A stretch of 64,000 nt of DNA, taken from the NCBI GenBank assembly GCA_903825395.1, contig CAIKAF010000020.1:62001-126000 (forward strand), written 5' to 3'. The first letter of the stretch is position 1. Each line of letters opens with the position of its first letter. Below, in pieces: positions 1 through 64,000 of this stretch. The notes below the pieces were generated by a model, which made no database searches, was not told the DNA's origin, and saw only the letters and a program-made list of their open reading frames with translations. This DNA is from an uncultured Flavobacteriales bacterium (GTDB lineage Bacteria; Bacteroidota; Bacteroidia; CAIKAF01). Position numbers and translations under genes: made by a program.

Positions 1-1
1 T

Positions 2-28
2 GCAGATCTGTTTGGTAAGGCCAAGTAG
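2..28 (+). CDS. C-terminal tail of an upstream gene (possible)
   Basis: One frame is open from the window edge to TAG at 26-28 and reads ADLFGKAK. This could be the end of a + strand gene that starts outside the window. Eight codons are too few to name a product, and an open frame this short is expected by chance fairly often. Confidence 0.3.
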   Translation, partial: ADLFGKAK

Positions 29-120
29 AACCTAAAGCGTTCAGATTACAGCATTTAAAGAGTGATTTACTTCATATATTTCATTATCTTGTAGCGTATT
101 AACCCAAAAATGTCTGAATT

Positions 121-492
121 TTGACTTTAGAATTGGAATATTTGGTGCGTTCAAGCCCCAAAATCCTCTTTAAATTTTTAAGCAAACCTGAAGCGCTGCA
201 AGAATGGTTCGCAGATGAAGTAAATAAAGAGCAAGATGTATTTTCTTTTACCTGGGATGGTGAACAAGAACGAGCCCAGTTGCTTGAAATGAAGGATCCC
301 GAATTGATTCGTTTTCAATGGGTTGATGGTGAACGAAAGGGCGATTCATTTGGATTTAGAATTGAAAAGGACGATTTAACTGGAGGCGTGGCCTTATGGA
401 TATCTGATGATGTTCCTGTCGAAAAACAAGATGAATATACCCTGATTTGGAATGCTCAAATTGAAGCATTAATGAAGGTTCTAGGTTCCTGA
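121..492 (+). CDS. START-like domain protein
   Basis: A 123-residue protein resembling the small START-like (SRPBCC fold) proteins common in Bacteroidota. The residues VRSSPKILFKFLSKPEALQ and the following EWFADEV are typical of its first helix region, and the end VLGS also fits. Ligand and role are unknown. The start is unclear. The frame has a TGA at 115-117 and the first usable codon is TTG at 121. An ATG at 110 begins MSEF, which resembles the usual N-terminus of this family, but it is out of frame and stops at once. Either TTG is the start or a 1-nt indel separates ATG 110 from the rest. It precedes the LptF/LptG-type permease by 29 nt. Confidence 0.75.
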   Translation: MTLELEYLVRSSPKILFKFLSKPEALQEWFADEVNKEQDVFSFTWDGEQERAQLLEMKDPELIRFQWVDGERKGDSFGFRIEKDDLTGGVALWISDDVPVEKQDEYTLIWNAQIEALMKVLGS

Positions 493-497
493 TTGTG

Positions 498-505
498 TAC
501 CTTTG
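498..505 (+). promoter_or_regulatory. -7 box TACCTTTG upstream of the permease operon
   Basis: A perfect TAnnTTTG box lies 16 nt before the ATG at 522. No good TTG -33 partner is seen at the right distance. If used, it would start transcription around position 511 and give a leader of about 10 nt. Confidence 0.4.
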
Positions 506-521
506 GACCTTTGATTTTTGA

Positions 522-1991
522 ATGAAACGTCTTGGTGTCCTTTTGTTGCGCATGTATGTTGGGCCATTTTTAATGACCTTTTTCATTGCGCTTTTTGTTT
601 TGGTCATGCAGTTTCTGTGGAAGCATATTGATGACCTAGCCGGAAAGGGATTGGAATGGACGGTGATTCTTCAGCTTTTATTTTATGCCAGCGCAACCCT
701 GGTACCCTTGGCTTTGCCGCTGGCGGTTTTGTTGTCTTCCATTATGACCATGGGTCAGCTCGGAGAAAATTTAGAATTGGTGGCCGCTAAATCTTCCGGT
801 ATTTCACTGCTTCGCTTGTTAAGGCCCCTAGTGGTGTTCATTGTTTTTGTAGGTTTTGGCGCTTTTTTGTTCAGCAATTACCTGATGCCCGTCGCCAACT
901 TGAAGGCCAAAAACCTATTGTCAGCCATTCGCTCAACCCGGCCTACCCTTGAACTGCAAGAAGGCATCTTTTACCAGGGGTTATCGGGAATTTCAGTGTA
1001 TGTTGGGAAAAAGGATCCCGACGGAAAAACCATATACGATGTTATGGTGTACGACCATAGCCGCGGAGGTTTAGGGGCTTCGAGGGTGACATTGGCAAAA
1101 CGAGGCCGTATTTACCCAACCACCGATGAAAATTACTTGGTGTTGGAATTGAACGATGGAGTCCGCTACGACGATTCGGATTTTTACTTGCAGACCTACA
1201 ATAAAATGCGATTTTTCAAGGAATCGTTTAAAAAGCAGCAGCTTTGGATTGATATGTCTTCCTTTACCGTAGATACCAAAGCCAACCGCGATTATTTAAA
1301 GCATTCGTACACCATGATGAATGTGGTTCAGCTGCAAGAGGTGTACGGCAGCATCCGCTCTGATTTGCGAAAACAGCAGCTGTATGAAGCCAATCAAAAC
1401 CTAAGTGCCTTGAATGGTGCGGCGTATTCCAATTCAGAATCGGCCCCAATGGCCCCCATGTTGGAAACAGAAGCCGCTTTTGCCAAACCACAGCTCAGTT
1501 CAGCGGTGGTTCAAATTGACTTGAAAAGGGAATCTGCCAAACAAGTGTTTTCCAAACCTGAGCACCAAGCCATTTTGGCCGAAGCTAAAAACCAATGGAA
1601 TGCCTTTAAGCAGCAAGCGGAACAACGCATTCAAAATGCCGAGGCAACCGATAAAAATCTGGTGATAAACCGGGTAGAATGGCATCGAAAGTTCACCCTG
1701 GCCTTTGCTTGCATCGTCTTCTTTTTTATTGGGGCGCCCCTGGGAGCCATTATTCGAAAAGGCGGATTGGGATTGCCTTTGATTCTGTGTATCCTTATAT
1801 TTATTGGGTATTATGTGTTTTCAACCTTAACCGAAAAGTCGGCTAAAAACATGAATCTAGATCCCTTTTTCGGAATGTGGTTGAGCAGCTTGGTGCTGCT
1901 GCCTATTGGTCTGTTTTTAACCCTGAAGGTGTCAACCGAAAGTCCTTGGTTTCAATGGGAAACCTATCGCCGATGGATGCGCAACCGATGA
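522..1991 (+). CDS. LptF/LptG (YjgP/YjgQ) family permease
   Basis: A 489-residue inner-membrane protein of the LptF/LptG family, which drives lipopolysaccharide from the inner membrane to the LptA bridge together with the LptB ATPase. Three hydrophobic segments lie at about residues 10-35, 50-75 and 100-120. A long periplasmic part follows (about 130-385), then three more segments near 390-475; this is the standard layout. The periplasmic part holds a Gln/Ala-rich helical stretch (about 265-375), which may account for the extra length over E. coli LptG (about 360). I cannot tell whether this is the LptF or the LptG partner. The stop overlaps the next start (ATGA). Confidence 0.88.
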   Translation: MKRLGVLLLRMYVGPFLMTFFIALFVLVMQFLWKHIDDLAGKGLEWTVILQLLFYASATLVPLALPLAVLLSSIMTMGQLGENLELVAAKSSGISLLRLLRPLVVFIVFVGFGAFLFSNYLMPVANLKAKNLLSAIRSTRPTLELQEGIFYQGLSGISVYVGKKDPDGKTIYDVMVYDHSRGGLGASRVTLAKRGRIYPTTDENYLVLELNDGVRYDDSDFYLQTYNKMRFFKESFKKQQLWIDMSSFTVDTKANRDYLKHSYTMMNVVQLQEVYGSIRSDLRKQQLYEANQNLSALNGAAYSNSESAPMAPMLETEAAFAKPQLSSAVVQIDLKRESAKQVFSKPEHQAILAEAKNQWNAFKQQAEQRIQNAEATDKNLVINRVEWHRKFTLAFACIVFFFIGAPLGAIIRKGGLGLPLILCILIFIGYYVFSTLTEKSAKNMNLDPFFGMWLSSLVLLPIGLFLTLKVSTESPWFQWETYRRWMRNR

Positions 1992-3166
1992 ATCTTAGGG
2001 TATTGCTGCTGAGTTCAAAACCGGCATTTCCTACGCTGGACGGAGGCTGTAAGGCCACCGCCTCGATGCTTCAATTGCTGCATGAGGCCGGGTGCCATGT
2101 CGATGTACTGAGCTTATCCACCTACAAGCACCCATTTTCGCTGTCGGCTTTTCCTCCGCCTTGGAACCGGGCCGAGCGTTGCATTCAGCTGCCGGTAGAT
2201 ACCCGTTTCAGGCCTTTGGATGTGGCGGCGTTGTTGTTATCTTCTTCTAGCTATCAGGTTCAGCGTTTCCGACGCTTTAGCCGGGCAGATTTAGCCAAGG
2301 TGCAGTCCTGGCTGAATGACCGTCGGTATGACATTGTGTTGTGGGACAGCATCTATTCCATGGCTATAGCTGAGGATTTAAGCTTTGAGGGAAATCCAAG
2401 GCAGATTGCCCGAATTCACAACGTAGAGCACCACATTTCACGATTTCTGCATTTACCTTCTTGGATTCAAGCAGTGTTGAAAAAAGAGCAGAAACGGCTT
2501 GAGGCATTCGAACTAAGGTGTTGGAAGCGGGTAGATGAAATTTGGGCCATGACAAAGGAAGATGCCGATCAGGTCAGTACAGGGGTTTCTACTCTGGTGC
2601 GGTGCCTGGCAGTACCTATGCAGGTTGAAGCCAGGGACTGGCCTACTGCTCCCCTTCGGTTTTTCCACTTGGGGGCTATGGATTGGAAACCCAATGTGCA
2701 GGGCTTAGAATGGCTGTTGGCCAAGGTTTGGCCTATGGTTTTGGCGGTTCGTCCCGAGGCGGAATTGCATCTGGCAGGCCGCGCATTTCCTCCAGAATTT
2801 GCTCAGGGAGTCTCGGGCGTGGTGGTGCATGGCGAAGTCGAATCGGCTCAGGACTTTACAGCTCAACATCATGTTTTGGTTGTACCTGTTTTTGAGGGCT
2901 CCGGCATTCGGATAAAAACGGTGGAAGCCGCTTTACAAGGGCGCATGGTGATCAGTACAAGCAAAGGCGCGGCAGGGCTTCCTGCTTCCGTACGCAGCCA
3001 GATTCGATTGGCCGATACCGCGGAAGAAATGGCCCAACAGATGCTCGATTGTCTGCAGAATCCTTCGGCGGCACAGGCCCAGGCAGCTTCCCTTCAACAG
3101 GCCATGTTGACGTTCGCCGGCTGGAATTCAGCCCTAAGCACACTAAACACATTCTTACGCACATGA
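1988..3166 (+). CDS. Glycosyltransferase, GT-B fold (GT4-like)
   Basis: A 392-residue glycosyltransferase. The start ATG 1988 overlaps the permease stop, and the N-terminus MNLRVLLLSSKPAFP is the expected first Rossmann strand. An open frame continues upstream inside the permease but is not needed. The C-terminal domain has the donor-binding pattern FEGSGIRIK followed by TVEAAL, close to the E-x7-E motif of GT-B retaining enzymes. The sugar and acceptor are not evident. Position behind an LPS-transport permease suggests envelope polysaccharide work, but that is inference. It ends in an ATGA overlap with the rhomboid gene. Confidence 0.8.
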   Translation: MNLRVLLLSSKPAFPTLDGGCKATASMLQLLHEAGCHVDVLSLSTYKHPFSLSAFPPPWNRAERCIQLPVDTRFRPLDVAALLLSSSSYQVQRFRRFSRADLAKVQSWLNDRRYDIVLWDSIYSMAIAEDLSFEGNPRQIARIHNVEHHISRFLHLPSWIQAVLKKEQKRLEAFELRCWKRVDEIWAMTKEDADQVSTGVSTLVRCLAVPMQVEARDWPTAPLRFFHLGAMDWKPNVQGLEWLLAKVWPMVLAVRPEAELHLAGRAFPPEFAQGVSGVVVHGEVESAQDFTAQHHVLVVPVFEGSGIRIKTVEAALQGRMVISTSKGAAGLPASVRSQIRLADTAEEMAQQMLDCLQNPSAAQAQAASLQQAMLTFAGWNSALSTLNTFLRT

Positions 3167-3789
3167 ATCTGACCTATGTGCTCATGGCCTTGATTGCAGG
3201 CATCAGTTTTCTAGGGTTTTGGATGCCCGGGTTGAAGGCTGCAGGATGTTTTTCTCCGTACGAAACCATGCATCATGGTAAATGGTGGCAATTGTTTACC
3301 CATGGTTTTTTTCATGCTGATTTTATGCACCTTGCCTTTAATTTATGGGTGTTTTATTTGATGGGAGTACCTGTTGAGTCCTACTTGAATATGGTTCAAG
3401 GAAACCTTGGAGGTTTTTCCTTTTTCTCTTTGTTTTTGGGCGGCTTATTGTTTTCTTCGGTTTGGGCCTTAATTTCAAAATCGAATCGGCCCAATTATAG
3501 GGAGCTTGGGGCATCTGGGGCCGTAAGTTCAATTTTGTTTGCTTTTATTTTAATTCAGCCCAATCAAAAGCTGTATTTTATTTTCTTGCCCGGCATTGGA
3601 ATACCTGCCTTCGTTTTTGGAATTGGATATTTGCTGTACTCGGTTTGGATGGCACGTCGAAATTCCGATGGAGTTGCCCACGATGCCCACTTTACAGGCG
3701 GACTGTTTGGTATTGCATATATGCTGCTGGTTCAGCCGCGGTTGGGGCTTTATTTTATTGATTTGCTGGCGTATTATTTGGGCTTATGA
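3163..3789 (+). CDS. Rhomboid family intramembrane serine protease
   Basis: A 208-residue polytopic membrane protein. Rhomboid features are the loop HGFFHADFMHLAFN (about residues 47-60), the catalytic serine motif GASG (Ser118) and the catalytic histidine in DAHFTGG (His176). The start is ATG 3163, overlapping the previous stop by 4 nt. It is one of three rhomboids in this window, and it has a longer insert before GASG than the pair at 61.3-62.8 kb. The substrate is unknown. Confidence 0.85.
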   Translation: MNLTYVLMALIAGISFLGFWMPGLKAAGCFSPYETMHHGKWWQLFTHGFFHADFMHLAFNLWVFYLMGVPVESYLNMVQGNLGGFSFFSLFLGGLLFSSVWALISKSNRPNYRELGASGAVSSILFAFILIQPNQKLYFIFLPGIGIPAFVFGIGYLLYSVWMARRNSDGVAHDAHFTGGLFGIAYMLLVQPRLGLYFIDLLAYYLGL

Positions 3790-4610
3790 GCGAATTGATT
3801 TGGTTTGAAGGGGAATGGACAGATACCGATGTGCTATCGGCATCGGCCTTGAAACGGGCTTGGGCCTTTGGCGAGCTAATTTTTGAGACCCTGAGGTCAG
3901 ATTCCGGGAACATTCCCTTTTTATTGCAGCATGTGCAGCGCATGGAGCGGGCATTGGACCTGATGCAGTCGGCAACCAAAAACGAGGCCTTGATGGGCTT
4001 GATTCAAACCTGTGCCCAAGAAGCGCATGAGCGGTTGAACAGCCCGCATTTGGCCCTTCGGGTGAATGCCTACCGAAGCGGTCAAACCTTGTTTGATGCC
4101 GCCGATTCTTGGTCTTTTTTTATTCTTCCTCGCGCCATTGAGTCCGCCTCAGTTGCCGCCGCAGCTCCTCTTCAAATGGATTTTCAGGTGCTTCCTCAGG
4201 GCATGATTCCGGGGCGGGCAGGGCTTAAAACTTCCAATTACTTGCCCTATTTAATGGGCCAAGGTCATGATTCCGGTGTAGAGCGGATTTTGTGTACAGC
4301 ACAGGGGCAGCTGTTGGATGGATTGCGAAGTCAGCCCATGTTTCAAATGCAGGATGACAGTTTTTGGCTTCCTCAGCCGGATTTGGGTTGTTTGGAAAGC
4401 ATATCTCGGCAGCGTTGCCTCAGTTGGTTGCAGGGTAGAAGAGCGGAGGTTCGCACCGAGGCCATGTTTTTGGAGCAGCTACCTCAGGTTCGGCATGCCT
4501 GGTTGGCAAATGCAGTTTGGGGCCTGCGCCCGGTGAGCAAAATGGCAGATAGAGCATTGATGGTCAGTACTTTCATTCCGGTGGAGGAATTTTGGAATGG
4601 CTCGTTTTAA
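3786..4610 (+). CDS. Class IV aminotransferase-like PLP protein
   Basis: A 274-residue protein of the aminotransferase class IV fold (branched-chain aminotransferase, D-amino acid aminotransferase, aminodeoxychorismate lyase). AFGELIFETL near residue 27 and the PLP lysine in LKTSNYL (Lys148) are clear. The next conserved block, normally E-[GST]-x-x-S-N in front of a hydrophobic strand, reads LLDGLRSQPMF here, so the glutamate that contacts the PLP ring nitrogen is apparently replaced by Asp178 and the Asn by Gln. It may be a divergent aminodeoxychorismate lyase (pabC-like) or a non-canonical enzyme. It is last in the operon and is followed by repeat copy A. Confidence 0.75.
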   Translation: MSELIWFEGEWTDTDVLSASALKRAWAFGELIFETLRSDSGNIPFLLQHVQRMERALDLMQSATKNEALMGLIQTCAQEAHERLNSPHLALRVNAYRSGQTLFDAADSWSFFILPRAIESASVAAAAPLQMDFQVLPQGMIPGRAGLKTSNYLPYLMGQGHDSGVERILCTAQGQLLDGLRSQPMFQMQDDSFWLPQPDLGCLESISRQRCLSWLQGRRAEVRTEAMFLEQLPQVRHAWLANAVWGLRPVSKMADRALMVSTFIPVEEFWNGSF

Positions 4611-4630
4611 ATTCAGTTTTAATGTTAGAG

Positions 4631-4785
4631 GGATTGGGCGGCTGACGGGCTTTCCGGGTAAGTCCGCGGAGCAAAACGGGCTGGCGAAAGCCCAAAAGTA
4701 GCTCCTCACGTCGCTCTTTTGGTCTGCCGCCAGCTGCCGTTTTGCTCCTTGCGGGCTTACCTCGTCAATCCCTGCCGCGAGCGGC
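4631..4785 (+). repeat. Structured intergenic repeat, copy A
   Basis: A near-perfect long palindrome between convergent genes, 20 nt after the aminotransferase stop. The outer stem is GGCGGC (4637-4642) with GCCGC near 4774. The main arms 4657-4679 and 4737-4761 are complementary except for one mismatch and a 2-nt bulge. An inner stem is GCTGGCG with CGCCAGC, then CCAAAAG with CTTTTGG. The apex hairpin AGC-TCCTCACGTC-GCT is at 4700-4715. It shares the blocks GACGGGCTTTC and TCAATCCCTGCCGC with copies B, C and E. The flanks TTAGAG and CTCTAA extend the pairing outward. Confidence 0.85.
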
Positions 4786-4802
4786 TCTAAAATTGAATGT
4801 GG

Positions 4803-5453
4803 TTAACGGGTTGGGCCCGAATTCCCATCCAATGGATAGCGTGATTCCCATTCTTGGGGCCGATGGATTGCATGTAAAAAGGACAGGTCGGCGGGCCATC
4901 CGGGTCCGCCCTTTACATTCCCGAGTTTTAAAAGTGCTGCCAGGGAAATCGCATCTGTAATTTCGCCATTTTTGGCCATTTCAATGGCTTGATCGATGTG
5001 GCAGTGCATCAATTTTAATTGTTCTGTTTCTTCAGGAATAGCGGTTCCCTGGCTTAGGTTGCTGGCCACAAATACGGTGGAATGTTCGTCGGTGACTGAG
5101 TTGCTGGTGTGCAAGTCCAGCAGGTAATGCAGGTGTTTGGCGCTTAGTCCGGTTTCTTCAAGGAGTTCGCGCATGGCGCCTTGACGCAGCGGCTCACCGA
5201 TGGGGCAACCTCCTTCGATAATTTCCCAGGAATAGGTGTTTAGTGGGTATCTGTACTGTCCGACTAAAACGGTATTTCCATGCTCATCGATAGGAACGAT
5301 ACCCACGGCTACATTTTTAAACCCAACAACCCCATAAATTCCGGGATTCCCTGCCGGATTGGTTACCTGATGTTCAACAACTTCAATCCAGGCGTTGCGG
5401 TATTTTTCTTCAGATGAATGGGTTATCCAAGGATTTTCTTGGTCATTTTTCAT
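4803..5453 (-). CDS. NUDIX hydrolase (ADP-ribose pyrophosphatase-like)
   Basis: A 216-residue NUDIX hydrolase. The box G-x5-E-x7-RE-x2-EE-x-G-L is complete at about residues 81-103 (ending RELLEETGL). The upstream sequence GQYRYP and the following SWEIIEGG match the ADP-ribose/nucleoside-diphosphate-sugar pyrophosphatase subgroup, which cleaves X-ADP to AMP and X-phosphate. The start is ATG 5453 (MKNDQENPW), overlapping the floA stop by 11 nt. An upstream extension of the frame runs inside floA and is not supported. It is last in the clpS-nfeD-floA-nudix unit. Confidence 0.88.
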
Positions 5454-6417
5454 GAGAAGAAGTCCCTTCTGATTTGCTGATGGACTCGCGCATTTGTGTA
5501 TCGCTTTGCAGATTTTGCATGCGGTAGTAATCCATAACTCCCAAATTTCCGGTGCGGAATGCTTCCGCAAGAGCTTTTGGAATTTCGGCTTCGGCCAAAA
5601 TCACTTTCGCTCGTGCTTCTTGGGCAGCCGCTTTCATTTCTTGTTCCGTGGCAATGGCCATGGCACGGCGTTCTTCCGCCTTGGCTTGAGCAATATTTTT
5701 ATCGGCTTCGGCTTGATCCATTTGCAATTGGGCTCCGATGTTTTTACCCACGTCTACGTCGGCAATATCAATGGAAAGAATTTCAAATGCGGTGCCTGCA
5801 TCTAAACTGCGGGCCAAGACGGTTTTAGAAATTCGGTCTGGATTTTCCAATACTTCTTTATGCGAAACAGCTGAACCAATGGAAGATACAACCCCTTCTC
5901 CAATCCGGGCTATAATGGTTTCTTCGCCGGCTCCACCCACCAATCGGCGGATGTTGGCCCGAACGGTTACCCTTGCTTTTGCGATCAATTGAATTCCATC
6001 TTTAGCCACAGCGGCAACGGGGGGAGTGTGAATGACTTTAGGATTCACGGACAGTTGAACGGCTTCAAACACATCTCTACCTGCCAAATCTATGGCTGTA
6101 GCTGTTTTAAAATCCAAATCGATGTTGGCCTTATCGGCAGAAATTAAGGCGTTAATCACAGGAAGAACCCGGCCACCTGCTAGGAAATGAGCTTCCAGTT
6201 CATCGCGGCCAACACTAAGGCCTGCTTTTGTAGCGGTGACCAATGCTTTAACAATAATGCCTGGGGGGACTTTTCGGATTCGCATAAATGCCAGTTGGAA
6301 TAAATCAATCCGAACGCCTGCAAATTGAGCTGAAATCCAAAGTCCAAAGGGTAAGAAATAGAAAAAGATTAAGAAAAATAAGACAACGGCGCCTAAAATT
6401 AAAAATGCTGGTAACAT
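5443..6417 (-). CDS. floA: Flotillin-like protein FloA (SPFH, YqfA type)
   Basis: A 324-residue flotillin-like protein close to Bacillus YqfA/FloA in length and layout. It has one N-terminal membrane segment (about residues 3-27), an SPFH domain (about 40-230) and an Ala/Glu-rich coiled coil (about 235-290: [19 protein letters not shown] and onward). FloA-type proteins scaffold ordered membrane microdomains. The gene follows the short NfeD homolog by 3 nt, the classic NfeD-flotillin pairing, which suggests the two proteins act together. Confidence 0.92.
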
Positions 6418-6420
6418 GCG

Positions 6421-6885
6421 TTATGAGATTGATTTGATGTAAATGTACTGATTTTCGATGCGTTCTACTTGAATTTCTGCCCCAGATTCCAAATAATCAC
6501 CAAGGGCATACACTTCATGAATCTGATGTTGAATTTCGGCTTGTCCGATAGGGTTGCATCTGGAGGTTGTTTTTCCAGTCATGCCGGCTTGGATGTTGCT
6601 GGCCTGGCCCGGAGCCTTGGATGTTAAGGCCGATTTTACCTCAAATCGTTTCCAGGTCTTAGATCTAAGTCCAACAAAGCCAAGCCCAAACGATACGAGC
6701 ACACTGGCTAAAGTAAAAAGCCAAGCATGATTGCTGGGTAAATAATAAAAACTTAGGGCAATGGAAAGTACAGAAATAAGGGCTCCGATCAGCCCTACAA
6801 TGGTAGTGCCGGGAATAAAGATAATTTCTGCGGCAATGAATAGAAATCCAAGAAGTAAGAGCAGCAACAGCGAGCCTACAGTCAT
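6421..6885 (-). CDS. Short NfeD-like membrane protein
   Basis: A 154-residue protein with an N-terminal block of hydrophobic helices (about residues 3-72) and a C-terminal soluble part (about 100-154) resembling the OB-fold NfeD domain (GAEIQVERIENQYIYIKSI). It lacks the ClpP-like protease domain of the long form encoded at 29818-31185. Its placement directly before floA is diagnostic. The likely role is as partner of FloA in membrane organisation. Confidence 0.8.
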   Translation of the reverse strand: MTVGSLLLLLLLGFLFIAAEIIFIPGTTIVGLIGALISVLSIALSFYYLPSNHAWLFTLASVLVSFGLGFVGLRSKTWKRFEVKSALTSKAPGQASNIQAGMTGKTTSRCNPIGQAEIQHQIHEVYALGDYLESGAEIQVERIENQYIYIKSIS

Positions 6886-6892
6886 AAGGTAA

Positions 6893-7174
6893 TTAGGCTA
6901 CGGTGGCACTAAGGCCGCGGATATGGAGTTGTTTTTTCATTTTAACCAAGCGCTGTTCTTCACCTTCTTTGATGGTGCATTTTCCATTAAAATGAACCAA
7001 ATAGGCAGATTGTTCAGCTTGTTCTGTGCTGTGACCGCACACATCGATAAGGGTTTTTATCACCCAATCGAAGGTGTTTACGTCATCGTTGTGGAGAATT
7101 AGGGAAGCATCTTTGCCCGATTCTAAGGCCAATTCTGCTTCTTCTTGTTCAGCGTGCCAACGTGGTGAGTGCAT
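6893..7174 (-). CDS. clpS: ATP-dependent Clp protease adaptor ClpS
   Basis: A 93-residue ClpS homolog. The core LILHNDDVNTFDWVI contains the N-degron pocket residues (NDD) and is followed by the usual helix (CGHSTEQAEQSA) and the ending LHIRGLSATV. ClpS hands N-end-rule substrates to ClpA/ClpC. It is first in the unit with nfeD, floA and the NUDIX gene. Upstream on the minus strand a box GACCTTTG lies about 20 nt before the start, a degenerate form of TAnnTTTG. Confidence 0.92.
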   Translation of the reverse strand: MHSPRWHAEQEEAELALESGKDASLILHNDDVNTFDWVIKTLIDVCGHSTEQAEQSAYLVHFNGKCTIKEGEEQRLVKMKKQLHIRGLSATVA

Positions 7175-7220
7175 GGGGAAGGAGAGTTTGGTACAAAGGT
7201 CTAAAAAACAAATAAAAGTG

Positions 7221-7454
7221 TCAAGGTTTTTGAGTCTCTTCTGTTGAATTTTTTAATTGGCAAGTTGTAATTCCCAATAGAGAATAAAGACCACAGAAGC
7301 CAACCAAACCGGTTGCTAAAGCTGCACCTGCGCCAATCAACAGCAACCATGAAAACGACCAGTTGGCAGAAATTGGGTTAAAATACAAACCCAACATAGC
7401 CACTGCGGCGATCCAACGTATCCATTTGTCAACGTTTCCTACATTTTTTTTCAT
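7221..7454 (-). CDS. DUF2892 (YgaP-type) inner-membrane protein
   Basis: A 77-residue protein of the DUF2892 family. An N-terminal NVGNVDKWIRWIAA motif is followed by two hydrophobic helices (about residues 12-30 and 35-58), with CGLYSLLGITTC between the second helix and the tail. In other proteins this domain is fused to rhodanese domains; here it stands alone. Function is unknown. Confidence 0.85.
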   Translation of the reverse strand: MKKNVGNVDKWIRWIAAVAMLGLYFNPISANWSFSWLLLIGAGAALATGLVGFCGLYSLLGITTCQLKNSTEETQKP

Positions 7455-7514
7455 CTGATTCCTGAGTTTTAGTTACGAAATTTAGCCAAAAAAAACCGAA
7501 AAATCAACTATAAA

Positions 7515-8060
7515 TTAAAAGTCATCGGGTTTGTTCGTCTTTTGAAGCGAATTGGGAGGAAGGTATTCCAGTGATTTCATGAAATTTATGGTGGCGACCA
7601 CTGTCAAAAAACTCCGGGTTCCCTTTCCTAGAATCAGCAAGGTTTTGTTGCCTCGAGGAATGGAATACATGGCCATGGTTTCAGGTCGTTCAAAATAATT
7701 CAGAACAATATGTTGGCCTTGCAGTAGAAGCCGTTTTCCGTCCGTTGTTTTTACTTTTTGTTCGTAGGTAGTCCATTCGGACACGTCTGCATGAATGCTT
7801 TTGGCCCACACTCGAAGCAGGCCAATAAGGTCATGAGGCCCCTCTTTTTTCCATTCAATCCAAAGGAATCCGGGTTGCAAAGGTCCTGCAATGGTATCCA
7901 ATACAAATTGAGTTTTGGCATCCTTGGTTTCAAGTTCAAGTTGAAGGGGGTTTTTCCAGGGTTTGTGCAATACCCATTCAAATGGCTCCTTTTGTTGAGC
8001 CAATACTTCCATTTGGCCAAGCCAAATAAACGAGATTGCAAAACAGAACCAAAACCTCAT
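7515..8060 (-). CDS. Secreted protein of unknown function
   Basis: A 181-residue protein with a clear signal peptide (MRFWFCFAISFIWLGQ, cleavage likely after VLA near residue 21). I recognise no family. The mature part is Trp- and Lys-rich and ends in a charged tail. Its start overlaps the DUF1599 stop by 4 nt (ATGA), so the two are co-translated. Confidence 0.7.
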   Translation of the reverse strand: MRFWFCFAISFIWLGQMEVLAQQKEPFEWVLHKPWKNPLQLELETKDAKTQFVLDTIAGPLQPGFLWIEWKKEGPHDLIGLLRVWAKSIHADVSEWTTYEQKVKTTDGKRLLLQGQHIVLNYFERPETMAMYSIPRGNKTLLILGKGTRSFLTVVATINFMKSLEYLPPNSLQKTNKPDDF

Positions 8061-8599
8061 TTTCCAACTCCCAATTTAATCAAGGCAAAGAGGGCATAAT
8101 TCACCATATCCATGTAATTGGATTCAATGCCTTCCGAAACAGAGGTTTTTCCCTGATTGTCTTCAATTTGCTTTATTCGGTGTATTCGATTTAAAACCAT
8201 ATCGGTGAGTGAAGACAGGCGCATATCTCTCCAGGCTTCTCCGTAATCGTTGTTTTTTGCCTGCATCAGTTCAAAAATCTCTTGAGCAATGGTGCTGTAC
8301 TGCTCCAAAATCGCCTGGGTAGATTCTTCGGGTGCATCCAGATATCCGATTCGACATTGAATTAAGGCCATAATTCCATAGTTCACAATACCGATGTATT
8401 CAGGTTCAATACCCTCAGCAACCTGGGCTTGAAGGCCTCCCTCCAAGTTGCGAATGCGGCGGGCCTTGATCAGCAATTGGTCGGTCATGGAAGATGGGCG
8501 TAAAATCCGCCAGTTGCTACCGTAATCCAATAGTTTAGCCTCAAAAATGGATTTGCATACCTTTGCTGCTGCATGGTATTCGTGTTCTGTATTTCCCAT
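8057..8599 (-). CDS. DUF1599 protein (duplicated domain)
   Basis: A 180-residue DUF1599 protein (nucleotide modification associated domain 1). Two copies of the same unit are visible. The first (about residues 22-80) contains LDYGSNWRILRPSSMTDQ and EGIEPEYIGIVNYG. The second (about 110-178) contains NDYGEAWRDMRLSSLTD and EGIESNYMDMVNYA. In many Bacteroidota genomes this gene lies beside folP, as here (divergent, 14 nt apart). Biochemical role is unknown. Confidence 0.88.
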   Translation of the reverse strand: MGNTEHEYHAAAKVCKSIFEAKLLDYGSNWRILRPSSMTDQLLIKARRIRNLEGGLQAQVAEGIEPEYIGIVNYGIMALIQCRIGYLDAPEESTQAILEQYSTIAQEIFELMQAKNNDYGEAWRDMRLSSLTDMVLNRIHRIKQIEDNQGKTSVSEGIESNYMDMVNYALFALIKLGVGK

Positions 8600-8613
8600 G
8601 TGTCTTTCTGCTT

Positions 8614-9444
8614 ATGCAAACCTACCAATTTCGATGGAAAAATTCCATTGTTTCGTTTCAGCGGCCTTTGATTATGGGCGTAATCAATGTTACTCCCGAT
8701 TCTTTTTTTTCTGGCAGTCGGCAGACCAATGAATCTGAATTGCTGAATCGGGCTTTGGCTATTCAGGCGGCTGGAGCCGATGTATTGGATTTGGGCGCCA
8801 TGTCAACCCGCCCGGGGGCCGATGAAATATCGGTAGAAGAGGAATGGGAGCGCTTAAGAAGGCCGTTGGAACTTTTGGCTGAAGCGGGTTTGTCTATTCC
8901 CATTTCAGTGGATACCTACCGCAGACCTATTGCTGAAAAGGCATTGGATTATGGGCTGGCCATTATCAATGATGTGTATGGCGGGTTATACGATCCAGAA
9001 CTGCCTTTACTGGCTGCCGAACATGGCTTGGTGTATGTTCTTACCCACAGCAAAGGAATGGCCAAAACCATGCAGGTAAATCCACAGTACAGCGATGTGG
9101 TGTCTGAAGTCATGCGTTTTTTTAGTGAACAGAGCCAGCATTTGTATGAAATTGGGCTGCATGATGTTTGGTTGGATCCGGGGTTTGGATTTGGAAAAAC
9201 GCTAAGTCACAATTATGAATTGCTGCGGGCTTTGCCGGCGTTTAAACAGATGTTTTCAGAACCAATTTTGGTGGGGGTATCCAGAAAGCGAATGATTCAA
9301 GAGGTTACGGCTGAATCGGCCGAGAATTGCTTGGCAGGCACTTTGGCCGCTCAAACTTTGGCCATGCATTGGGGAGCTGGTATTCTTCGGGTGCATGATG
9401 TACCCGAGGCGGTTCAATGCCGGGCGGTTTGTTTTGCTGAATAA
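8614..9444 (+). CDS. folP: Dihydropteroate synthase
   Basis: A 276-residue enzyme that joins p-aminobenzoate to 6-hydroxymethyl-7,8-dihydropterin diphosphate in folate synthesis. Hallmarks are MGVINVTPDSFF (Asn25), DLGAMSTRPGA near residue 60 (the usual GGES is GAMS here), INDVYGG, and LDPGFGFGKT. The start ATG 8614 is preferred because the family begins shortly before the first beta strand; an open extension to 8563 would overlap the divergent DUF1599 start. The 14-nt gap to DUF1599 means the two promoters must overlap the opposite genes. Confidence 0.93.
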   Translation: MQTYQFRWKNSIVSFQRPLIMGVINVTPDSFFSGSRQTNESELLNRALAIQAAGADVLDLGAMSTRPGADEISVEEEWERLRRPLELLAEAGLSIPISVDTYRRPIAEKALDYGLAIINDVYGGLYDPELPLLAAEHGLVYVLTHSKGMAKTMQVNPQYSDVVSEVMRFFSEQSQHLYEIGLHDVWLDPGFGFGKTLSHNYELLRALPAFKQMFSEPILVGVSRKRMIQEVTAESAENCLAGTLAAQTLAMHWGAGILRVHDVPEAVQCRAVCFAE

Positions 9445-9599
9445 ATCAAGCGATCTCCTTCGCCTAGAACGTTTTCTCAATTTAGGGGAATGAGACGGAA
9501 GACCTGAGTTCATCATTAAAGCCGTTTTGTTCGCAGAATAACCTGTACGTATGATGCAATAAATTCAAGGTCAATTCGTTTTGAGGGAAAATTTATTCT

Positions 9600-11120
9600 A
9601 TGAATTCATTTCCTATTGTAGTTCTTGCAGGTATTTTCTTATTTGGTTGTCAGCCGAATTCCAGTTCTAAAAATGAAGCAGCAGGCTCCAACTTGCCCTT
9701 GGTGGATTCAGGGGAAATTGTGAAAGAAGGCATGGGTGATTTGACCGATAAAAGCGGCCCTTCCAGTTCCCAAGTTCGGGCGACCTCGATGGCGAGGTTC
9801 AATCGAACATCGCCTTTTCCGGAAGAAGATAGGCCCCCTTTGCAGTTTGAGGTTGAGGCTGGAAAAGCTAAGGATGTATATTTAGAATCAGGTACTGAAA
9901 TTCATATTCCTGCGGGAGCATTTTTGTTCCCCGGCGGAAAGCGGGTTAGGGGAGTGGTTCAATTGGAATTCAATGAATGGCACAGCCTTAGTGAAATCTT
10001 CGCATCTGGTATCCCCATGGAATTTAGCGAAAACGGAGTGGGGGGTGCGTTGAGCAGTGCGGGCATGTTTGAAATTAATGCCCATCAGAATGGAACGGAA
10101 TTGAAGATGAATCCTAAGGCACCCATTGTGGTAAATGTGGCCTCAACCCGCAAGGAAAATGATTTTTTGAATCTAACCCTAAACCCCAAATCCAAAAAAT
10201 GGGAAGAGCTTGGGCCTGCAGCTGCTCCTGACCCCAAGGTGAAAACCTCGGCTTTTACGCAGCGCTTTCTTCCTGAATTGTTGCACCCTTATTTTGTTTA
10301 TTTGAGGCAAGAAGTCGGTCAGCCGGAAAAAGCCATTCTGAGGTTCAAAAAATGGAAAGTAGATTTGCACACCAGATACATCGACGAGATTAGTGCCCTT
10401 GCGCAGTGTAAATTCCATGAAACCAAGTTGGATTTTTCGGAAGTACAACAGTTGCTCCTATCTATAACGGATGATCCATCTGCCCAACAAACGGGAAATT
10501 ATCGGATTGATAACATCGATTTTACCCCCGAAGGTCAGGTGATATTGGGTTTAGGAATGAAATCGTGTACTTTGAGTGTTCAGCCGGCGCCCAATCAGGG
10601 GTTGGATGCGGCATTTTACTCCAATTTCTTGCAGGAATTTGAATATCAACATCCTTATACATACCATGTTTTAACAGACCATTGCTACATCGTAAATGGA
10701 CAAGAAATGTATGAATATCCATCGCATAACTTAACAGAATTGGTACTTAGAACCTTTGTTCTGGATGGATTTGGAATAAAAAACATAGATAAGTTTGTTC
10801 CCTTGCCAAGCCAGATGGTGGTGGATCCAAAGCTTCCAAAACAACGAAATGAAAATGCGTATGCTTATTATGTGGCGGACTTGAATTCAAAGACAATTTG
10901 GATGATGTCGGCAAACAAACTTCGTATAAATCCAAATGCACCCTATAAAATTTGGGCTATAAATTCATCTGATGTCTTAGTGGCAGATAATTTATTTTTT
11001 CGGAGTACCGATTCGGGGGCTGACTCGATTCAAGTTGATTTTAAACCGATTCCGCTCAAAACGCTATTGAAACAATTGGATAATGATGTGGCTATGGCCA
11101 GGTCTAGTCGAGCAAGGTAA
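9600..11120 (+). CDS. Lipoprotein with ZU5-like N-terminal domain
   Basis: A 506-residue protein with a lipobox (LFGC, Cys17). Residues about 85-190 read like a ZU5-type beta sandwich (SGTEIHIPAGAFLFPGG, then VRGVVQLEFNEW, SSAGMFEINA), as found in several Bacteroidota surface lipoproteins. The C-terminal 300 residues are unrecognised. A Ser/Asn-rich linker follows the cysteine. The gene has its own 155-nt upstream gap and its end overlaps the end of the convergent adenine deaminase gene by 17 nt. Confidence 0.75.
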   Translation: MNSFPIVVLAGIFLFGCQPNSSSKNEAAGSNLPLVDSGEIVKEGMGDLTDKSGPSSSQVRATSMARFNRTSPFPEEDRPPLQFEVEAGKAKDVYLESGTEIHIPAGAFLFPGGKRVRGVVQLEFNEWHSLSEIFASGIPMEFSENGVGGALSSAGMFEINAHQNGTELKMNPKAPIVVNVASTRKENDFLNLTLNPKSKKWEELGPAAAPDPKVKTSAFTQRFLPELLHPYFVYLRQEVGQPEKAILRFKKWKVDLHTRYIDEISALAQCKFHETKLDFSEVQQLLLSITDDPSAQQTGNYRIDNIDFTPEGQVILGLGMKSCTLSVQPAPNQGLDAAFYSNFLQEFEYQHPYTYHVLTDHCYIVNGQEMYEYPSHNLTELVLRTFVLDGFGIKNIDKFVPLPSQMVVDPKLPKQRNENAYAYYVADLNSKTIWMMSANKLRINPNAPYKIWAINSSDVLVADNLFFRSTDSGADSIQVDFKPIPLKTLLKQLDNDVAMARSSRAR

Positions 11121-12729
11121 ACGAAATTCCATCGAACAGGCCCAAGTCGGATAGTTTTAATTCTGGAATGACCAATAAAGCCATAAACGACAAGGTCATG
11201 TAGGGGGCGCGCAGGGAAGAGCCCCAAGATTTAACCAATCCGTCCAGTTCCGCATATTGACGCCCAACTTCTTCGGCAGAAGCACCTGACATCAGGCCTG
11301 CAAAGGGAAGGGCCAAGCCGATATCGGTTTGGTCTTGAGCGCAGGCTGCACTAACCCCACCCTGCATGGTGCGGATTCGTTTTATGGCCATCAGGATGGA
11401 AGCATCATCTGCGCCTAAGGCAATAACATTGTGGGAGTCGTGAGCCACAGAGGAAGCAAAGGCCCCTTTTTTCAATCCGATGTTCTGAATGAATGCCAAG
11501 GCGGGGGGAGCTTGTTTGTACCGGTTAACCACCACCAGTTTTAATAGATTTTCGTTGCTGTTGGTCAGAGCGATGGTCTCTCCATTGTGTTGCTGAGTAG
11601 GAGGAATGACGGTATTTGCCTTGGTGATTAATTGGCCATCTTCGGCTACGATGGCCTGAAAAGATGCCTTGGATTTAATGATAAGGTCATCAATGCCAAT
11701 GTTGAAATGATAAAATCGGTTTACAGGTTGGGCTTCTTCTACTGAAAACAGGGCTTTTCCGTCTTTAGCCACCCGTTGCCCTGAAATAAAGGCTTCCTGA
11801 GTACTAAATTGGGTTAAATCCGCCACTCGGATAAAATCAGCCGAATGCCCGACCTGCAAAGTACCCATGGGAATTCCATAGTGGTGTACGGGGTTTAGGC
11901 AGGCAGCCTGCAGTACATTGAAAAGAGGAACTCCAAGGGCTACAGCACGGGCAACCAATTGATTGATGTGGCCCAATACCAATTCATCGGGATGCTTATC
12001 GTCGCTGCACAGCATTACCCTTTCGGGATGTGTATTCAGCAGAGGACAAAGGGCTTCAAAATTTCGTGCGGCAGACCCTTCCCGGATCAGAATTTTCATC
12101 CCATAGGAAATTTTTTCCAGGGCTTCTTCCAGGCTGACGCATTCATGGTCGGTGGAAATGCCAGCCTGCACATATTTCAGCGCATCGGGTCCACGCAAAC
12201 CCGGTGCATGGCCATCAATGGGTTTTCCTGTGGTTTTCGTGGCTTTCATTTTTGCCATCAATTCCTGGTCTTGGAATAGTACACCGGGCACATTCATGAC
12301 TTCAGACAAATAATACCAATCGGGTTGGGAGATCAGCTGGGCCACATCCGTTGCATTGATGGTATCTCCGGCCGTTTCAAAGCGTGTGGCGGGAACACAG
12401 CTAGGGACTCCAAAACAAAAGTGAAATGGAACGGTTTTCGCATTTTTTTGCATAAAGTCCAAGCCGTCTAAACCACAAACGTTTCCAATTTCGTGGGGGT
12501 CAGAAACGGTGGCTAAGGTTCCGTGGGGAAGAGCTGCCTCGGCGAATCGAGCCGGAATCAGCATGGAACTTTCAATGTGAATATGAGCGTCTACAAATCC
12601 GGGCATCAAAAAGCCCGGGTCGGGATTGGAGCAAGGTTGAATGTCGCGGATAATCCCATTTTCTATTTGAATCTGAACGGGACGCAGTTGTTGCCCTGGA
12701 ATATCTACCAGGGTGCCAGAAATAATCAT
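11104..12729 (-). CDS. ade: Adenine deaminase
   Basis: A 541-residue amidohydrolase of the adenine deaminase family, which converts adenine to hypoxanthine. Seen are the metal motif DAHIHIESSM near residue 47, DPHEIGNV, PGLRG, DHECVSLEEA, MLCSDDKHPDEL, and the C-terminal DSHN and AGLMSG blocks. Length is typical (about 540-590). The coding end overlaps the convergent lipoprotein gene by 17 nt. It follows the unknown secreted gene by 12 nt and is probably co-transcribed with it. Confidence 0.93.
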   Translation of the reverse strand: MIISGTLVDIPGQQLRPVQIQIENGIIRDIQPCSNPDPGFLMPGFVDAHIHIESSMLIPARFAEAALPHGTLATVSDPHEIGNVCGLDGLDFMQKNAKTVPFHFCFGVPSCVPATRFETAGDTINATDVAQLISQPDWYYLSEVMNVPGVLFQDQELMAKMKATKTTGKPIDGHAPGLRGPDALKYVQAGISTDHECVSLEEALEKISYGMKILIREGSAARNFEALCPLLNTHPERVMLCSDDKHPDELVLGHINQLVARAVALGVPLFNVLQAACLNPVHHYGIPMGTLQVGHSADFIRVADLTQFSTQEAFISGQRVAKDGKALFSVEEAQPVNRFYHFNIGIDDLIIKSKASFQAIVAEDGQLITKANTVIPPTQQHNGETIALTNSNENLLKLVVVNRYKQAPPALAFIQNIGLKKGAFASSVAHDSHNVIALGADDASILMAIKRIRTMQGGVSAACAQDQTDIGLALPFAGLMSGASAEEVGRQYAELDGLVKSWGSSLRAPYMTLSFMALLVIPELKLSDLGLFDGISFTLLD

Positions 12730-12741
12730 TTTGTTTTGAAT

Positions 12742-13647
12742 TTAGGGGAACACTTGAATCCACAGCACCATTTCACCAGGCCCGGCGCGTTGTTCCAGGG
12801 CAATGCTGGCCATGGGCGCTTGGGCCCAACCTTTGCCCTTCATGGTTAAATGCCATGCTAGGCCACCGGCTAGTTCCTTCTGAACCAAGCTGTAATTTTC
12901 AGAAAGACAGGATTGGATTCCTTTTATGAGTTCATCGTATTTGGGTTTGATTTGGCCCACACCCTCAACCGGTCCTTTTCCAAATGTAAAGGTCAGAAAG
13001 GGCCCTCCCGGTCCATGAGGACTCCAGGAACCGGGAATGTCAAAAATGAACGGCTGCTGAGGAGGTGTTTTTCCTGTTTTGCGTGCCTCTGCCACCAAAT
13101 TAAAGGCATTTTCAATGGCGACGCAGACATAATTTCCGTATTCAGGAGAAAACGTTTGCTCAAATTTTTGAATGCTTGCTTTCAATGCCGTAAACCTTCT
13201 GCCCAATATTTGATTGGCTTGCATTAAATCCAGAAAAATAAGCCGTTGTTCTGGGGATAAATCCTGATCGGTTTTCACCTCGGGAGGATAGACAAAGACA
13301 CGTTTAGATAGGGACTGCATAACAGGCAAGAGACTGTCTTGTGTTTCCTTAAAAAATACCAATAGGGCTTGTTTGTATTCTGGATTTCCTCGGTAGTCGT
13401 TAGGTATAGATTCCGCACTTTTGGCGAACAACCCATGCATTCGGATGCATTCACGCAGCTGCTGTCCTTGGATTGCGGTATCTTTTTTGCCAAAATCCTG
13501 AATGGCCTGACTGCATTGCCGGACGAAACCTTCAGAGGGTCTGGCAATGGCCCTGGCGTAATCGTAGGGGTGTGCAATTTGGCTGGACAGGGGTTGAACA
13601 AACTTCAATAGGCCAGCAAGACAGATAAAAGTGAAAACCAAACGCAT
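12742..13647 (-). CDS. Secreted protein of unknown function
   Basis: A 301-residue protein with a signal peptide (MRLVFTFICLAGLLKFVQ, cleavage near residue 23). The middle is largely helical and charged. Residues about 195-230 are Gly/Pro-rich (GSWSPHGPGGPFLTFTFG). I recognise no family. A TACCTTTA box, one base off the -7 consensus, ends 5 nt before the start codon. Confidence 0.7.
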   Translation of the reverse strand: MRLVFTFICLAGLLKFVQPLSSQIAHPYDYARAIARPSEGFVRQCSQAIQDFGKKDTAIQGQQLRECIRMHGLFAKSAESIPNDYRGNPEYKQALLVFFKETQDSLLPVMQSLSKRVFVYPPEVKTDQDLSPEQRLIFLDLMQANQILGRRFTALKASIQKFEQTFSPEYGNYVCVAIENAFNLVAEARKTGKTPPQQPFIFDIPGSWSPHGPGGPFLTFTFGKGPVEGVGQIKPKYDELIKGIQSCLSENYSLVQKELAGGLAWHLTMKGKGWAQAPMASIALEQRAGPGEMVLWIQVFP

Positions 13648-13709
13648 GTGTTAAAGGTAGGTATTTTTAATCGGGTCGGCTCAATGCATGCACAGACTAT
13701 TTTGGGAAT

Positions 13710-14789
13710 TCATTTAAGGACACTTGATAAAATCAAGGCAGCAGCTCGATCAAAACATCCAGAATCGCCTAGAATTGTTTTTAATTCAGCATAATCTGCC
13801 AGCACGGCCTGCCGGCGCGGTTCCTCCCGCAAGGCTAGGGCTTCTGCGCGTAGGGAATCGGAATTTAAATCGTTCTGAATTAACTCTTTAACTCCATTTC
13901 TATTCAACAAAAGATTAACCAAAGAAATGTAGGGGACCCGGATTAATCGGCGAGCAATGCCCACAGAAATTGCCGAAGCTTTATAGCAAACCACCTGAGG
14001 GACACCCAGCAAGGCCGTTTCGAGGGTGGCCGTTCCGGAGGCCACCCAAGCCTGTTCAGCGCGTCGAAGGGTCTGCGTGGTTTGATTGTAAACGAGCTCA
14101 AATCCTGCATCAAGAGCAGGTTTGTACAGCGATTCCGGAAGGTGCCGCATGCCACAGACAACTACGGGTACGGGCCAAGATTGTGCTGCTTTTACCATTA
14201 TGGGTAAAATGTGTTGTACCTCAAGACGCCGGCTTCCGGGCAGCAATGCCAACACTGGCGCACCTTCACGGGAGGCGCTGCTGGAATAGCTCAACTCATC
14301 CAGCAATGGGTTGCCAATGTAATCTACGGTAACTCCCATTGAGGCATAAAATTCGGGCTCAAACGGAAAAACCACCAAGCGCCGTCGGGTATAACGGGCC
14401 AATGTTTTTGCTCGGCCGCGCCGCCAAGCCCAAATTTGGGGAGGGATAAAATAGTCCACTGGAATTCCTAGCGCATGGACGCGTTTCATGACTTGAAAAT
14501 TGAAACCGGGATAATCGACAGGAATCACCACATCGGGTTGGTACTTCTGAATATCGGCTACCGTTTCGCGAATGTTCTTAAAAATCTGTGGTAGGTGGGT
14601 AACAATTTCAGCGAAGCCCATGTAATTTTGTTGGGCAAAATGCCGGTGCAGCACCATGCCCGCTTCAGCGCATGCATCTCCTCCCATTCCACGAAATTCT
14701 GCGTCGGGGCACTGCCGCTTGATGGCTCGAATCAAGCCTGCGGCATGTACATCGCCTGATGCTTCACCAGCCACCACATAGAATCTCAT
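13710..14789 (-). CDS. lpxB: Lipid-A-disaccharide synthase
   Basis: A 359-residue LpxB, the GT-B glycosyltransferase that condenses UDP-2,3-diacylglucosamine and lipid X. The N-terminus VVAGEASGDVHAAGL, the block RGMGGDACAEAG, MGFAEI and the donor-site region LLPGSRRLEV are all present. Its start overlaps the 103-residue membrane protein by 4 nt, so surE, the small membrane gene and lpxB form one translationally coupled operon. Confidence 0.94.
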   Translation of the reverse strand: MRFYVVAGEASGDVHAAGLIRAIKRQCPDAEFRGMGGDACAEAGMVLHRHFAQQNYMGFAEIVTHLPQIFKNIRETVADIQKYQPDVVIPVDYPGFNFQVMKRVHALGIPVDYFIPPQIWAWRRGRAKTLARYTRRRLVVFPFEPEFYASMGVTVDYIGNPLLDELSYSSSASREGAPVLALLPGSRRLEVQHILPIMVKAAQSWPVPVVVCGMRHLPESLYKPALDAGFELVYNQTTQTLRRAEQAWVASGTATLETALLGVPQVVCYKASAISVGIARRLIRVPYISLVNLLLNRNGVKELIQNDLNSDSLRAEALALREEPRRQAVLADYAELKTILGDSGCFDRAAALILSSVLK

Positions 14790-15097
14790 TGAAACCAGTT
14801 TTCCTCTTGGCCCAATACAATGAACACATAAATCAAGGCTACCAGGAAGGTGAAAAATAGAATACCTTTTCCGGTTTGCTCATGCTGCCGATTAATCATA
14901 TAATATCGAAAGGGCAGTAAATTGGAAGCGATGGCCAAAAACAAAACAATATCTGTGCTTAGGGGCAATTTGAATTTCAACACATTCATGGCTGCAATTT
15001 GAAGGCCCATTAAAGCGCTAAAAAATAGGGTAGGCACCACTATGGCCAGGCCCAAACCAAACAAAAAATGGTCTTTATCCAACCAGCGATGAATCAT
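14786..15097 (-). CDS. Small membrane protein between surE and lpxB
   Basis: A 103-residue protein with three hydrophobic segments (about residues 12-34, 47-64, 79-97) and a short basic loop (RYYMINRQHEQTGK). No family recognised. ATGA overlaps on both sides tie its translation to surE and lpxB. A link to lipid A or envelope assembly is only inferred from position. Confidence 0.75.
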   Translation of the reverse strand: MIHRWLDKDHFLFGLGLAIVVPTLFFSALMGLQIAAMNVLKFKLPLSTDIVLFLAIASNLLPFRYYMINRQHEQTGKGILFFTFLVALIYVFIVLGQEENWFQ

Positions 15098-15873
15098 ATT
15101 CTTGGGGGTTCAAAATTCCATTGACTCAACTCGGAAATGGCCGAGTAAGCTGTAAAATCAATATGTACGGGAACTACAGAAATAAATCCTTTTTCCAGGG
15201 CATATTCATCGGTGTCCATTCCTGCGTCCAAATTCCGAAAACTTCCGGTCAGCCAAAAATACTTGCCGCCTCGGGGATCTGTGCGTTCATCTAGTTCTTC
15301 CACCCACATGGCTTTGGCCTGCCGTGCCACCTTAACTCCTTTAATTCCTCCTTTTTTCGGAGAAGGGATATTCACATTCAAGCATGTGCCACTGGGAAGG
15401 CCCTGATTAAGTACAAGGGCTGCAATGTGGCGCACATAGGGCAAACAGGGTTCGAAATCTGCGTCATAGCTGTAATTGCACAGAGAAAAACCAATGCTTG
15501 GGAATCCTTCAATGCAGCCTTCCATTGCTGCCGACATGGTACCGGAATAAATCACATTAATCGAAGAATTGCTGCCATGGTTAATTCCAGAAACCACCAA
15601 ATTTATTGGGCGTTTTGCCAGCTTATTTACTGCAATTTTTATGCAGTCAACAGGGGTGCCGGTACAGCTGTAGGCCTCATACCCTTCATCGTTGGGAATT
15701 CGGTTGATTCGCAGTGTGGAATTAATTGTAATTGCGTGTCCCATGCCCGATTGTGGACTATCGGGAGCCACCACAAGCACATCGCCCAGGGTTTGCATGC
15801 TGCGAATCAGCGCCTTTATGCCGGGGGCAAAAATACTATCGTCGTTGCAAATGAGTATCAGAGGTCGTTCCAT
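15094..15873 (-). CDS. surE: 5'/3'-nucleotidase SurE
   Basis: A 259-residue SurE, a metal-dependent nucleoside monophosphate phosphatase. The metal-binding start ICNDDSIFAPG and the motif VSGINHGSNS are present, with SGTMSAAMEG after them. It is first in the surE-membrane protein-lpxB operon. A perfect TACCTTTG box ends 4 nt before the ATG, which suggests a leaderless mRNA. Confidence 0.94.
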   Translation of the reverse strand: MERPLILICNDDSIFAPGIKALIRSMQTLGDVLVVAPDSPQSGMGHAITINSTLRINRIPNDEGYEAYSCTGTPVDCIKIAVNKLAKRPINLVVSGINHGSNSSINVIYSGTMSAAMEGCIEGFPSIGFSLCNYSYDADFEPCLPYVRHIAALVLNQGLPSGTCLNVNIPSPKKGGIKGVKVARQAKAMWVEELDERTDPRGGKYFWLTGSFRNLDAGMDTDEYALEKGFISVVPVHIDFTAYSAISELSQWNFEPPRI

Positions 15874-15877
15874 AATT

Positions 15878-15885
15878 CAAAGGTA
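15878..15885 (-). promoter_or_regulatory. -7 box TACCTTTG of surE
   Basis: Perfect TAnnTTTG on the minus strand, 4 nt before the surE ATG. The closest upstream TTG is about 24 nt away, slightly longer than usual. Transcription would begin at or next to the start codon. Confidence 0.55.
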
Positions 15886-16004
15886 TGGCCTTTCTGCTTT
15901 GATTCCATGCAATTGATGCGAGAAGCCAACATTTTTGGGTTGGTTTTTCAATGAAAAATCCAATTTTCATGGTGTATGGCCACCGAGTAGGCCATTCTGT
16001 TCCT

Positions 16005-17330
16005 TTATTGTTCCCAGCTCAGCTTTTTAGAAAGGCTTCCCAATCGGTTGTTTTCTTCCATTACCGTTTCTAGAATGCGTTTGCGGATGTCTTCAAGGTT
16101 TATTTGAGATTGCAACCAGCTTTGTTGAGCCATGAGCATGGCTTCCAGGGAAAGTCGACCTTGTTCAAATGCCGATTCGGTTAAAGTCATGTTTTCTTGG
16201 GAAAGCTGTTGGTTGCTAGTGGCTAGCTCAAATTGAAGTTGAAGGGAGAAAAAGCGCTGTTTGGCCAATTGATGGTTTAGGTTTAACAATCGATTTAAAT
16301 TTTGTTGTGCCAGGTTATTTAAAGAAAGCGATACAGAGGCATCTCGAAGGGCATTTTGGATTTGACTACGGCCCAGCAAAGGCATTCTGAAACCAATTCC
16401 AACGGAAGGCCCGAAGCTTTGGTTGTACAAGGAAAATCCCGCGCTGTTGTCGGATTGGGCAAATTGAAAGGTTGAATTCAGCGTTAATGTTGGGTATCGT
16501 CGGCTTTTGGTGGATTGCAGATTGAATTTTAAGGCCTCGGCTTGAGATTTGAGTTCCAGGACTTGTGGAGCAGAAGAATAATCGGGTAATTTTTCAGAGG
16601 CGTTGGGGAACTCCAATAAGGCCGGAGGAATTAGACTATCTACTTCAGAAATGGGGGTAGAAAATCCGATTTTCTCTTCCAATTCAATTAGGCTTTGTTT
16701 GAATTGGTCTTGAATATCAATCCACAGCATTTTATTTTTATTGTATTCAATGCTTAATTGAAGCAGCGTTTGTCGGGGCAAAATACCTGCTTCTACCTTT
16801 TTTTGAGCCAGATTAATTTGATTTTCTTGGCTTTTTAGCAAAGCATTGAAAATCTTCATTTTTTGCTGCAGATTTCTGGCCTTGAAGAAACTATTGGCCA
16901 GGGTTAAGATTTGCTGTTCAATTTCTACCTGCAGCTGAATGGCTTTGGTTTTTGATTCTTGTTTTAGTGTTTTGAATCGGAAAAACATGCCCAACCCGTC
17001 AAAGACCACCCATTGCAGGTCGGCTCCGGCCGAAATTCCCCGGGATGAAACGCCATTTTGTTCTACTTCTAGTCCATTGGCGAAGGATTGCCGTAAATTG
17101 GAAGAGCTTTGATTTAGGTCCGACCGCAGAGCTATGTCGGGCAGTGCGCCGGCCGACAACCAAGTGGCTTTTTTGTCAAGGTTTTTTTGTTCAAGGGATA
17201 GGGATTGAATGGATAAATTGTTTTCGATACCCAGTTTTAGAATTTCAGGCAGGCTGATGGCTTGAGCGTTACCGACTAAAGTCAGGAATGCAGCAAGGCA
17301 ACAGCAAACAAGAAATTGGAGTAGGCGCAT
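16005..17330 (-). CDS. TolC-like outer membrane efflux protein
   Basis: A 441-residue outer membrane efflux protein with a signal peptide (about residues 1-24, cleaved after NAQA). Long helical, Gln/Leu-rich repeats occur in two halves, as in TolC (paired LxxxxxNLxIxxxxL-like starts). It is the last gene of the tripartite efflux operon, and its ATG overlaps the RND stop (TAATG). Substrates cannot be inferred. Confidence 0.88.
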   Translation of the reverse strand: MRLLQFLVCCCLAAFLTLVGNAQAISLPEILKLGIENNLSIQSLSLEQKNLDKKATWLSAGALPDIALRSDLNQSSSNLRQSFANGLEVEQNGVSSRGISAGADLQWVVFDGLGMFFRFKTLKQESKTKAIQLQVEIEQQILTLANSFFKARNLQQKMKIFNALLKSQENQINLAQKKVEAGILPRQTLLQLSIEYNKNKMLWIDIQDQFKQSLIELEEKIGFSTPISEVDSLIPPALLEFPNASEKLPDYSSAPQVLELKSQAEALKFNLQSTKSRRYPTLTLNSTFQFAQSDNSAGFSLYNQSFGPSVGIGFRMPLLGRSQIQNALRDASVSLSLNNLAQQNLNRLLNLNHQLAKQRFFSLQLQFELATSNQQLSQENMTLTESAFEQGRLSLEAMLMAQQSWLQSQINLEDIRKRILETVMEENNRLGSLSKKLSWEQ

Positions 17331-20300
17331 TACTTTATTTCAGTTGTGGGGGATTTGCTGCGGCTTAACTGAACATAAAACACCGGCAGTAAATAGAGCG
17401 TTAGCAAAAGACTAAATAAAATACCGGCCACAATCACCAGGCCGAGGGGTTGTCTGGATTCCGAGCCGGCGCCAAGAGAAAGAGCAATGGGCAAAGCGCC
17501 CAATGCGGTAGCCAGCGAAGTCATTAAAATGGGGCGGAATCGGTCGGCGGCCGCCTTTTTTGCAGCATCGATTTTTGAAAAGCCTTGTTTTTGAAGCTGA
17601 TTGGCAAATTCAACAATTAGAATTCCATTTTTGGTTACCAACCCAATCAACATAATAATTCCAATTTCGGAAAAAATATTCAGGGTAAATCCAAAGGCCC
17701 AGAGGGCATATAAGGCACCGAACAGGGCGAGAGGAACCGTTAGCATCACAATAAACGGGTCGGTGAAGCTCTCAAACTGCACCGCCAGGATTAAAAACAC
17801 CAGCAATAAGGCAAACAGAAACGCATACGAGGAATTGCCTGAACTTTCAAGAAAGTCGCGGGAAGGACCGGTCCATTCGGTAGAAAAACCTTCAGGTAAA
17901 ACAGCTTCAGCGATGGCATTGATTTCTTGGATGGCTTCGCCCAAGGCTACCCCTTCTGCCGGGTCGGCCTGAATGGTGGCGGATTGATATCGGTTGTAAT
18001 GGTAGATTTGAGGTGAGGCTGTGGACTCTACCACCTCGGCTACATTCCGTAGGGGAATGGGTTTTTTGTTGGAGTTGAGAACATGTAGGTTCAGTATATC
18101 TGAGGCCTCGTTTCTACCTTGCCAATCCACCTGCATCAAAATGGAATATTGGCGACCATCTTTGCTGAAGTATCCAAGTTTTTTACCTGAATATGCCAAT
18201 TGCAGTGCATTGTTAATGTCGCGGATAGACAGACCGAGGGCAGCAGCTTTACTTCTTGAAATTTGAATGATGTTTTCCGGCTTATTGAATTTCAAATCGA
18301 CATCTACTCCCATTAATTTGGGGGATGCTTTAAGGCTATCAAGAATTTTGGGCAACCACGCCTTTATTGTTTCAAATTGGGAGTGTTGCAGGACGAATTG
18401 CAATTGCCGTCCAAGGCGATTTCCTGTTGAAATGGTTTGTTCCTGGCTTATGAAAACCCGGCCTTGAGTGACTGAGTTTAAGTCGCGCATCATTTTTGAG
18501 GCAATTTGTTGCTGACTTCGTTTGCGTTGGGATGGATCGGATAATCGTATGCGCATGAAACCCGTATTGGGAGCTCCACTTCCAAAAAAGCCAGGAGAAG
18601 TAACCGAGAGTACAATTGTTTTTTCGGGTACAGAATCCATGCTCATTTGAACCAACTGATCCATGTAGTGAAACATATATTCGTATGAAACTCCTTCCGG
18701 AGCAGAAACAATGGCCCGAAGAGAACTTCGATCTTCCAGGGGAGCCAACTCTTTTGGGAGGGAAACATAAAGACCTCCGATGCCAAGGGTGGCCAGTCCA
18801 AAAATAATCCAGGCCAACTTTTTCATTTCGAAGAGGGGGGCTAGGGAATTTTGATAGGCCAGCGTAAGCCCTTGGAAAAAGGGTTCAGTTTTCTGGTAGA
18901 GTTTTCCGGATTTATAACCTGATTTAGGGGCTAGCCAGAGGTTCAGAACAACCGTTAGAGTTAAGGAAACAAAAGCAGAAACCATAATGGCTGTTGCCAT
19001 TACAATACCAAATTCCCGAAACAATCTACCTACAAATCCGGGTAAAAAAACGATGGGTAAAAAGACCACAGCCAGGGCGGCCGAGGTAGCTATAACTGCG
19101 AAATTGATTTCTTGGGCTCCTTCCCGTACGGCCGTAAACCGATCTTTTCCTTGTTCCAGTTTTTTAAAAATATTTTCGGTCACCACAATGCCATCGTCAA
19201 CCACCAAGCCTGTTGCCAGTACAATGGCAAGCAGGGTTAGCACATTGATGGAATAGCCTAGGGCATACATAACAAAAAAGGTACTTATCAGGGAAACGGG
19301 AATATCAATCAATGGCCGTAGTGCAACATTGAGGTTTCTAAAGAACATAAACACAATAAGAACCACCAACAAAATGGCAATAATCAACGTTTCAACCACT
19401 TCTCCGATTGAGTTTTTAATAAAAACCGTTGAATCTAGTGCAATATCCAAGCGTAAATCGGCGGGGACTTCCTTCTTTAAAACCTCAAATCGTTTATAAA
19501 ATTCGGTAGCAATATCCAGGTAATTGGCGCCGGGTTGAGGAACTACGGCCAGCGCCACCATGGGAATGCCCGATTCCTTTAAAACGGTTTCTTCCTTTTC
19601 TGCTCCGAGTTCAGCTCGCCCGATGTCTCTCAACCGAACCGTTCTAAACTGATCTTGAAGAACGATTAGATTTTCAAATTCCTGGGCGGTTTTAAATTGT
19701 CCTAAGGTTTTTAAGGTCAATTCGGTTTGGTTGCCCGTTATTTTTCCGGCGGGCAATTCCACATGTTCATTGAGCAGTGCTTGAGCCACTTGAGCGGGGT
19801 CAACATGCAAGGCCTTCAGTTTAATTGGATCTAGCCAAAGCCGCATGGCATACCGTTTTTCTCCCCAAATTTGAACGGTGCTTACTCCGGGAATGGTTTG
19901 AATGCGTTCTAAAATAATTCGATTTGCATAGTCATTCAACTCCAGGTGAGAGCGGGTATTGCTTTGCACCAGCATTGATAAAATGGCATCGGAATTGGCA
20001 TCGGCCTTATTTACGACAGGTGGGGCATCGATGTCGTTGGGAAGTGCGTTCAGAGCTTGGCCGACTTTATCACGGACATCGTTGGCGGCATCGTCCAAAT
20101 CGGATGAAAGGTCAAATTCGACTCGAATTTGACTTTTTCCTTGGTTTGAACTGCTGGATATGCTTCGTACGCCTGCAATCCCATTGATTGTTTTTTCTAG
20201 GGGTTCGGTAATTTGACTTTCAATGATGTCGGGGTTGGCACCGGAGTAGGATGTAGTAATGGTAATGACGGGAGGGTCAACCGAAGGAAATTCACGCAGG

Positions 20301-20398
20301 CCAAGCATGTTGAACCCAAGAATCCCAAAAATGATGAGAAACAAATTTAAGACCAATACCAAAACAGGTCTTTTCAGGCTAAGTTCGGGCAGGCTCAT
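17330..20398 (-). CDS. RND efflux pump inner-membrane subunit (HAE1 type)
   Basis: A 1022-residue AcrB/MexB-type proton-driven pump. Seen are the N-terminus PELSLKRPVLVLVLNLFLI, FPSVDPPVITITTSYSGA, the TM4 proton relay in GLVVDDGIVVTENIF (two Asp) and the TM10 lysine in LVTKNGILIVEFAN. Two periplasmic modules sit between TM1-2 and TM7-8 as usual. Length fits the family (about 1020-1050). The start overlaps the membrane fusion protein stop by 4 nt. Confidence 0.93.
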   Translation of the reverse strand: MSLPELSLKRPVLVLVLNLFLIIFGILGFNMLGLREFPSVDPPVITITTSYSGANPDIIESQITEPLEKTINGIAGVRSISSSSNQGKSQIRVEFDLSSDLDDAANDVRDKVGQALNALPNDIDAPPVVNKADANSDAILSMLVQSNTRSHLELNDYANRIILERIQTIPGVSTVQIWGEKRYAMRLWLDPIKLKALHVDPAQVAQALLNEHVELPAGKITGNQTELTLKTLGQFKTAQEFENLIVLQDQFRTVRLRDIGRAELGAEKEETVLKESGIPMVALAVVPQPGANYLDIATEFYKRFEVLKKEVPADLRLDIALDSTVFIKNSIGEVVETLIIAILLVVLIVFMFFRNLNVALRPLIDIPVSLISTFFVMYALGYSINVLTLLAIVLATGLVVDDGIVVTENIFKKLEQGKDRFTAVREGAQEINFAVIATSAALAVVFLPIVFLPGFVGRLFREFGIVMATAIMVSAFVSLTLTVVLNLWLAPKSGYKSGKLYQKTEPFFQGLTLAYQNSLAPLFEMKKLAWIIFGLATLGIGGLYVSLPKELAPLEDRSSLRAIVSAPEGVSYEYMFHYMDQLVQMSMDSVPEKTIVLSVTSPGFFGSGAPNTGFMRIRLSDPSQRKRSQQQIASKMMRDLNSVTQGRVFISQEQTISTGNRLGRQLQFVLQHSQFETIKAWLPKILDSLKASPKLMGVDVDLKFNKPENIIQISRSKAAALGLSIRDINNALQLAYSGKKLGYFSKDGRQYSILMQVDWQGRNEASDILNLHVLNSNKKPIPLRNVAEVVESTASPQIYHYNRYQSATIQADPAEGVALGEAIQEINAIAEAVLPEGFSTEWTGPSRDFLESSGNSSYAFLFALLLVFLILAVQFESFTDPFIVMLTVPLALFGALYALWAFGFTLNIFSEIGIIMLIGLVTKNGILIVEFANQLQKQGFSKIDAAKKAAADRFRPILMTSLATALGALPIALSLGAGSESRQPLGLVIVAGILFSLLLTLYLLPVFYVQLSRSKSPTTEIK

Positions 20399-21459
20399 GG
20401 CAATGTAGAGCCTTGATTTTTAAGATGTACAGAAATGGAGTCGCCGGGTTTAATCTGCAATAAGCCTGAGGTCAATACCGTATCGCCAGGGTTTAAACCT
20501 TTGATGATTTCCACCTTATTTTCAGTTCGGGCCCCCAGCTCAACCGGAACAAATACTGCCTTTGCTGATTTTACAATAGCCACATTAAATCCTCTGATTT
20601 GTGGAATAACTGCTTGAGAAGGAATCCAAACGGAGGATTTTGATGTTGGCTTCAGGATCACTTGGACCACATCGCCGGCATGAGCATCGCCATTGGGATT
20701 TAGAATTCTCGCTTTAACCATACTGTTCCGGTAATCTGCATCGAGGTTGGGAGAAATTCGGGGCGATGAGATGCCTTTTAATTGGTTATTGGGAAGGCGA
20801 ATCCACATGGAATCGTTGGCTTGAACATAGGGTAAATATGCCGAAGGCACCTGAAAGAGCAGGTCTAACTCTTGCGTATTTAGCAATTGAAACAAGGGCT
20901 CGCCTGCTTTAACAAACTGTCCAGGGCTCAATTGGAAAAGTCCAATTTTTCCAGAGAATGGTGCTTTAATTTGGCAGCGGTTCACCTGGATGCTGGCCAA
21001 ATTTAATTCGGCTGCGCGTTGTTGAGCGGAATAAAAAGCCTCTTCATATTCCAACTTTGATACAGAGCCGTTTTCTGCCAAGGGCTTAAGGCGTTCGGCT
21101 TTGGTTTTTGCCAGAGCGTAGTTGGCTTCGGCCTTTTCCATTCCGGCTCTCCATTCTTGGTCGTCCAACACCACCATAACCTGGCCTTTCGAGACGGTTC
21201 CGCCCTCTTGAACCAAAATCGATTGGATTTTTCCTGAAACTTCAGGTATAACCTCGATGGTTTGGCTGGGTAAAAATTCTCCGCTGAATTCAACGGTAGG
21301 ACTTAAGGATTCAGAACTGGCGATAACACCATCAACCTTGGGTTTGGGTTTTGCTGCTGAATTGTTGGTGGAACTGGAATTGGAGGATAGCCATTTAAAA
21401 GCGGCCAGACCAAGAATAATGGCGAGCAGAACCAACAAAATTCGAAGAGTAACTTTCAC
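20395..21459 (-). CDS. RND efflux periplasmic adaptor (membrane fusion protein)
   Basis: A 354-residue HlyD/AcrA-type adaptor. An N-terminal signal anchor (about residues 5-23) is followed by a Ser/Asn/Pro linker. Next come the lipoyl halves (EVSGKIQSILVQEGGTVSKG and IKAPFSGKIG) around a short helical hairpin, then beta-barrel and membrane-proximal domains ending GLNPGDTVLTSGLLQIKPGD. It is first in the efflux operon and has its own promoter box upstream. Confidence 0.92.
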   Translation of the reverse strand: MKVTLRILLVLLAIILGLAAFKWLSSNSSSTNNSAAKPKPKVDGVIASSESLSPTVEFSGEFLPSQTIEVIPEVSGKIQSILVQEGGTVSKGQVMVVLDDQEWRAGMEKAEANYALAKTKAERLKPLAENGSVSKLEYEEAFYSAQQRAAELNLASIQVNRCQIKAPFSGKIGLFQLSPGQFVKAGEPLFQLLNTQELDLLFQVPSAYLPYVQANDSMWIRLPNNQLKGISSPRISPNLDADYRNSMVKARILNPNGDAHAGDVVQVILKPTSKSSVWIPSQAVIPQIRGFNVAIVKSAKAVFVPVELGARTENKVEIIKGLNPGDTVLTSGLLQIKPGDSISVHLKNQGSTLP

Positions 21460-21490
21460 TTAGGCTGTACTAAAATCCGCTAATGGACTG

Positions 21491-21498
21491 CAAAGGTA
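21491..21498 (-). promoter_or_regulatory. -7 box TACCTTTG of the RND operon
   Basis: Perfect TAnnTTTG on the minus strand, 31 nt before the adaptor start codon; the predicted leader is about 20-25 nt. No convincing -33 TTG at 19-21 nt spacing. No operator palindrome was recognised nearby. Confidence 0.5.
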
Positions 21499-21564
21499 AG
21501 GCAATGCCAATGAATCGAGGGAAGGGATTAACGTTAATTTAAAAATTAATTCGATTTAGAGTTT

Positions 21565-21716
21565 GGTTGGCCGCGGTAGGGATTGACGCAATTAGCCCGC
21601 AGAGGATGAAGCGGCAGGCAAAACAGAGCTAAAAGAGCGACTTTAGGAGCTACTTTTGGCTCTGATTTTGCCCCGCTGAAGCCCGAGGACTAATGCGGAA
21701 AGCCCGCAACCGCCCT
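21565..21716 (-). repeat. Structured intergenic repeat, copy B
   Basis: Minus-strand copy that begins 22 nt after the stop of the minus-strand MFS gene. Arms 21653-21696 and 21588-21635 pair with a few mismatches, but their sequence differs from copy A. The apex AGC-TCCTAAAGTC-GCT lies at 21636-21651. The shared end blocks GGGCTTTCCG and TCAATCCC are present, with TACCGCGG replacing TGCCGCG. Confidence 0.85.
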
Positions 21717-21738
21717 AAAAGAAGATAAAGCTATCAAC

Positions 21739-22971
21739 CTATTGCTCAGAAAAATCAAGGTCTTTACCGAACGATTCTTTCAGGTAGAGCGTGCTTATTG
21801 CGGCCAATCCGATGCAAAGAATGCCGACCAAAATGGCGCTGCCGATGCTGCCAAGCCAAGGAGATTCGGCCAGAAATTTAAACAGCAACGTAATGGGAAC
21901 AACGGCTCCGCGCACAAAATTGGGAACTGTATTTGCCACAGTAGCGCGGATGTTAGTGCCGAATTGTTCGGCAGAAATGGTGACAAATAGGGCCCAATAG
22001 CCGGTGCTGATGCCCAGCAGGCCGCAAATGCCGTAGATAAGGGACGTATTGTTGCTGTGGATGCCGCTGAGGTAAAGTCCTGAAACTAGGGCGGCGAAAA
22101 TTAGGTAAGCAAGCACAACCTTCAGCCGAGATTTAAACCATTGCGAAAGAAGTCCGGCGAGCAAGTCGCCCGCTGATAGGCCTAGATAAACAAACATAAT
22201 GGCCTTGCCGACCTGTATCGAATCGGGGAAGTTCAGTGCGGTTGAGAAATGGGAGTCAATGAGAGCGATGAGCACGCCCACCACATACCAGACAGGCAAA
22301 CCCATGCCGATGCAAGCCAGATACCGAAGTAAACGAGCTTTAGATTGAAACAACAGAAAGAAATTGCCTCTGTTTTTTTCGTGTTTTCCGGCCTTGAACA
22401 AATCGCTTTCCATGGTGCCCACCCGCAGTGCCAGGAGGGCAAGCCCCATGATTCCACCCACCCAATAGGCTGATTTCCAGCTGCTGAAGCTTTCTGCGAC
22501 CAAATACGCAAAAACGGCTCCCAAAGCGCCGAAGGTAACCATGATCATGGTTCCATACCCGCGCTTATCTTTATGCATAACTTCACTAATCAGCGTAATT
22601 CCTGCGCCAAGTTCTCCGGCCAGGCCCAAACCGGCAATGAATCTAACGGTGGCATAGGAAGGGATATTCCACACATAGGCATTTGCAATGTTGGCCAGGC
22701 TGTACAACAGAATGCTGCCAAACAGCGTTTTAAGCCTTCCCAACTTATCGCCCAGAATCCCCCAGATGAGTCCACCGAGCAGCATGCCTGACATTTGCCA
22801 ATTGAAAAGCTCAATTTTGTAGTTCTTTCGTAGAATTTCGTCGGATATTCCCAGGTCAATCAGGCTGGCTTCTTTTACCACCTGAAAGAGAATCAGGTCG
22901 TATATATCAACAAAATATCCCAACGCAGCCACCATAATAAGCAGCCAGGTTTTTGTTGTGGAAGTGGGCAT
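21739..22971 (-). CDS. MFS transporter (sugar/organic acid type)
   Basis: A 410-residue major facilitator with about 12 hydrophobic segments. The loop 2-3 signature reads GDKLGRLKTLFGS, and the block RFIAGLGLAGELGAGITLISE resembles the sugar porter and aromatic acid:H+ symporter subfamilies. The first helix ends YFVDIYDLILF, with acidic residues that often carry the proton. Substrate unknown. Single-gene unit followed by repeat copy B. Confidence 0.85.
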   Translation of the reverse strand: MPTSTTKTWLLIMVAALGYFVDIYDLILFQVVKEASLIDLGISDEILRKNYKIELFNWQMSGMLLGGLIWGILGDKLGRLKTLFGSILLYSLANIANAYVWNIPSYATVRFIAGLGLAGELGAGITLISEVMHKDKRGYGTMIMVTFGALGAVFAYLVAESFSSWKSAYWVGGIMGLALLALRVGTMESDLFKAGKHEKNRGNFFLLFQSKARLLRYLACIGMGLPVWYVVGVLIALIDSHFSTALNFPDSIQVGKAIMFVYLGLSAGDLLAGLLSQWFKSRLKVVLAYLIFAALVSGLYLSGIHSNNTSLIYGICGLLGISTGYWALFVTISAEQFGTNIRATVANTVPNFVRGAVVPITLLFKFLAESPWLGSIGSAILVGILCIGLAAISTLYLKESFGKDLDFSEQ

Positions 22972-23147
22972 TGGCGTTTATTTTTTGGATGCAAACAGAG
23001 TCAAAAGGTAAAAAATCAATCGCATAGATAGTTAAAATTTAAAGAAGGAGCCGAGATTTTCAGCTTAAATCACTCATAATTATTGGATTATGAAAAAGGG
23101 GGTACTTGTACTTTTCTGATTTTCAGAAACCGGGTAAAAAAATCACA

Positions 23148-23176
23148 TTGGAAGCCAACTTGGGGTTGTATCTTTG
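23148..23176 (+). promoter_or_regulatory. Promoter TTG-N18-TATCTTTG of the secreted Asp-box protein
   Basis: TTG at 23148-23150 and a -7 box TATCTTTG at 23169-23176. The box ends 3 nt before ATG 23180. The TTG inside the box is in frame with the gene and can be mistaken for the start codon. Confidence 0.6.
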
Positions 23177-23179
23177 AGC

Positions 23180-25645
23180 ATGAAGATGAACGAACTGACA
23201 GGACTAAAATGGGCAGTGGGCATAGGCATCATTGTTGTTTTACCGTATATAATGGGTCAACGAAGGACTTCAAATCCTGAGCGGCCTAAAGGCATTCCGA
23301 TGGATCCGGGTTGGATAGATCAATGGAGGGAGATGCGTGGATTTACCGGGGGGGCTGAGGATGCGGAAAAGATGCGGTATGCTAGAAACAATGCCTTGGC
23401 AGCACGTAGTTTGAAATCGGGCGGTATTTTGCAAAACCTGCAGGAATTGGGACCTGGCAATGTTGGAGGGCGGACTCGTGCCTTTTGCATCGATACCAGA
23501 GATTCTGCCCGGTATTTGGCAGCGGGTATTAGTGGGGGGATTTGGGAGAGCAGCAATTCGGGTTTCAGTTGGAGCCCAGTACAGGATGATGCCGCTAATT
23601 TATCGGTAACCGGATTGGCCCAAGATCCCTTTAACCCTAACCACTGGGTGTATTGTTCCGGCGAGCCGGCAGGAAATTCAGCGGGAATTCCGGGGGCAGG
23701 AATTTTTGAAAGTTGGGATGATGCTCAGTCGTTTCAACTGATACCGGGTACAGGAGCGGCTCCTTTTTTGTATGCCTGGAGGATTGCTTTTTCGCCAACC
23801 GATTCTGGGACATTTTTTGTGGCTACAGCTACTGGCGGATTGTGGAGGACACAGAATCAGGGGCAGCAATTTGAGCAGGTCTTTGGAAATTCAAACGTAA
23901 CCGACCTGGAATTTTTGCCTTCGGGCACGGCCTTAATTGGAGTTCATAGTCAGGGGGTATATCGTTCTTTCAGCGGAAATTCAGGGAGTTTTGATTTGGT
24001 TTCTTCGGGATTGCCGGCCAACTTTAGGCGGGTTGAATTGGCTTTGGCGGCAACAGATACATCCATGTTCTACGCCATCTTAGAAAATACGAACGGAGAT
24101 GATGTGCTTGGGGTTTACAGAACAACCGATGCTGGAGGCTCCTGGAATTTGAGGGGCAACCCCTCCAATTTTGGAATTCGTTTTTATTTTCCGTGGTATT
24201 GCCTGGCCTTGCAAGTTGACCCACAAAACAGTTCGAAATTATTGGTGGGATCGGTCACTTCAGGATACAGCACCGATGGAGGACAAACCTGGGATGAATT
24301 GCCAGATAGTCATGCCGATTACCATGGATTTACCTTTTTGCCCGGTCAAAATAATGTATTTATTGCATTCAACGACGGTGGACTTTACAGGTACACATTT
24401 CAGCAGGTGAATACGGCCTATGTGCAATCATTGAATGAAGGTTATCGGGTAACTCAATTTTATGCCGGAACCTATTGGCCAAGTGGTCAAACCTATATTG
24501 GAGGAACCCAAGACAACGGCACACACCAAGGTCAGGCCTTAACAGGGGGAACCAAGAAATTATTTGGAGGAGATGGAGGGTTTGCGTTTAAGCATCAGCA
24601 AATTAATAATGTAGGGTATGTATCGTGGCAGAATGGGCATTTACTGCGTTCTGATAACATTCACGAACAATTTCCTGACTTCAATTACATTTTAAATGGA
24701 TTGGACGCTGATTTTGATGACAATGTGGATGAAAATACCTGGTTTATTTCACCATTAGAGGGGAATCCGTTGGATGGAGATCAGCTGTTTTTTGTTACCC
24801 GTTTTCGGGCCTGGATGAGCATAAGTCGAGGGTCGTTGTGGTTTCCAATAACGGCACCCATAGCCAACTTATATGCCATAGGAGTCACCAATGAGCTGTA
24901 TCCGTCCATTTATTTTGGGGGAACAAGCAAGTTTTATCGGGTTTTGGATGCCTATGGTTCAGTTGCCGGAGATGAAGACAACCTATCTGGAACCATTCCC
25001 AGCACCATGTCAGGTAAATTTATGAGCTGCATCAAAGCTTCGCCTGTTGATACCCATACCCTGTTTATTGGTTTCAGCACCTACAGTACGGGACCGATGA
25101 TTTGGAAAGTGACTCAGGCCAACCAAAGTCCTGTCTGGACGGACATTACAGGAGACCTGCCCAGCGGGTTGCCCGTTAACAGCATCGAAGTAAGTCCTTG
25201 GAATGAGCAAATCCTATTCGCGGCCACAGATTATGGGTTGTATTATACCACCGATGGAGGGCAGCATTGGTTTGCCGAAAATCAAATCCCCATGGTGAGT
25301 ATTCATCAGCTTCGGATGCGTTCGGATGGAACCTTGTTTGTGTTTTCGCATGGTCGGGGTGTTTTTTCAGGGCAATTGGAGGCTCCGGTATCTGGAATAC
25401 AGGCGGCAACCGCCTCGGTTCATGTATGGCCAAATCCTGCCAGGGATGTTTTGCGGGTAACTGGCATTCCTGAGGGTACAGCCTACGAAATACGGGATGC
25501 CATGGGAAGAACCGTACAGCAGGGCAAAATGACGGATTCCAAGACCGGCATAGTGGTTAGTCATTTGCCTGTGGGCAGGTATTTGATTTCGTGGCCAAGC
25601 ATGCCGAAGTCCTATGCAGCTACCTCATTTATAAAAAAAGATTGA
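23180..25645 (+). CDS. Secreted Asp-box/VPS10-like beta-propeller protein with T9SS sorting domain
   Basis: An 821-residue exported protein. After an N-terminal hydrophobic segment come repeated beta-propeller blades with Asp-box motifs (S/T-x-D-x-G-x-x-W): TTDAGGSW, STDGGQTW, TTDGGQHW and the degenerate SSNSGFSW. Similar proteins are annotated as sortilin/VPS10-like glycosyl hydrolases, but catalysis cannot be shown here. The last 75 residues (VHVWPNPARDVLRVTG through PVGRYLISW) form a type A type IX secretion sorting domain, so it should be cell-surface or released. The stop overlaps the next gene's TTG start. Confidence 0.85.
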   Translation: MKMNELTGLKWAVGIGIIVVLPYIMGQRRTSNPERPKGIPMDPGWIDQWREMRGFTGGAEDAEKMRYARNNALAARSLKSGGILQNLQELGPGNVGGRTRAFCIDTRDSARYLAAGISGGIWESSNSGFSWSPVQDDAANLSVTGLAQDPFNPNHWVYCSGEPAGNSAGIPGAGIFESWDDAQSFQLIPGTGAAPFLYAWRIAFSPTDSGTFFVATATGGLWRTQNQGQQFEQVFGNSNVTDLEFLPSGTALIGVHSQGVYRSFSGNSGSFDLVSSGLPANFRRVELALAATDTSMFYAILENTNGDDVLGVYRTTDAGGSWNLRGNPSNFGIRFYFPWYCLALQVDPQNSSKLLVGSVTSGYSTDGGQTWDELPDSHADYHGFTFLPGQNNVFIAFNDGGLYRYTFQQVNTAYVQSLNEGYRVTQFYAGTYWPSGQTYIGGTQDNGTHQGQALTGGTKKLFGGDGGFAFKHQQINNVGYVSWQNGHLLRSDNIHEQFPDFNYILNGLDADFDDNVDENTWFISPLEGNPLDGDQLFFVTRFRAWMSISRGSLWFPITAPIANLYAIGVTNELYPSIYFGGTSKFYRVLDAYGSVAGDEDNLSGTIPSTMSGKFMSCIKASPVDTHTLFIGFSTYSTGPMIWKVTQANQSPVWTDITGDLPSGLPVNSIEVSPWNEQILFAATDYGLYYTTDGGQHWFAENQIPMVSIHQLRMRSDGTLFVFSHGRGVFSGQLEAPVSGIQAATASVHVWPNPARDVLRVTGIPEGTAYEIRDAMGRTVQQGKMTDSKTGIVVSHLPVGRYLISWPSMPKSYAATSFIKKD

Positions 25646-26403
25646 GCGAGGTGGTACCTGTGTTGTTGCATGGATTGAACGAATCGTCCTTCATGTGGCA
25701 AGGCTGGATGAGCAAACCAGGTTTTGGGAACTCCGTCCGGGTTGATTTTCCGGGCTTTGGTGGGCAAGATGTTCCGGAAGGGTTTGATTTTAGCATTTCC
25801 TCTTATGCGCAATGGCTTCAGGAACAATTGAAGGGCATGGCTGGTCCTTTTTTATTGATTGGACACAGCATGGGAGGGTATATTGCCTTGGAATTTTTGA
25901 ACAGGTATCCAGAGCAGGTTGGGGGAGTGGTTTTGGTGAATTCCTATGCCTCTGCCGACAATCAAACCAGAAAACAGCACCGAAATCAGGCCATTGAAAT
26001 GCTTTCGAAAAATCCGTCGGCCTATTTTCGGTTGTTTTCAGAGGCTTTATTTTATCCCGAACCAGGTTGGTTGAAACGGCCGGAAGGACGCATGTTTTAT
26101 AGACAGCTGTTGGCCTTAAAGCCAAGCATGATTCAAGAGGTCTTAAAAGGCTTAATGGATCGCTTGTGCCACCGAGAAACCGTGTTGAAATGGAATTCCA
26201 ACATCCACTATATTTTTGGTTCAGAAGATAAAATGTTGGAGGCAGACATGTTGCAGCAGGAAGCAAATCAGCTGGGAGCCCGGCAAACGTGCATCCCGGG
26301 AAAGGGGCACATGCTTCCTTGGCAAGCGTCCGAATTGGTTCAGTCGTATATTTTGAGTCAATTTGAATTGCCTGCGCATAAAGCCTTACCTTTGCACCCA
26401 TGA
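25642..26403 (+). CDS. Alpha/beta hydrolase
   Basis: A 253-residue alpha/beta-fold hydrolase. The oxyanion region LLHGLNESS, the nucleophile elbow GHSMGG, an acid in FGSEDKM and the histidine in GKGHML give a complete catalytic set. The preferred start is TTG 25642, which overlaps the upstream stop (TTGA); the reading from it begins M-SEVVPVLLHGL. An in-frame ATG at 25591 lies inside the previous gene and would add residues without homology to the fold. The end overlaps mtaB by 4 nt. Substrate unknown. Confidence 0.82.
   Translation: MSEVVPVLLHGLNESSFMWQGWMSKPGFGNSVRVDFPGFGGQDVPEGFDFSISSYAQWLQEQLKGMAGPFLLIGHSMGGYIALEFLNRYPEQVGGVVLVNSYASADNQTRKQHRNQAIEMLSKNPSAYFRLFSEALFYPEPGWLKRPEGRMFYRQLLALKPSMIQEVLKGLMDRLCHRETVLKWNSNIHYIFGSEDKMLEADMLQQEANQLGARQTCIPGKGHMLPWQASELVQSYILSQFELPAHKALPLHP
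26362..26394 (+). promoter_or_regulatory. Promoter TTTG-N21-TACCTTTG of mtaB
   Basis: A textbook Bacteroidota promoter inside the end of the hydrolase gene: TTTG at 26362-26365, 21 nt, TACCTTTG at 26387-26394, ending 5 nt before the mtaB ATG. It predicts that mtaB is also transcribed on its own as a leaderless message. Confidence 0.65.
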
Positions 26404-27725
26404 AAACTGCAGCCTATTACACCTTAGGATGTAAGCTGAACTTTGCTGAGACCTCGACCATTGCCAGAAAATTGGCCGATGCCGGGGTTGAACGGGTAGA
26501 GTTTCATGAATCGGCCGATTTGTATGTCATAAATAGCTGTTCAGTAACCGATCATGCCGACAAAAAATGCCGAAAAGTCATTGAAGAAGCCTTGGGGTGC
26601 AATCCCTCTGCCAAAGTAGTTTTAGTGGGTTGTTATGCTCAATTGAAACCGGAAGAAATAAAACAGATTCCCGGAGTTACCAGAATATTGGGTGCCAAGG
26701 AAAAATTTGAATTGGAGTATTATCAGGCTGTTTTGCAGGAAGAAGGGCAGCAACTGCCGAGCATTGAACGAAGTCACATCAAAGAAACCCGGGAATTTGT
26801 ATCCTCCTATTCCTTTGGAGACCGCACTCGGACCTTTCTAAAGGTTCAGGACGGTTGCGATTATTTTTGTTCGTTTTGTACCATACCCTTGGCTAGGGGT
26901 AGAAGTCGGAATCCTTCGATTTCAGAAGTGCTTCATCAAGCTTCAGAAGCTGCAGCTCAGGGAGTTAAGGAATTGGTGTTAACGGGCGTGAACATTGGGG
27001 ATTTTGGGAAATCCACAGGTGAGCATTTTTCCGATTTGGTTCAGCAATTGGATGCATTGGATTTGGATGTTCGGTATCGAATTTCCAGTATAGAACCCAA
27101 CCTGTTGACAGCAGAATTGATTGAATTCTTGTCGAAAAGTAAGCGTTTTGTTCCTCATTTTCATTTGCCTTTGCAATCGGGAAGCGATGCAATCTTAGAA
27201 CGGATGCGCCGTCGATACCGTACCGAATTGTATGCCGATCGGGTTCAGCACATCAAAACCGTTATGCCCAACGCCTGCATCGGTGTAGATGTAATTGTTG
27301 GTTTTCCTGGCGAGACCTTGGAACTGTTTGAGGAAACCCTGGCCTTTATTCAAGCTTTACCCGTTGATTATTTGCATGTATTTACCTACAGTGAACGGGA
27401 AAATACCACCGCCCTGAGGTTGGATGGTAAAGTGCCCTTTGCAGAGCGTAAAAAACGCAACCGTGTACTTCGAGACCTTTCTGAATTAAAACGCGAAGCC
27501 TTCTACAAAAGCCAATTGGGCACTGTACATTCGGTTTTATGGGAAGGAAGGGAAAGCAATGGAAGCATGTTGGGATACACTGAAAATTATGTTCGGGTGT
27601 ACAGAGAATATGATCCCTTGTATAGCCATAGCATTCAGCACGTTCAATTAAATCAACTTAACAATGGATTGGTTGAAGTCATAGACCAGATAAGCATACC
27701 CAAACCACAACCTACTGAAATTTAA
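26400..27725 (+). CDS. mtaB: tRNA (t6A37) methylthiotransferase MtaB
   Basis: A 441-residue methylthiotransferase that converts t6A37 to ms2t6A37 in tRNAs reading ANN codons. The N-terminal domain has Cys11, Cys47 and Cys78 (LGCKLN, NSCSV, VGCYAQ), which hold the auxiliary 4Fe-4S cluster. The radical SAM motif CDYFCSFC supplies Cys153, Cys157 and Cys160, followed by IPLARGRSRNPS. The LGCKLN start distinguishes MtaB from RimO (LGCSKN), encoded at 50654. The C-terminus has a TRAM-like segment. Confidence 0.93.
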   Translation: MKTAAYYTLGCKLNFAETSTIARKLADAGVERVEFHESADLYVINSCSVTDHADKKCRKVIEEALGCNPSAKVVLVGCYAQLKPEEIKQIPGVTRILGAKEKFELEYYQAVLQEEGQQLPSIERSHIKETREFVSSYSFGDRTRTFLKVQDGCDYFCSFCTIPLARGRSRNPSISEVLHQASEAAAQGVKELVLTGVNIGDFGKSTGEHFSDLVQQLDALDLDVRYRISSIEPNLLTAELIEFLSKSKRFVPHFHLPLQSGSDAILERMRRRYRTELYADRVQHIKTVMPNACIGVDVIVGFPGETLELFEETLAFIQALPVDYLHVFTYSERENTTALRLDGKVPFAERKKRNRVLRDLSELKREAFYKSQLGTVHSVLWEGRESNGSMLGYTENYVRVYREYDPLYSHSIQHVQLNQLNNGLVEVIDQISIPKPQPTEI

Positions 27726-27729
27726 CATC

Positions 27730-29028
27730 ATGTTTCCGACCTTAAATTACTTGTTTAATTACCTTTTTGGCACCACCTTCTCGTTGGAATTTCCGCCCTC
27801 CTTTGGTGCGATGGTTGCCTTGGCATTTTTGGCTGCGGCTTGGATTTTAGGCAAAGAACTGATGCGTAAAGAAGGTCAAGGATTGGTAAAAGCCCAGACC
27901 GTTCAGCAGAAAGTAGGTGAAGCGCCCAATGCCTTTGATGTGTTTATTCAAGGGTTAATGGGTTTTTTCATTGGGTTTAAGTTGGTGGGTGTGGTGACTC
28001 AGCCCGAACTTTTTAAGGCCAATCCTCAATCCTATATTTTATCCTTAGAAGGGAATTGGTTGGCTGGCATTGCCGTTGGGGCTGTTTTTGCCTGGTTAAG
28101 GTACCGAGAGGTAAAGCGGAAGCAATTGCCCAAGCCTGAGCTGAAGAGTGTTGCCCTGAGGCCTCATGAAATGGTAGGTCAAATTACCATGTATGCCGCC
28201 ATTTTCGGATTGTTGGGCGCCAAAATATTCCATAATTTAGAATATCCTGCAGATTTTCTAAGGGATCCCATTGGGACGTTTTTTTCTACTTCGGGCCTTA
28301 CCTTTTATGGGGGCTTAGTGGGCGGTTTTTTTGGTGTTTGGTACATCGCCCGAAAGCAAAAAATGGCCTTAATTCATATTGCGGATGCCGTGGCTCCCGG
28401 ATTAATAATAGCCTATGCTGTTGGACGCATAGGTTGTCTGTTGTCGGGCGACGGAGATTGGGGAATTGTGAATTCAGCCTACCGCATATCTGAAGATCGA
28501 ACCTATACCGTGGTTGAGCCCGATCGGCTGGCCTCTGACTTGGCCTCGACAGGATATTACTATTATTTTGATGCTCAAAAGCCGGAAGATGTAGACCATG
28601 CCTATTTTCCTAAGCCTGGATATTTGGCGTTTTTACCGGATTGGATGTTTGCTTTTGATTTTCCTCACAATGTAAATCGGCAAGGAATTGCCATTGATAG
28701 CTGCCCTGAACACATGACCTATTGCAAACGATTGCCCCTTCCCGTATTTCCTACCATGTGGTATGAAATATGCATGGGAGCCTTGATTTTTGTAATTTTA
28801 TGGTTGGTTCGAAATCGGATGAAGGTGGCGGGTCAAATGTTCTTTTTATACCTATTGTTTAATGGATTGGAACGGCTTCTCATCGAGCAAATTCGGGTGA
28901 ATGCCGAACTGCAAATTATGGGTATGAATTTGACTCAGGCGGAACTCATTGCCTTTGCCCTAATTTCATTGGGTTTGGTTGGGTTTTTGAATGCCAAGAA
29001 ATGGGAGTCTAAATTGTTAAAATGGTAA
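27730..29028 (+). CDS. lgt: Prolipoprotein diacylglyceryl transferase
   Basis: A 432-residue Lgt, which adds diacylglycerol to the lipobox cysteine. The core is clear: GLTFYGGLVGGFFGVWYIAR, then ADAVAPGLIIAYAVGRIGCLLSGDGDWG (the Lgt signature), and WYEICMGALIF. It is much longer than E. coli Lgt (291), with about 120 extra N-terminal residues including two more hydrophobic segments and an insert of about 90 residues after the signature. Such long forms occur in Bacteroidota. It follows mtaB by 4 nt and overlaps the next gene. Confidence 0.92.
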   Translation: MFPTLNYLFNYLFGTTFSLEFPPSFGAMVALAFLAAAWILGKELMRKEGQGLVKAQTVQQKVGEAPNAFDVFIQGLMGFFIGFKLVGVVTQPELFKANPQSYILSLEGNWLAGIAVGAVFAWLRYREVKRKQLPKPELKSVALRPHEMVGQITMYAAIFGLLGAKIFHNLEYPADFLRDPIGTFFSTSGLTFYGGLVGGFFGVWYIARKQKMALIHIADAVAPGLIIAYAVGRIGCLLSGDGDWGIVNSAYRISEDRTYTVVEPDRLASDLASTGYYYYFDAQKPEDVDHAYFPKPGYLAFLPDWMFAFDFPHNVNRQGIAIDSCPEHMTYCKRLPLPVFPTMWYEICMGALIFVILWLVRNRMKVAGQMFFLYLLFNGLERLLIEQIRVNAELQIMGMNLTQAELIAFALISLGLVGFLNAKKWESKLLKW

Positions 29029-29816
29029 ACCGTCCTGAATCGTTTTGGGCTGATGTACGCACTGCGATCAAATATGCTTCCAGCTATTTAAAGAAGGAGT
29101 TTGAGCATTTTGACCGTCAAAACATTGAATTCAAAGGCTTGCATGATTTGGTTTCCTTTGCCGACCGCAATTCGGAAGGAATGTTGAAAGAGGCCTTAAT
29201 GAGGCTGGACTCAACCGTAGGTTTTTGGGGCGAGGAAAGCGGTACTGAGGGAGCTACTCAGGGTATGTATTGGCTGGTAGATCCTTTGGATGGTACGACC
29301 AACTTTATGCATGGGATACCTCATTTTGCCATCAGTGTGGCCTTGGTGAATTCGGGAAGGGTGCTGGCTGGTTTTGTTGAAGATGTAATGCAGGGAGATT
29401 TGTTTGAGGCTCAGCAGGGCTTGGGAGCACGGTGCAATGGAAAGCCCATTCATACGTCCAGATGCGTGCAGTTGGAGCATGCACTGATGGCTACCGGATT
29501 CCCGGTGAATCAATTTGAACTGGCCAATCAAATTGGTGGACTTGTGCCAAAGGTAATGCGCCATACCCGAGGCCTACGCCGGTTTGGCAGCGCCGCTTTA
29601 GATTTGGTACATGTGAGCAACGGGCGCTACGAGGCCTTTTATGAATTTGGATTAAAACCCTGGGATGTAGCTGCTGGGGCTATCATCGTGCAGGAAGCCG
29701 GCGGACATGTAACGGATTTAAACGGTACGGAGAATTGGCTTCAAGGACCTTCTATATTGGCCTCTGCTTCCAAACCACTTCACCACCAGGTTATTCAACT
29801 TTTGGAATTTGATTGA
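29022..29816 (+). CDS. Inositol monophosphatase family protein
   Basis: A 264-residue Mg2+/Li+-sensitive phosphatase of the IMPase family. Metal sites are GEESG (near residue 71), WLVDPLDGTTNF (near 85) and the second signature WDVAAGAIIVQEAGG (near 218). It could be inositol monophosphatase, 3'(2'),5'-bisphosphate nucleotidase or a SuhB-like protein; the sequence alone does not settle this. The start overlaps lgt by 7 nt. Confidence 0.9.
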   Translation: MVNRPESFWADVRTAIKYASSYLKKEFEHFDRQNIEFKGLHDLVSFADRNSEGMLKEALMRLDSTVGFWGEESGTEGATQGMYWLVDPLDGTTNFMHGIPHFAISVALVNSGRVLAGFVEDVMQGDLFEAQQGLGARCNGKPIHTSRCVQLEHALMATGFPVNQFELANQIGGLVPKVMRHTRGLRRFGSAALDLVHVSNGRYEAFYEFGLKPWDVAAGAIIVQEAGGHVTDLNGTENWLQGPSILASASKPLHHQVIQLLEFD

Positions 29817-29817
29817 C

Positions 29818-31185
29818 ATGCGCCTTATCTTATTTCTAATCCTGATTCACAGCCTTTGGGCAGCACAGGGCTTCACTCAGTCCATTGAAAAAATCTATCG
29901 CTTGCCGATTCAACAAGAAATTGCTGGTCCGGTTCGGAAAATTGTTTTGGATGGTTTGCAGGAAGCTCAAGATGTGGGAGCTGACTTAGTCATTATTGAA
30001 ATGGATACGTACGGCGGAGCTGTAGATGCGGCCGACGACATCAGAACGGCCATTTTAAATTCAGATATACCTGTTTGGGTGTTTATTGAAAACAATGCGG
30101 CCTCGGCAGGAGCCTTTATCGCCATTGCATGCGACCAAATTTACATGAAGCCCGGAGCCATTATGGGTGCGGCTACTGTGGTTGGAGCCGATGGGGAAAA
30201 GGTGGACGAAAAATACCAGTCGTTTATGCGGGCTAAAATGCGGGAAACAGCCGTCCAAAATGGCCGTAATCCCTCGATAGCAGAGGCTATGGTGGACGGA
30301 TCGGTGTCGGTTCCCGGGGTAAATGATTCAGGAAAGGTGGTAAGTTTAACCTCAGAAGAAGCCCTCAGGGTGGGATTTAGCGACGGCACCTTTAATTCAT
30401 TGGATGAGCTTCTATCGGCAAAAGACTTGCAAGAGGCAGAACAGGTTGTATTTGATTCAGGTGGAGTCAAAAGCATGGTTTTATTTTTCCTAAGGCCTGA
30501 GGTAAGTGGAATTTTATTGTCTGTGATTCTGCTTGGAATCTTCTTTGAACTCCAATCTCCCGGCTTAGGTTTGCCAGGCTTGGCGGCCCTGATAGCCGCT
30601 ATTCTGTTTTTTATTCCATCTTATTTAGAAGGATTGGCTTTGTATTGGGAAATCCTTCTTTTTTTAGTTGGTTTAGGTTTGCTTGCAGTCGAGATTTTTG
30701 TTCTACCCGGATTTGGTATAGCCGGCATTGCCGGTGGAATTTTAATGCTGCTTTCATTGGTTTTATCCATCACCGAAAACCTGCCGGACAATTCTGAGTT
30801 CGGATTTTCGGCACCCGATCCCAATGGTTTGATTCAATCTGTTTGGGTACTTGTCCTGGCCTTGGCGGGCAGCTTTGGCCTGGCCTTATTTCTGATGAAA
30901 TTTATTCCGAAAACATCCATGTTTAAACGGGTAGCCGTACATTCTGAGTTAAGTTCAAAAAAGGGATTTAAAAGCGCGGCTTCCTTGAAATTAAATTTGG
31001 TAGGGAAAGAGGGCGTGGCGCTGAGCCCATTGCGTCCATCCGGCATGGTTCAAATTGATGGCACAGAGTGGGAAGCACGCTCGCTGTCGGGTTGGATAGA
31101 TCGGGGCAATGGGATTCGAGTTCTTCAACAAGAAAACAACATTTTATTGGTTCAACCCGCATCGGCTGTCAATTCTGACACGTAA
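29818..31185 (+). CDS. NfeD long form: ClpP-like membrane serine protease
   Basis: A 455-residue protein with a signal peptide (about residues 1-21), a ClpP/SppA-class protease domain (about 25-215), four to five hydrophobic segments (about 220-370) and a C-terminal OB-fold NfeD domain (about 385-450). The serine nucleophile sits in NNAASAGAFIA. A lysine in the following MRAKMRETAVQNGR region is the likely partner by analogy with archaeal PH1510. The start ATG 29818 follows the phosphatase stop by 1 nt. The usual flotillin neighbour is missing here; a flotillin lies at 5.4 kb with a short NfeD. Confidence 0.88.
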   Translation: MRLILFLILIHSLWAAQGFTQSIEKIYRLPIQQEIAGPVRKIVLDGLQEAQDVGADLVIIEMDTYGGAVDAADDIRTAILNSDIPVWVFIENNAASAGAFIAIACDQIYMKPGAIMGAATVVGADGEKVDEKYQSFMRAKMRETAVQNGRNPSIAEAMVDGSVSVPGVNDSGKVVSLTSEEALRVGFSDGTFNSLDELLSAKDLQEAEQVVFDSGGVKSMVLFFLRPEVSGILLSVILLGIFFELQSPGLGLPGLAALIAAILFFIPSYLEGLALYWEILLFLVGLGLLAVEIFVLPGFGIAGIAGGILMLLSLVLSITENLPDNSEFGFSAPDPNGLIQSVWVLVLALAGSFGLALFLMKFIPKTSMFKRVAVHSELSSKKGFKSAASLKLNLVGKEGVALSPLRPSGMVQIDGTEWEARSLSGWIDRGNGIRVLQQENNILLVQPASAVNSDT

Positions 31186-31206
31186 CTTGCACTCGATTTA
31201 ACTGCT

Positions 31207-32811
31207 ATGGGATTTTTTACACTATTCGCTATTACGCTGTTGCCCGTTCATTACGGGCTGTATTTAATGCTGAACAAAACCGGAGATGGAGGCTGGAAAG
31301 CATTTATACCTATGTACAATTACATTGTGTTGAGCAAACGGGTAGGGCGCCCTTGGTATTGGGCCATTGGTTTGCTGGCTCCCGGTTTGAATTTAATTGT
31401 CTTTTTTGCATATGTAGTGGCCTTTTTTAGAAGTTTTGGCATTTTTGATTCGGAACGGCTGTGGAAGTATTCTATTCTGTATCCCTATTACGTTCCTCAG
31501 GTAGCAAAAACACGGCCCTATTACGGAACAGGCAACCATCCCATCCGGGAGCCCAATACTGTTAGAGATTGGGTGGAAAGTATTTTGTTCGCTGTGGTGG
31601 TTGCTACCATCATAAAAACATATTTGGCAGAACCTTTTCGAATTCCTTCGGCCTCGATGGAAGATGAAATGCTGACCGGAGACTTTTTGGTGGTGAGTAA
31701 AATGTCGTACGGAGCCCAGGTTCCATTGACTCCATTGACCTTTCCTTTTGTTCATAACTCTCTACCCTTTACCGAAACAACGCCCTCCTTTTTGGAATGG
31801 TGGAAAGGGCCGGATTGGCGGCTGCCGGGTTGGACTTCGCCAAAAAGCGGAGACATCATCGTGTTTAATTTCCCGGTGAACGATACCATGGTGGTAGATC
31901 CGGTATTAAAGGCATTTAGCTATTACGATCAATTGTATATGATTGTAAATCAAGAGCTTTCGCGCAAAGGGATTGACGCGGCTACATTGTCCGACTCTGA
32001 CTTTGAGTTGGTGTTGGGGCAGGCCCGGCAAGCATTCCAAGCCCAATATCAAGTTCGAGCCATGCCCATTGACAAACGCGAAAATTTTGTGAAGCGTTGC
32101 ACGGGTGGTCCCGGAGATCTGTTCGAAATCAGGTCCGGACAAATCTACATCAATGGAAAACCTCAAAAAAATCCGGATATGCTGGCACACCATCACAAGG
32201 TGTACACCAAGCAAGTCCTGACCGAAATGGTGAAAACAGAACTCCGCAGCTTTTACTTTTCAAACGATGACGCTCTGGGATTCCAAACCTACAACGACCC
32301 CATTGCCGGTAGTTTTTATCTGCTGAATTTAAATTCAAAACAAGTAAATTATCTGAAAGGACTTCCCGGAATAGATAGCGTGGTTCAATTGAAGTACCCC
32401 TTAGAAAACAACCTTCAAATTTGGCCAAACCATCCCAGCTTCAATCATTCTGTAGATCAAATGGGACCTTTTCTAATTCCGGCCAAAGGAACGACCATTG
32501 CCCTGAATCGGGAAAACCTCATCTTATATGGACGAATCATTCGAGCCTACGAGAAGGTAGATTTAGAAATTCGGAATGGAGAGGCTTTCATTGATGGACA
32601 AAAAGTCAATGAATATACCTTCCGGCAGAATTATTACTGGGCTATGGGCGACAATCGACACGGTTCATTGGATAGCCGATTCTGGGGCCCTGTTCCTGAA
32701 GACCACATTAAAGGCACGCCTTGGATTGTTGTTTTTTCTCTGGATGGAGAACGTCCGGGAAATATGCTGAAGCAACTGCGTACCGACCGGTTCTTTTATT
32801 TACCCAATTGA
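31207..32811 (+). CDS. lepB: Signal peptidase I with N-terminal membrane extension and insertion
   Basis: A 534-residue signal peptidase I. Residues 1-110 form an extra membrane region with GGWKAFIPMYNYIVL, resembling DUF5684. The catalytic serine is Ser150 (RIPSASM) and the general-base lysine is Lys296 (FVKRCTGGPGD). The C-terminal signature is MGDNRHGSLDSRFWGPVP. About 90 residues between the serine box and the lysine box and another large insert after it are typical of the long Bacteroidota enzymes. The stop shares one base with the WbqC start (TGATG). Confidence 0.93.
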   Translation: MGFFTLFAITLLPVHYGLYLMLNKTGDGGWKAFIPMYNYIVLSKRVGRPWYWAIGLLAPGLNLIVFFAYVVAFFRSFGIFDSERLWKYSILYPYYVPQVAKTRPYYGTGNHPIREPNTVRDWVESILFAVVVATIIKTYLAEPFRIPSASMEDEMLTGDFLVVSKMSYGAQVPLTPLTFPFVHNSLPFTETTPSFLEWWKGPDWRLPGWTSPKSGDIIVFNFPVNDTMVVDPVLKAFSYYDQLYMIVNQELSRKGIDAATLSDSDFELVLGQARQAFQAQYQVRAMPIDKRENFVKRCTGGPGDLFEIRSGQIYINGKPQKNPDMLAHHHKVYTKQVLTEMVKTELRSFYFSNDDALGFQTYNDPIAGSFYLLNLNSKQVNYLKGLPGIDSVVQLKYPLENNLQIWPNHPSFNHSVDQMGPFLIPAKGTTIALNRENLILYGRIIRAYEKVDLEIRNGEAFIDGQKVNEYTFRQNYYWAMGDNRHGSLDSRFWGPVPEDHIKGTPWIVVFSLDGERPGNMLKQLRTDRFFYLPN

Positions 32812-33407
32812 TGGCAGTAGGGTATAGTGTGCCCTATTTTATGCCGCATTTGGGTTGGTGGAAGCAGGCGGCTCAATGCTCATCCGTTTGTATTTTGACC
32901 CAGCTGCCCTTTGAATCGAAATCCGAACAAAGGCGCTGCATCCTTACTTCGGCACAAGGCCCTCAAACGGTATCGCTAGCCCTGATTGGAGGACGCAATA
33001 AAGGAAAAGGGGTGGCTGATGTGGCCTTGGATTGGACTCAACCCTCCATGAAAGACCTGCCACAGGCCATTGCGACCAATTATGGTAAAACGGCCTACTT
33101 TGACCTGCTGTATCCTGAGTTTTTGGATATCTACCATCAAAAGCCCGCTTTCCTTTGGGAATTCAACCTGAATTTACTGCGCTGGGCCCAACACCGCTTA
33201 GGCTTACATGTACTTTTTGTGCAAGATACCTGCGGCAGGGATAAACCGCCCGGTACTTTCAACCTTGAAGTTCCCTCCGAAACATATCTTCAAATGTTTG
33301 ACGATAAAATTGGCTTTGTAGCAGAAGCCGGTACGTTCGACTTGCTTTTTAACCTTGGGCCTGACTTTGCCGGTTTGAACGCCCAAGGGATTTCTCACTT
33401 GCAATAA
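32811..33407 (+). CDS. WbqC family protein
   Basis: A 198-residue WbqC-like protein. The N-terminal VGYSVPYFMPHLGWW corresponds to the family's Y-LP-x-Y/F-P motif, followed by QRRCILTSAQGPQTVSL. The family is linked to surface polysaccharide synthesis in some bacteria and lies next to lepB in many Bacteroidota, as here. No catalytic role is established. The start ATG 32811 is set by the 1-nt overlap with lepB; the upstream open frame lies wholly inside lepB. Confidence 0.88.
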   Translation: MAVGYSVPYFMPHLGWWKQAAQCSSVCILTQLPFESKSEQRRCILTSAQGPQTVSLALIGGRNKGKGVADVALDWTQPSMKDLPQAIATNYGKTAYFDLLYPEFLDIYHQKPAFLWEFNLNLLRWAQHRLGLHVLFVQDTCGRDKPPGTFNLEVPSETYLQMFDDKIGFVAEAGTFDLLFNLGPDFAGLNAQGISHLQ

Positions 33408-33415
33408 AGTTGCAA
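33399..33415 (+). promoter_or_regulatory. Palindromic operator candidate TTGCAA-N5-TTGCAA
   Basis: A perfect 17-bp dyad, since TTGCAA is its own reverse complement. It begins on the -33 TTG and runs into the spacer of the promoter of the TonB receptor gene, so a bound protein would block RNA polymerase. The 5' half overlaps the last codons of WbqC. Size and symmetry suit a dimeric repressor of the Fur/Zur type; that assignment is inference. Confidence 0.6.
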
Positions 33416-33429
33416 TTTAGATACCTTTG
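33399..33429 (+). promoter_or_regulatory. Promoter TTG-N20-TACCTTTG of the TonB receptor gene
   Basis: TTG 33399-33401, 20 nt, TACCTTTG 33422-33429. The box ends 6 nt before ATG 33436. It matches the Bacteroidota consensus in both elements and spacing. Confidence 0.68.
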
Positions 33430-33435
33430 CTTGGA

Positions 33436-35847
33436 ATGTCACTCAGGTTGAAGGCTGTTTTTGTACTGCATTGGAGTTTGGGCCTAGCCTTGTGCATGGC
33501 CAATGGTATGCAACTCTACGCCCAGCGGGCTTGCGATGCCAAGGTTCGGGTTTGGGATGAACACCATAAACCTTTGGTTTTAGCTGCCGTAGAATTGCAT
33601 GAACTGCATATTCGATACCTGACCGATTCCTTGGGCTTTATTGCCTTTAAAAACTTATCTCCCGGACCTTACCACCTGCATATTACAGCCACAGGGTACC
33701 AATCAAATCGGAAGGAATTTGTGCACAGCTGTCCGAATACCGAAGTCCTTGATGTGGTTTTACCCTTAACCCAGCATCATTTAAAGGAATTTGTGTTGGA
33801 AGAAGGTATATACAACCAGCCCAGCAAAGAATCGCCGTTAAAGATTGAATTTGCAACAACGGAATATCTTCAGACCCATTCCGGACAAACCTTAATTCAG
33901 CAGTTGGATGGATTGCCGGGAATGAATGCCATGAGTACAGGTACCGGCGTCGCGAAGCCCATAATACGTGGGTTTGGTTTTAATCGTGTGGCGGTAGTTG
34001 ATCGAGGAATCAAACAGGAAGGCCAACAATGGGGCTGGGATCACGGATTGGAAATCGATGGGTTTTCAATAGAACATGCCGAGCTCATCAAGGGGCCTTC
34101 GGTGTTGGCCTATGGTTCAGATGCCATTGGAGGAGTGTTGTTGTTCCGTCCGCCCGATTGGATATCTCCTTCCACCACCGAGCTGCAGTTGCATCAGCAA
34201 TACCGCTCGGTCAATTCCCTACACGGTCAAAGTTACAGCATAAAATCTCGCCTAAATACGCATTGGTTTATGGCATTTCGCCACAGCCGACAAGATTATT
34301 CAGACTACCGTGTACCTACCGATTCGTTTCTTTACAACGGGTTCCGTTTGCCCATTCAGAATGGATTGTTAAAAAATACGGCTGGAAAAGACCGGTATTA
34401 TTCCGGTTCTATAGGCCACTCAGGACAAAAGGGCTATGCCATTTTAACCTACAGTTTGGTCGATCAAACCATGGGTTTCTTCTCGGGAGCCTACGGCATT
34501 CCCAATTCCTACACCTTGAGTTCAGATTTCAACACCGCAGATGTTGATTTGCCATCGCAAGGCATACAGCACCACAAATTGATTCTAAATCAGCGAATTA
34601 AAATTGGGCATGCTTGGTTGGAGTCGGACTTTGGATTTCAAAAAAACATCCGCTCAGAGTTGTCTGACCCCGAAGCCCACGGGGTGTATACACCAAATCC
34701 TACTTTTATTGAGCACGGTTTTGATTTAACCACGCTGTCCTGGAATGTGCGCTACACAAAAAATTCCGATCGATGGCATTGGGTGATTGGAAGCAGCGGA
34801 CAATGGCAAGAAAATCAAGTGCAGGGATATCGATATTTACTTCCGAATTTCAGGCAATTTCAAGGCGGGATTTGGGGTCAAGTCAAATGCCGGCTTTCGC
34901 CCCAATGGCATGGACAATTTGGGCTGCGGGGCGACATCGCCATGCAGACGGTGGATGAATTCAGGCAAATCACCTACAACATGGCCTTACAGCCTCAAGA
35001 TACCCTCAACATGACACCGGGCTTATCTCGGTTTTATGCCAACTGGAGTGCTTCTGCCGGATTCACCCGCGAGGTCAATAAACAGGTATTGTTGCGCTGG
35101 AACCTGGGCAGCAGTTTCCGTTTGCCTACCGTTCCTGAATTGGCGGCCAATGGCGTGCATCATGGCACTTTCCGCCATGAAATGGGCGATAGCTCACTCA
35201 GCTCTGAACGCGGCTTGCAGCTGGATTTCAGCTATGAATTTCAAAATCAACGGATACACTTTTCCGTTTCTCCCTTTTTCTATTATTTCGACAAGTACAT
35301 TTTCTTAGAACCCACGGGCACGTTTTCGCCCTTGCCCGAGGCGGGTCAATTGTACCGCTATACTCAAGCGGAAGCGTTTCAAACCGGTATTGAATCCATG
35401 TTGGATATTCATTGGAACCACCGCTGGAACATGAAACTGGTGGCCGATGGCGTTTTTGGCTTTAACCTAAGCAATGGGTATCCTTTGCCCTTTATACCGC
35501 CCGCCACCTTGCAAACAGAACTGGAACATCATTTTCCCGACTTAAAGTGGTTGGAGCATCCCTACATCCGTGCAACCTGTGTAGCAGCGCTTCCGCAAGA
35601 GGCCATTGCCCGAAATGAAAAGAAAACCCCGGGATATGCCATTGCGGCTCTGGCCATTGGCGGAACTTTTCAGTATAAATCTATGTTACTCAGGTTGAAC
35701 ATTGAACTTCAAAATATGTTTGATCAGCGCTACTTTGTGCATCAAAACCGCTACCGCTTTATCAATATTCCTGAACCCGGCCGAAACCTACAACTTTCTG
35801 CTATTTTTACATTCACTCAACCCCACCGTAAATCCAAAACACCATGA
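33436..35847 (+). CDS. TonB-dependent receptor (metal uptake candidate)
   Basis: An 803-residue outer-membrane receptor. A signal peptide (about residues 1-28) is followed by a carboxypeptidase-regulatory-like beta domain (about 35-110). The plug (about 130-245) includes PIIRGFGFNRVAVVDRG and ELIKGPSVLAYGSDAIGGV. A 22-strand barrel ends in ENLQLSAIFTF-like residues (GRNLQLSAIFTF). The plug stretch EGQQWGWDHGLEID resembles receptors related to the zinc receptor ZnuD. The start ATG 33436 is chosen over TTG 33427, which lies in the -7 box. It overlaps the DUF4625 lipoprotein gene by 4 nt, and the operator candidate upstream fits metal control. Confidence 0.88.
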   Translation: MSLRLKAVFVLHWSLGLALCMANGMQLYAQRACDAKVRVWDEHHKPLVLAAVELHELHIRYLTDSLGFIAFKNLSPGPYHLHITATGYQSNRKEFVHSCPNTEVLDVVLPLTQHHLKEFVLEEGIYNQPSKESPLKIEFATTEYLQTHSGQTLIQQLDGLPGMNAMSTGTGVAKPIIRGFGFNRVAVVDRGIKQEGQQWGWDHGLEIDGFSIEHAELIKGPSVLAYGSDAIGGVLLFRPPDWISPSTTELQLHQQYRSVNSLHGQSYSIKSRLNTHWFMAFRHSRQDYSDYRVPTDSFLYNGFRLPIQNGLLKNTAGKDRYYSGSIGHSGQKGYAILTYSLVDQTMGFFSGAYGIPNSYTLSSDFNTADVDLPSQGIQHHKLILNQRIKIGHAWLESDFGFQKNIRSELSDPEAHGVYTPNPTFIEHGFDLTTLSWNVRYTKNSDRWHWVIGSSGQWQENQVQGYRYLLPNFRQFQGGIWGQVKCRLSPQWHGQFGLRGDIAMQTVDEFRQITYNMALQPQDTLNMTPGLSRFYANWSASAGFTREVNKQVLLRWNLGSSFRLPTVPELAANGVHHGTFRHEMGDSSLSSERGLQLDFSYEFQNQRIHFSVSPFFYYFDKYIFLEPTGTFSPLPEAGQLYRYTQAEAFQTGIESMLDIHWNHRWNMKLVADGVFGFNLSNGYPLPFIPPATLQTELEHHFPDLKWLEHPYIRATCVAALPQEAIARNEKKTPGYAIAALAIGGTFQYKSMLLRLNIELQNMFDQRYFVHQNRYRFINIPEPGRNLQLSAIFTFTQPHRKSKTP

Positions 35848-36623
35848 AAATTACCGGTTTTTTCCCTGCAGCCTTTCTCTTCCTTGGTTTCTTCGCTTGT
35901 GGAGTGGACGACATGCCTCCGGCGGTTCAAATTCAAACTGAACTTATGCCAACATCGGTAGCCATGGGTGATTCCATGCGGATTGCCGTTCAGTTTACCG
36001 ACAATGAGGCCTTAAATCAGTTTAAAATTGACATTCACAGCAACCACGACGGGCATTCCCACGGTAAAACCCAACAGGCTCTGGCAAAATGGGATACGCT
36101 GATTATTGGAAGTTTGTCCGGAAGCTCGGATGCCATCGATTTTTCCATTAAAATTCCAACCGGATTTTTGCCCGGTCCCTACCATTTTACGGTGTATTGC
36201 TTGGATAAAAATGGAAATGAATCGTCGGCCAATATTCCGCTGCTCTTCAAAGATGCCACCGATACCGTTGCTCCGGTGGTTCAACTTCAAATTCCCATGG
36301 CTAATGCTACTATTTCCTCTCCGTTTTCTGTTCAGGCCAGCATTTCTGACCAACTTTCAGACGGCAGCGCGGCTTCAGAATTAAATCGGGTTGAGGTAAT
36401 TTTAAAATCCTTGAGCAGTCAGGAGGAGTTCGAGGTTGTGGATTTTAACGCTGTTCAGCTGGCCGGTTCATCTTCCTTGTACGATCCTTCCACGGGGCAG
36501 CTGAACATCAGCAATTTAACTATTCCGTCTGGGGCTTCTTCCGGCAATTATACGCTGTTTTTGTATGCATTCGACGCCTATTTTAACTTAGGCAAAGCAG
36601 AGGTTCAAATCGCGATTCCTTAA
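35844..36623 (+). CDS. DUF4625 lipoprotein
   Basis: A 259-residue lipoprotein (lipobox FFAC, Cys19). The first Ig-like domain carries the His-rich strand IDIHSNHDGHSHGK (about residues 55-70), a plausible metal site. A second beta domain covers about 145-259 and includes TDTVAPVVQLQIPM. DUF4625 proteins often follow a TonB receptor. The likely role is a surface or periplasmic metal-binding partner of the receptor (inferred). It ends the transcription unit and is followed by repeat copy C. Confidence 0.85.
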   Translation: MKITGFFPAAFLFLGFFACGVDDMPPAVQIQTELMPTSVAMGDSMRIAVQFTDNEALNQFKIDIHSNHDGHSHGKTQQALAKWDTLIIGSLSGSSDAIDFSIKIPTGFLPGPYHFTVYCLDKNGNESSANIPLLFKDATDTVAPVVQLQIPMANATISSPFSVQASISDQLSDGSAASELNRVEVILKSLSSQEEFEVVDFNAVQLAGSSSLYDPSTGQLNISNLTIPSGASSGNYTLFLYAFDAYFNLGKAEVQIAIP

Positions 36624-36667
36624 TTGGACAGGGGCTAGGCAGTTCAAATTTTATTTTAACGGAAGTT

Positions 36668-36816
36668 GGGCGGCAGCCGGGCTTTCAGGGGTAGTCCGCG
36701 GTTGCCAAACGGGCGTCCTTCGGGCTGCGGTGGCTCCTAAAGTCGCCTCCTCGCCGCGCGGCCGCTTCCGTTGGCACCCTTGCGGGCAACCCTCTTCAAT
36801 CCCTGCCGCGGGCGGC
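36668..36816 (+). repeat. Structured intergenic repeat, copy C
   Basis: Lies 44 nt after the DUF4625 stop, between convergent genes. Arms around 36689-36712 and 36768-36792 pair through TTGCCAAACGG with CCGTTGGCA and through the outer GTAGTCCGC with GCGGGCAAC. The apex GGC-TCCTAAAGTC-GCC is at 36732-36747. It ends in TCAATCCCTGCCGC and GGGCGGCC. Confidence 0.85.
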
Positions 36817-36838
36817 CTGAAAGGAAATGTGCTCTCAT

Positions 36839-38137
36839 TCAATAGCCCATCCGTATGCCGGTAATGCGCTGGTAAATGTCCATGGCTTTCCGGTCTGAAA
36901 ATCCGGATATGAAGTCCAATACCTGTCGAGCCAATTGGTAATCGCTGCTGGTGGAATCAATGGAAAATGGAAGCATGCATGCCAGATTTTTTAGTCGGCC
37001 GGAATTTGCTCCGGCTCCGTCGCGTTGACTCAAAGCCGCTTCCATAAACATGCCTGTCAACTTGGGCAACAATTCAAATCCTGCGGCCTGCAGTTCCAGA
37101 ACTCGACTGCTTTGATAGATATGCCGCGCCGAAAACGAAGAGAGCTGAGCAATGACCTTTGCTTTTTCAACCAGTTTGTCCAATGAAAGATCCAGCTGTC
37201 CCTCTTTTAGAGCATCGAAATGCTGTACATAGGTTTGACTAAATTGCCCAATTAATTCCCGAATGGCCATGGCGCGCAGCAACCCTGCTTGTTCATCAAT
37301 GCTCCGCTTGTTGAAAGATTCATTCAAGCTATCTGTTTCAGAGAGCAATGGCTCAACCAGTTCAATCATTTGCTGAATGGATACCAGTCCCATTCGAACG
37401 GCATCTTCCAGGTCAATAATTAAATAGCAAATGTCGTCGGCAGCCTCGACCAACCAACACAAGGGGTGGCGCATGCGGGCAAGGGGAGCCGAGGCATCAG
37501 ATTTTAGGTGTAAGGCATCGGCCATTTCATTAAAAACCTCTTTTTCCGATTGAAAATAGCCAAACTTTTTCTGGCTTTTCTTTCGGGCATCGCGCCCTTC
37601 GAACAAGGAGGGGCAGGGGTACTTGCTAAAGGCGCCAAGGGTGGCAAAGGTGGGCTTTAAATCTTTGCGTTGGGCCAGCAATCTGAATCCTTGGGCATTG
37701 CCCTCAAAATGTTCTAAATCGTAGGTTTCTTCTGCACTTAAGCCCGACAAGTGGTTGTGTTGAAACCACTCGCTCAGCGCCAATTCCCCAGCATGCCCAA
37801 AGGGCGGGTTTCCAATGTCATGGGCTAAGGCGGCAGCGGCGGCAATGGCTCCCCATTCAGAGGGGCTAGAGCCAATATCTATCCCTTGTTGATGGAGCTG
37901 GTAGGCGGTTTGCCTCCCAAGGCTTCTGGCCACACTGGAAACCTCTAAGCTGTGCGTCAATCGGGTGTGCACAAAATCATGCTCGGGCAAGGGCACCACC
38001 TGCGTTTTATTTTGAAGCGAACGGAAGGGGCTTGAAAAAACAATGCGGTCGTAATCCACTTCAAACTCCATGCGTTGTTCAGTGGATGAGATTGATGCTG
38101 ATTTTCCGGGCCGTTCCGGATTAAAATACTGGTTCAT
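36839..38137 (-). CDS. dgt: Deoxyguanosinetriphosphate triphosphohydrolase (dGTPase)
   Basis: A 432-residue HD-domain enzyme that releases triphosphate from dGTP or other dNTPs. Metal ligands are seen in HTRLTHSLEVSS and AHDIGNPPFGHAGE, with LVEAADDICYLIIDLEDAVRMG later. The start ATG 38137 (MNQYFNPERPGK) overlaps the rsmE stop by 4 nt; a longer reading would run into rsmE. Residues 1-40 contain the usual R-x(n)-F-DYDRI-FSSPFRSLQNKTQV block. Confidence 0.9.
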   Translation of the reverse strand: MNQYFNPERPGKSASISSTEQRMEFEVDYDRIVFSSPFRSLQNKTQVVPLPEHDFVHTRLTHSLEVSSVARSLGRQTAYQLHQQGIDIGSSPSEWGAIAAAAALAHDIGNPPFGHAGELALSEWFQHNHLSGLSAEETYDLEHFEGNAQGFRLLAQRKDLKPTFATLGAFSKYPCPSLFEGRDARKKSQKKFGYFQSEKEVFNEMADALHLKSDASAPLARMRHPLCWLVEAADDICYLIIDLEDAVRMGLVSIQQMIELVEPLLSETDSLNESFNKRSIDEQAGLLRAMAIRELIGQFSQTYVQHFDALKEGQLDLSLDKLVEKAKVIAQLSSFSARHIYQSSRVLELQAAGFELLPKLTGMFMEAALSQRDGAGANSGRLKNLACMLPFSIDSTSSDYQLARQVLDFISGFSDRKAMDIYQRITGIRMGY

Positions 38138-38859
38138 ACAAGTGGATTTATCATAGCGATTTGGTCTAATCCTTGGGCTTGGTTCCATTTGCAGACCATG
38201 GTCAAGGCAGCGGTCTCGCTCCGCAGCCGGAATGCACTCAGGCCCATGGGCTTAAACCCGTTTGCCAATAAGGTGGATACTTCAGCCGAGCTAAAATCTC
38301 CTTCAGGTCCAATTAATCCTATGGCTTCCTTGCTGTGATTGGGCCATTCTTCCAGTGGAGAGCCGGCATCTTGACAAAAGGCAAAGCGCCGAACTTCAGG
38401 CCAATTCTGTTGGCACAGCTCAGAAATGCCCATGGGGTCGAGCAGTTGAGGCATCCAATAGCGCTGAGATTGCTTGAGGGCAGATTCCATGATTTTTTTT
38501 AGCCTTGAAGCATTAAATCGATAGGCCATAGCCCTTTCTGTTCGAAGGGGAATGATGCCTTGAATGCCAAGCTCTACGGCTTTTTCAACCATCCATTCCA
38601 GGCGGTCGGCCTTATGCAGAATTCCCATACCCAGCCACAATCCGGGTTTAGCCTGAGCCGGCAATTCCCTAAGTACACGTGCGGTACCGCTGCTTTGGAA
38701 ATCGGATTGAAGTTCTGCTTCCCAAGCTTGCCCATTCCCATTGCACACTTGAATTAAACTGCCTGGTTTAAGCCGAAGTACACGGCCGGCATGGGTGCGG
38801 TCTTCTGCCGATATTTCGGCCATATTCCCTTCTACCTTTCCTAAAAACATGGAATGCAT
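38134..38859 (-). CDS. rsmE: 16S rRNA (uracil1498-N3)-methyltransferase
   Basis: A 241-residue SPOUT methyltransferase that methylates U1498 of 16S rRNA. An N-terminal PUA-like domain contains THAGRVLRLKPGS. The knot motifs are IGPEGDFSSAEV and LSAFRLRSETAALTMV. The usual ALLQALPKGDRMD-type stretch reads MGILHKADRLEWMVEKAVELG here. The start is probably ATG 38859, 3 nt after the -7 box; the next ATG is 38850. Confidence 0.92.
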   Translation of the reverse strand: MHSMFLGKVEGNMAEISAEDRTHAGRVLRLKPGSLIQVCNGNGQAWEAELQSDFQSSGTARVLRELPAQAKPGLWLGMGILHKADRLEWMVEKAVELGIQGIIPLRTERAMAYRFNASRLKKIMESALKQSQRYWMPQLLDPMGISELCQQNWPEVRRFAFCQDAGSPLEEWPNHSKEAIGLIGPEGDFSSAEVSTLLANGFKPMGLSAFRLRSETAALTMVCKWNQAQGLDQIAMINPLV

Positions 38860-38862
38860 GTT

Positions 38863-38870
38863 CAAAAGTA
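38863..38870 (-). promoter_or_regulatory. -7 box TACTTTTG of rsmE
   Basis: TAnnTTTG on the minus strand, ending 3 nt before ATG 38859. Its TTG is in frame with rsmE and could be mistaken for a start codon. Predicts a leaderless rsmE-dgt message. Confidence 0.5.
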
Positions 38871-38945
38871 CAGTAAATTTTAAGGTAAGAAATCATGTTC
38901 AACTCAGACCGTGTTGGTCATTCCCCTGAGTTGGGGTTTGAGGAT

Positions 38946-39089
38946 TGCGCCCCCGATTGAACCGGCAGGCAAGGAAGACCAAACCGTTCGCGGTAGGGGC
39001 GAGGAGGCGACGTCAGGAGCCACCGCAGCCCCATACCGCGCCGGTTTGGGCAACTTGACTACAGGTGAAAGCGGGATTAGGCGCCCCCC
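38946..39089 (-). repeat. Structured intergenic repeat, copy D (most divergent)
   Basis: Minus-strand copy starting 7 nt after the aldehyde dehydrogenase stop. Arms 39028-39049 and 38979-39000 pair (CCAAACCG with CGGTTTGG, GCGGTA with TACCGC, GGGGC with GCCCC). The apex GGC-TCCTGACGTC-GCC is at 39006-39021. The end blocks have changed (CGCTTTCA kept, TTCAATC kept, GGGCGGC replaced by GGGGGGCGCC), yet both outer ends changed together and can still pair (GGGGGCGC with GCGCCCCC). Confidence 0.8.
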
Positions 39090-39096
39090 AAAAAAA

Positions 39097-40491
39097 TTAA
39101 GAGAGAAGGCGGCGAAGTAGCTTCCATTTCCAAGGCAAATAGGGTGGATAGCGAACGGGAGGATCGAAGAGCCGGGACTTTTCGACGATGCTTTTTTGGT
39201 GGGAGAAACTTAGGAAGCCGGCCTCGCCATGGTAGCGGCCGCTGCCGCTGTGTCCGACTCCGCCGAAGGGAAGCCGAGGATTGGCCAGGTGCATCAAACA
39301 ATCGTTCACACAACCGCCGCCGAATGGTAAGGTGTTTAAAATCAAGTTGATGCGCTCTCGACGGCTCGAAAAAATATAGCAAGCCAGCGGCGAGGGTTGC
39401 TGCAAGGCCTGAGATAAAGCCGCATTCAAATCATCAAATTCGAGGACGGGCAAAATGGGACCGAAAATTTCTTCTTGCATTACCGCATCGTTCCAACCTA
39501 CCGGGTGCAGCAGCGTGGGCGATACAAAGCGATGCTGCAATTCAATGTTTCCGCCAAATACCACCGAACTGTCCAGAATAAAATCGGCCATGCGTTGAGT
39601 ATGCCGCTCGGAAATCAGTTGCACATAGTGCTCATTGTTTGAATTATAGGTTTGAGGGTAGGCCCCCAGGGCCACCTTTAATTCCTCGATGAAGGCCGCT
39701 TTCACACTGGATTCAACCCAAACAAAATCTGGAGCAACGCAGGTTTGCCCGGCATTTAAACATTTCGCCCAGGCGATTTTTTTAGCCGCTTCCTTCAAAT
39801 TGGCATCGGCCAAAACGAAAGCCGGACTTTTGCCACCCAGTTCGAGGGTGACGGGAGTCAGATTTTTGGCCGCTCTTTGATAAATTTCTTTACCCACTCG
39901 AGTGCTGCCCGTAAAGAAAATGGTATTCCATGGCAAATCAACCAGCTGTTGGGTTTCTGTAACTCCACCTTCAACCACATGGAATTCTTCCGCTGCAAAG
40001 TGAGAATTAATCATGTTTTTCATCGCCTCTGCCGTAGCGGGGGCCATTTCGCTGGGCTTTAAAACGACGGTGTTTCCTGCGGCAATGGCAGAAATGGCGG
40101 GAAGCAAAGAAACTTGATACGGGTAGTTCCAGGCCCCAATAACTAAGGCAGAGCCCAATGGCTCAGGCTGAATGTAACTTTTGCCTGGGAAATTAACCCA
40201 ACCATGAGGAACCGAGGTTCTGGAAGTCCACCGGTTTAAATGCTGGATGGCGAATCCAATTTCATGGTGCAAGAAGCCCAGTTCGGTAGCGTAGGTTTCA
40301 AACGCAGATTTTCCAAAATCCTGAAAAATGGCTTGAAACAACTTTTCTTCATGGTCTTTCAGAAGTTTGGAAATCAGGCTTAATTGCTGTTTTCGTCGTT
40401 CTACACGTTTTGTGTGTTGGCCTTGAAAAAAGTGCTGTTGTTGTTTCCAGAGCTGTTCGTAGGGATTGGTTGGGGAAGTAGCTTGGCTCAT
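39097..40491 (-). CDS. Aldehyde dehydrogenase (class 3-like)
   Basis: A 464-residue NAD(P)-dependent aldehyde dehydrogenase. The glutamate motif LELGGKSPAFV and the catalytic cysteine in NAGQTCVAPDFV are present, and the glycine motif is FTGSTRVGKEIY. The short length and N-terminus without a long leader match the fatty/aromatic aldehyde dehydrogenase (class 3) group. The C-terminus is basic (WKWKLLRRLLS) and may touch the membrane. Single-gene unit followed by copy D. Confidence 0.9.
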   Translation of the reverse strand: MSQATSPTNPYEQLWKQQQHFFQGQHTKRVERRKQQLSLISKLLKDHEEKLFQAIFQDFGKSAFETYATELGFLHHEIGFAIQHLNRWTSRTSVPHGWVNFPGKSYIQPEPLGSALVIGAWNYPYQVSLLPAISAIAAGNTVVLKPSEMAPATAEAMKNMINSHFAAEEFHVVEGGVTETQQLVDLPWNTIFFTGSTRVGKEIYQRAAKNLTPVTLELGGKSPAFVLADANLKEAAKKIAWAKCLNAGQTCVAPDFVWVESSVKAAFIEELKVALGAYPQTYNSNNEHYVQLISERHTQRMADFILDSSVVFGGNIELQHRFVSPTLLHPVGWNDAVMQEEIFGPILPVLEFDDLNAALSQALQQPSPLACYIFSSRRERINLILNTLPFGGGCVNDCLMHLANPRLPFGGVGHSGSGRYHGEAGFLSFSHQKSIVEKSRLFDPPVRYPPYLPWKWKLLRRLLS

Positions 40492-40527
40492 CGGCAGTAT
40501 GGATTACAGTTCCTGCATGTGCAGGGG

Positions 40528-41304
40528 TTATGGTTGATTAGAAGGAGGGTGGCGAAGGGCAATTTCTTGGCTGAGTAAGGTATAAATGCTGTTCCATGGA
40601 GCCTGGGCTTCTAGGCGGGCAAGGTGCTTCTGCATGGTGTTTTGATCGCGCCTCAATGCCGGACCGGTCTGAGCTTGGGCGCAACCCAACTGAATCGCTT
40701 TGTTTAGTGTCTCTTCCATGAGGGGATGCAGCAATTCAGGCTCAAGGCCAGCTTGTAGGCATAATTCTTCCGCTTTTTGCCACAGGATGTTGACAAAGTT
40801 GGAAGCCAAAACCGCAGCCAGGTGAATCTGTTGCCGATCGGATTCCGTTTTTGCTTCGGTGGGACAGCCCAAACTAGAAGCCAAGTGAAACAGCGCTTCG
40901 GTTACTTCTAAGGTGCTGCCTTCAACCAGAACGGGGATCTCGTTCCAGCGCACCGTGCTGGATTTCCGAAAGGATTGCAGGGGATAAAAAACACCGGAGT
41001 ACGTTCCATGCAGTACTTGGATGGAAGTGCTTCCTGAGCAGTGAATTCGAACTGAATTTCCCTCGGGAAGTTGCCGACTTACCTCGGCAATAGCGGTATC
41101 GCTGACGCAGAGAAAAATAAAATCAGCTTCATTCGACATCAGGCTGGGATGGTCAATGGCCTGGGCATCGACCCTGCTGGCTAAAATGTGCGTGGATTCA
41201 GCCGTTCTGCCGCAAAATTCAAGCAGAGTATGCCCGCAGCGAAACAAGGCTTCACTTAAATGCCAGGCCAGATTGCCGGTACCAATGATGCTAACCTTGG
41301 CCAT
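40528..41304 (-). CDS. Rossmann-like DUF2520 protein
   Basis: A 258-residue protein with an N-terminal NAD(P)-binding Rossmann fold (VSIIGTGNLAWHLSEAL) and a helical C-terminal DUF2520 domain (about residues 130-250), related in fold to ketopantoate and pyrroline-carboxylate reductases. The reaction is not established. The start ATG 41304 overlaps the ccmF end by 14 nt. It is last in the ccmE-ccmF unit. Confidence 0.85.
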   Translation of the reverse strand: MAKVSIIGTGNLAWHLSEALFRCGHTLLEFCGRTAESTHILASRVDAQAIDHPSLMSNEADFIFLCVSDTAIAEVSRQLPEGNSVRIHCSGSTSIQVLHGTYSGVFYPLQSFRKSSTVRWNEIPVLVEGSTLEVTEALFHLASSLGCPTEAKTESDRQQIHLAAVLASNFVNILWQKAEELCLQAGLEPELLHPLMEETLNKAIQLGCAQAQTGPALRRDQNTMQKHLARLEAQAPWNSIYTLLSQEIALRHPPSNQP

Positions 41305-43861
41305 GCTGTTTAAAGCGTTCAACAACGGCCATCAGGCTTCCGATAACCACTAAAAAACAACCTGCCCACAGCAGTTTAATCCAAGGGAAAACCACGGCTT
41401 TCATGATGATGAAATCATCTTGGTTCTGGTACTTTTTACGTTGCATTTCAACCTCGATGGTCGAGGTTTTTGGATTTATTTTTTTCACCTCGATTACTAG
41501 GCCATTTCCTTTGGCCGTATCGGGGCGGGTTTGCAGAGAAAGACCTTGAATCAGGAAGGAGGGCTTTACCGTATCCACATTTCCATCCAAATCACGAACG
41601 GTGAAGGTAGGGTACAATTGCAACTGCATCTCAGTAGGATTTTGGTCAATCTTAGCCCCAGGTTCAGAAGCAATGCCCTCAACGACGATGTACGCATTCG
41701 AGGAATACACCGTATCACCAATTTTAAGTTCAAAATGTTGGGGTTCCTCGTATTCCGGAGCAGAAATTCCAGCGCTTTTTCGTTTAAGGTTTTCCAAATC
41801 CACATAGGTAATGTGGGTGAAAACATCATGGGTTAAGAAGTGTTTGGTGGCAGGTTCAGCCACATTGCCCATGCTGGGGCTTAGAATGATGCGGGGGGTT
41901 AAGCTAAATGCCTTTTCCTGATTGGAAAAATAATCAATTTGGTATTGGGCAAAAGAGCCATCCAGGCTATCGCCTGCAAAAACCAATCGATAATCGGCCA
42001 TGGCCACGGTATCGCCTTTCATCAGCATGACATGCTCTTCATTTGAAAACTCCTCGTTGAGCGCTTTTAAATTGATTTGGTTTTGATTTTTAGACACATT
42101 TTGTTGCTGCCCCATGCTAATCACAATTCCTACCATCAACAAACCAAAACCGGCATGAGCAATTCCTCCGCCTGCTGCCAAAGGGTGCTTGCGTATGAAC
42201 CGGCGAATAAATATAAATCCGGAAGCGGCAGCAAACCATCCTCCCAAAAGAAGAAGGGCATCTGGCATTACTTTCATGGAGGGGTACAAGGAATAGCTGA
42301 ACAGGGTAAAGGCGAAGGCCACCAGGGCCACTTGCCCCAAGTCTTTCATTAGGGTGGCTGAATTCCGTTTGCCATACAGCAAATACAGAACCAGTCCCAT
42401 TCCGATGGACAGAAGTAGGCCAAACCACCATTGAACGGCATTGTATGCCGCTACGTCTCCAACGGCCATCGAGCTTCCCGTTAATTTATTAATGACGGGT
42501 TTCGAGGTTTCGACAGTTAGGTGAAGGGCCGAAACCGTAAGTACCAAGGCTCCCATCAACATCCAAAAATCTCGAGACCAAATGTTGTCTTCTAAAGCTG
42601 GGGCCGATGGACTTAGGCGTTGGTTCAAACCATAAATTCCCAAGCCGAACGAAAGCAGTCCATACAAGGTCCAAAGCCCATTCGAAATGGAAGAAAACTG
42701 GCTGGAAAAACCAAAGACAAGCAGAAGAAGACCAGCACTTAAATAGTAAAACCGGAATCGTTTATTGAGCACTAGGTAAACCGGAAGCGCCATGAAAAAG
42801 AAAAGGAAGAGCAGCAGTTGCCCAGTCAACCCTAAATCGGTGAAGGAGTGAACCGAGGCATCTCCCAATACTCCACTTCGGGTTAAAAAGGTAGAGTAAA
42901 GAACCGTTATAAAGCCAAGGATTAGGAAGACGGGAGCCAGTGTTAGAATGAGTTTGGATTTTTTAGGAATCAGCAGCATATGTGCTCCGGCGGTAAGCAA
43001 CAGCCAAGGAACCAAAGATGCATTTTCTACCGGATCCCAAACCCAAAAGCCTCCAAAACTTAACGCTTCATAGGCCCAAGCTCCACCCATTAAAATTCCG
43101 GCGCCCAAAATTCCTACGCCTAAAAATGCCCAAGGCAAGGCCTTTTTAAACCAAGAACTAAAATCCCGACGCAGAAATGCTTGAACCACAAATCCGAACG
43201 GAATTGTGGTTAAGGCAAAACCTAAAAAGAGGGTAGGGGGGTGAATGGTCATCCAATAGTTCTGAAGTGCGGGATTTAACCCACGACCATCGAGGCTTAA
43301 CAGATAATCGGGCAATTTTGTGAAGGGAGCATTCATCAAACTGGGATGTTCCCGAGTTAGGGTAAAGGGATAGGAGCCAATGGTAAAATCAATTCCCCAT
43401 TCCGGTATAAAAACCACCCGGCCCAAGAGCATGGTCATCAAAAATCCCTGAACCAACAGCACCGTGCCTAAAACGCCTGAATTGGTTTTGAAATTTCGAA
43501 GAAGGAACAATCCCAATACCGAATGCCAAAAGGCCCAGAGCAAAAACGAGCCTTCTTGGCCTTCCCAAAATGCGGCAAAAATATACGATTGGGGTAGGGC
43601 AGTATTGCTGTGCTTCCAAACGTAATAAAATTCAAATTGCCGGCTGAGCAACAAGCTGAACAGCAAAGCCACAATTAAGAACACACTGCTGCTATGAATT
43701 AAAAAGGCCAGTCGCCCCATGCCCGTCCAACTTTGTTCCAGGTTTGGCCTTAAAATGGATTTGAAAAAAGAAAAGGCTCCAAAAAATGCGGAGATAAGCG
43801 CAAGAATAAGAAGCCCTCGACCTAGGTATTCAGGCCAAATTTGTTCGTTGATAAATTCCAT
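41291..43861 (-). CDS. ccmF: Cytochrome c heme lyase CcmF/CcsA family
   Basis: An 856-residue polytopic membrane protein of the CcmF/NrfE heme lyase family. The tryptophan-rich heme-handling motif reads GGFWVWDPVENASLVPWL (near residue 270), with histidine-bearing loops around TIHPPTLFLG. A large periplasmic domain covers about 595-810, before a last helix. ATG 43861 (MEFINEQIWP) is preferred; GTG 43870 would overlap the ccmE stop as GTGA and add three residues. It works with CcmE in system I cytochrome c maturation. Confidence 0.88.
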   Translation of the reverse strand: MEFINEQIWPEYLGRGLLILALISAFFGAFSFFKSILRPNLEQSWTGMGRLAFLIHSSSVFLIVALLFSLLLSRQFEFYYVWKHSNTALPQSYIFAAFWEGQEGSFLLWAFWHSVLGLFLLRNFKTNSGVLGTVLLVQGFLMTMLLGRVVFIPEWGIDFTIGSYPFTLTREHPSLMNAPFTKLPDYLLSLDGRGLNPALQNYWMTIHPPTLFLGFALTTIPFGFVVQAFLRRDFSSWFKKALPWAFLGVGILGAGILMGGAWAYEALSFGGFWVWDPVENASLVPWLLLTAGAHMLLIPKKSKLILTLAPVFLILGFITVLYSTFLTRSGVLGDASVHSFTDLGLTGQLLLFLFFFMALPVYLVLNKRFRFYYLSAGLLLLVFGFSSQFSSISNGLWTLYGLLSFGLGIYGLNQRLSPSAPALEDNIWSRDFWMLMGALVLTVSALHLTVETSKPVINKLTGSSMAVGDVAAYNAVQWWFGLLLSIGMGLVLYLLYGKRNSATLMKDLGQVALVAFAFTLFSYSLYPSMKVMPDALLLLGGWFAAASGFIFIRRFIRKHPLAAGGGIAHAGFGLLMVGIVISMGQQQNVSKNQNQINLKALNEEFSNEEHVMLMKGDTVAMADYRLVFAGDSLDGSFAQYQIDYFSNQEKAFSLTPRIILSPSMGNVAEPATKHFLTHDVFTHITYVDLENLKRKSAGISAPEYEEPQHFELKIGDTVYSSNAYIVVEGIASEPGAKIDQNPTEMQLQLYPTFTVRDLDGNVDTVKPSFLIQGLSLQTRPDTAKGNGLVIEVKKINPKTSTIEVEMQRKKYQNQDDFIIMKAVVFPWIKLLWAGCFLVVIGSLMAVVERFKQHGQG

Positions 43862-43866
43862 GGTGT

Positions 43867-44259
43867 TCACAAATCCACGGTTTGAGTGGGCGCATCGTTG
43901 TATTTAGAAGGACATTTGGTCAAAATGTCACGGGCTTGGAAGGTTTCATTTTCCATTTGTCCAATCACAACGATTTGTTCTGACCGTTCAAAATCTTGAG
44001 GCCTAGGCTTGTGTAGAGCGACCTTACACCGCTTTCCGTCGTTGTCAATCATGGTGAAATGAAACAGGTTGGCCTCGGTATGCGGATCGTAAACCATTGG
44101 GGCATTTAAATCTAATTTTCCAGCAACATGGTAGGTGCGTGTGGGGTTTTCTATGGCCTCAGCAAACGAGGCGTAGGAGTCTGAATTCCCTAAAGCTACC
44201 AAAACCACACCTACAGATGCAGCTATTACCAACAAAAGAACCAAATGTATTTTTTTCAT
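43867..44259 (-). CDS. ccmE: Cytochrome c maturation protein CcmE, CxxxY type
   Basis: A 130-residue heme chaperone with one N-terminal membrane anchor (about residues 5-24) and an OB-fold domain. In most bacteria heme is bound covalently to a histidine in HxxxY. Here the position reads TKCPSKYND, giving Cys116 and Tyr120, the CxxxY variant known from archaea and Desulfovibrio. It is first in the unit ahead of ccmF. No ccmABCD, ccmG or ccmH is seen in this window. Confidence 0.88.
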   Translation of the reverse strand: MKKIHLVLLLVIAASVGVVLVALGNSDSYASFAEAIENPTRTYHVAGKLDLNAPMVYDPHTEANLFHFTMIDNDGKRCKVALHKPRPQDFERSEQIVVIGQMENETFQARDILTKCPSKYNDAPTQTVDL

Positions 44260-44276
44260 ACCACTTTACCGTTGCT

Positions 44277-44284
44277 CAAAGGTA
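44277..44284 (-). promoter_or_regulatory. -7 box TACCTTTG of ccmE
   Basis: Perfect TAnnTTTG on the minus strand, 17 nt before the ccmE ATG; predicted leader about 10 nt. Confidence 0.5.
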
Positions 44285-44299
44285 CAATGAATGCATGGT

Positions 44300-46165
44300 T
44301 CATGGTAGCATTTTAACGTTGTTTTCAAGCTGCACATCTGCCGTGTATCCATCGGGATCGATCTCCACAGAGCGAATGCTTTCTACATTAAACGGTAAAT
44401 CAATTAAATAGGTGGGTTCTACCCAAGGCCATGCTTTAAATGGACCTAGATTTGAAAGGCTGGTATGGGATTGATTTGGATTGGTTTTGACGCGTTGAAC
44501 GTCCAGCGGAATCATCAAATTGAGTGCTGAGCCGTCTTTTTTCGTTATTCTTAACCGTACAGGCATGGGGAAACTACCTTTATTGGATAATTTGATACGC
44601 GCTTTGCCCTCTGCCTGAAAAACAGTGTCAACTGCATAATCTATAGTATGTGTAGAGAAAATGAATTCCCGATGAAACCAATCCAGCTCCATCTGACTCA
44701 CCTGCTCGGCCGCCCGAATTAAATCATCAGGTTTGGGATGCTTTAATTTCCAATCTCCATAAAACCGATTCCAAAAGGCCTTCATGCGCTCAGGGCCAAT
44801 AATGTAGGTTAGATGTTCCAGAAAGGCGGCTCCCCCAATGTAGGAGGATAAACTATACGCCCTGTTGCTGGAATACCAGTCGGCATGTGTACTTAAAGGC
44901 TGCCGGTTGGGCATGGCGAGCAACATTTTATAAGTGGCAATTAAGCTTTTTCTTGGATGTTCGTCCTTTAAAATCGCATGCATCATGTATTCCGTGGCAT
45001 ACTGGGTAAATCCTTCATCCATCCAGGGATACTTGCCTTCGTCAAACCCAAACAGTCCGTAAAACCAATTGTGAATGGCTTCATGAAAGGAAACCGAAAC
45101 CAAGCCATTTAAGGAACCTCTGGCTGTGATTAGCGTCAACATCGGATATTCCATGCCTCCATCTCCACCCTGTACAAAATTGAATACAGGGTAAGGATAG
45201 GGTCCAAATTGTTCCGACATGTTTTCAAACAATTGTCTGCAATAGGGTTTTAAGGCCTGCCAATTGGCTAGGGTGGAATCGGTTTGATAAAAAAAGCGCA
45301 GCAAAGGCCCCCCGGGAACCCTAAGGGTGTCGTGCCGGTAATCAGGATCGCATGCCCAGGCAAAATCATGCACCTGTTCTGCCTTAAATTTCCAGGTTAA
45401 CCAACCTTTTTTTGGCGATGAGCTGGAGGAATAGCCATGCCCCACTTCAGAGGGATTCATAAGCACTCCGGTTGCCGCCACAACTTGGTTGGCAGGAACG
45501 TTTAGGGTTACCTCAAAGGTTCCATAGTTTCCATAAAATTCTCGGGCAACATAGGGATCGGTATTCCAGCCGTTTTCATCGTACACCGCCAACTTAGGGT
45601 ACCATTGAGTCATTGAAAAGTCAATTCCCTCGGCATTGTGCCGACCTGTTCTGCGAATTTGAACCGGAATTTGAGCCTCGAATTGAAGGTCTATGGAGGT
45701 TTTTTGTCCCGGTAAAATGGGCTTAATTAAAGGCACATGCAATACCGTTCCCTCCACTTGGAAATCGTTGATTGGGCTGCGTTCCTGTTGAATGGATAAG
45801 ATCCGTTGGAATCCTTGCTCGTTGGGCTTTAATCCTTGAATTCTACTGCCTACCCTTCGGTCTGGATCAGGCAATGTCCGACTGCGAACATCCATGGCTG
45901 AACCCGGCTGAAAGGCGTTGAAGTATAAATGATAATACAGCTCACGCAAGGTATCTGGTGAGGTGTTGTGCACGCTTAGTTTTTGAGAACCGGACAGGGT
46001 ATGTTGAGCTGTATCAAGACGAACGGACATGGTGTAATGGACCTGAATCTGCCAATATCCCGGTGGAGTAATTTGGGTTGATCCATACATAGGAATTGAT
46101 CCACAACACAGTGCCAACATCCATAATCCCCTGATTTGGAGTGGCTTTAAAAAACACATTCCCAT
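44300..46165 (-). CDS. M1 family metallopeptidase
   Basis: A 621-residue zinc aminopeptidase-like protein with a signal peptide (about residues 1-29). The zinc site is HEAIH followed about 18 residues later by the glutamate in WMDEGF, and the substrate-anchoring GxMEN equivalent reads GGDGGMEYPM. An N-terminal beta domain includes QKLSVHNTSPDTLRELYYHLY. It is probably periplasmic or surface-exposed. The start ATG 46165 lies 5 nt after the OmpH/Skp stop; a second ATG two codons on is also possible. Confidence 0.9.
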   Translation of the reverse strand: MGMCFLKPLQIRGLWMLALCCGSIPMYGSTQITPPGYWQIQVHYTMSVRLDTAQHTLSGSQKLSVHNTSPDTLRELYYHLYFNAFQPGSAMDVRSRTLPDPDRRVGSRIQGLKPNEQGFQRILSIQQERSPINDFQVEGTVLHVPLIKPILPGQKTSIDLQFEAQIPVQIRRTGRHNAEGIDFSMTQWYPKLAVYDENGWNTDPYVAREFYGNYGTFEVTLNVPANQVVAATGVLMNPSEVGHGYSSSSSPKKGWLTWKFKAEQVHDFAWACDPDYRHDTLRVPGGPLLRFFYQTDSTLANWQALKPYCRQLFENMSEQFGPYPYPVFNFVQGGDGGMEYPMLTLITARGSLNGLVSVSFHEAIHNWFYGLFGFDEGKYPWMDEGFTQYATEYMMHAILKDEHPRKSLIATYKMLLAMPNRQPLSTHADWYSSNRAYSLSSYIGGAAFLEHLTYIIGPERMKAFWNRFYGDWKLKHPKPDDLIRAAEQVSQMELDWFHREFIFSTHTIDYAVDTVFQAEGKARIKLSNKGSFPMPVRLRITKKDGSALNLMIPLDVQRVKTNPNQSHTSLSNLGPFKAWPWVEPTYLIDLPFNVESIRSVEIDPDGYTADVQLENNVKMLP

Positions 46166-46170
46166 TCTAT

Positions 46171-46779
46171 TTATTTTGTTTTCCCAGCTTCGTACCGTTT
46201 GTTCAGTTTCTCAATAGCAGGACCTGTTACATCCAATGCCGGATTGGCAAATAAAATCCCTGAACCTTTTTGGGTGGCCAATACAAAATCTACGCCCAAT
46301 TCTTTGCCGAATTCCTTGAAAAAGGCTTGTAAACTATCCTGAATTTGATTGTACATTTCGGCTTCTTGAACCGCAGCATTTTGACTGAGTTCCTGCTGGT
46401 CGGCCATCAATTGCTGCTGAGCCTGCTGCAATTGCTCCTCTTTCTTCATCCGTTCTCGTGAGGTTAAGGTGCTCAGTTCATTTTGATACGCTCTGTATTG
46501 AGACTCTAGCCGCGATTGAGCTGATTTTAATTTGGTCTCTCGAACCATATTGTCTTGAATGAATTTGGCTTCCAAATCTTTCATCAATCCATAACTGGAC
46601 ATCATACTGTCTCCATTTACATAAGCAACCTTCAAGCCCTCTCCCGGATTGGTCAACGAATCCGACAAGGATTTACCAATGCTCGAAGTGCCCGAATTGG
46701 AGGTACTGAACTGAAAATAAAACAAGACGGCCACCGCGACAGCTAAAGCAAGGGTAGCATAGGTTTGAATGGACTTCAT
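46171..46779 (-). CDS. OmpH/Skp family periplasmic chaperone
   Basis: A 202-residue protein with an N-terminal hydrophobic segment (about residues 7-24), a Ser-rich linker, and the Skp layout: a short strand (KVAYVNGDSMMSSYGL), a long Gln/Glu-rich coiled coil (about 70-150, including EEQLQQAQQQLMADQQEL), and a closing strand (VDFVLATQKGSGILFA). Skp-like proteins escort outer membrane proteins. It is usually found beside bamA; here it is paired with an M1 peptidase. Confidence 0.88.
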   Translation of the reverse strand: MKSIQTYATLALAVAVAVLFYFQFSTSNSGTSSIGKSLSDSLTNPGEGLKVAYVNGDSMMSSYGLMKDLEAKFIQDNMVRETKLKSAQSRLESQYRAYQNELSTLTSRERMKKEEQLQQAQQQLMADQQELSQNAAVQEAEMYNQIQDSLQAFFKEFGKELGVDFVLATQKGSGILFANPALDVTGPAIEKLNKRYEAGKTK

Positions 46780-46796
46780 TGGGTTTCAAAATTTCT

Positions 46797-46804
46797 CAAA
46801 GATA
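46797..46804 (-). promoter_or_regulatory. -7 box TATCTTTG of the OmpH/Skp gene
   Basis: TAnnTTTG on the minus strand, 17 nt before the ATG at 46779; predicted leader about 10 nt. The -33 element is not clear. Confidence 0.45.
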
Positions 46805-46889
46805 CATATCTGCGGCAAGTCATAGGATTTTTGTTTGGTGTTGATTTCGTTTATTCCCCATTTTGAATGTGAAGACCTGAAATGATTCT

Positions 46890-46897
46890 TACTTTTG
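46890..46897 (+). promoter_or_regulatory. -7 box TACTTTTG of the aldo/keto reductase
   Basis: TAnnTTTG ending 3 nt before ATG 46901. A TTTG at 46862-46865 is 24 nt upstream, slightly long for a -33 element. The TTG of the box is in frame with the gene. Confidence 0.5.
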
Positions 46898-46900
46898 GAT

Positions 46901-47890
46901 ATGGAATACCGTAGATTAGGAAAATCAGGATTACAGGTTTCGGCCGTGTCCTTTGGAAGTTGGGTGACTTTTGGCCATCAGATTTCAGATGAGGTTGCCT
47001 CAACATTGATGCACCAGGCCTACGACGCTGGAATTAATTTTTTCGACAATGCCGAAGTGTATGCCCATGGTAAGTCTGAAGAGGTCATGGGGAAAATCCT
47101 TAAGCAGTCGGGTTGGCCTCGAGATCGCTTTGTTTTATCTTCAAAAGTGTTTTGGGGTGGAAGCCACCCAAACCAAGCCGGATTAAGCAGAAAGCATGTG
47201 GTAGAGGCTTGCCATGCCGCCTTGAAACGATTGCAGGTTGATTATTTAGACCTGTATTTTTGCCACCGCCCCGATAAAAATACCCCCATCGAAGAAACGG
47301 TGTTTACGATGGATTCCCTGATTCGTCAAGGTAAAGTGCTTTATTGGGGTACCAGCGAATGGGAAGCCGCAGATATTGTTGAAGCCCACGCTGTAGCGCG
47401 GCAATTCAACCTAATTCCACCCACCATGGAACAACCCCAATACAACATGTTTCACAGAGAACGGGTTGAACGGGAATATCGGAATTTGTACGAACGGTTT
47501 GGGTTGGGCACGACCATTTGGTCTCCTCTAGCCAGCGGATTGCTTACCGGCAAATACAACCAAGGCGCCCCGGGAGGAACCCGTACCGATTTGCCAGATA
47601 TGCAATGGCTTAAAGAAATGCTGACGGGTGAAGGGGCTGAAAAGAAAATTGGAAAGGTAATTCCTCTGGCAAATCTGGCCAAGGAATTGGGGATGACCTT
47701 GCCCCAGTTGGCCATCGCTTGGTGCCTGAAAAATACCAAGGTAAGTACGGTAATTCTAGGAGCTTCAAAGCCCGAACAATTGGCTGAAAATATGAAGGCC
47801 ATAGAATTTACCGATAAACTTCAACCCGAAATCCTGCAGGCCATCGAGGAGATTTTAGACAATCATCCAGGTTTTCCATCCTTCGGTTAA
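46901..47890 (+). CDS. Aldo/keto reductase (KCNAB-like)
   Basis: A 329-residue NADPH-dependent reductase of the potassium-channel beta-subunit branch (AKR6). The catalytic tetrad is visible: Asp in NFFDNAEVY, Tyr in the same block, Lys in LSSKVFWGG, His in YFCHRPD. The sequence ends DNHPGFPSFG, a common ending in this branch. ATG 46901 (MEYRRLGKSGLQVS) is the start. Physiological substrate unknown. Confidence 0.92.
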   Translation: MEYRRLGKSGLQVSAVSFGSWVTFGHQISDEVASTLMHQAYDAGINFFDNAEVYAHGKSEEVMGKILKQSGWPRDRFVLSSKVFWGGSHPNQAGLSRKHVVEACHAALKRLQVDYLDLYFCHRPDKNTPIEETVFTMDSLIRQGKVLYWGTSEWEAADIVEAHAVARQFNLIPPTMEQPQYNMFHRERVEREYRNLYERFGLGTTIWSPLASGLLTGKYNQGAPGGTRTDLPDMQWLKEMLTGEGAEKKIGKVIPLANLAKELGMTLPQLAIAWCLKNTKVSTVILGASKPEQLAENMKAIEFTDKLQPEILQAIEEILDNHPGFPSFG

Positions 47891-47902
47891 AAAGCAGTTG
47901 CC

Positions 47903-49213
47903 ATGAGCACAAAAACCATAGATTGGATTAACATTGGTTTGATGTTCCTCAGCCTAGGACTGGCTTATGTTTTGCCCTTCGAACTCTTCCTTTTTTCCTA
48001 CGCTGTTTTAGGTCCTCTTCATTATCTAACCGAAATCGGCTGGCTGCATCAGCGAAACTATTTTATTTCTGAACAGCAAAATGCCCGGTTGTTTTTGCCC
48101 GTAGTTGTTGTTCTAGGCCTCTTGCTTGTTTGGAGTGCCTATGGCATGGAATGGTTTCCTGAATTTAATAAAGGGCATTTGCAAGGCTGGGGAGGCAATA
48201 TTATATTGGCTTGCTTGGTTTTAGCTCTTACGATGGTGGCCGTACCAAAAGGGACTATTCGAAACGCCGCCCTGATTGGTTTTGGCCTACTTTTACTCCT
48301 CGTTCAAATTGAACGACCAACCACAGAAGTGCGCATCGAAGACCAACCCGTCGCCACCGTGCTGGAATGGCGCGAAAATCCATACCTCTTGGTCAACGGA
48401 ATGCAGGTGCAACGCCAAAATGGACAGCTGGAACCCGATTATGGAGTTTTATTCAAACGCTCCTTTGAAGGACTAACCCCCGTTCAATATGACTTTGTTC
48501 AGGCAGGGTTCGGACTTCAAGCACCACCCAAATGTACCGTGGCATCAGCTCAAGGCTACATCGTACCTTATGGTACCTCTCCTGGAATTTCGTTCTCCGG
48601 TAATTTGACCCATTTGGCTTTGTTTATTGCTGTCTTCCTTCCCACATTGGTGCACGTGTTTTTCTTTACTGCGTTATTTATGGCCTTCGGTGCAATGAAA
48701 TCCAAAAGCCGCATCGGTTGGGTTTCCGTTGCGTTGTTGCTGTGCTGTGGAGTTCTTCCTTTTGTTTGGCAACCTGATTTTTCCGGGTACACCATTTCTG
48801 GGTATGTTGCAGACAGCTACAAAAGTTCCTTTTATGAGCTAAATCGGCAGTTTTTAATTTGGTTTGGAGGACTTGAAAACAATGCCGTAGCCGCCGAGAC
48901 CGCTGTTTTTTCATCTGCTCTTGGAATCGGCTTAATGCGGTTTATTGCTTTTGCATACACCTACCATTACTTGAATTGGTTTAGTAAAACCAGCATTATT
49001 CAATGGCATAAAATGAACAAAAAAAACCTTATTCTGGTCCTTGGAATTTGGGTCTTAGCTCTTGTGCTGTATGGCTTTAGCTACAAAATCGGACTCCAAG
49101 CGCTTTTCTTCCTTAGCTTTTTGCACGTCTTCCTTGAATTCCCCTTAAATGTTGCAAGCATAAAAGGCCTAATTCATGGTTTAGCCCTCAATCCAGGCAA
49201 AATTTCAAAATAA
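47903..49213 (+). CDS. Polytopic membrane protein of unknown function
   Basis: A 436-residue protein with about nine hydrophobic segments. Histidine-rich conserved-looking patches occur next to the membrane: GPLHYLTEIGWLHQRNYF (about residues 37-54), LVHVFFF (about 251), YTYHYLNWFSK (about 353) and SFLHVFLEFPLN (about 411). A soluble part of about 90 residues (about 140-230) interrupts the helices. Paired histidines on several helices could bind a metal or heme, but no known family was recognised. It follows the aldo/keto reductase by 12 nt. Confidence 0.75.
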   Translation: MSTKTIDWINIGLMFLSLGLAYVLPFELFLFSYAVLGPLHYLTEIGWLHQRNYFISEQQNARLFLPVVVVLGLLLVWSAYGMEWFPEFNKGHLQGWGGNIILACLVLALTMVAVPKGTIRNAALIGFGLLLLLVQIERPTTEVRIEDQPVATVLEWRENPYLLVNGMQVQRQNGQLEPDYGVLFKRSFEGLTPVQYDFVQAGFGLQAPPKCTVASAQGYIVPYGTSPGISFSGNLTHLALFIAVFLPTLVHVFFFTALFMAFGAMKSKSRIGWVSVALLLCCGVLPFVWQPDFSGYTISGYVADSYKSSFYELNRQFLIWFGGLENNAVAAETAVFSSALGIGLMRFIAFAYTYHYLNWFSKTSIIQWHKMNKKNLILVLGIWVLALVLYGFSYKIGLQALFFLSFLHVFLEFPLNVASIKGLIHGLALNPGKISK

Positions 49214-49247
49214 TTGTTGAACCATATGGTTAAAACCGAAATTTGTC

Positions 49248-49255
49248 TAACTTTG
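49248..49255 (+). promoter_or_regulatory. -7 box TAACTTTG of rpmG
   Basis: TAnnTTTG 28 nt before the rpmG ATG, giving a predicted leader of about 20 nt. The TTG at 49217-49219 is too far for a standard -33 element, so only the -7 box is supported. Confidence 0.45.
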
Positions 49256-49283
49256 CAGTCCATTAGTAGAAATCTGCACAGAA

Positions 49284-49466
49284 ATGGCAAAGAAAGGCAA
49301 TAGAGTTCAAGTTATCTTAGAGTGTACAGAACACAAAACCAGTGGTCAACCGGGCACCTCCCGCTACATTACCACCAAGAATAAGAAAAATACACCCGAT
49401 CGGTTGGAAATGAAGAAATTCAATTCCATTCTTCGGAAGGTAACCGTTCATAAAGAAATCAAGTAA
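49284..49466 (+). CDS. rpmG: 50S ribosomal protein L33
   Basis: A 60-residue L33 of the type without the two zinc CxxC pairs (one lone cysteine in LECTEH). [22 protein letters not shown] is the family core. In Bacteroidota rpmB (L28) commonly lies directly upstream; here the upstream gene is the unknown membrane protein and rpmB is absent from the window. DUF4295 follows after 12 nt. Confidence 0.95.
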
Positions 49467-49478
49467 TTTGTACTTCCC

Positions 49479-49637
49479 ATGGCTAAGAAAACAGTAGCAA
49501 CACTGCAAACAGGTAAAGGAAAAGATTTTACCAAAGTGATTAAAATGGTTAAAAGTACCCGTGGTGGTCAAGGATACCAATTTAAAGAAGAGATTATCCA
49601 CAAGGATAACATCAATGATTTTTTGAAAAGCAATTGA
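49479..49637 (+). CDS. DUF4295 small basic protein
   Basis: A 52-residue basic protein: MAKKTVATLQTGKGKDFTKV, then IKMVKSTRGGQGYQF and a tail ending DFLKSN. This is the DUF4295 family, almost always placed after rpmG in Bacteroidota. A ribosome-linked role is inferred from that neighbourhood and its charge. It is too short for usual length cutoffs and easily missed. Confidence 0.88.
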   Translation: MAKKTVATLQTGKGKDFTKVIKMVKSTRGGQGYQFKEEIIHKDNINDFLKSN

Positions 49638-49662
49638 TTTTTCTTTTCTTGTAACCTATTCA

Positions 49663-49688
49663 AAGCTTCTGCATAAGAAGCTTTTTTT
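49663..49688 (+). terminator. Intrinsic terminator after rpmG-DUF4295
   Basis: A perfect 8-bp hairpin AAGCTTCT / AGAAGCTT with the 5-nt loop GCATA, followed by a run of T up to 49688. It ends 6 nt before the ftsY start codon. Confidence 0.8.
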
Positions 49689-49694
49689 GTTTAT

Positions 49695-50657
49695 ATGGGC
49701 ATATTCGATTTTTTTGGAAGAAAAAAAACAGAAACTCTTCATCAGGGTCTGGAAAAAACCCGGGAAGGATTTCTGGGTAAATTAAAGCGTGGCTTACTTG
49801 GTAAATCACAGGTTGATGAGGAGGTATTGGATGCCCTGGAAGAAACCCTCATTTCTTCTGATGTTGGAGTTGCAACTACGACAAAAATCATTGTTTCCAT
49901 TGAGCAACGTGTGGCTCAAAATAAATACCTAAACTCGTCTGAACTTCAAGATATCCTTAAGGAGGAAATCGCCCGTTTCATGCGCGACAATGACGCCCTA
50001 AAACCTGGAATGGGAATCTCAGACAATCAGCGACCACATGTTATTATGGTTGTCGGTGTTAATGGGGTTGGTAAAACTACCACCATAGGGAAATTGGCTT
50101 GGCAGTTTAAACAACAAGGGAAAAATGTGCTCTTAGGAGCCGCCGATACGTTTCGTGCAGCTGCCGTAGAGCAATTGAAAATCTGGGGCCAACGAACCCA
50201 GGTTGAGGTCATTGATAAAGGTATGAATGCCGACCCCGCATCGGTGGCCTTCGATACATTAAATGCCGCACTGGCCCGAAATTCAGATGTGGTTATTATC
50301 GATACTGCAGGTAGATTGCACAACAAGAAAAACCTGATGAATGAATTGGGAAAAGTCAAAGCAGTAATGTCCAAAGTAATTCCCGATGCCCCCCACGAAG
50401 TACTCCTGGTGCTGGATGGCTCCACCGGACAAAATGCATTTTTTCAGGCCAAAGAGTTCGCTGAAGTCACCCAAATTACAGCCCTTGCCATTACTAAACT
50501 GGATGGAACTGCAAAGGGTGGAGTGGTTATTGGTATCTCAGATCAGTTAAATATTCCCGTTAAGTTTATTGGGGTAGGCGAGGGGATGGAGGATCTTCAA
50601 CTTTTTGATAAATCTACCTTCGTAGAGGCGTTGTTCCACGAAAAGGCCAGCACGTGA
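49695..50657 (+). CDS. ftsY: Signal recognition particle receptor FtsY
   Basis: A 320-residue SRP GTPase that docks ribosome-SRP complexes at the membrane. An NG domain without a long acidic A region: helical N domain (about residues 15-95), P-loop GVNGVGKTTTIGKL, DTFRAAAVEQL, DTAGRLHNK and TKLDGTAKGG. The start ATG 49695 follows a terminator by 6 nt. The end overlaps the rimO GTG start by 4 nt. Confidence 0.95.
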   Translation: MGIFDFFGRKKTETLHQGLEKTREGFLGKLKRGLLGKSQVDEEVLDALEETLISSDVGVATTTKIIVSIEQRVAQNKYLNSSELQDILKEEIARFMRDNDALKPGMGISDNQRPHVIMVVGVNGVGKTTTIGKLAWQFKQQGKNVLLGAADTFRAAAVEQLKIWGQRTQVEVIDKGMNADPASVAFDTLNAALARNSDVVIIDTAGRLHNKKNLMNELGKVKAVMSKVIPDAPHEVLLVLDGSTGQNAFFQAKEFAEVTQITALAITKLDGTAKGGVVIGISDQLNIPVKFIGVGEGMEDLQLFDKSTFVEALFHEKAST

Positions 50658-51967
50658 AAGCGAAAACCAGAAAACCAACCCACGTTAATGTGGTAACCCT
50701 AGGTTGCTCAAAAAATCTCTTCGATTCTGAAGTGCTTATGGGGCAACTGAAAGCCAACGGAATTCAAACTACGCATGAGTCTGATTCCGTTTCTGAAGTC
50801 GTGGTGATAAATACCTGCGGATTTATCGATAAGGCCAAAGAAGAATCGATTCAAACCATTCTGCGGTACTGCCAGGCAAAACAAGACCAACTGGTCGATA
50901 AAGTGTACGTTACCGGTTGCCTGTCTGAACGCTACTCCGGCGACCTGGCCACCGAAATTCCCGAAGTCGATGCCTGGTTTGGAACACGCGATCTGCCCAG
51001 GCTTTTGAAGACCTTGAAAGCAAATTACAAGCATGAATTAGTCGGTGAACGCTTACTCACCACCCCAACGCACTACGCATACCTTAAAATTTCTGAAGGC
51101 TGTGACAGGCCCTGCTCGTTTTGTGCCATCCCCTTGATGAGGGGAAAACACCGCTCAACGCCCATAGAGGATTTGGTCAATCAAGCCCAAGCACTCGCTG
51201 CAAATGGAACCAAAGAATTGCTCTTGATTGCTCAAGACAGTACCTATTACGGATTGGATTTGTATGGCAAACGAAATTTAGCAGAGTTGATGACCCGATT
51301 AGCCGATGTACATGGCATCGATTGGCTACGGCTACACTATGCCTTTCCAACTGGGTTCCCCGAAGATGTCATCGAGGCTATGCACCTGCATCCAAACATC
51401 TGCTCTTACCTGGATATTCCCTTGCAGCACGCCTCAAACTCCATGCTGAAATCCATGCGCCGAGGTACCACACGCGAAAAAACGGAACGGCTGCTGAACC
51501 AACTGCGCCAAGGTGTGCCAGGAATTACCCTCCGCACAACCATGATTGTAGGATACCCCGGTGAAACCCAAGCCGATTTTGATGAATTGTGCGATTTTGT
51601 TCAACAACAACGGTTCGACCGCCTCGGAGTATTCACCTATTCCCATGAAGAAAATACACATGCCTTCGCCTTAAAGGACGATGTGCCTCAAGAGGTAAAA
51701 GAGGAACGCGCCTCCAAATTAATGTCCATTCAACAAGAAATTTCAGGCTCCATCCAAGCCGAAAAAATTGGAAGCATTCAAAAAATTCTAATCGATAAAA
51801 AGGAAGGAGATTATTACATCGGAAGAACAGAAGCCGATAGCCCTGAAGTAGATTGTGAAGTGCTCATCCCTGCCTCTGAAGGGTATTTACGCATCGGAGA
51901 TTTTGTTACCGCTAAAGTAGTTGACTCTGAGGATTATGATTTGTTTGCTAGCCTCGACCTAGGCTAA
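50654..51967 (+). CDS. rimO: Ribosomal protein S12 methylthiotransferase RimO
   Basis: A 437-residue radical SAM enzyme that methylthiolates Asp88 of ribosomal protein S12. The auxiliary cluster cysteines are Cys18 (LGCSKN), Cys55 (NTCGF) and Cys89 (TGCLSERY). The SAM cluster CDRPCSFC gives Cys150, Cys154 and Cys157, followed by IPLMRGKHRS. The start is GTG 50654 overlapping the ftsY stop (GTGA). A C-terminal TRAM domain (about 375-437) is present. Confidence 0.95.
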   Translation: MKAKTRKPTHVNVVTLGCSKNLFDSEVLMGQLKANGIQTTHESDSVSEVVVINTCGFIDKAKEESIQTILRYCQAKQDQLVDKVYVTGCLSERYSGDLATEIPEVDAWFGTRDLPRLLKTLKANYKHELVGERLLTTPTHYAYLKISEGCDRPCSFCAIPLMRGKHRSTPIEDLVNQAQALAANGTKELLLIAQDSTYYGLDLYGKRNLAELMTRLADVHGIDWLRLHYAFPTGFPEDVIEAMHLHPNICSYLDIPLQHASNSMLKSMRRGTTREKTERLLNQLRQGVPGITLRTTMIVGYPGETQADFDELCDFVQQQRFDRLGVFTYSHEENTHAFALKDDVPQEVKEERASKLMSIQQEISGSIQAEKIGSIQKILIDKKEGDYYIGRTEADSPEVDCEVLIPASEGYLRIGDFVTAKVVDSEDYDLFASLDLG

Positions 51968-51994
51968 AATTCGGTTAATGCCAATCCGTACACG

Positions 51995-53596
51995 ATGTTA
52001 AAACCACTACAATACTTGAGTTTTAAAGAGGCAGGTATTGGAAGTGCGTTGTTTCACCGATATGTTGCCGATGATTTTCCAAATACCGATTGGATCGAGG
52101 GCCATCCCAATTCCATAAATGTAGAGCTGAAAGCTCAACACCGTTCAGCTCAATTCCCCGCCGAGCGCCGGAAAATTCTGGTGAATTCCCTGCGTCAGCA
52201 GTATGAATCATCCGGCGTGAAAGACGAAGCAGTAGAACATAATCTTCTGCGGCTGCAAGATTCCAATACTCTAACTGTAACCACAGGGCATCAATTGGGA
52301 TTTGCCGGCGGACCCCTATTTTTATTGTATAAAATTGCCTCGGTCATTAAGTTGGCCGAATCGCTGGAACAAAAACACCCCCAATTGCAGGTGGTTCCCA
52401 TTTTTTGGATGAATTCTGACGACCACGACCTTGCGGAAATCAATACATTTTTCTGGCAAGATGCCGCTTGGACCTTACCCATTTCAAATGAAAACCACCC
52501 GGTGGGACAGTACCTCTGTCCGGAAATGCCCGATTTCTGGGCCTCTCTCCACTCGGTTTTGCCCTCAGGAATGGCCTGGGAAGAGGCCTTTCTTCAGCTC
52601 AAAACTGCCTATGCTCCGGGAGTTCCGCTTGGGTTAGCCCTACGCCGTTTGATTGCTCAGTGGACAAAAGGAACAGGGTTGATATGCCTCGATCAACAAG
52701 ATTCCACCTTGAAAAGGGAGGCCTGGACTGGGCTATTGCCCCACCTAAACTCAACCCCCTGGTTTGATGCACTCATTGAAACCACGAACAAGCAAGAATC
52801 AGCTGGGTTTTCACCACAGGTTAAACCCATGCCCAGCTTGTTTTTCTACCACTCCAGCCTTGGCCGCGAACGCATCGAACGGCTGGGCTCATCTTTCCAA
52901 TCGGTACAATCCAATACAAGCTGGAATTTCGAGGAACTCGCGCATGAAATGCAGAACCACCCCGACCGATTCTCTACGAATGTTTCCGGTCGAGCCATGT
53001 ACCAGGAATTCATTCTTCCCAATTTGGCGTACCTCGGGGGAGCTGCTGAAATTCGGTACTGGATGCAGTTCAAACAGATGCTTTCATTCGTCGAATTGCC
53101 CTTCCCCATGTTGGTCCCAAGAGAATCTTTTTTGGTTTTTGGTCAACGGGAGCTTCGTTATCTAAGGGGCTTCAACGCTCATCCCATCGATGCATTAAAA
53201 CCAAAACAGTCCTTTATCCAACATTGGGTCCGTACGACCTTAGATGAATTTCCGGAAATGCCATGGACAGCTGAGCTGAATTCCATTGCAGTGCATTGGG
53301 CCGAGGTGTTCGGCGCGGCCGATCCAGGTCTTAAACCCGCTGTTTTGGGTCGGTTTTCTAAACTCAGTACGGATTTGGAGAAGCTCAATACGAAAAGGTT
53401 AAAGGCGCTGAAGCAAAGGGAACAAACTCAGTTGCAACGCATGGATGCGGTGTTCAATTGGACTCAGCCCAAGGGGATTTTTCAGGAACGCATCCTCCAC
53501 CCATGGTGCTTGGGCCCAGATGTACGGGCTAGCTTTAATGCCATTTTGTCTATTTCCAATCCCCTGTCGCAGCAGGTGGTCGCGGTTCAGATGTAA
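51995..53596 (+). CDS. bshC: Bacillithiol biosynthesis cysteine ligase BshC
   Basis: A 533-residue BshC, which adds cysteine to glucosamine-malate as the last step of bacillithiol synthesis. VTTGHQLGFAGGPLFLLYKI and PIFWMNSDDHDLAEIN are clear family motifs, and the C-terminal half contains coiled coil (about residues 455-490). It implies bacillithiol as a low-molecular-weight thiol; bshA and bshB are not in the window. Repeat copy E follows 19 nt after the stop. Confidence 0.92.
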   Translation: MLKPLQYLSFKEAGIGSALFHRYVADDFPNTDWIEGHPNSINVELKAQHRSAQFPAERRKILVNSLRQQYESSGVKDEAVEHNLLRLQDSNTLTVTTGHQLGFAGGPLFLLYKIASVIKLAESLEQKHPQLQVVPIFWMNSDDHDLAEINTFFWQDAAWTLPISNENHPVGQYLCPEMPDFWASLHSVLPSGMAWEEAFLQLKTAYAPGVPLGLALRRLIAQWTKGTGLICLDQQDSTLKREAWTGLLPHLNSTPWFDALIETTNKQESAGFSPQVKPMPSLFFYHSSLGRERIERLGSSFQSVQSNTSWNFEELAHEMQNHPDRFSTNVSGRAMYQEFILPNLAYLGGAAEIRYWMQFKQMLSFVELPFPMLVPRESFLVFGQRELRYLRGFNAHPIDALKPKQSFIQHWVRTTLDEFPEMPWTAELNSIAVHWAEVFGAADPGLKPAVLGRFSKLSTDLEKLNTKRLKALKQREQTQLQRMDAVFNWTQPKGIFQERILHPWCLGPDVRASFNAILSISNPLSQQVVAVQM

Positions 53597-53615
53597 GGTT
53601 TTTTTTTCTTTTTTT

Positions 53616-53758
53616 GGCGGCCGACGGGCTTTCACAGGTTGTCCGCGGCTGCTGCCGGTTGGCCCAGCGGGTTTACGGTGGCTCCTAAAGTCGCCTCCGC
53701 ACCGCGCGGGCCAATCGGCACCAGCCTTGCGGGCAACCTTGCTCAATCCCTGCCGCCC
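53616..53758 (+). repeat. Structured intergenic repeat, copy E
   Basis: Begins 19 nt after the bshC stop, behind a T-rich run (53599-53615). Arms 53637-53665 and 53708-53738 pair over almost their whole length (GGTTGTCCGC with GCGGGCAACC, GCCGGTTGGCCC with GGGCCAATCGGC). The apex GGC-TCCTAAAGTC-GCC is at 53680-53695. Outer GGCGGC and GCCGCC close it. Together with the tRNA gene this fills the 459-nt gap between bshC and the PiT-like gene. Confidence 0.87.
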
Positions 53759-53860
53759 TCAAGAGCATCAACAGGTAGGCTAAGAAAAACAGATTAAAAC
53801 CAAACTGTAAGCCAGAAGCCTTACATGCGTTTGATGAATATGAAAGTAAAAAAAGGAAGG

Positions 53861-53942
53861 TGCCCGGAACAGGATTTGAACCTGCACGTCTTGCGACACA
53901 CGCCCCTCAAGCGTGCGTGTCTACCAATTTCACCACCCGGGC
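53861..53942 (-). tRNA. tRNA-Leu (anticodon GAG)
   Basis: An 82-nt tRNA on the minus strand. Acceptor GCCCGGG pairs with TCCGGGC; the D loop contains AAATTGGTAGACA; the anticodon stem CACGC/GCGTG encloses the loop TTGAGGG with anticodon GAG. The long variable arm GTCGCAAGAC is the mark of a class II (Leu/Ser/Tyr) tRNA, and the T arm loop is GGTTCAAATCC. The 3' CCA is not encoded. It reads CUC/CUU leucine codons. Confidence 0.95.
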
Positions 53943-54055
53943 AAGAAGCCCAAAGGTACGCTTATTTCCTGAATTAGGAGAGGCCGAAGTTAAAGTTCAA
54001 ACAGAGTTGCTTATGGGAATTTACGCTTGCCTGGAAACGCCCATCTCGGGTTTCA

Positions 54056-55201
54056 TCATACGCCAAGAATCCCCATAACCTCTCTCCTAAGGGCATCGTT
54101 GATAGAAACAGCCATAGCCAATGAAACCAATAAACCAAAAATGGCATAGCTGATGTCTTTGAAAATCATAAAAAATGCCTTTTGCTTATGGGTTATACCT
54201 GCCTTTTTCCGCATAATGGAAATGGCAATTTCTCGACCTCCAATTATCCCTAAAAAAACCCAGGTAGTGCTCAAGGGGAATGGACTCACATACATTTTGT
54301 AAATCAACATCCCAGCATAGGAGAAATCAATTAGAGTCGCTGCTCGTATATCCTCGATTCTACTTTTTTCATTCACAATATCTTGAATCTTATCGCCTCG
54401 TTGAAACATCAAAATCCCCAATCCAATGGTCAATAAAGTGAGGACCGCAACCAATTCCATTAAATTAATTTGACGTGGTAAGTAAACGGCAATATTTGCG
54501 GCATCTTGCATCAACCATACGGCCCATAAAACTCCACTAATTCCCCATTGCAATGGAATCCACCAAGAAGCCGATTTTCGCTGTTTGAAAAATTTTCGGA
54601 TTAAATTATAGCCTAATATCCAAATTCCTAAAGACAAGATAAAGGCAACAACATAACCCGTTAAACTTTCACTGAGAATATCTGTAATCCCTTTTGAACC
54701 AGTTGAAAAACAACTTAATAACAAAAATGTGGTGGAAACGGGCATCCGCATTCGTGTTAGAATCAGCAAAATAAGGGGTGCCGCTAACTGTATAAAAGAA
54801 AATGAGGAAGGTTGAGGGTATTTGCTGTGCTGAGGTAAGTCCGGATATTTAATTGGGTTATATAATTTTTGCCAAGTAACATCACCATCAAATAAAAGCC
54901 AGCCGGTAACCAATACAATTACCAATATTAGTGAAATGTATAGCCATAATTTCCACCATGCAACCCTACTATTGCTTACTATAAATGTTCCCAAGGTCTG
55001 AATGCTGTCATTTGCTACAGCAGCATATCCTGCAAATATGAATCCCAACCACATGGCCACAGAATGAACATCATATAACAGGCCTGAAAGTGTAAACCCT
55101 ACAAGCAATATGAGTAAAAATTCCCTCTCTCGAAGAACGAACTGAAGAAAGGGCCTGCGAAGCCCCCCGCGAACATTCATATCTTTACTGCGTTTCGGCA
55201 T
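54056..55201 (-). CDS. PiT-like transporter (divergent inorganic phosphate transporter)
   Basis: A 381-residue polytopic membrane protein. AVANDSIQTLGTF (about residues 61-73) resembles the PiT signature GANDVANAxGT, and MRMPVSTTFLLLS in the second half resembles the PiT IPVSTTH segment, so an inverted repeat architecture is likely. PiT proteins move phosphate or sulfate with a cation. Divergence means the ion is uncertain. Start may be the first ATG or MNV at residue 8. Confidence 0.65.
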   Translation of the reverse strand: MPKRSKDMNVRGGLRRPFLQFVLREREFLLILLVGFTLSGLLYDVHSVAMWLGFIFAGYAAVANDSIQTLGTFIVSNSRVAWWKLWLYISLILVIVLVTGWLLFDGDVTWQKLYNPIKYPDLPQHSKYPQPSSFSFIQLAAPLILLILTRMRMPVSTTFLLLSCFSTGSKGITDILSESLTGYVVAFILSLGIWILGYNLIRKFFKQRKSASWWIPLQWGISGVLWAVWLMQDAANIAVYLPRQINLMELVAVLTLLTIGLGILMFQRGDKIQDIVNEKSRIEDIRAATLIDFSYAGMLIYKMYVSPFPLSTTWVFLGIIGGREIAISIMRKKAGITHKQKAFFMIFKDISYAIFGLLVSLAMAVSINDALRREVMGILGV

Positions 55202-55274
55202 AGCTCGATTGCGTATATGCTACAAAGGTGTATTAACTAAAAAAACGTTCACCCACTTCAATGTTACCAAATTG

Positions 55275-55715
55275 TTAATTCAATAGTGTGCTAATTCCGT
55301 TTCCAACCAATCTTGTAAAACAAAAAAAGCTGATTGCCAGAAGGATGCAGTAGTTCACTAAACTAGCCGCCCCCGCGTAATCTTTAGCAAGCCGCTGACC
55401 AATCATTAGGCCAATTAATGCCAATCCAATACCAATTAATCCGATTTCCAATAACACTGCACTCCCTGCATCAAGCCCCAAAATCAAAACCAGAGCAGCC
55501 CCCACCAGGCTTAATAATCCTCCAAGGCTTTCTAGTACGGTAAGAATAAACAACAGAAACCCGGTCATCCTGCGAAGAGGACTCTTTGAAAAATGCTCTT
55601 GAATCCACGATAGGTTTCCACGCCAATCCAATATTTTATCCAGTCCAGATTGAATAAATACCACACCCAGAATGAGCTGAGGGAACAACAATAAAAAAAT
55701 CCAAGCGGTTTTCAT
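55275..55715 (-). CDS. DoxX-like membrane protein
   Basis: A 146-residue protein with four hydrophobic helices. The motif FIQSGLDKILDW in the first helix region resembles DoxX/MauE family proteins. ATG 55715 (MKTAWIFLLLF) is preferred over the upstream in-frame start at 55745, because a near-consensus -7 box TACCTTAG lies between them and the hydrophobic helix begins right after 55715. Function unknown. Confidence 0.7.
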   Translation of the reverse strand: MKTAWIFLLLFPQLILGVVFIQSGLDKILDWRGNLSWIQEHFSKSPLRRMTGFLLFILTVLESLGGLLSLVGAALVLILGLDAGSAVLLEIGLIGIGLALIGLMIGQRLAKDYAGAASLVNYCILLAISFFCFTRLVGNGISTLLN

Positions 55716-55833
55716 GTGCCTAAGGTAAGAATTCAACCCTGACATTATACGAATTCAAACTTTTTCGAGTTACACAAGCTCAGTTTGACTTTATTTTACT
55801 CTCATTAATTCAAGGTCACCCGTAAAAAAATGC

Positions 55834-55841
55834 TAATTTTG
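55834..55841 (+). promoter_or_regulatory. -7 box TAATTTTG of parA
   Basis: TAnnTTTG 2 nt before ATG 55844 and 23 nt before ATG 55865. Expected transcription start (about 5-7 nt beyond the box) would cut off ATG 55844, which favours 55865. Confidence 0.5.
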
Positions 55842-55864
55842 TAATGGCGTCGCATTCGCTCTAT

Positions 55865-56653
55865 ATGGCAAAAATCATTTCTATAGCAAATCAAAAAGGC
55901 GGAGTTGGTAAAACAACTACTTCCATAAATCTGGCTGCCGGCTTGGCTGTTTTGGAGTTTCGAACCCTAATCGTTGACGCTGATCCACAGGCGAACGCTA
56001 CCTCAGGGGTAGGGATTGACCCCAATCAGGTGGAATACAGCATTTATGAATGCATCCTGAATCAACAAGATCCCAACCAATGCATTCTGCCAACCTCAAC
56101 GCCCAATTTGTTCATTCTGCCAGCTCACATTGATTTGGTCGGTGCTGAAATTGAATTGATTCATGTAGAGCGAAGGGAACAACGCATGAAACAGGTGCTA
56201 AATTCAATTCGAGAAAAATTTGATTTTATCATTATTGATTGCTCTCCCTCCCTCGGTTTAATTACGGTGAATGCCCTAACGGCCTCTGATTCTGTTTTGA
56301 TTCCAGTACAATGTGAATATTTTGCCTTGGAAGGTTTAGGTAAACTCTTAAATACCATCCGAATCGTCCAGTCCAACCTCAATGAAAACTTAAACATTGA
56401 AGGCATTCTCCTAACCATGTTCGATAAACGCCTTCGATTGTCCAATCAAGTGGTTGAAGACGTCCGAACCCACTTCCAAGAAATGGTCTTCGATACCATC
56501 ATCGCACGCAATACGACCCTTGGCGAAGCACCAAGTTTTGGAGAAACGGTTATTATGTACGATGCAGAATCTCGTGGTGCCCAAAATTATTTGGATTTAG
56601 CCCGAGAACTGCTTAAGAAAAATCCCGGGGTTAAACCCTCCGCTTTAATGTAG
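55865..56653 (+). CDS. parA: Chromosome partitioning ATPase ParA (Soj)
   Basis: A 262-residue ParA ATPase. The deviant Walker A motif is ANQKGGVGKTTT near the N-terminus, with DADPQANATSG and IDCSPSLGLIT following. It partners with ParB in origin segregation. The start ATG 55865 (MAKIISIANQKGG) matches the usual N-terminus; an in-frame ATG at 55844 would add seven residues. parB follows after 10 nt. Confidence 0.94.
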   Translation: MAKIISIANQKGGVGKTTTSINLAAGLAVLEFRTLIVDADPQANATSGVGIDPNQVEYSIYECILNQQDPNQCILPTSTPNLFILPAHIDLVGAEIELIHVERREQRMKQVLNSIREKFDFIIIDCSPSLGLITVNALTASDSVLIPVQCEYFALEGLGKLLNTIRIVQSNLNENLNIEGILLTMFDKRLRLSNQVVEDVRTHFQEMVFDTIIARNTTLGEAPSFGETVIMYDAESRGAQNYLDLARELLKKNPGVKPSALM

Positions 56654-56663
56654 TCAATCAGTT

Positions 56664-57530
56664 ATGGCACAACGAAAATCAGGCCTGGGAAAAGGATTGG
56701 GTGCTTTATTGGCATCAAGAGAAGATACCTCCGAACAAAAAAACGGTCAGGCTTCTTTGCCTTCAATAGGAAGCATTGCTTTAATTCCAATCCAAAAAAT
56801 TGAGGCAAACCCCTGGCAACCAAGAACCCGTTTTGAGCAAGAAGCCCTTCAAGAATTGGCCCAATCCATCTCAACGCTAGGCCTGGTTCAACCCATTACT
56901 GTTCGCCAATTGCCCCAAGGTGGATACCAGTTAATTTCCGGTGAACGCCGCTTCCGAGCCTCTCAACTGGTCGGACTTACCGACATCCCCGCATTCATAC
57001 GCCCTTCTGAAGATGGAGATATGCTCGAACTGGCCCTGGTCGAAAATATCCACAGAGCAGATTTAAACGCCATTGAATTGGCATTCAGCTACCAACAGCT
57101 GATGGAAGACTGTAAGCTCACCCAAGATCAACTGGCAGAACGCATAGCAAAAAAGCGAGAAACAATTTCAAACTATGTTCGTCTGCTAAAACTCCCCGAA
57201 GAAATCCAATCCGGCATTATCGAAGGAGCCATCAATATGGGCCATGCACGAACGCTAATTAATGTCAATCCCGCCTCTCTGCAATTGGAAATATACCGGC
57301 AGGTGAAACATAAAAAACTTTCCGTCCGAGCCACAGAAGCCTTGGTGAAATCAGCTACAGGCTCTTCAAATCCAAGCAAAAAGAAAGCAGCCCCAATACC
57401 ACAACCGCTAGGCCCTTGGGCCGGTTCTGCAAAGGCCGATTTAACCTTAACCTCCAACGGAAAAGGCAACCTCACGATTCGCTTTAGCAATCAAGAAGAA
57501 CTTAAATCCCTGCTCGATCGCTTAGCATGA
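56664..57530 (+). CDS. parB: Chromosome partitioning protein ParB (Spo0J)
   Basis: A 288-residue ParB CTPase. The N-terminus KSGLGKGLGALL is typical. The CTP-binding motifs GERRFRAS and ENIHRADLNAIE, the helix-turn-helix (about residues 155-185: TQDQLAERIAKKRETISNYV) and a C-terminal dimerisation segment rich in Ser/Lys then follow. It binds parS sites; none was spotted in the window. It overlaps the DUF5683 gene by 4 nt. Confidence 0.94.
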   Translation: MAQRKSGLGKGLGALLASREDTSEQKNGQASLPSIGSIALIPIQKIEANPWQPRTRFEQEALQELAQSISTLGLVQPITVRQLPQGGYQLISGERRFRASQLVGLTDIPAFIRPSEDGDMLELALVENIHRADLNAIELAFSYQQLMEDCKLTQDQLAERIAKKRETISNYVRLLKLPEEIQSGIIEGAINMGHARTLINVNPASLQLEIYRQVKHKKLSVRATEALVKSATGSSNPSKKKAAPIPQPLGPWAGSAKADLTLTSNGKGNLTIRFSNQEELKSLLDRLA

Positions 57531-58090
57531 ACATCCCGGTCCGTTTTCTGTGCGGTTGGATGTGTTTGTTTTCTTTAACCACGCTGAACGCTCAAAACCA
57601 GGATTCTATACGCTTGGCCAAGCGCGCCCTGTACAAACAAAACCACAAACCGGCACTGGCCTCGGTGTTGTCAATTGCCCTCCCCGGTGCCGGACAAATC
57701 TACAACCGAAAATACTGGAAAGCCCCCATCGTTTGGGCCGGACTCGGAGTTAGCACCTATTTCGTGATTGAGAATCAAAATCAATTTATCCGATTTCGAG
57801 ATGCCTACCGAAACAGAATAAACAACATACCGCAACCTGAATTTGATGGGTACACCCCAGCAGGCTTAAAGGCCGAACGAGATTTATATCAACGCAACCG
57901 CGATTTCGCCGCCGTGCTAGGCCTTATCGGATATCTGCTCAATGTTGTCGATGCCACCGTCGATGGTCATTTGTTCCATTTTGACGTAAGCGATGACCTT
58001 TCCTTGCGATGGCAACCCACAGCACCTGCACCAAATCTAGGATATCAACCCGGCTTAACTCTTACTTTGCAATGGAAATCCAACAGATGA
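57527..58090 (+). CDS. DUF5683 membrane protein
   Basis: A 187-residue protein with a signal peptide (about residues 1-22), the motif SIALPGAGQIYNRKYWKAPIVW (about 48-68), and a second hydrophobic stretch (about 125-142: FAAVLGLIGYLLNVVDATVDG). This is DUF5683, conserved between parB and dapB in Bacteroidota. Role unknown. Confidence 0.88.
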   Translation: MNIPVRFLCGWMCLFSLTTLNAQNQDSIRLAKRALYKQNHKPALASVLSIALPGAGQIYNRKYWKAPIVWAGLGVSTYFVIENQNQFIRFRDAYRNRINNIPQPEFDGYTPAGLKAERDLYQRNRDFAAVLGLIGYLLNVVDATVDGHLFHFDVSDDLSLRWQPTAPAPNLGYQPGLTLTLQWKSNR

Positions 58091-58818
58091 ATCCCCTTAA
58101 AGTTGCCCTGATTGGTTACGGCAAAATGGGAAAGGCAATAGAACTTGTGGCCCCCAATCTGAACGCTGAAATCGTTTATAGAGGGTCTAAAAATTGGGCC
58201 CTAAATCCCAATGATATTTTAAATTCAGGTGCTCAGGTTGCCATTGAGTTTACTCAGCCACTTTCTGCACCAGAAAATATTAGCCAATTGCTGCAATTGG
58301 GAATCCCAACCGTTTGTGGAACCACCGGATGGAGCCACCTTGAACCCGACTTGCGCCTTCGGTGTGCCAACTCGAATGGAAGTGTTATGGTGGGCTCTAA
58401 TTTTAGTCTCGGTGTTCATCTATTTTTTGCTCTCAATAAAAAAATGGCTCGATGGATGGCCGATTTCCCGGAATATCAAGCCTCAATCCACGAGGTGCAC
58501 CACCTTGAAAAAAAAGACGCCCCTAGCGGTACTGCCATTACTACCGCAAATCTGATTATCAAAAATAATCCCAGGTATACGCAATTTACGCTGCATCCCA
58601 ATGATGCCAATGCATCTCAACTCCAAATCAAAGCCGAACGCCTTGCCGATGTGAAGGGAATTCATCAAGTCCAATGGGATGGACCAATGGATCGAATTGA
58701 ACTCAGCCATTCCGCCAAAAGCCGAGACGGTTTCGCCATTGGAGCCCTACATGCAGCACATTGGATATTGAACAAAAAGGGCTGGTTTCAGGTCGAAGAA
58801 ATGTTTGATTTTCAATAA
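58072..58818 (+). CDS. dapB: 4-hydroxy-tetrahydrodipicolinate reductase
   Basis: A 248-residue DapB of lysine/diaminopimelate synthesis, NAD(P)H-dependent. The N-terminal GYGKMGKAIE is the nucleotide-binding loop; VCGTTGW, GSNFSLGVHLFF and the catalytic EVHHLEKKDAPSGTA follow. The start ATG 58072 (MEIQQM) lies 2 nt after a TACTTTG box; ATG 58087 is an alternative. It overlaps DUF5683 by 19 nt. The lepB-wbqC pair that often follows dapB is located at 31-33 kb instead. Confidence 0.93.
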   Translation: MEIQQMNPLKVALIGYGKMGKAIELVAPNLNAEIVYRGSKNWALNPNDILNSGAQVAIEFTQPLSAPENISQLLQLGIPTVCGTTGWSHLEPDLRLRCANSNGSVMVGSNFSLGVHLFFALNKKMARWMADFPEYQASIHEVHHLEKKDAPSGTAITTANLIIKNNPRYTQFTLHPNDANASQLQIKAERLADVKGIHQVQWDGPMDRIELSHSAKSRDGFAIGALHAAHWILNKKGWFQVEEMFDFQ

Positions 58819-58819
58819 G

Positions 58820-59005
58820 ATGATACCTGCATCCAATTCCAAAAATACAACAGACTCCGGCCGGAAATTTGATTTTCATCAATACCGCCGACGTGAACCG
58901 GCCAAACTAAGTTCCTTTCTTCGCATGCTGGTGTATGCCATTATTGTTTCAGGCATCGCTTTTGGCTTGCTAGAAATGCTATCCACCCTATCCAAATACT
59001 CCTGA
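58820..59005 (+). CDS. Small single-span membrane protein
   Basis: A 61-residue protein starting 1 nt after dapB. Residues 1-35 are polar and basic (KFDFHQYRRREPAKL), followed by one membrane helix (about 38-58: FLRMLVYAIIVSGIAFGLLE). No family recognised. The tight spacing to dapB and a plausible topology support it as real. Confidence 0.6.
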   Translation: MIPASNSKNTTDSGRKFDFHQYRRREPAKLSSFLRMLVYAIIVSGIAFGLLEMLSTLSKYS

Positions 59006-59113
59006 AAAGGCCCAATTCAATTTTGTTCATATCCTTTGACCCAAAGGATTAAAGTCAAGTTTTATCCCCTGTTCTGTAAGCAACCCAATGGCCCCAAAGG
59101 CAGTTAATTTCCC

Positions 59114-59121
59114 TACCTTTG
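59114..59121 (+). promoter_or_regulatory. -7 box TACCTTTG of mutL
   Basis: Perfect TAnnTTTG, ending 5 nt before ATG 59127. No TTG at a standard -33 distance. Confidence 0.55.
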
Positions 59122-59126
59122 TTCCA

Positions 59127-60932
59127 ATGATGAACGATGAATTGGCAGCACAAGAACATTTGATTCGGGTTTTACCCGATGACGTGGCCAATCAAATTGC
59201 CGCAGGAGAGGTCGTTCAGCGCCCTGCAAGCATCGTTAAAGAACTGATGGAAAATGCCGTAGATGCCGGTGCTGAACACATAGAATTGACACTCTCAGAT
59301 GGCGGGTTAACTATGATTAAGGTACGCGACAACGGAATGGGGATGTCAGAATGGGATGCACGCCTGGCCTTTGAACGGCACGCTACTTCCAAAATCCACA
59401 GCGCCGAGGATTTGTTTGATTTGCATACCAAAGGATTTAGAGGTGAAGCTCTTCCCAGCATTGCTGCAGTCGCTAAGGTGGAACTTGAAACCTGTAGAAA
59501 AGGATTCCCGGGAGTTCGCATCCTGATGGAAAATTCCCGATTAATCGAACAAACAGCAGCCCCCGAAATTCAAGGGTCTTGCTTTACCATTAAAAATCTA
59601 TTTTTCACTGTTCCCGCTCGCCGAAAATTCCTTAAATCAGAAAAGGTTGAATTAAGCCACATTGTTGAAGAGTTCTTCCGCCTAGCTCTGATTCACCCCA
59701 ATCTTGGTTTTTCATTGGTCAACAATCAACAAACCTTATTTAAACTTCAACCCGCGGGTTTTAAACAGCGAATTGTACAACTCTTCGGACCCAGTTACGC
59801 AGAAAAGCTGGTTCCCTTAGAGGAAGATACTTCTGTTGTTCAATTGCAAGGTTTTATTGTTAAACCAGAGTACGCCCGTAAAACCAGAGGAGAACAATAC
59901 CTGTTTGTCAACGGTCGCTTTATTAAAAGTCCCGCCTTTCATCATGCCATCCGAGATTCCTTTGCCGACATGGTTCCTTCCGATGCCCATCCCGGCTATT
60001 TTATCGCACTGAATGTGCACCCATCTAGGCTAGATGTCAATATTCATCCCACAAAAACAGAAGTTAAGTTTGAAGATGAACGGACCATCTATTCCATTCT
60101 CAAATCGGCTGTACGAAGGTCACTCGGAAAATACCACGTCGCTCCCTCCATTGATTTTGACCAAGAAGTGGCTTTTGCTGGACATGAACTCCCAAAGCCC
60201 GGCGGATTTAAAATTCCCGAGGTGAAGATAGACCCCAATTACAATCCATTCCAATCCACCTCCAAAACGCTCTCCAATCCAGATTGGAAACGTTTTTTCG
60301 AAGCCCCAACACCTCAGCCTTCAACCACCCCAAGTCGGTTGATTCCAGATTCTGAGGAGGCATCAGAACCGTTTCGCTGTTTCCAAATTTTGAACAAATA
60401 CCTGGTCCTTAGATGGCAAGGACAACTGTTGTTGGTTGACCAGCATCGAGCCCACGAACGGTTTTTGTACGAAACGTTCACCGCTCGAGCTGAACAAGGA
60501 AAGGCCCCCACACAAATGGCTCTTTTTCCCGAAACCATCGAGGTCCGCCCCGCAGATATGCCCCTCATGGAAGAAATGATTCCACTGCTCAAGAATTTAG
60601 GTTTTGATGTGGATGTTTTTGGTCCGGCAGCCATTCTTGTTCGCGGTTTTCCGCCGGAAGCCATGGGGCACTCTTTACCTGCTTTAATGGAGAAATTCCT
60701 CGAAGATTTTAAACACAATTCTGCTCAATTCGGGCAGGAACGAGTACATCATTTATACCGCAAAATGGCCAGCAATATGGCCATCAAATCTGGAGTCCTT
60801 CTGGATGTGCTTGAAGCTGAAACCCTCATCAAAAACCTGATGAGCTGCCAAATGCCCTACGTTTCGCTCAGTGGACAACCTGTTATGGTTAAATTTAGCC
60901 CTGAAGAACTCAGCGATTTGTTCTCGCGTTAG
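59127..60932 (+). CDS. mutL: DNA mismatch repair protein MutL
   Basis: A 601-residue MutL. The GHKL ATPase motifs are all present: KELMENAVDAGA, VRDNGMGM and TKGFRGEAL. The C-terminal domain has DQHRAHERFLYE, matching the endonuclease motif DQHA-x2-E-x4-E except Ala to Arg. The later metal-binding ACR and CPHGRP motifs appear as ASNMAIKSG and LSGQPVMVKF, without their Cys and His. Tandem ATGs 59127 and 59130 follow the -7 box; the frame upstream to 59088 lies before the likely transcription start. Confidence 0.94.
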   Translation: MMNDELAAQEHLIRVLPDDVANQIAAGEVVQRPASIVKELMENAVDAGAEHIELTLSDGGLTMIKVRDNGMGMSEWDARLAFERHATSKIHSAEDLFDLHTKGFRGEALPSIAAVAKVELETCRKGFPGVRILMENSRLIEQTAAPEIQGSCFTIKNLFFTVPARRKFLKSEKVELSHIVEEFFRLALIHPNLGFSLVNNQQTLFKLQPAGFKQRIVQLFGPSYAEKLVPLEEDTSVVQLQGFIVKPEYARKTRGEQYLFVNGRFIKSPAFHHAIRDSFADMVPSDAHPGYFIALNVHPSRLDVNIHPTKTEVKFEDERTIYSILKSAVRRSLGKYHVAPSIDFDQEVAFAGHELPKPGGFKIPEVKIDPNYNPFQSTSKTLSNPDWKRFFEAPTPQPSTTPSRLIPDSEEASEPFRCFQILNKYLVLRWQGQLLLVDQHRAHERFLYETFTARAEQGKAPTQMALFPETIEVRPADMPLMEEMIPLLKNLGFDVDVFGPAAILVRGFPPEAMGHSLPALMEKFLEDFKHNSAQFGQERVHHLYRKMASNMAIKSGVLLDVLEAETLIKNLMSCQMPYVSLSGQPVMVKFSPEELSDLFSR

Positions 60933-61305
60933 CTTTCCTCAGCACCCTTTTTTATTGCTTTTATTTTTTTTGTTTCAGGATGCAAAATGGTCTTTCAGCC
61001 AATCCTTTAGCCGCTTCAGCACATCAGATTCCCCTCAAGCCCCTGCCAAGCGTATTCCCATAAATCCTTGCCACAAAATCAATCCAAATTTTCAGTCAGC
61101 TCAATGGCTTTGTACAATTTCAAAAATCCAAAATCTAGGCCGATTAATCTATTGATTTTTAGATTATAATTAACACTTTCTCACAAAACCTGATTCTCAA
61201 TTTCTACACATTAGTGCTTAGTTTGCGCTAACGTTTGAACCAGATTTTACCTATTTCTTAAGCTGTCATTCCATGTAAATCCGAGCTTTCCCTTATCTTT
61301 GAAGC
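60933..61305 (+). other. Intergenic region between mutL and rhomboid genes
   Basis: 373 nt without a convincing gene. It begins with a T-rich stretch (60950-60975). On the minus strand, 60978-61030 reads as a protein-like tail SDVLKRLKDWLKDHFAS before a stop, but stops interrupt the frame upstream, so at most it is a relic. Then comes an A/T-rich part (about 61150-61250), and at the right end the rhomboid -7 box. Confidence 0.5.
61294..61301 (+). promoter_or_regulatory. -7 box TATCTTTG of the rhomboid pair
   Basis: Perfect TAnnTTTG, ending 4 nt before ATG 61306. The -33 element is weak. Predicts a leaderless mRNA for both rhomboid genes. Confidence 0.55.
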
Positions 61306-61944
61306 ATGTACCAAGCACCACGCGGATTTTCCATTTTGCCCCCGGTAATTAAAAATTTAATTATCCTCAATGGCATTGTGTATCTGTTCTTCGCCTTTAG
61401 CACCCTTCCCGTCATCCAGAATTGGATGATGAATTATTTGGCCCTTCATTTCCCTGCTTTTCTGGGCGGATATCACCAATTTTATCCGCATCAGCTGGTT
61501 ACGTATATGTTTTTACATGACCCATCCTCTTTGTTTCACCTGATTTTCAATATGTTCGCTCTCTGGATGTTCGGCGCTGCCATTGAAAATATCATGGGCT
61601 CCAAACGCTTCCTCTCTCTGTTCTTGTTTAGCGGCATCGGTGCAGGTTTAATTCACCTCATAATGACCTTTTTTCAATGGACGGAACCGGTTCCCGTAGT
61701 GGGTGCCAGTGGAGCCATTTATGGAATTCTGTTCACTTATGCCTACTTTTTTCCCAATCAGCCTATTTACCTGTATTTTTTTATCCCAGTCAAAGCCAAA
61801 TACCTAATGGCCGGACTTATTTTGATTGATCTGTTCTCCGGATTAAGCGGGGGCGGAGATGTCGCTCATTTTGCTCACTTGGGCGGAGTGCTTTCCGGCT
61901 GGCTCTTCTTGAATATATATCGATTCAAAAGGAAACTCTTTTAA
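61306..61944 (+). CDS. Rhomboid family intramembrane serine protease
   Basis: A 212-residue rhomboid with six hydrophobic helices. HDPSSLFHLIFNMFALWMFG forms the L1/helix 2 region; the catalytic serine is Ser135 in VVGASGAIYG and the histidine is His191 in AHLGGVLSG. The mutL-rhomboid-rhomboid order recurs in Bacteroidota. It is followed after 2 nt by a second rhomboid gene, suggesting a working pair. Confidence 0.9.
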   Translation: MYQAPRGFSILPPVIKNLIILNGIVYLFFAFSTLPVIQNWMMNYLALHFPAFLGGYHQFYPHQLVTYMFLHDPSSLFHLIFNMFALWMFGAAIENIMGSKRFLSLFLFSGIGAGLIHLIMTFFQWTEPVPVVGASGAIYGILFTYAYFFPNQPIYLYFFIPVKAKYLMAGLILIDLFSGLSGGGDVAHFAHLGGVLSGWLFLNIYRFKRKLF

Positions 61945-61946
61945 CA

Positions 61947-62807
61947 ATGTTAAACACCTCCGAATTCGATATCAAAAAGGACCCGATTCTTCAGCTGCTC
62001 GCCATTCAGCTAATGCTCTTTCTGGCCTTTCAAATGCTGGCATTCATTGGTCTTCTCTGGAAAGGGCCAGAAGGTCTGCTCATTAAAACCGAGGTGGTTC
62101 AATGGTTCGCTCTACCGTACAATGCATCTAGCCTGATTTGGAAACCCTGGACAATCGTTACTTCCATTCTGGCGCATGAAGGATTTTTTCACTTTCTGTT
62201 CAATGGCCTATTTCTTTTTTTCATTGGCAGAATGTACCTGATGCTGGTTGATTCCATCAGTATTTTCCCTTTGTTTTTTGCTGCAGGATTGGGTGGAAAT
62301 ATTCTAAGCTGGACGCTGATGCAAAGTCCAGGCATGCAATCGTATATGGGAACTGGGATGTTGCTGGGCAGCAGTGGCGCCTTGCTCGGACTCATGGTGG
62401 CCTTGGCCCGAATTCAACCCGAACTGCCCATTCGACTTTTTCTGTTCGGACAAGTTAAACTGAAATTCGTAGCTCTGGCCTATTTGGTTCTCAATATTTT
62501 GATGCTGGGTTCCGCCTCAAATCTGGGTGGTACTCTTGCTCACCTCGGCGGAGCTGCCGTTGGATTATGGTACGGCTGGAAACGGAGTCAAGGGACCGAC
62601 CCTTTTCGTGTCTTCTACCGAAAAAGAGCGGAATCTCATTTGCAAGTATCTTTCCGTAAGCCCATTTCTGATGAAGCTTTTCTAAGCCAAAAGCAAAAAC
62701 AACAAGCTACACTCGATGAATTGCTGGAAAAAGTGCACCGGAAAGGCTTGTCCAGCTTAAGTAAAAGCGAACGAAAACTGCTCGACGAGTATTCAAAAAA
62801 CAGCTGA
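61947..62807 (+). CDS. Rhomboid family protease with cytosolic tail
   Basis: A 286-residue rhomboid. HEGFFHFLFNGLFLFFIG matches helix 2; the catalytic serine is Ser143 in GSSGALLG and the histidine is His199 in LAHLGGAAVG. A C-terminal soluble tail of about 75 charged residues (about 212-286, ending KSERKLLDEYSKN) is absent from the neighbouring rhomboid. Some Bacteroidota annotations call the tail DUF6576; I name it only as similar. Confidence 0.88.
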   Translation: MLNTSEFDIKKDPILQLLAIQLMLFLAFQMLAFIGLLWKGPEGLLIKTEVVQWFALPYNASSLIWKPWTIVTSILAHEGFFHFLFNGLFLFFIGRMYLMLVDSISIFPLFFAAGLGGNILSWTLMQSPGMQSYMGTGMLLGSSGALLGLMVALARIQPELPIRLFLFGQVKLKFVALAYLVLNILMLGSASNLGGTLAHLGGAAVGLWYGWKRSQGTDPFRVFYRKRAESHLQVSFRKPISDEAFLSQKQKQQATLDELLEKVHRKGLSSLSKSERKLLDEYSKNS

Positions 62808-62818
62808 AATAAAAAGGA

Positions 62819-62826
62819 TATCTTTG
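62819..62826 (+). promoter_or_regulatory. -7 box TATCTTTG of bioB
   Basis: Perfect TAnnTTTG, ending 4 nt before the bioB ATG. Predicts leaderless transcription of bioB-bioF. No BirA-type palindrome was recognised. Confidence 0.55.
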
Positions 62827-62830
62827 AACT

Positions 62831-63853
62831 ATGAATGAAAGTATGAAATCTGGAATTCGACATTCGAATCCCATCAGAAATACCTGGACCCGAGATGAAA
62901 TTTCGGCCCTGTACAATAAACCCTTAATGGATTTGATTTTTGAGGCAGCTTTGGTACATCGGGCTTGGCATGACGGTTCTGAAGTGCAAATGAGTACATT
63001 GCTCAGCGTAAAAACCGGAGGTTGCCCTGAAGATTGCTCCTACTGCCCTCAGGCGGCTCGATATCAAACAGATGTAAAGGGCACTCCCTTGGTTAATGTG
63101 ACTGAAATTGTAAGTTCTGCCATGGAAGCCAAAGAGGCCGGAAGCAGCCGGTTTTGTATGGGGGCCGCTTGGCGTGAAGTGAAAGACAATGTCCACTTTG
63201 ATCGAATTGTAGATGCAGTTAAGCAAGTCAATGCCCTGGGAATGGAGGTGTGCTGCACCTTGGGAATGCTCACCAAAGACCAAGCCGACCGCCTTAAGGA
63301 GGCCGGTTTACACTCCTACAACCACAACCTAGATACCTCGCCCGAATTCTACGATAAGGTCATCGGAACCCGAACTTACCAAGATCGCCTGAATACGCTC
63401 GACCACGTTCGTGAAGCAGGTTTAAATGTGTGCTGTGGTGGCATCGTTGGAATGGGGGAAGAGTCTAAAGATAGGGTAGGGCTGTTGCACACCTTGGCCA
63501 CGCTTCCCCAGCATCCTGAATCCGTTCCCATCAATACCCTGGTCGCAGTCAAAGGAACCCCGCTTCAAAACCAAGAAAAGCTTCCTTTTTGGGAAATGCT
63601 TCGCACCATCGCGGTGGCACGCTTGGTCATGCCCGGAAGTATGGTTCGCCTTTCCGCAGGAAGAACCGATTTATCTGTGGCCGAACAGGCCCTATGTTTT
63701 ATGGCAGGAGCAAATTCGATTTTTACCGGCGATAAGTTGCTGACCACACCCAATCCAGAGTTTCAATCGGATGCAGCTATGTTTGCTCTGCTCGGCCTTA
63801 CGCCCCGACCTGCTCATAAACCTCAACCCCATTTAGACCAGGTTCCCGCCTAA
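62831..63853 (+). CDS. bioB: Biotin synthase
   Basis: A 340-residue radical SAM enzyme that inserts sulfur into dethiobiotin. The motif CPEDCSYC gives Cys65, Cys69 and Cys72, preceded by LLSVKTGG and followed by PQAARYQT. The region YNHNLDTSPEFYDKVI and the Arg in RLSAGR (2Fe-2S ligand) are present. The stop overlaps the next start (TAATG). Confidence 0.96.
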   Translation: MNESMKSGIRHSNPIRNTWTRDEISALYNKPLMDLIFEAALVHRAWHDGSEVQMSTLLSVKTGGCPEDCSYCPQAARYQTDVKGTPLVNVTEIVSSAMEAKEAGSSRFCMGAAWREVKDNVHFDRIVDAVKQVNALGMEVCCTLGMLTKDQADRLKEAGLHSYNHNLDTSPEFYDKVIGTRTYQDRLNTLDHVREAGLNVCCGGIVGMGEESKDRVGLLHTLATLPQHPESVPINTLVAVKGTPLQNQEKLPFWEMLRTIAVARLVMPGSMVRLSAGRTDLSVAEQALCFMAGANSIFTGDKLLTTPNPEFQSDAAMFALLGLTPRPAHKPQPHLDQVPA

Positions 63854-64000
63854 TGAATCTATCCGATTTAACCCTTCGGATTCAATCGGCACAACAGGAC
63901 GGCAGGTTTAAGGTCCTGCCAAATTCATGGCAAGGACCCGATTTTCAGTCCAATGATGTTTTGGGTTTAGCCCGGAATTCGGCCCTGAAAACACATCTGC
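63853..64000 (+). CDS. bioF: 8-amino-7-oxononanoate synthase, N-terminal part
   Basis: The first 49 codons of a gene cut by the window end. DFQSNDVLGLARNSAL matches the D-F-x-S-N-D-Y-L-G-L-A block near the N-terminus of BioF and related PLP alpha-oxoamine synthases. Its position directly after bioB supports BioF over the glycine C-acetyltransferase paralog. It would make the biotin precursor KAPA from pimeloyl thioester and alanine. Confidence 0.85.
   Translation, partial: MNLSDLTLRIQSAQQDGRFKVLPNSWQGPDFQSNDVLGLARNSALKTHL

Follow-up and report, generated by a model that had tools for sequence, protein, structure and literature searches.

A 64-kb window of DNA, positions 62001-126000 of contig C20 in a 2.63-Mb genome of an uncultured Flavobacteriales-type genus (G000), raises the question of what purpose is served by a long hairpin that recurs along the chromosome with a different stem sequence each time, and whether it works as RNA or as DNA. 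The initial annotation had placed five such elements in the window, with arms that differ among copies and are complementary within each, and it had read them as a selected RNA or single-stranded DNA structure. This observation is real and is confirmed here. The quoted arms were found, their pairing holds, and a covariance model picks out these five places and no others in the window, with E values from 9e-27 to 6e-16 (all five copies belong to the training set of the model). The family is much larger than five copies, and the interpretation is partly supported. The copies and one place without an element are as follows.

4633 to 4777, plus strand: copy A, full hairpin, apex core 4698-4714; neighbours are an aminotransferase class IV gene (end 4610) and a convergent ORF (end 4803).
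13647 to 13710, no strand: site without an element; the matching place is filled in G001 (L180) and G005 (L040).
21574 to 21718, minus strand: copy B, full hairpin, apex core 21637-21653; neighbours are two minus-strand genes, one MFS and one HlyD-type.
36665 to 36808, plus strand: copy C, full hairpin, apex core 36730-36746; neighbours are a convergent pair, a DUF4625 gene and an HD phosphohydrolase gene.
38948 to 39089, minus strand: copy D, the divergent copy, apex core 39007-39023.
53612 to 53755, plus strand: copy E, full hairpin, apex core 53678-53694; neighbours are bshC and a convergent tRNA-Leu.

The search of the window with the covariance model gives no match at 13647-13710; the place just before the window, C20:61633, is filled by an element. 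Copy D had been described as having altered end blocks. It is indeed divergent, but the blocks are common to all five copies once B and D are read on the minus strand. In the correct orientation, the five copies have in common GCTTTC, GTC, GTNGCTCCTNANGTCGC and TCAATC. The greatest conservation lies not in the end blocks but in the apex GTNGCTCCTNANGTCGC, a feature absent from the initial annotation.

Each copy is composed of one long hairpin of 142-147 nt (about 145), preceded by a T run and followed by an A run. The foot of the hairpin is GGGCGGC/GCCGC. Near the base is a conserved internal loop (GGGCTTTC/TCAATCCC), a second helix (AGTCCGCG/TGCGGGCT) is also conserved, and the structure is closed by a conserved apex, GCGGTGGCTCCTAAAGTCGCCTCC. 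Each copy possesses its own stem sequence, yet the loops and the length are common to all. The distance from the basal GCTWTC to the apex is 48-51 nt in 167 copies (mean 49.9, sd 0.8), with the arms freely variable. Covariation, the absence of which had been named in advance as a result that would speak against a selected structure, is strong: across 97 copies, 92.5% of cells are paired, double-sided changes are found in 30 of 33 pairs, and the score is 0.656, compared with 0.167 +/- 0.007 for shuffled alignments and at most 0.162 when the partners are slid. The alignment was fitted to the structure of the model, so these figures lean its way; the margin is large.

The apex pattern GTNGCTCCTNANGTCGC occurs 93 times in the genome, 51 times forward and 42 times in reverse, and its reversed control does not occur. 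A covariance model (R1) built from 75 copies identifies at least 150 copies in G000, all with E <1e-15. Together, these two results exclude chance. The pattern misses divergent copies, so the copy counts and synteny figures based on it are lower bounds. The sampled copies are intergenic. The family is present in all six sampled species of the genus, in two of them in a divergent form, and the two most divergent congeners have at least 84 copies. A model search of the genome and its relatives, the check that had originally been proposed, yields many copies in both.

An RNA read from one strand should tolerate G.U pairs far better than A.C mismatches. The variable arms, aligned without a wobble preference, contain 36 G.T and 42 A.C mismatches beside about 2,840 Watson-Crick pairs, and one-sided changes between orthologues produced 13 G.T and 32 A.C. 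The orientation relative to transcription is not consistent either: by crude ORF calls, 24 copies are codirectional with their neighbouring genes and 19 are antisense, while 33 are located between convergent genes and 13 between divergent genes. The lack of G.U tolerance and the symmetry of orientation point to DNA, or to a hairpin that is used on both strands. The RNA option of the original proposal is unlikely in its single-strand form. The elements resemble the structured RNAs of Rfam in their covariation but differ from them in G.U tolerance and in orientation. Rfam release 15, searched at gathering and relaxed thresholds, returned no family at threshold and only noise from long microRNA precursors, which agrees with the earlier statement that no named RNA family has such a layout.

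The strongest of the competing explanations, a live one though unlikely, is a hairpin at gene ends that functions in the transcripts of both strands, such as a 3' end structure or terminator that serves two convergent genes in both directions. The use of both transcripts would equalize G.T and A.C mismatches. Gene ends are favoured: a stop codon is mostly no more than tens of bases away, and convergent pairs outnumber divergent ones more than twofold. The predicted folds are also very stable (mean about -86 kcal/mol). However, the hairpin has its T run on the 5' side and its A run on the 3' side, the reverse of what is expected for a two-way intrinsic terminator, and a terminator needs neither conserved loops nor a rod of fixed length. 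The lack of an Rfam match also speaks against this explanation.

The comparison of orthologous sites bears on whether the structure is maintained by selection. All 50 copies first compared in the close relative G003 have an orthologue in G000, and a later comparison of flanks paired 72 of the 93 pattern copies with G003 loci. In 66 orthologous pairs from these two genomes, the element is 98.4% identical and the flank 94.7%, with the element higher in 64 (Wilcoxon p 3e-12). Divergence is 7-8% just outside the element, 4-5% in genes, 0.9-2.7% in the arms, 0.35% in the apex, and 0% in the TCAATCCC block; the copies diverge 3-5 times less than adjacent DNA and also less than the flanking genes. 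At greater distances, element and flank identities are 92.7% vs 84.8% between G001 and G005 and 84.3% vs 74.6% between G005 and G000. Divergent copy D follows the same pattern, its orthologue in G005 (L217) being 84.5% identical compared with 72% in the flanks. Double changes that preserve pairing number 2 vs 61 one-sided changes in the close comparison and 25 vs 34 in the farther one, as expected if mismatches get compensated later. Some more distant orthologous sites agree in their ends and apex but have an entirely different pair of arms. Such wholly different arms could be the result of replacement instead of point-by-point compensation.

The family has also moved. Its copy sets differ between species, the site that is empty at 13647-13710 is filled elsewhere, the nearest paralogues within G000 have a median identity of 90%, and close inverted dimers of 187-609 bp occur, always plus then minus. 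These observations indicate past movement and that most copies are old. For 10 of 48 pattern-based copies in G005, both flanks match a G000 copy, and one flank matches for 9 more (both lower bounds). In G003, no clean empty sites were obtained.

Covariation alone is no proof of selection because template switching, which reportedly both generates and preserves hairpin stems, can keep arms complementary (PMC8794818). The elements could then be passive, old miniature mobile elements that serve the host little or not at all, with one arm copied from the other by template switching so that the two still pair. This explanation, also a live one, is improbable and ranks second among the alternatives. 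In its favour are the variation in copy sets among species, the site filled in G001 and G005, and the resemblance among paralogues. Against it stands a divergence 3-5 times below that of adjacent DNA and below that of genes. Template switching would not lower divergence so far, nor would it keep the conserved unpaired loops, which are not expected to survive through the copying of arms. The order of events, with one-sided changes first and compensation accumulating later, also speaks against it. A selected structure with free arm sequence, as first suggested, is supported by these data, and the low divergence and fixed length are stronger evidence for it than covariation is.

The reading favoured here, with a probability of about one half, is that the elements are long extragenic palindromic DNA repeats that act as a folded site, single-stranded or cruciform, for a putative protein, and that they are of old mobile origin and are now selected in place. 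Whether as single-stranded DNA or by cruciform extrusion, each copy could form a rod whose length is the same throughout the family. The putative protein would recognize both conserved loops, which the arms, as a mere spacer, would keep a fixed distance apart. Copies that differ between species and the close inverted dimers suggest that the family spread in the past by transposition. The present copies are probably held by selection, most likely for chromosome or gene-end organization and not as RNA. No gene family recurs beside the copies, and no trans-acting protein was found among these neighbours.

Neighbouring copies tend to alternate in orientation, a trend that was noticed after the fact. 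Among 158 copies in G000, 86 of 131 adjacent pairs are opposed, vs 65.3 +/- 5.7 expected (p 5e-5), and of the pairs less than 5 kb apart, 25 of 26 are opposed and 1 has the same direction. The same trend is seen in G004 (p 0.014) and G002 (p 0.07), which jointly have 10 opposed pairs and 1 same-direction pair below 5 kb. The alternation may come about because direct repeats that lie close together are lost, or because opposed pairs have a role. A bolder form of the DNA reading, which is rather doubtful, would be a phylum-wide DNA-structure system in which fixed-length hairpins, alternating and spaced roughly every 15 kb, are bound by a putative protein that measures the loop spacing, perhaps organizing the chromosome or pairing neighbours.

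The known kind to which the elements belong is that of extragenic palindromic repeats. REP, BIME and REPIN repeats include the GTAG and CGTC families, and REPs are 20-40 nt long (PMC3733652, PMC3116915). Like these, the elements are multi-copy, extragenic and palindromic, prefer gene ends, and form inverted dimers. Unlike REPs, they are set apart by a hairpin of about 145 nt, conserved internal and apical loops, a fixed rod length, and the conservation of each copy in place beyond that of adjacent genes. They fail two of the tests for REPs: they lack the GT[AG]G or CGTC tag that marks the foot of a REP hairpin, which is 20-65 nt long, and they have no cognate RAYT flanked by the same repeats, as the RAYTs present have other REPs.

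In PMC6006769, atypical secondary structures are described as flanking TnpA-REP subclass 2.6 genes of Bacteroidetes. As described, those structures resemble the present elements in belonging to the same phylum and in being repeated in the genome. The proposal that the elements are the REPs of such a RAYT (TnpA-REP, Y1 transposase) is largely refuted, and the odds against it are long. In its favour, several RAYT-type genes of the genus (L274, L277, L283, L293) have an element 100-430 nt away. However, these genes have short REPs of their own, GGGCAGACCTNCGTGTCTGCCC and GAGACGCACAATCGTGCGTCTC, beside and even inside the gene, and the subclass-2.6-like gene of the genus has such a short REP. The closest homologues, from two other families (G055 and G161; 55% identical), have short REPs and no adjacent element. 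In G005 and G014, both rich in elements, the search for Y1 genes gave no match. RAYTs are therefore unlikely as the cognate enzymes.

Relatives of the DNA repeat extend beyond the genus. The class was sampled with 395 genomes, of which 35 give a model match with an E no higher than 1e-3, in some cases a weak one. When no more than 2 mismatches are allowed, the 5' frame GCTWTCCGCTNNTAGTCCTCG is found in 93 of the 395, at up to 57 copies per genome, and its reversed control gives only one or two matches in a minority of genomes. Many of these relatives are short forms that lack the apex domain. Named carriers include uncultured Flavobacteriales, other Bacteroidetes MAGs, a Sediminibacterium MAG and a Bacteroidales MAG, and shorter relatives are found across Bacteroidia. 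A form of 66-81 nt is carried on plasmids of Bacteroides (conjugative), Phocaeicola and Parabacteroides, and phage records gave no match to it. Two Bacteroides examples are as follows.

pBF9343, 725 to 798: short form, three bases past a recombinase gene, with an ArdC-like gene downstream.
p5482, 31063 to 31128: short form, with an ArdC-like gene downstream.

A weak likeness to the short form is also present near a mobF relaxase on the Moraxella ovis plasmid pMOV1 (L426:3001-3154), with an E of 0.01 that may reflect chance.

Integron attC sites are long imperfect hairpins with variable arms, in which structure counts instead of arm sequence, and the elements are like them in this respect. The weakest explanation is that the elements derive from conjugative DNA, as sites of recombination or initiation on single strands (attC-like or ssDNA-promoter-like), and spread from there to chromosomes. 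It draws on the plasmid form adjoining a recombinase gene upstream of an ArdC-like ssDNA-binding gene and on a few loci where a gene-sized indel stops at the border of an element, but it is very improbable: the RYYYAAC/GTTRRRY boxes of attC are absent from the base, there are no cassette arrays, the chromosomal copies are dispersed in both orientations, favour neither direction along contigs and are linked to neither promoters nor cassettes, and the indel borders may cluster only because the element itself is not lost.

No published description of the repeat was found in the literature by sequence words or by topic. A strongly selected fold with free sequence is rare among bacterial repeats, and these copies are held in place more tightly than adjacent genes. 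The family is large, and the phylum includes common gut bacteria. The short form is present on plasmids of B. fragilis NCTC 9343 and B. thetaiotaomicron VPI-5482, which makes its function directly testable.

Several smaller features were observed at individual loci. Gene-sized indels between G000 and G003 end at an element border at L010:1585-2360 and L128:620-1430, with a methyltransferase-like gene and a permease-like gene, respectively, as their contents. A RAYT-type transposase (YIHQNP) is encoded at L108:1737-2369 in G000 and at L275 in G003, with the short palindromic repeat GGGCAGACCTNCGTGTCTGCCC nearby, and the G003 gene has GGGCAGACCTNCGTGTCTGCCC inserted in frame. At L066:1100-1190 in G003, a remnant of the long element has the short REP GAGACGCACAATCGTGCGTCTC in place of its 5' half and apex, and it adjoins a RAYT gene. 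Another short palindromic repeat, containing CACCCCTACGGGGTTTT, lies in the upstream flank of L028 in G000 and occurs at about 16 places in G003.
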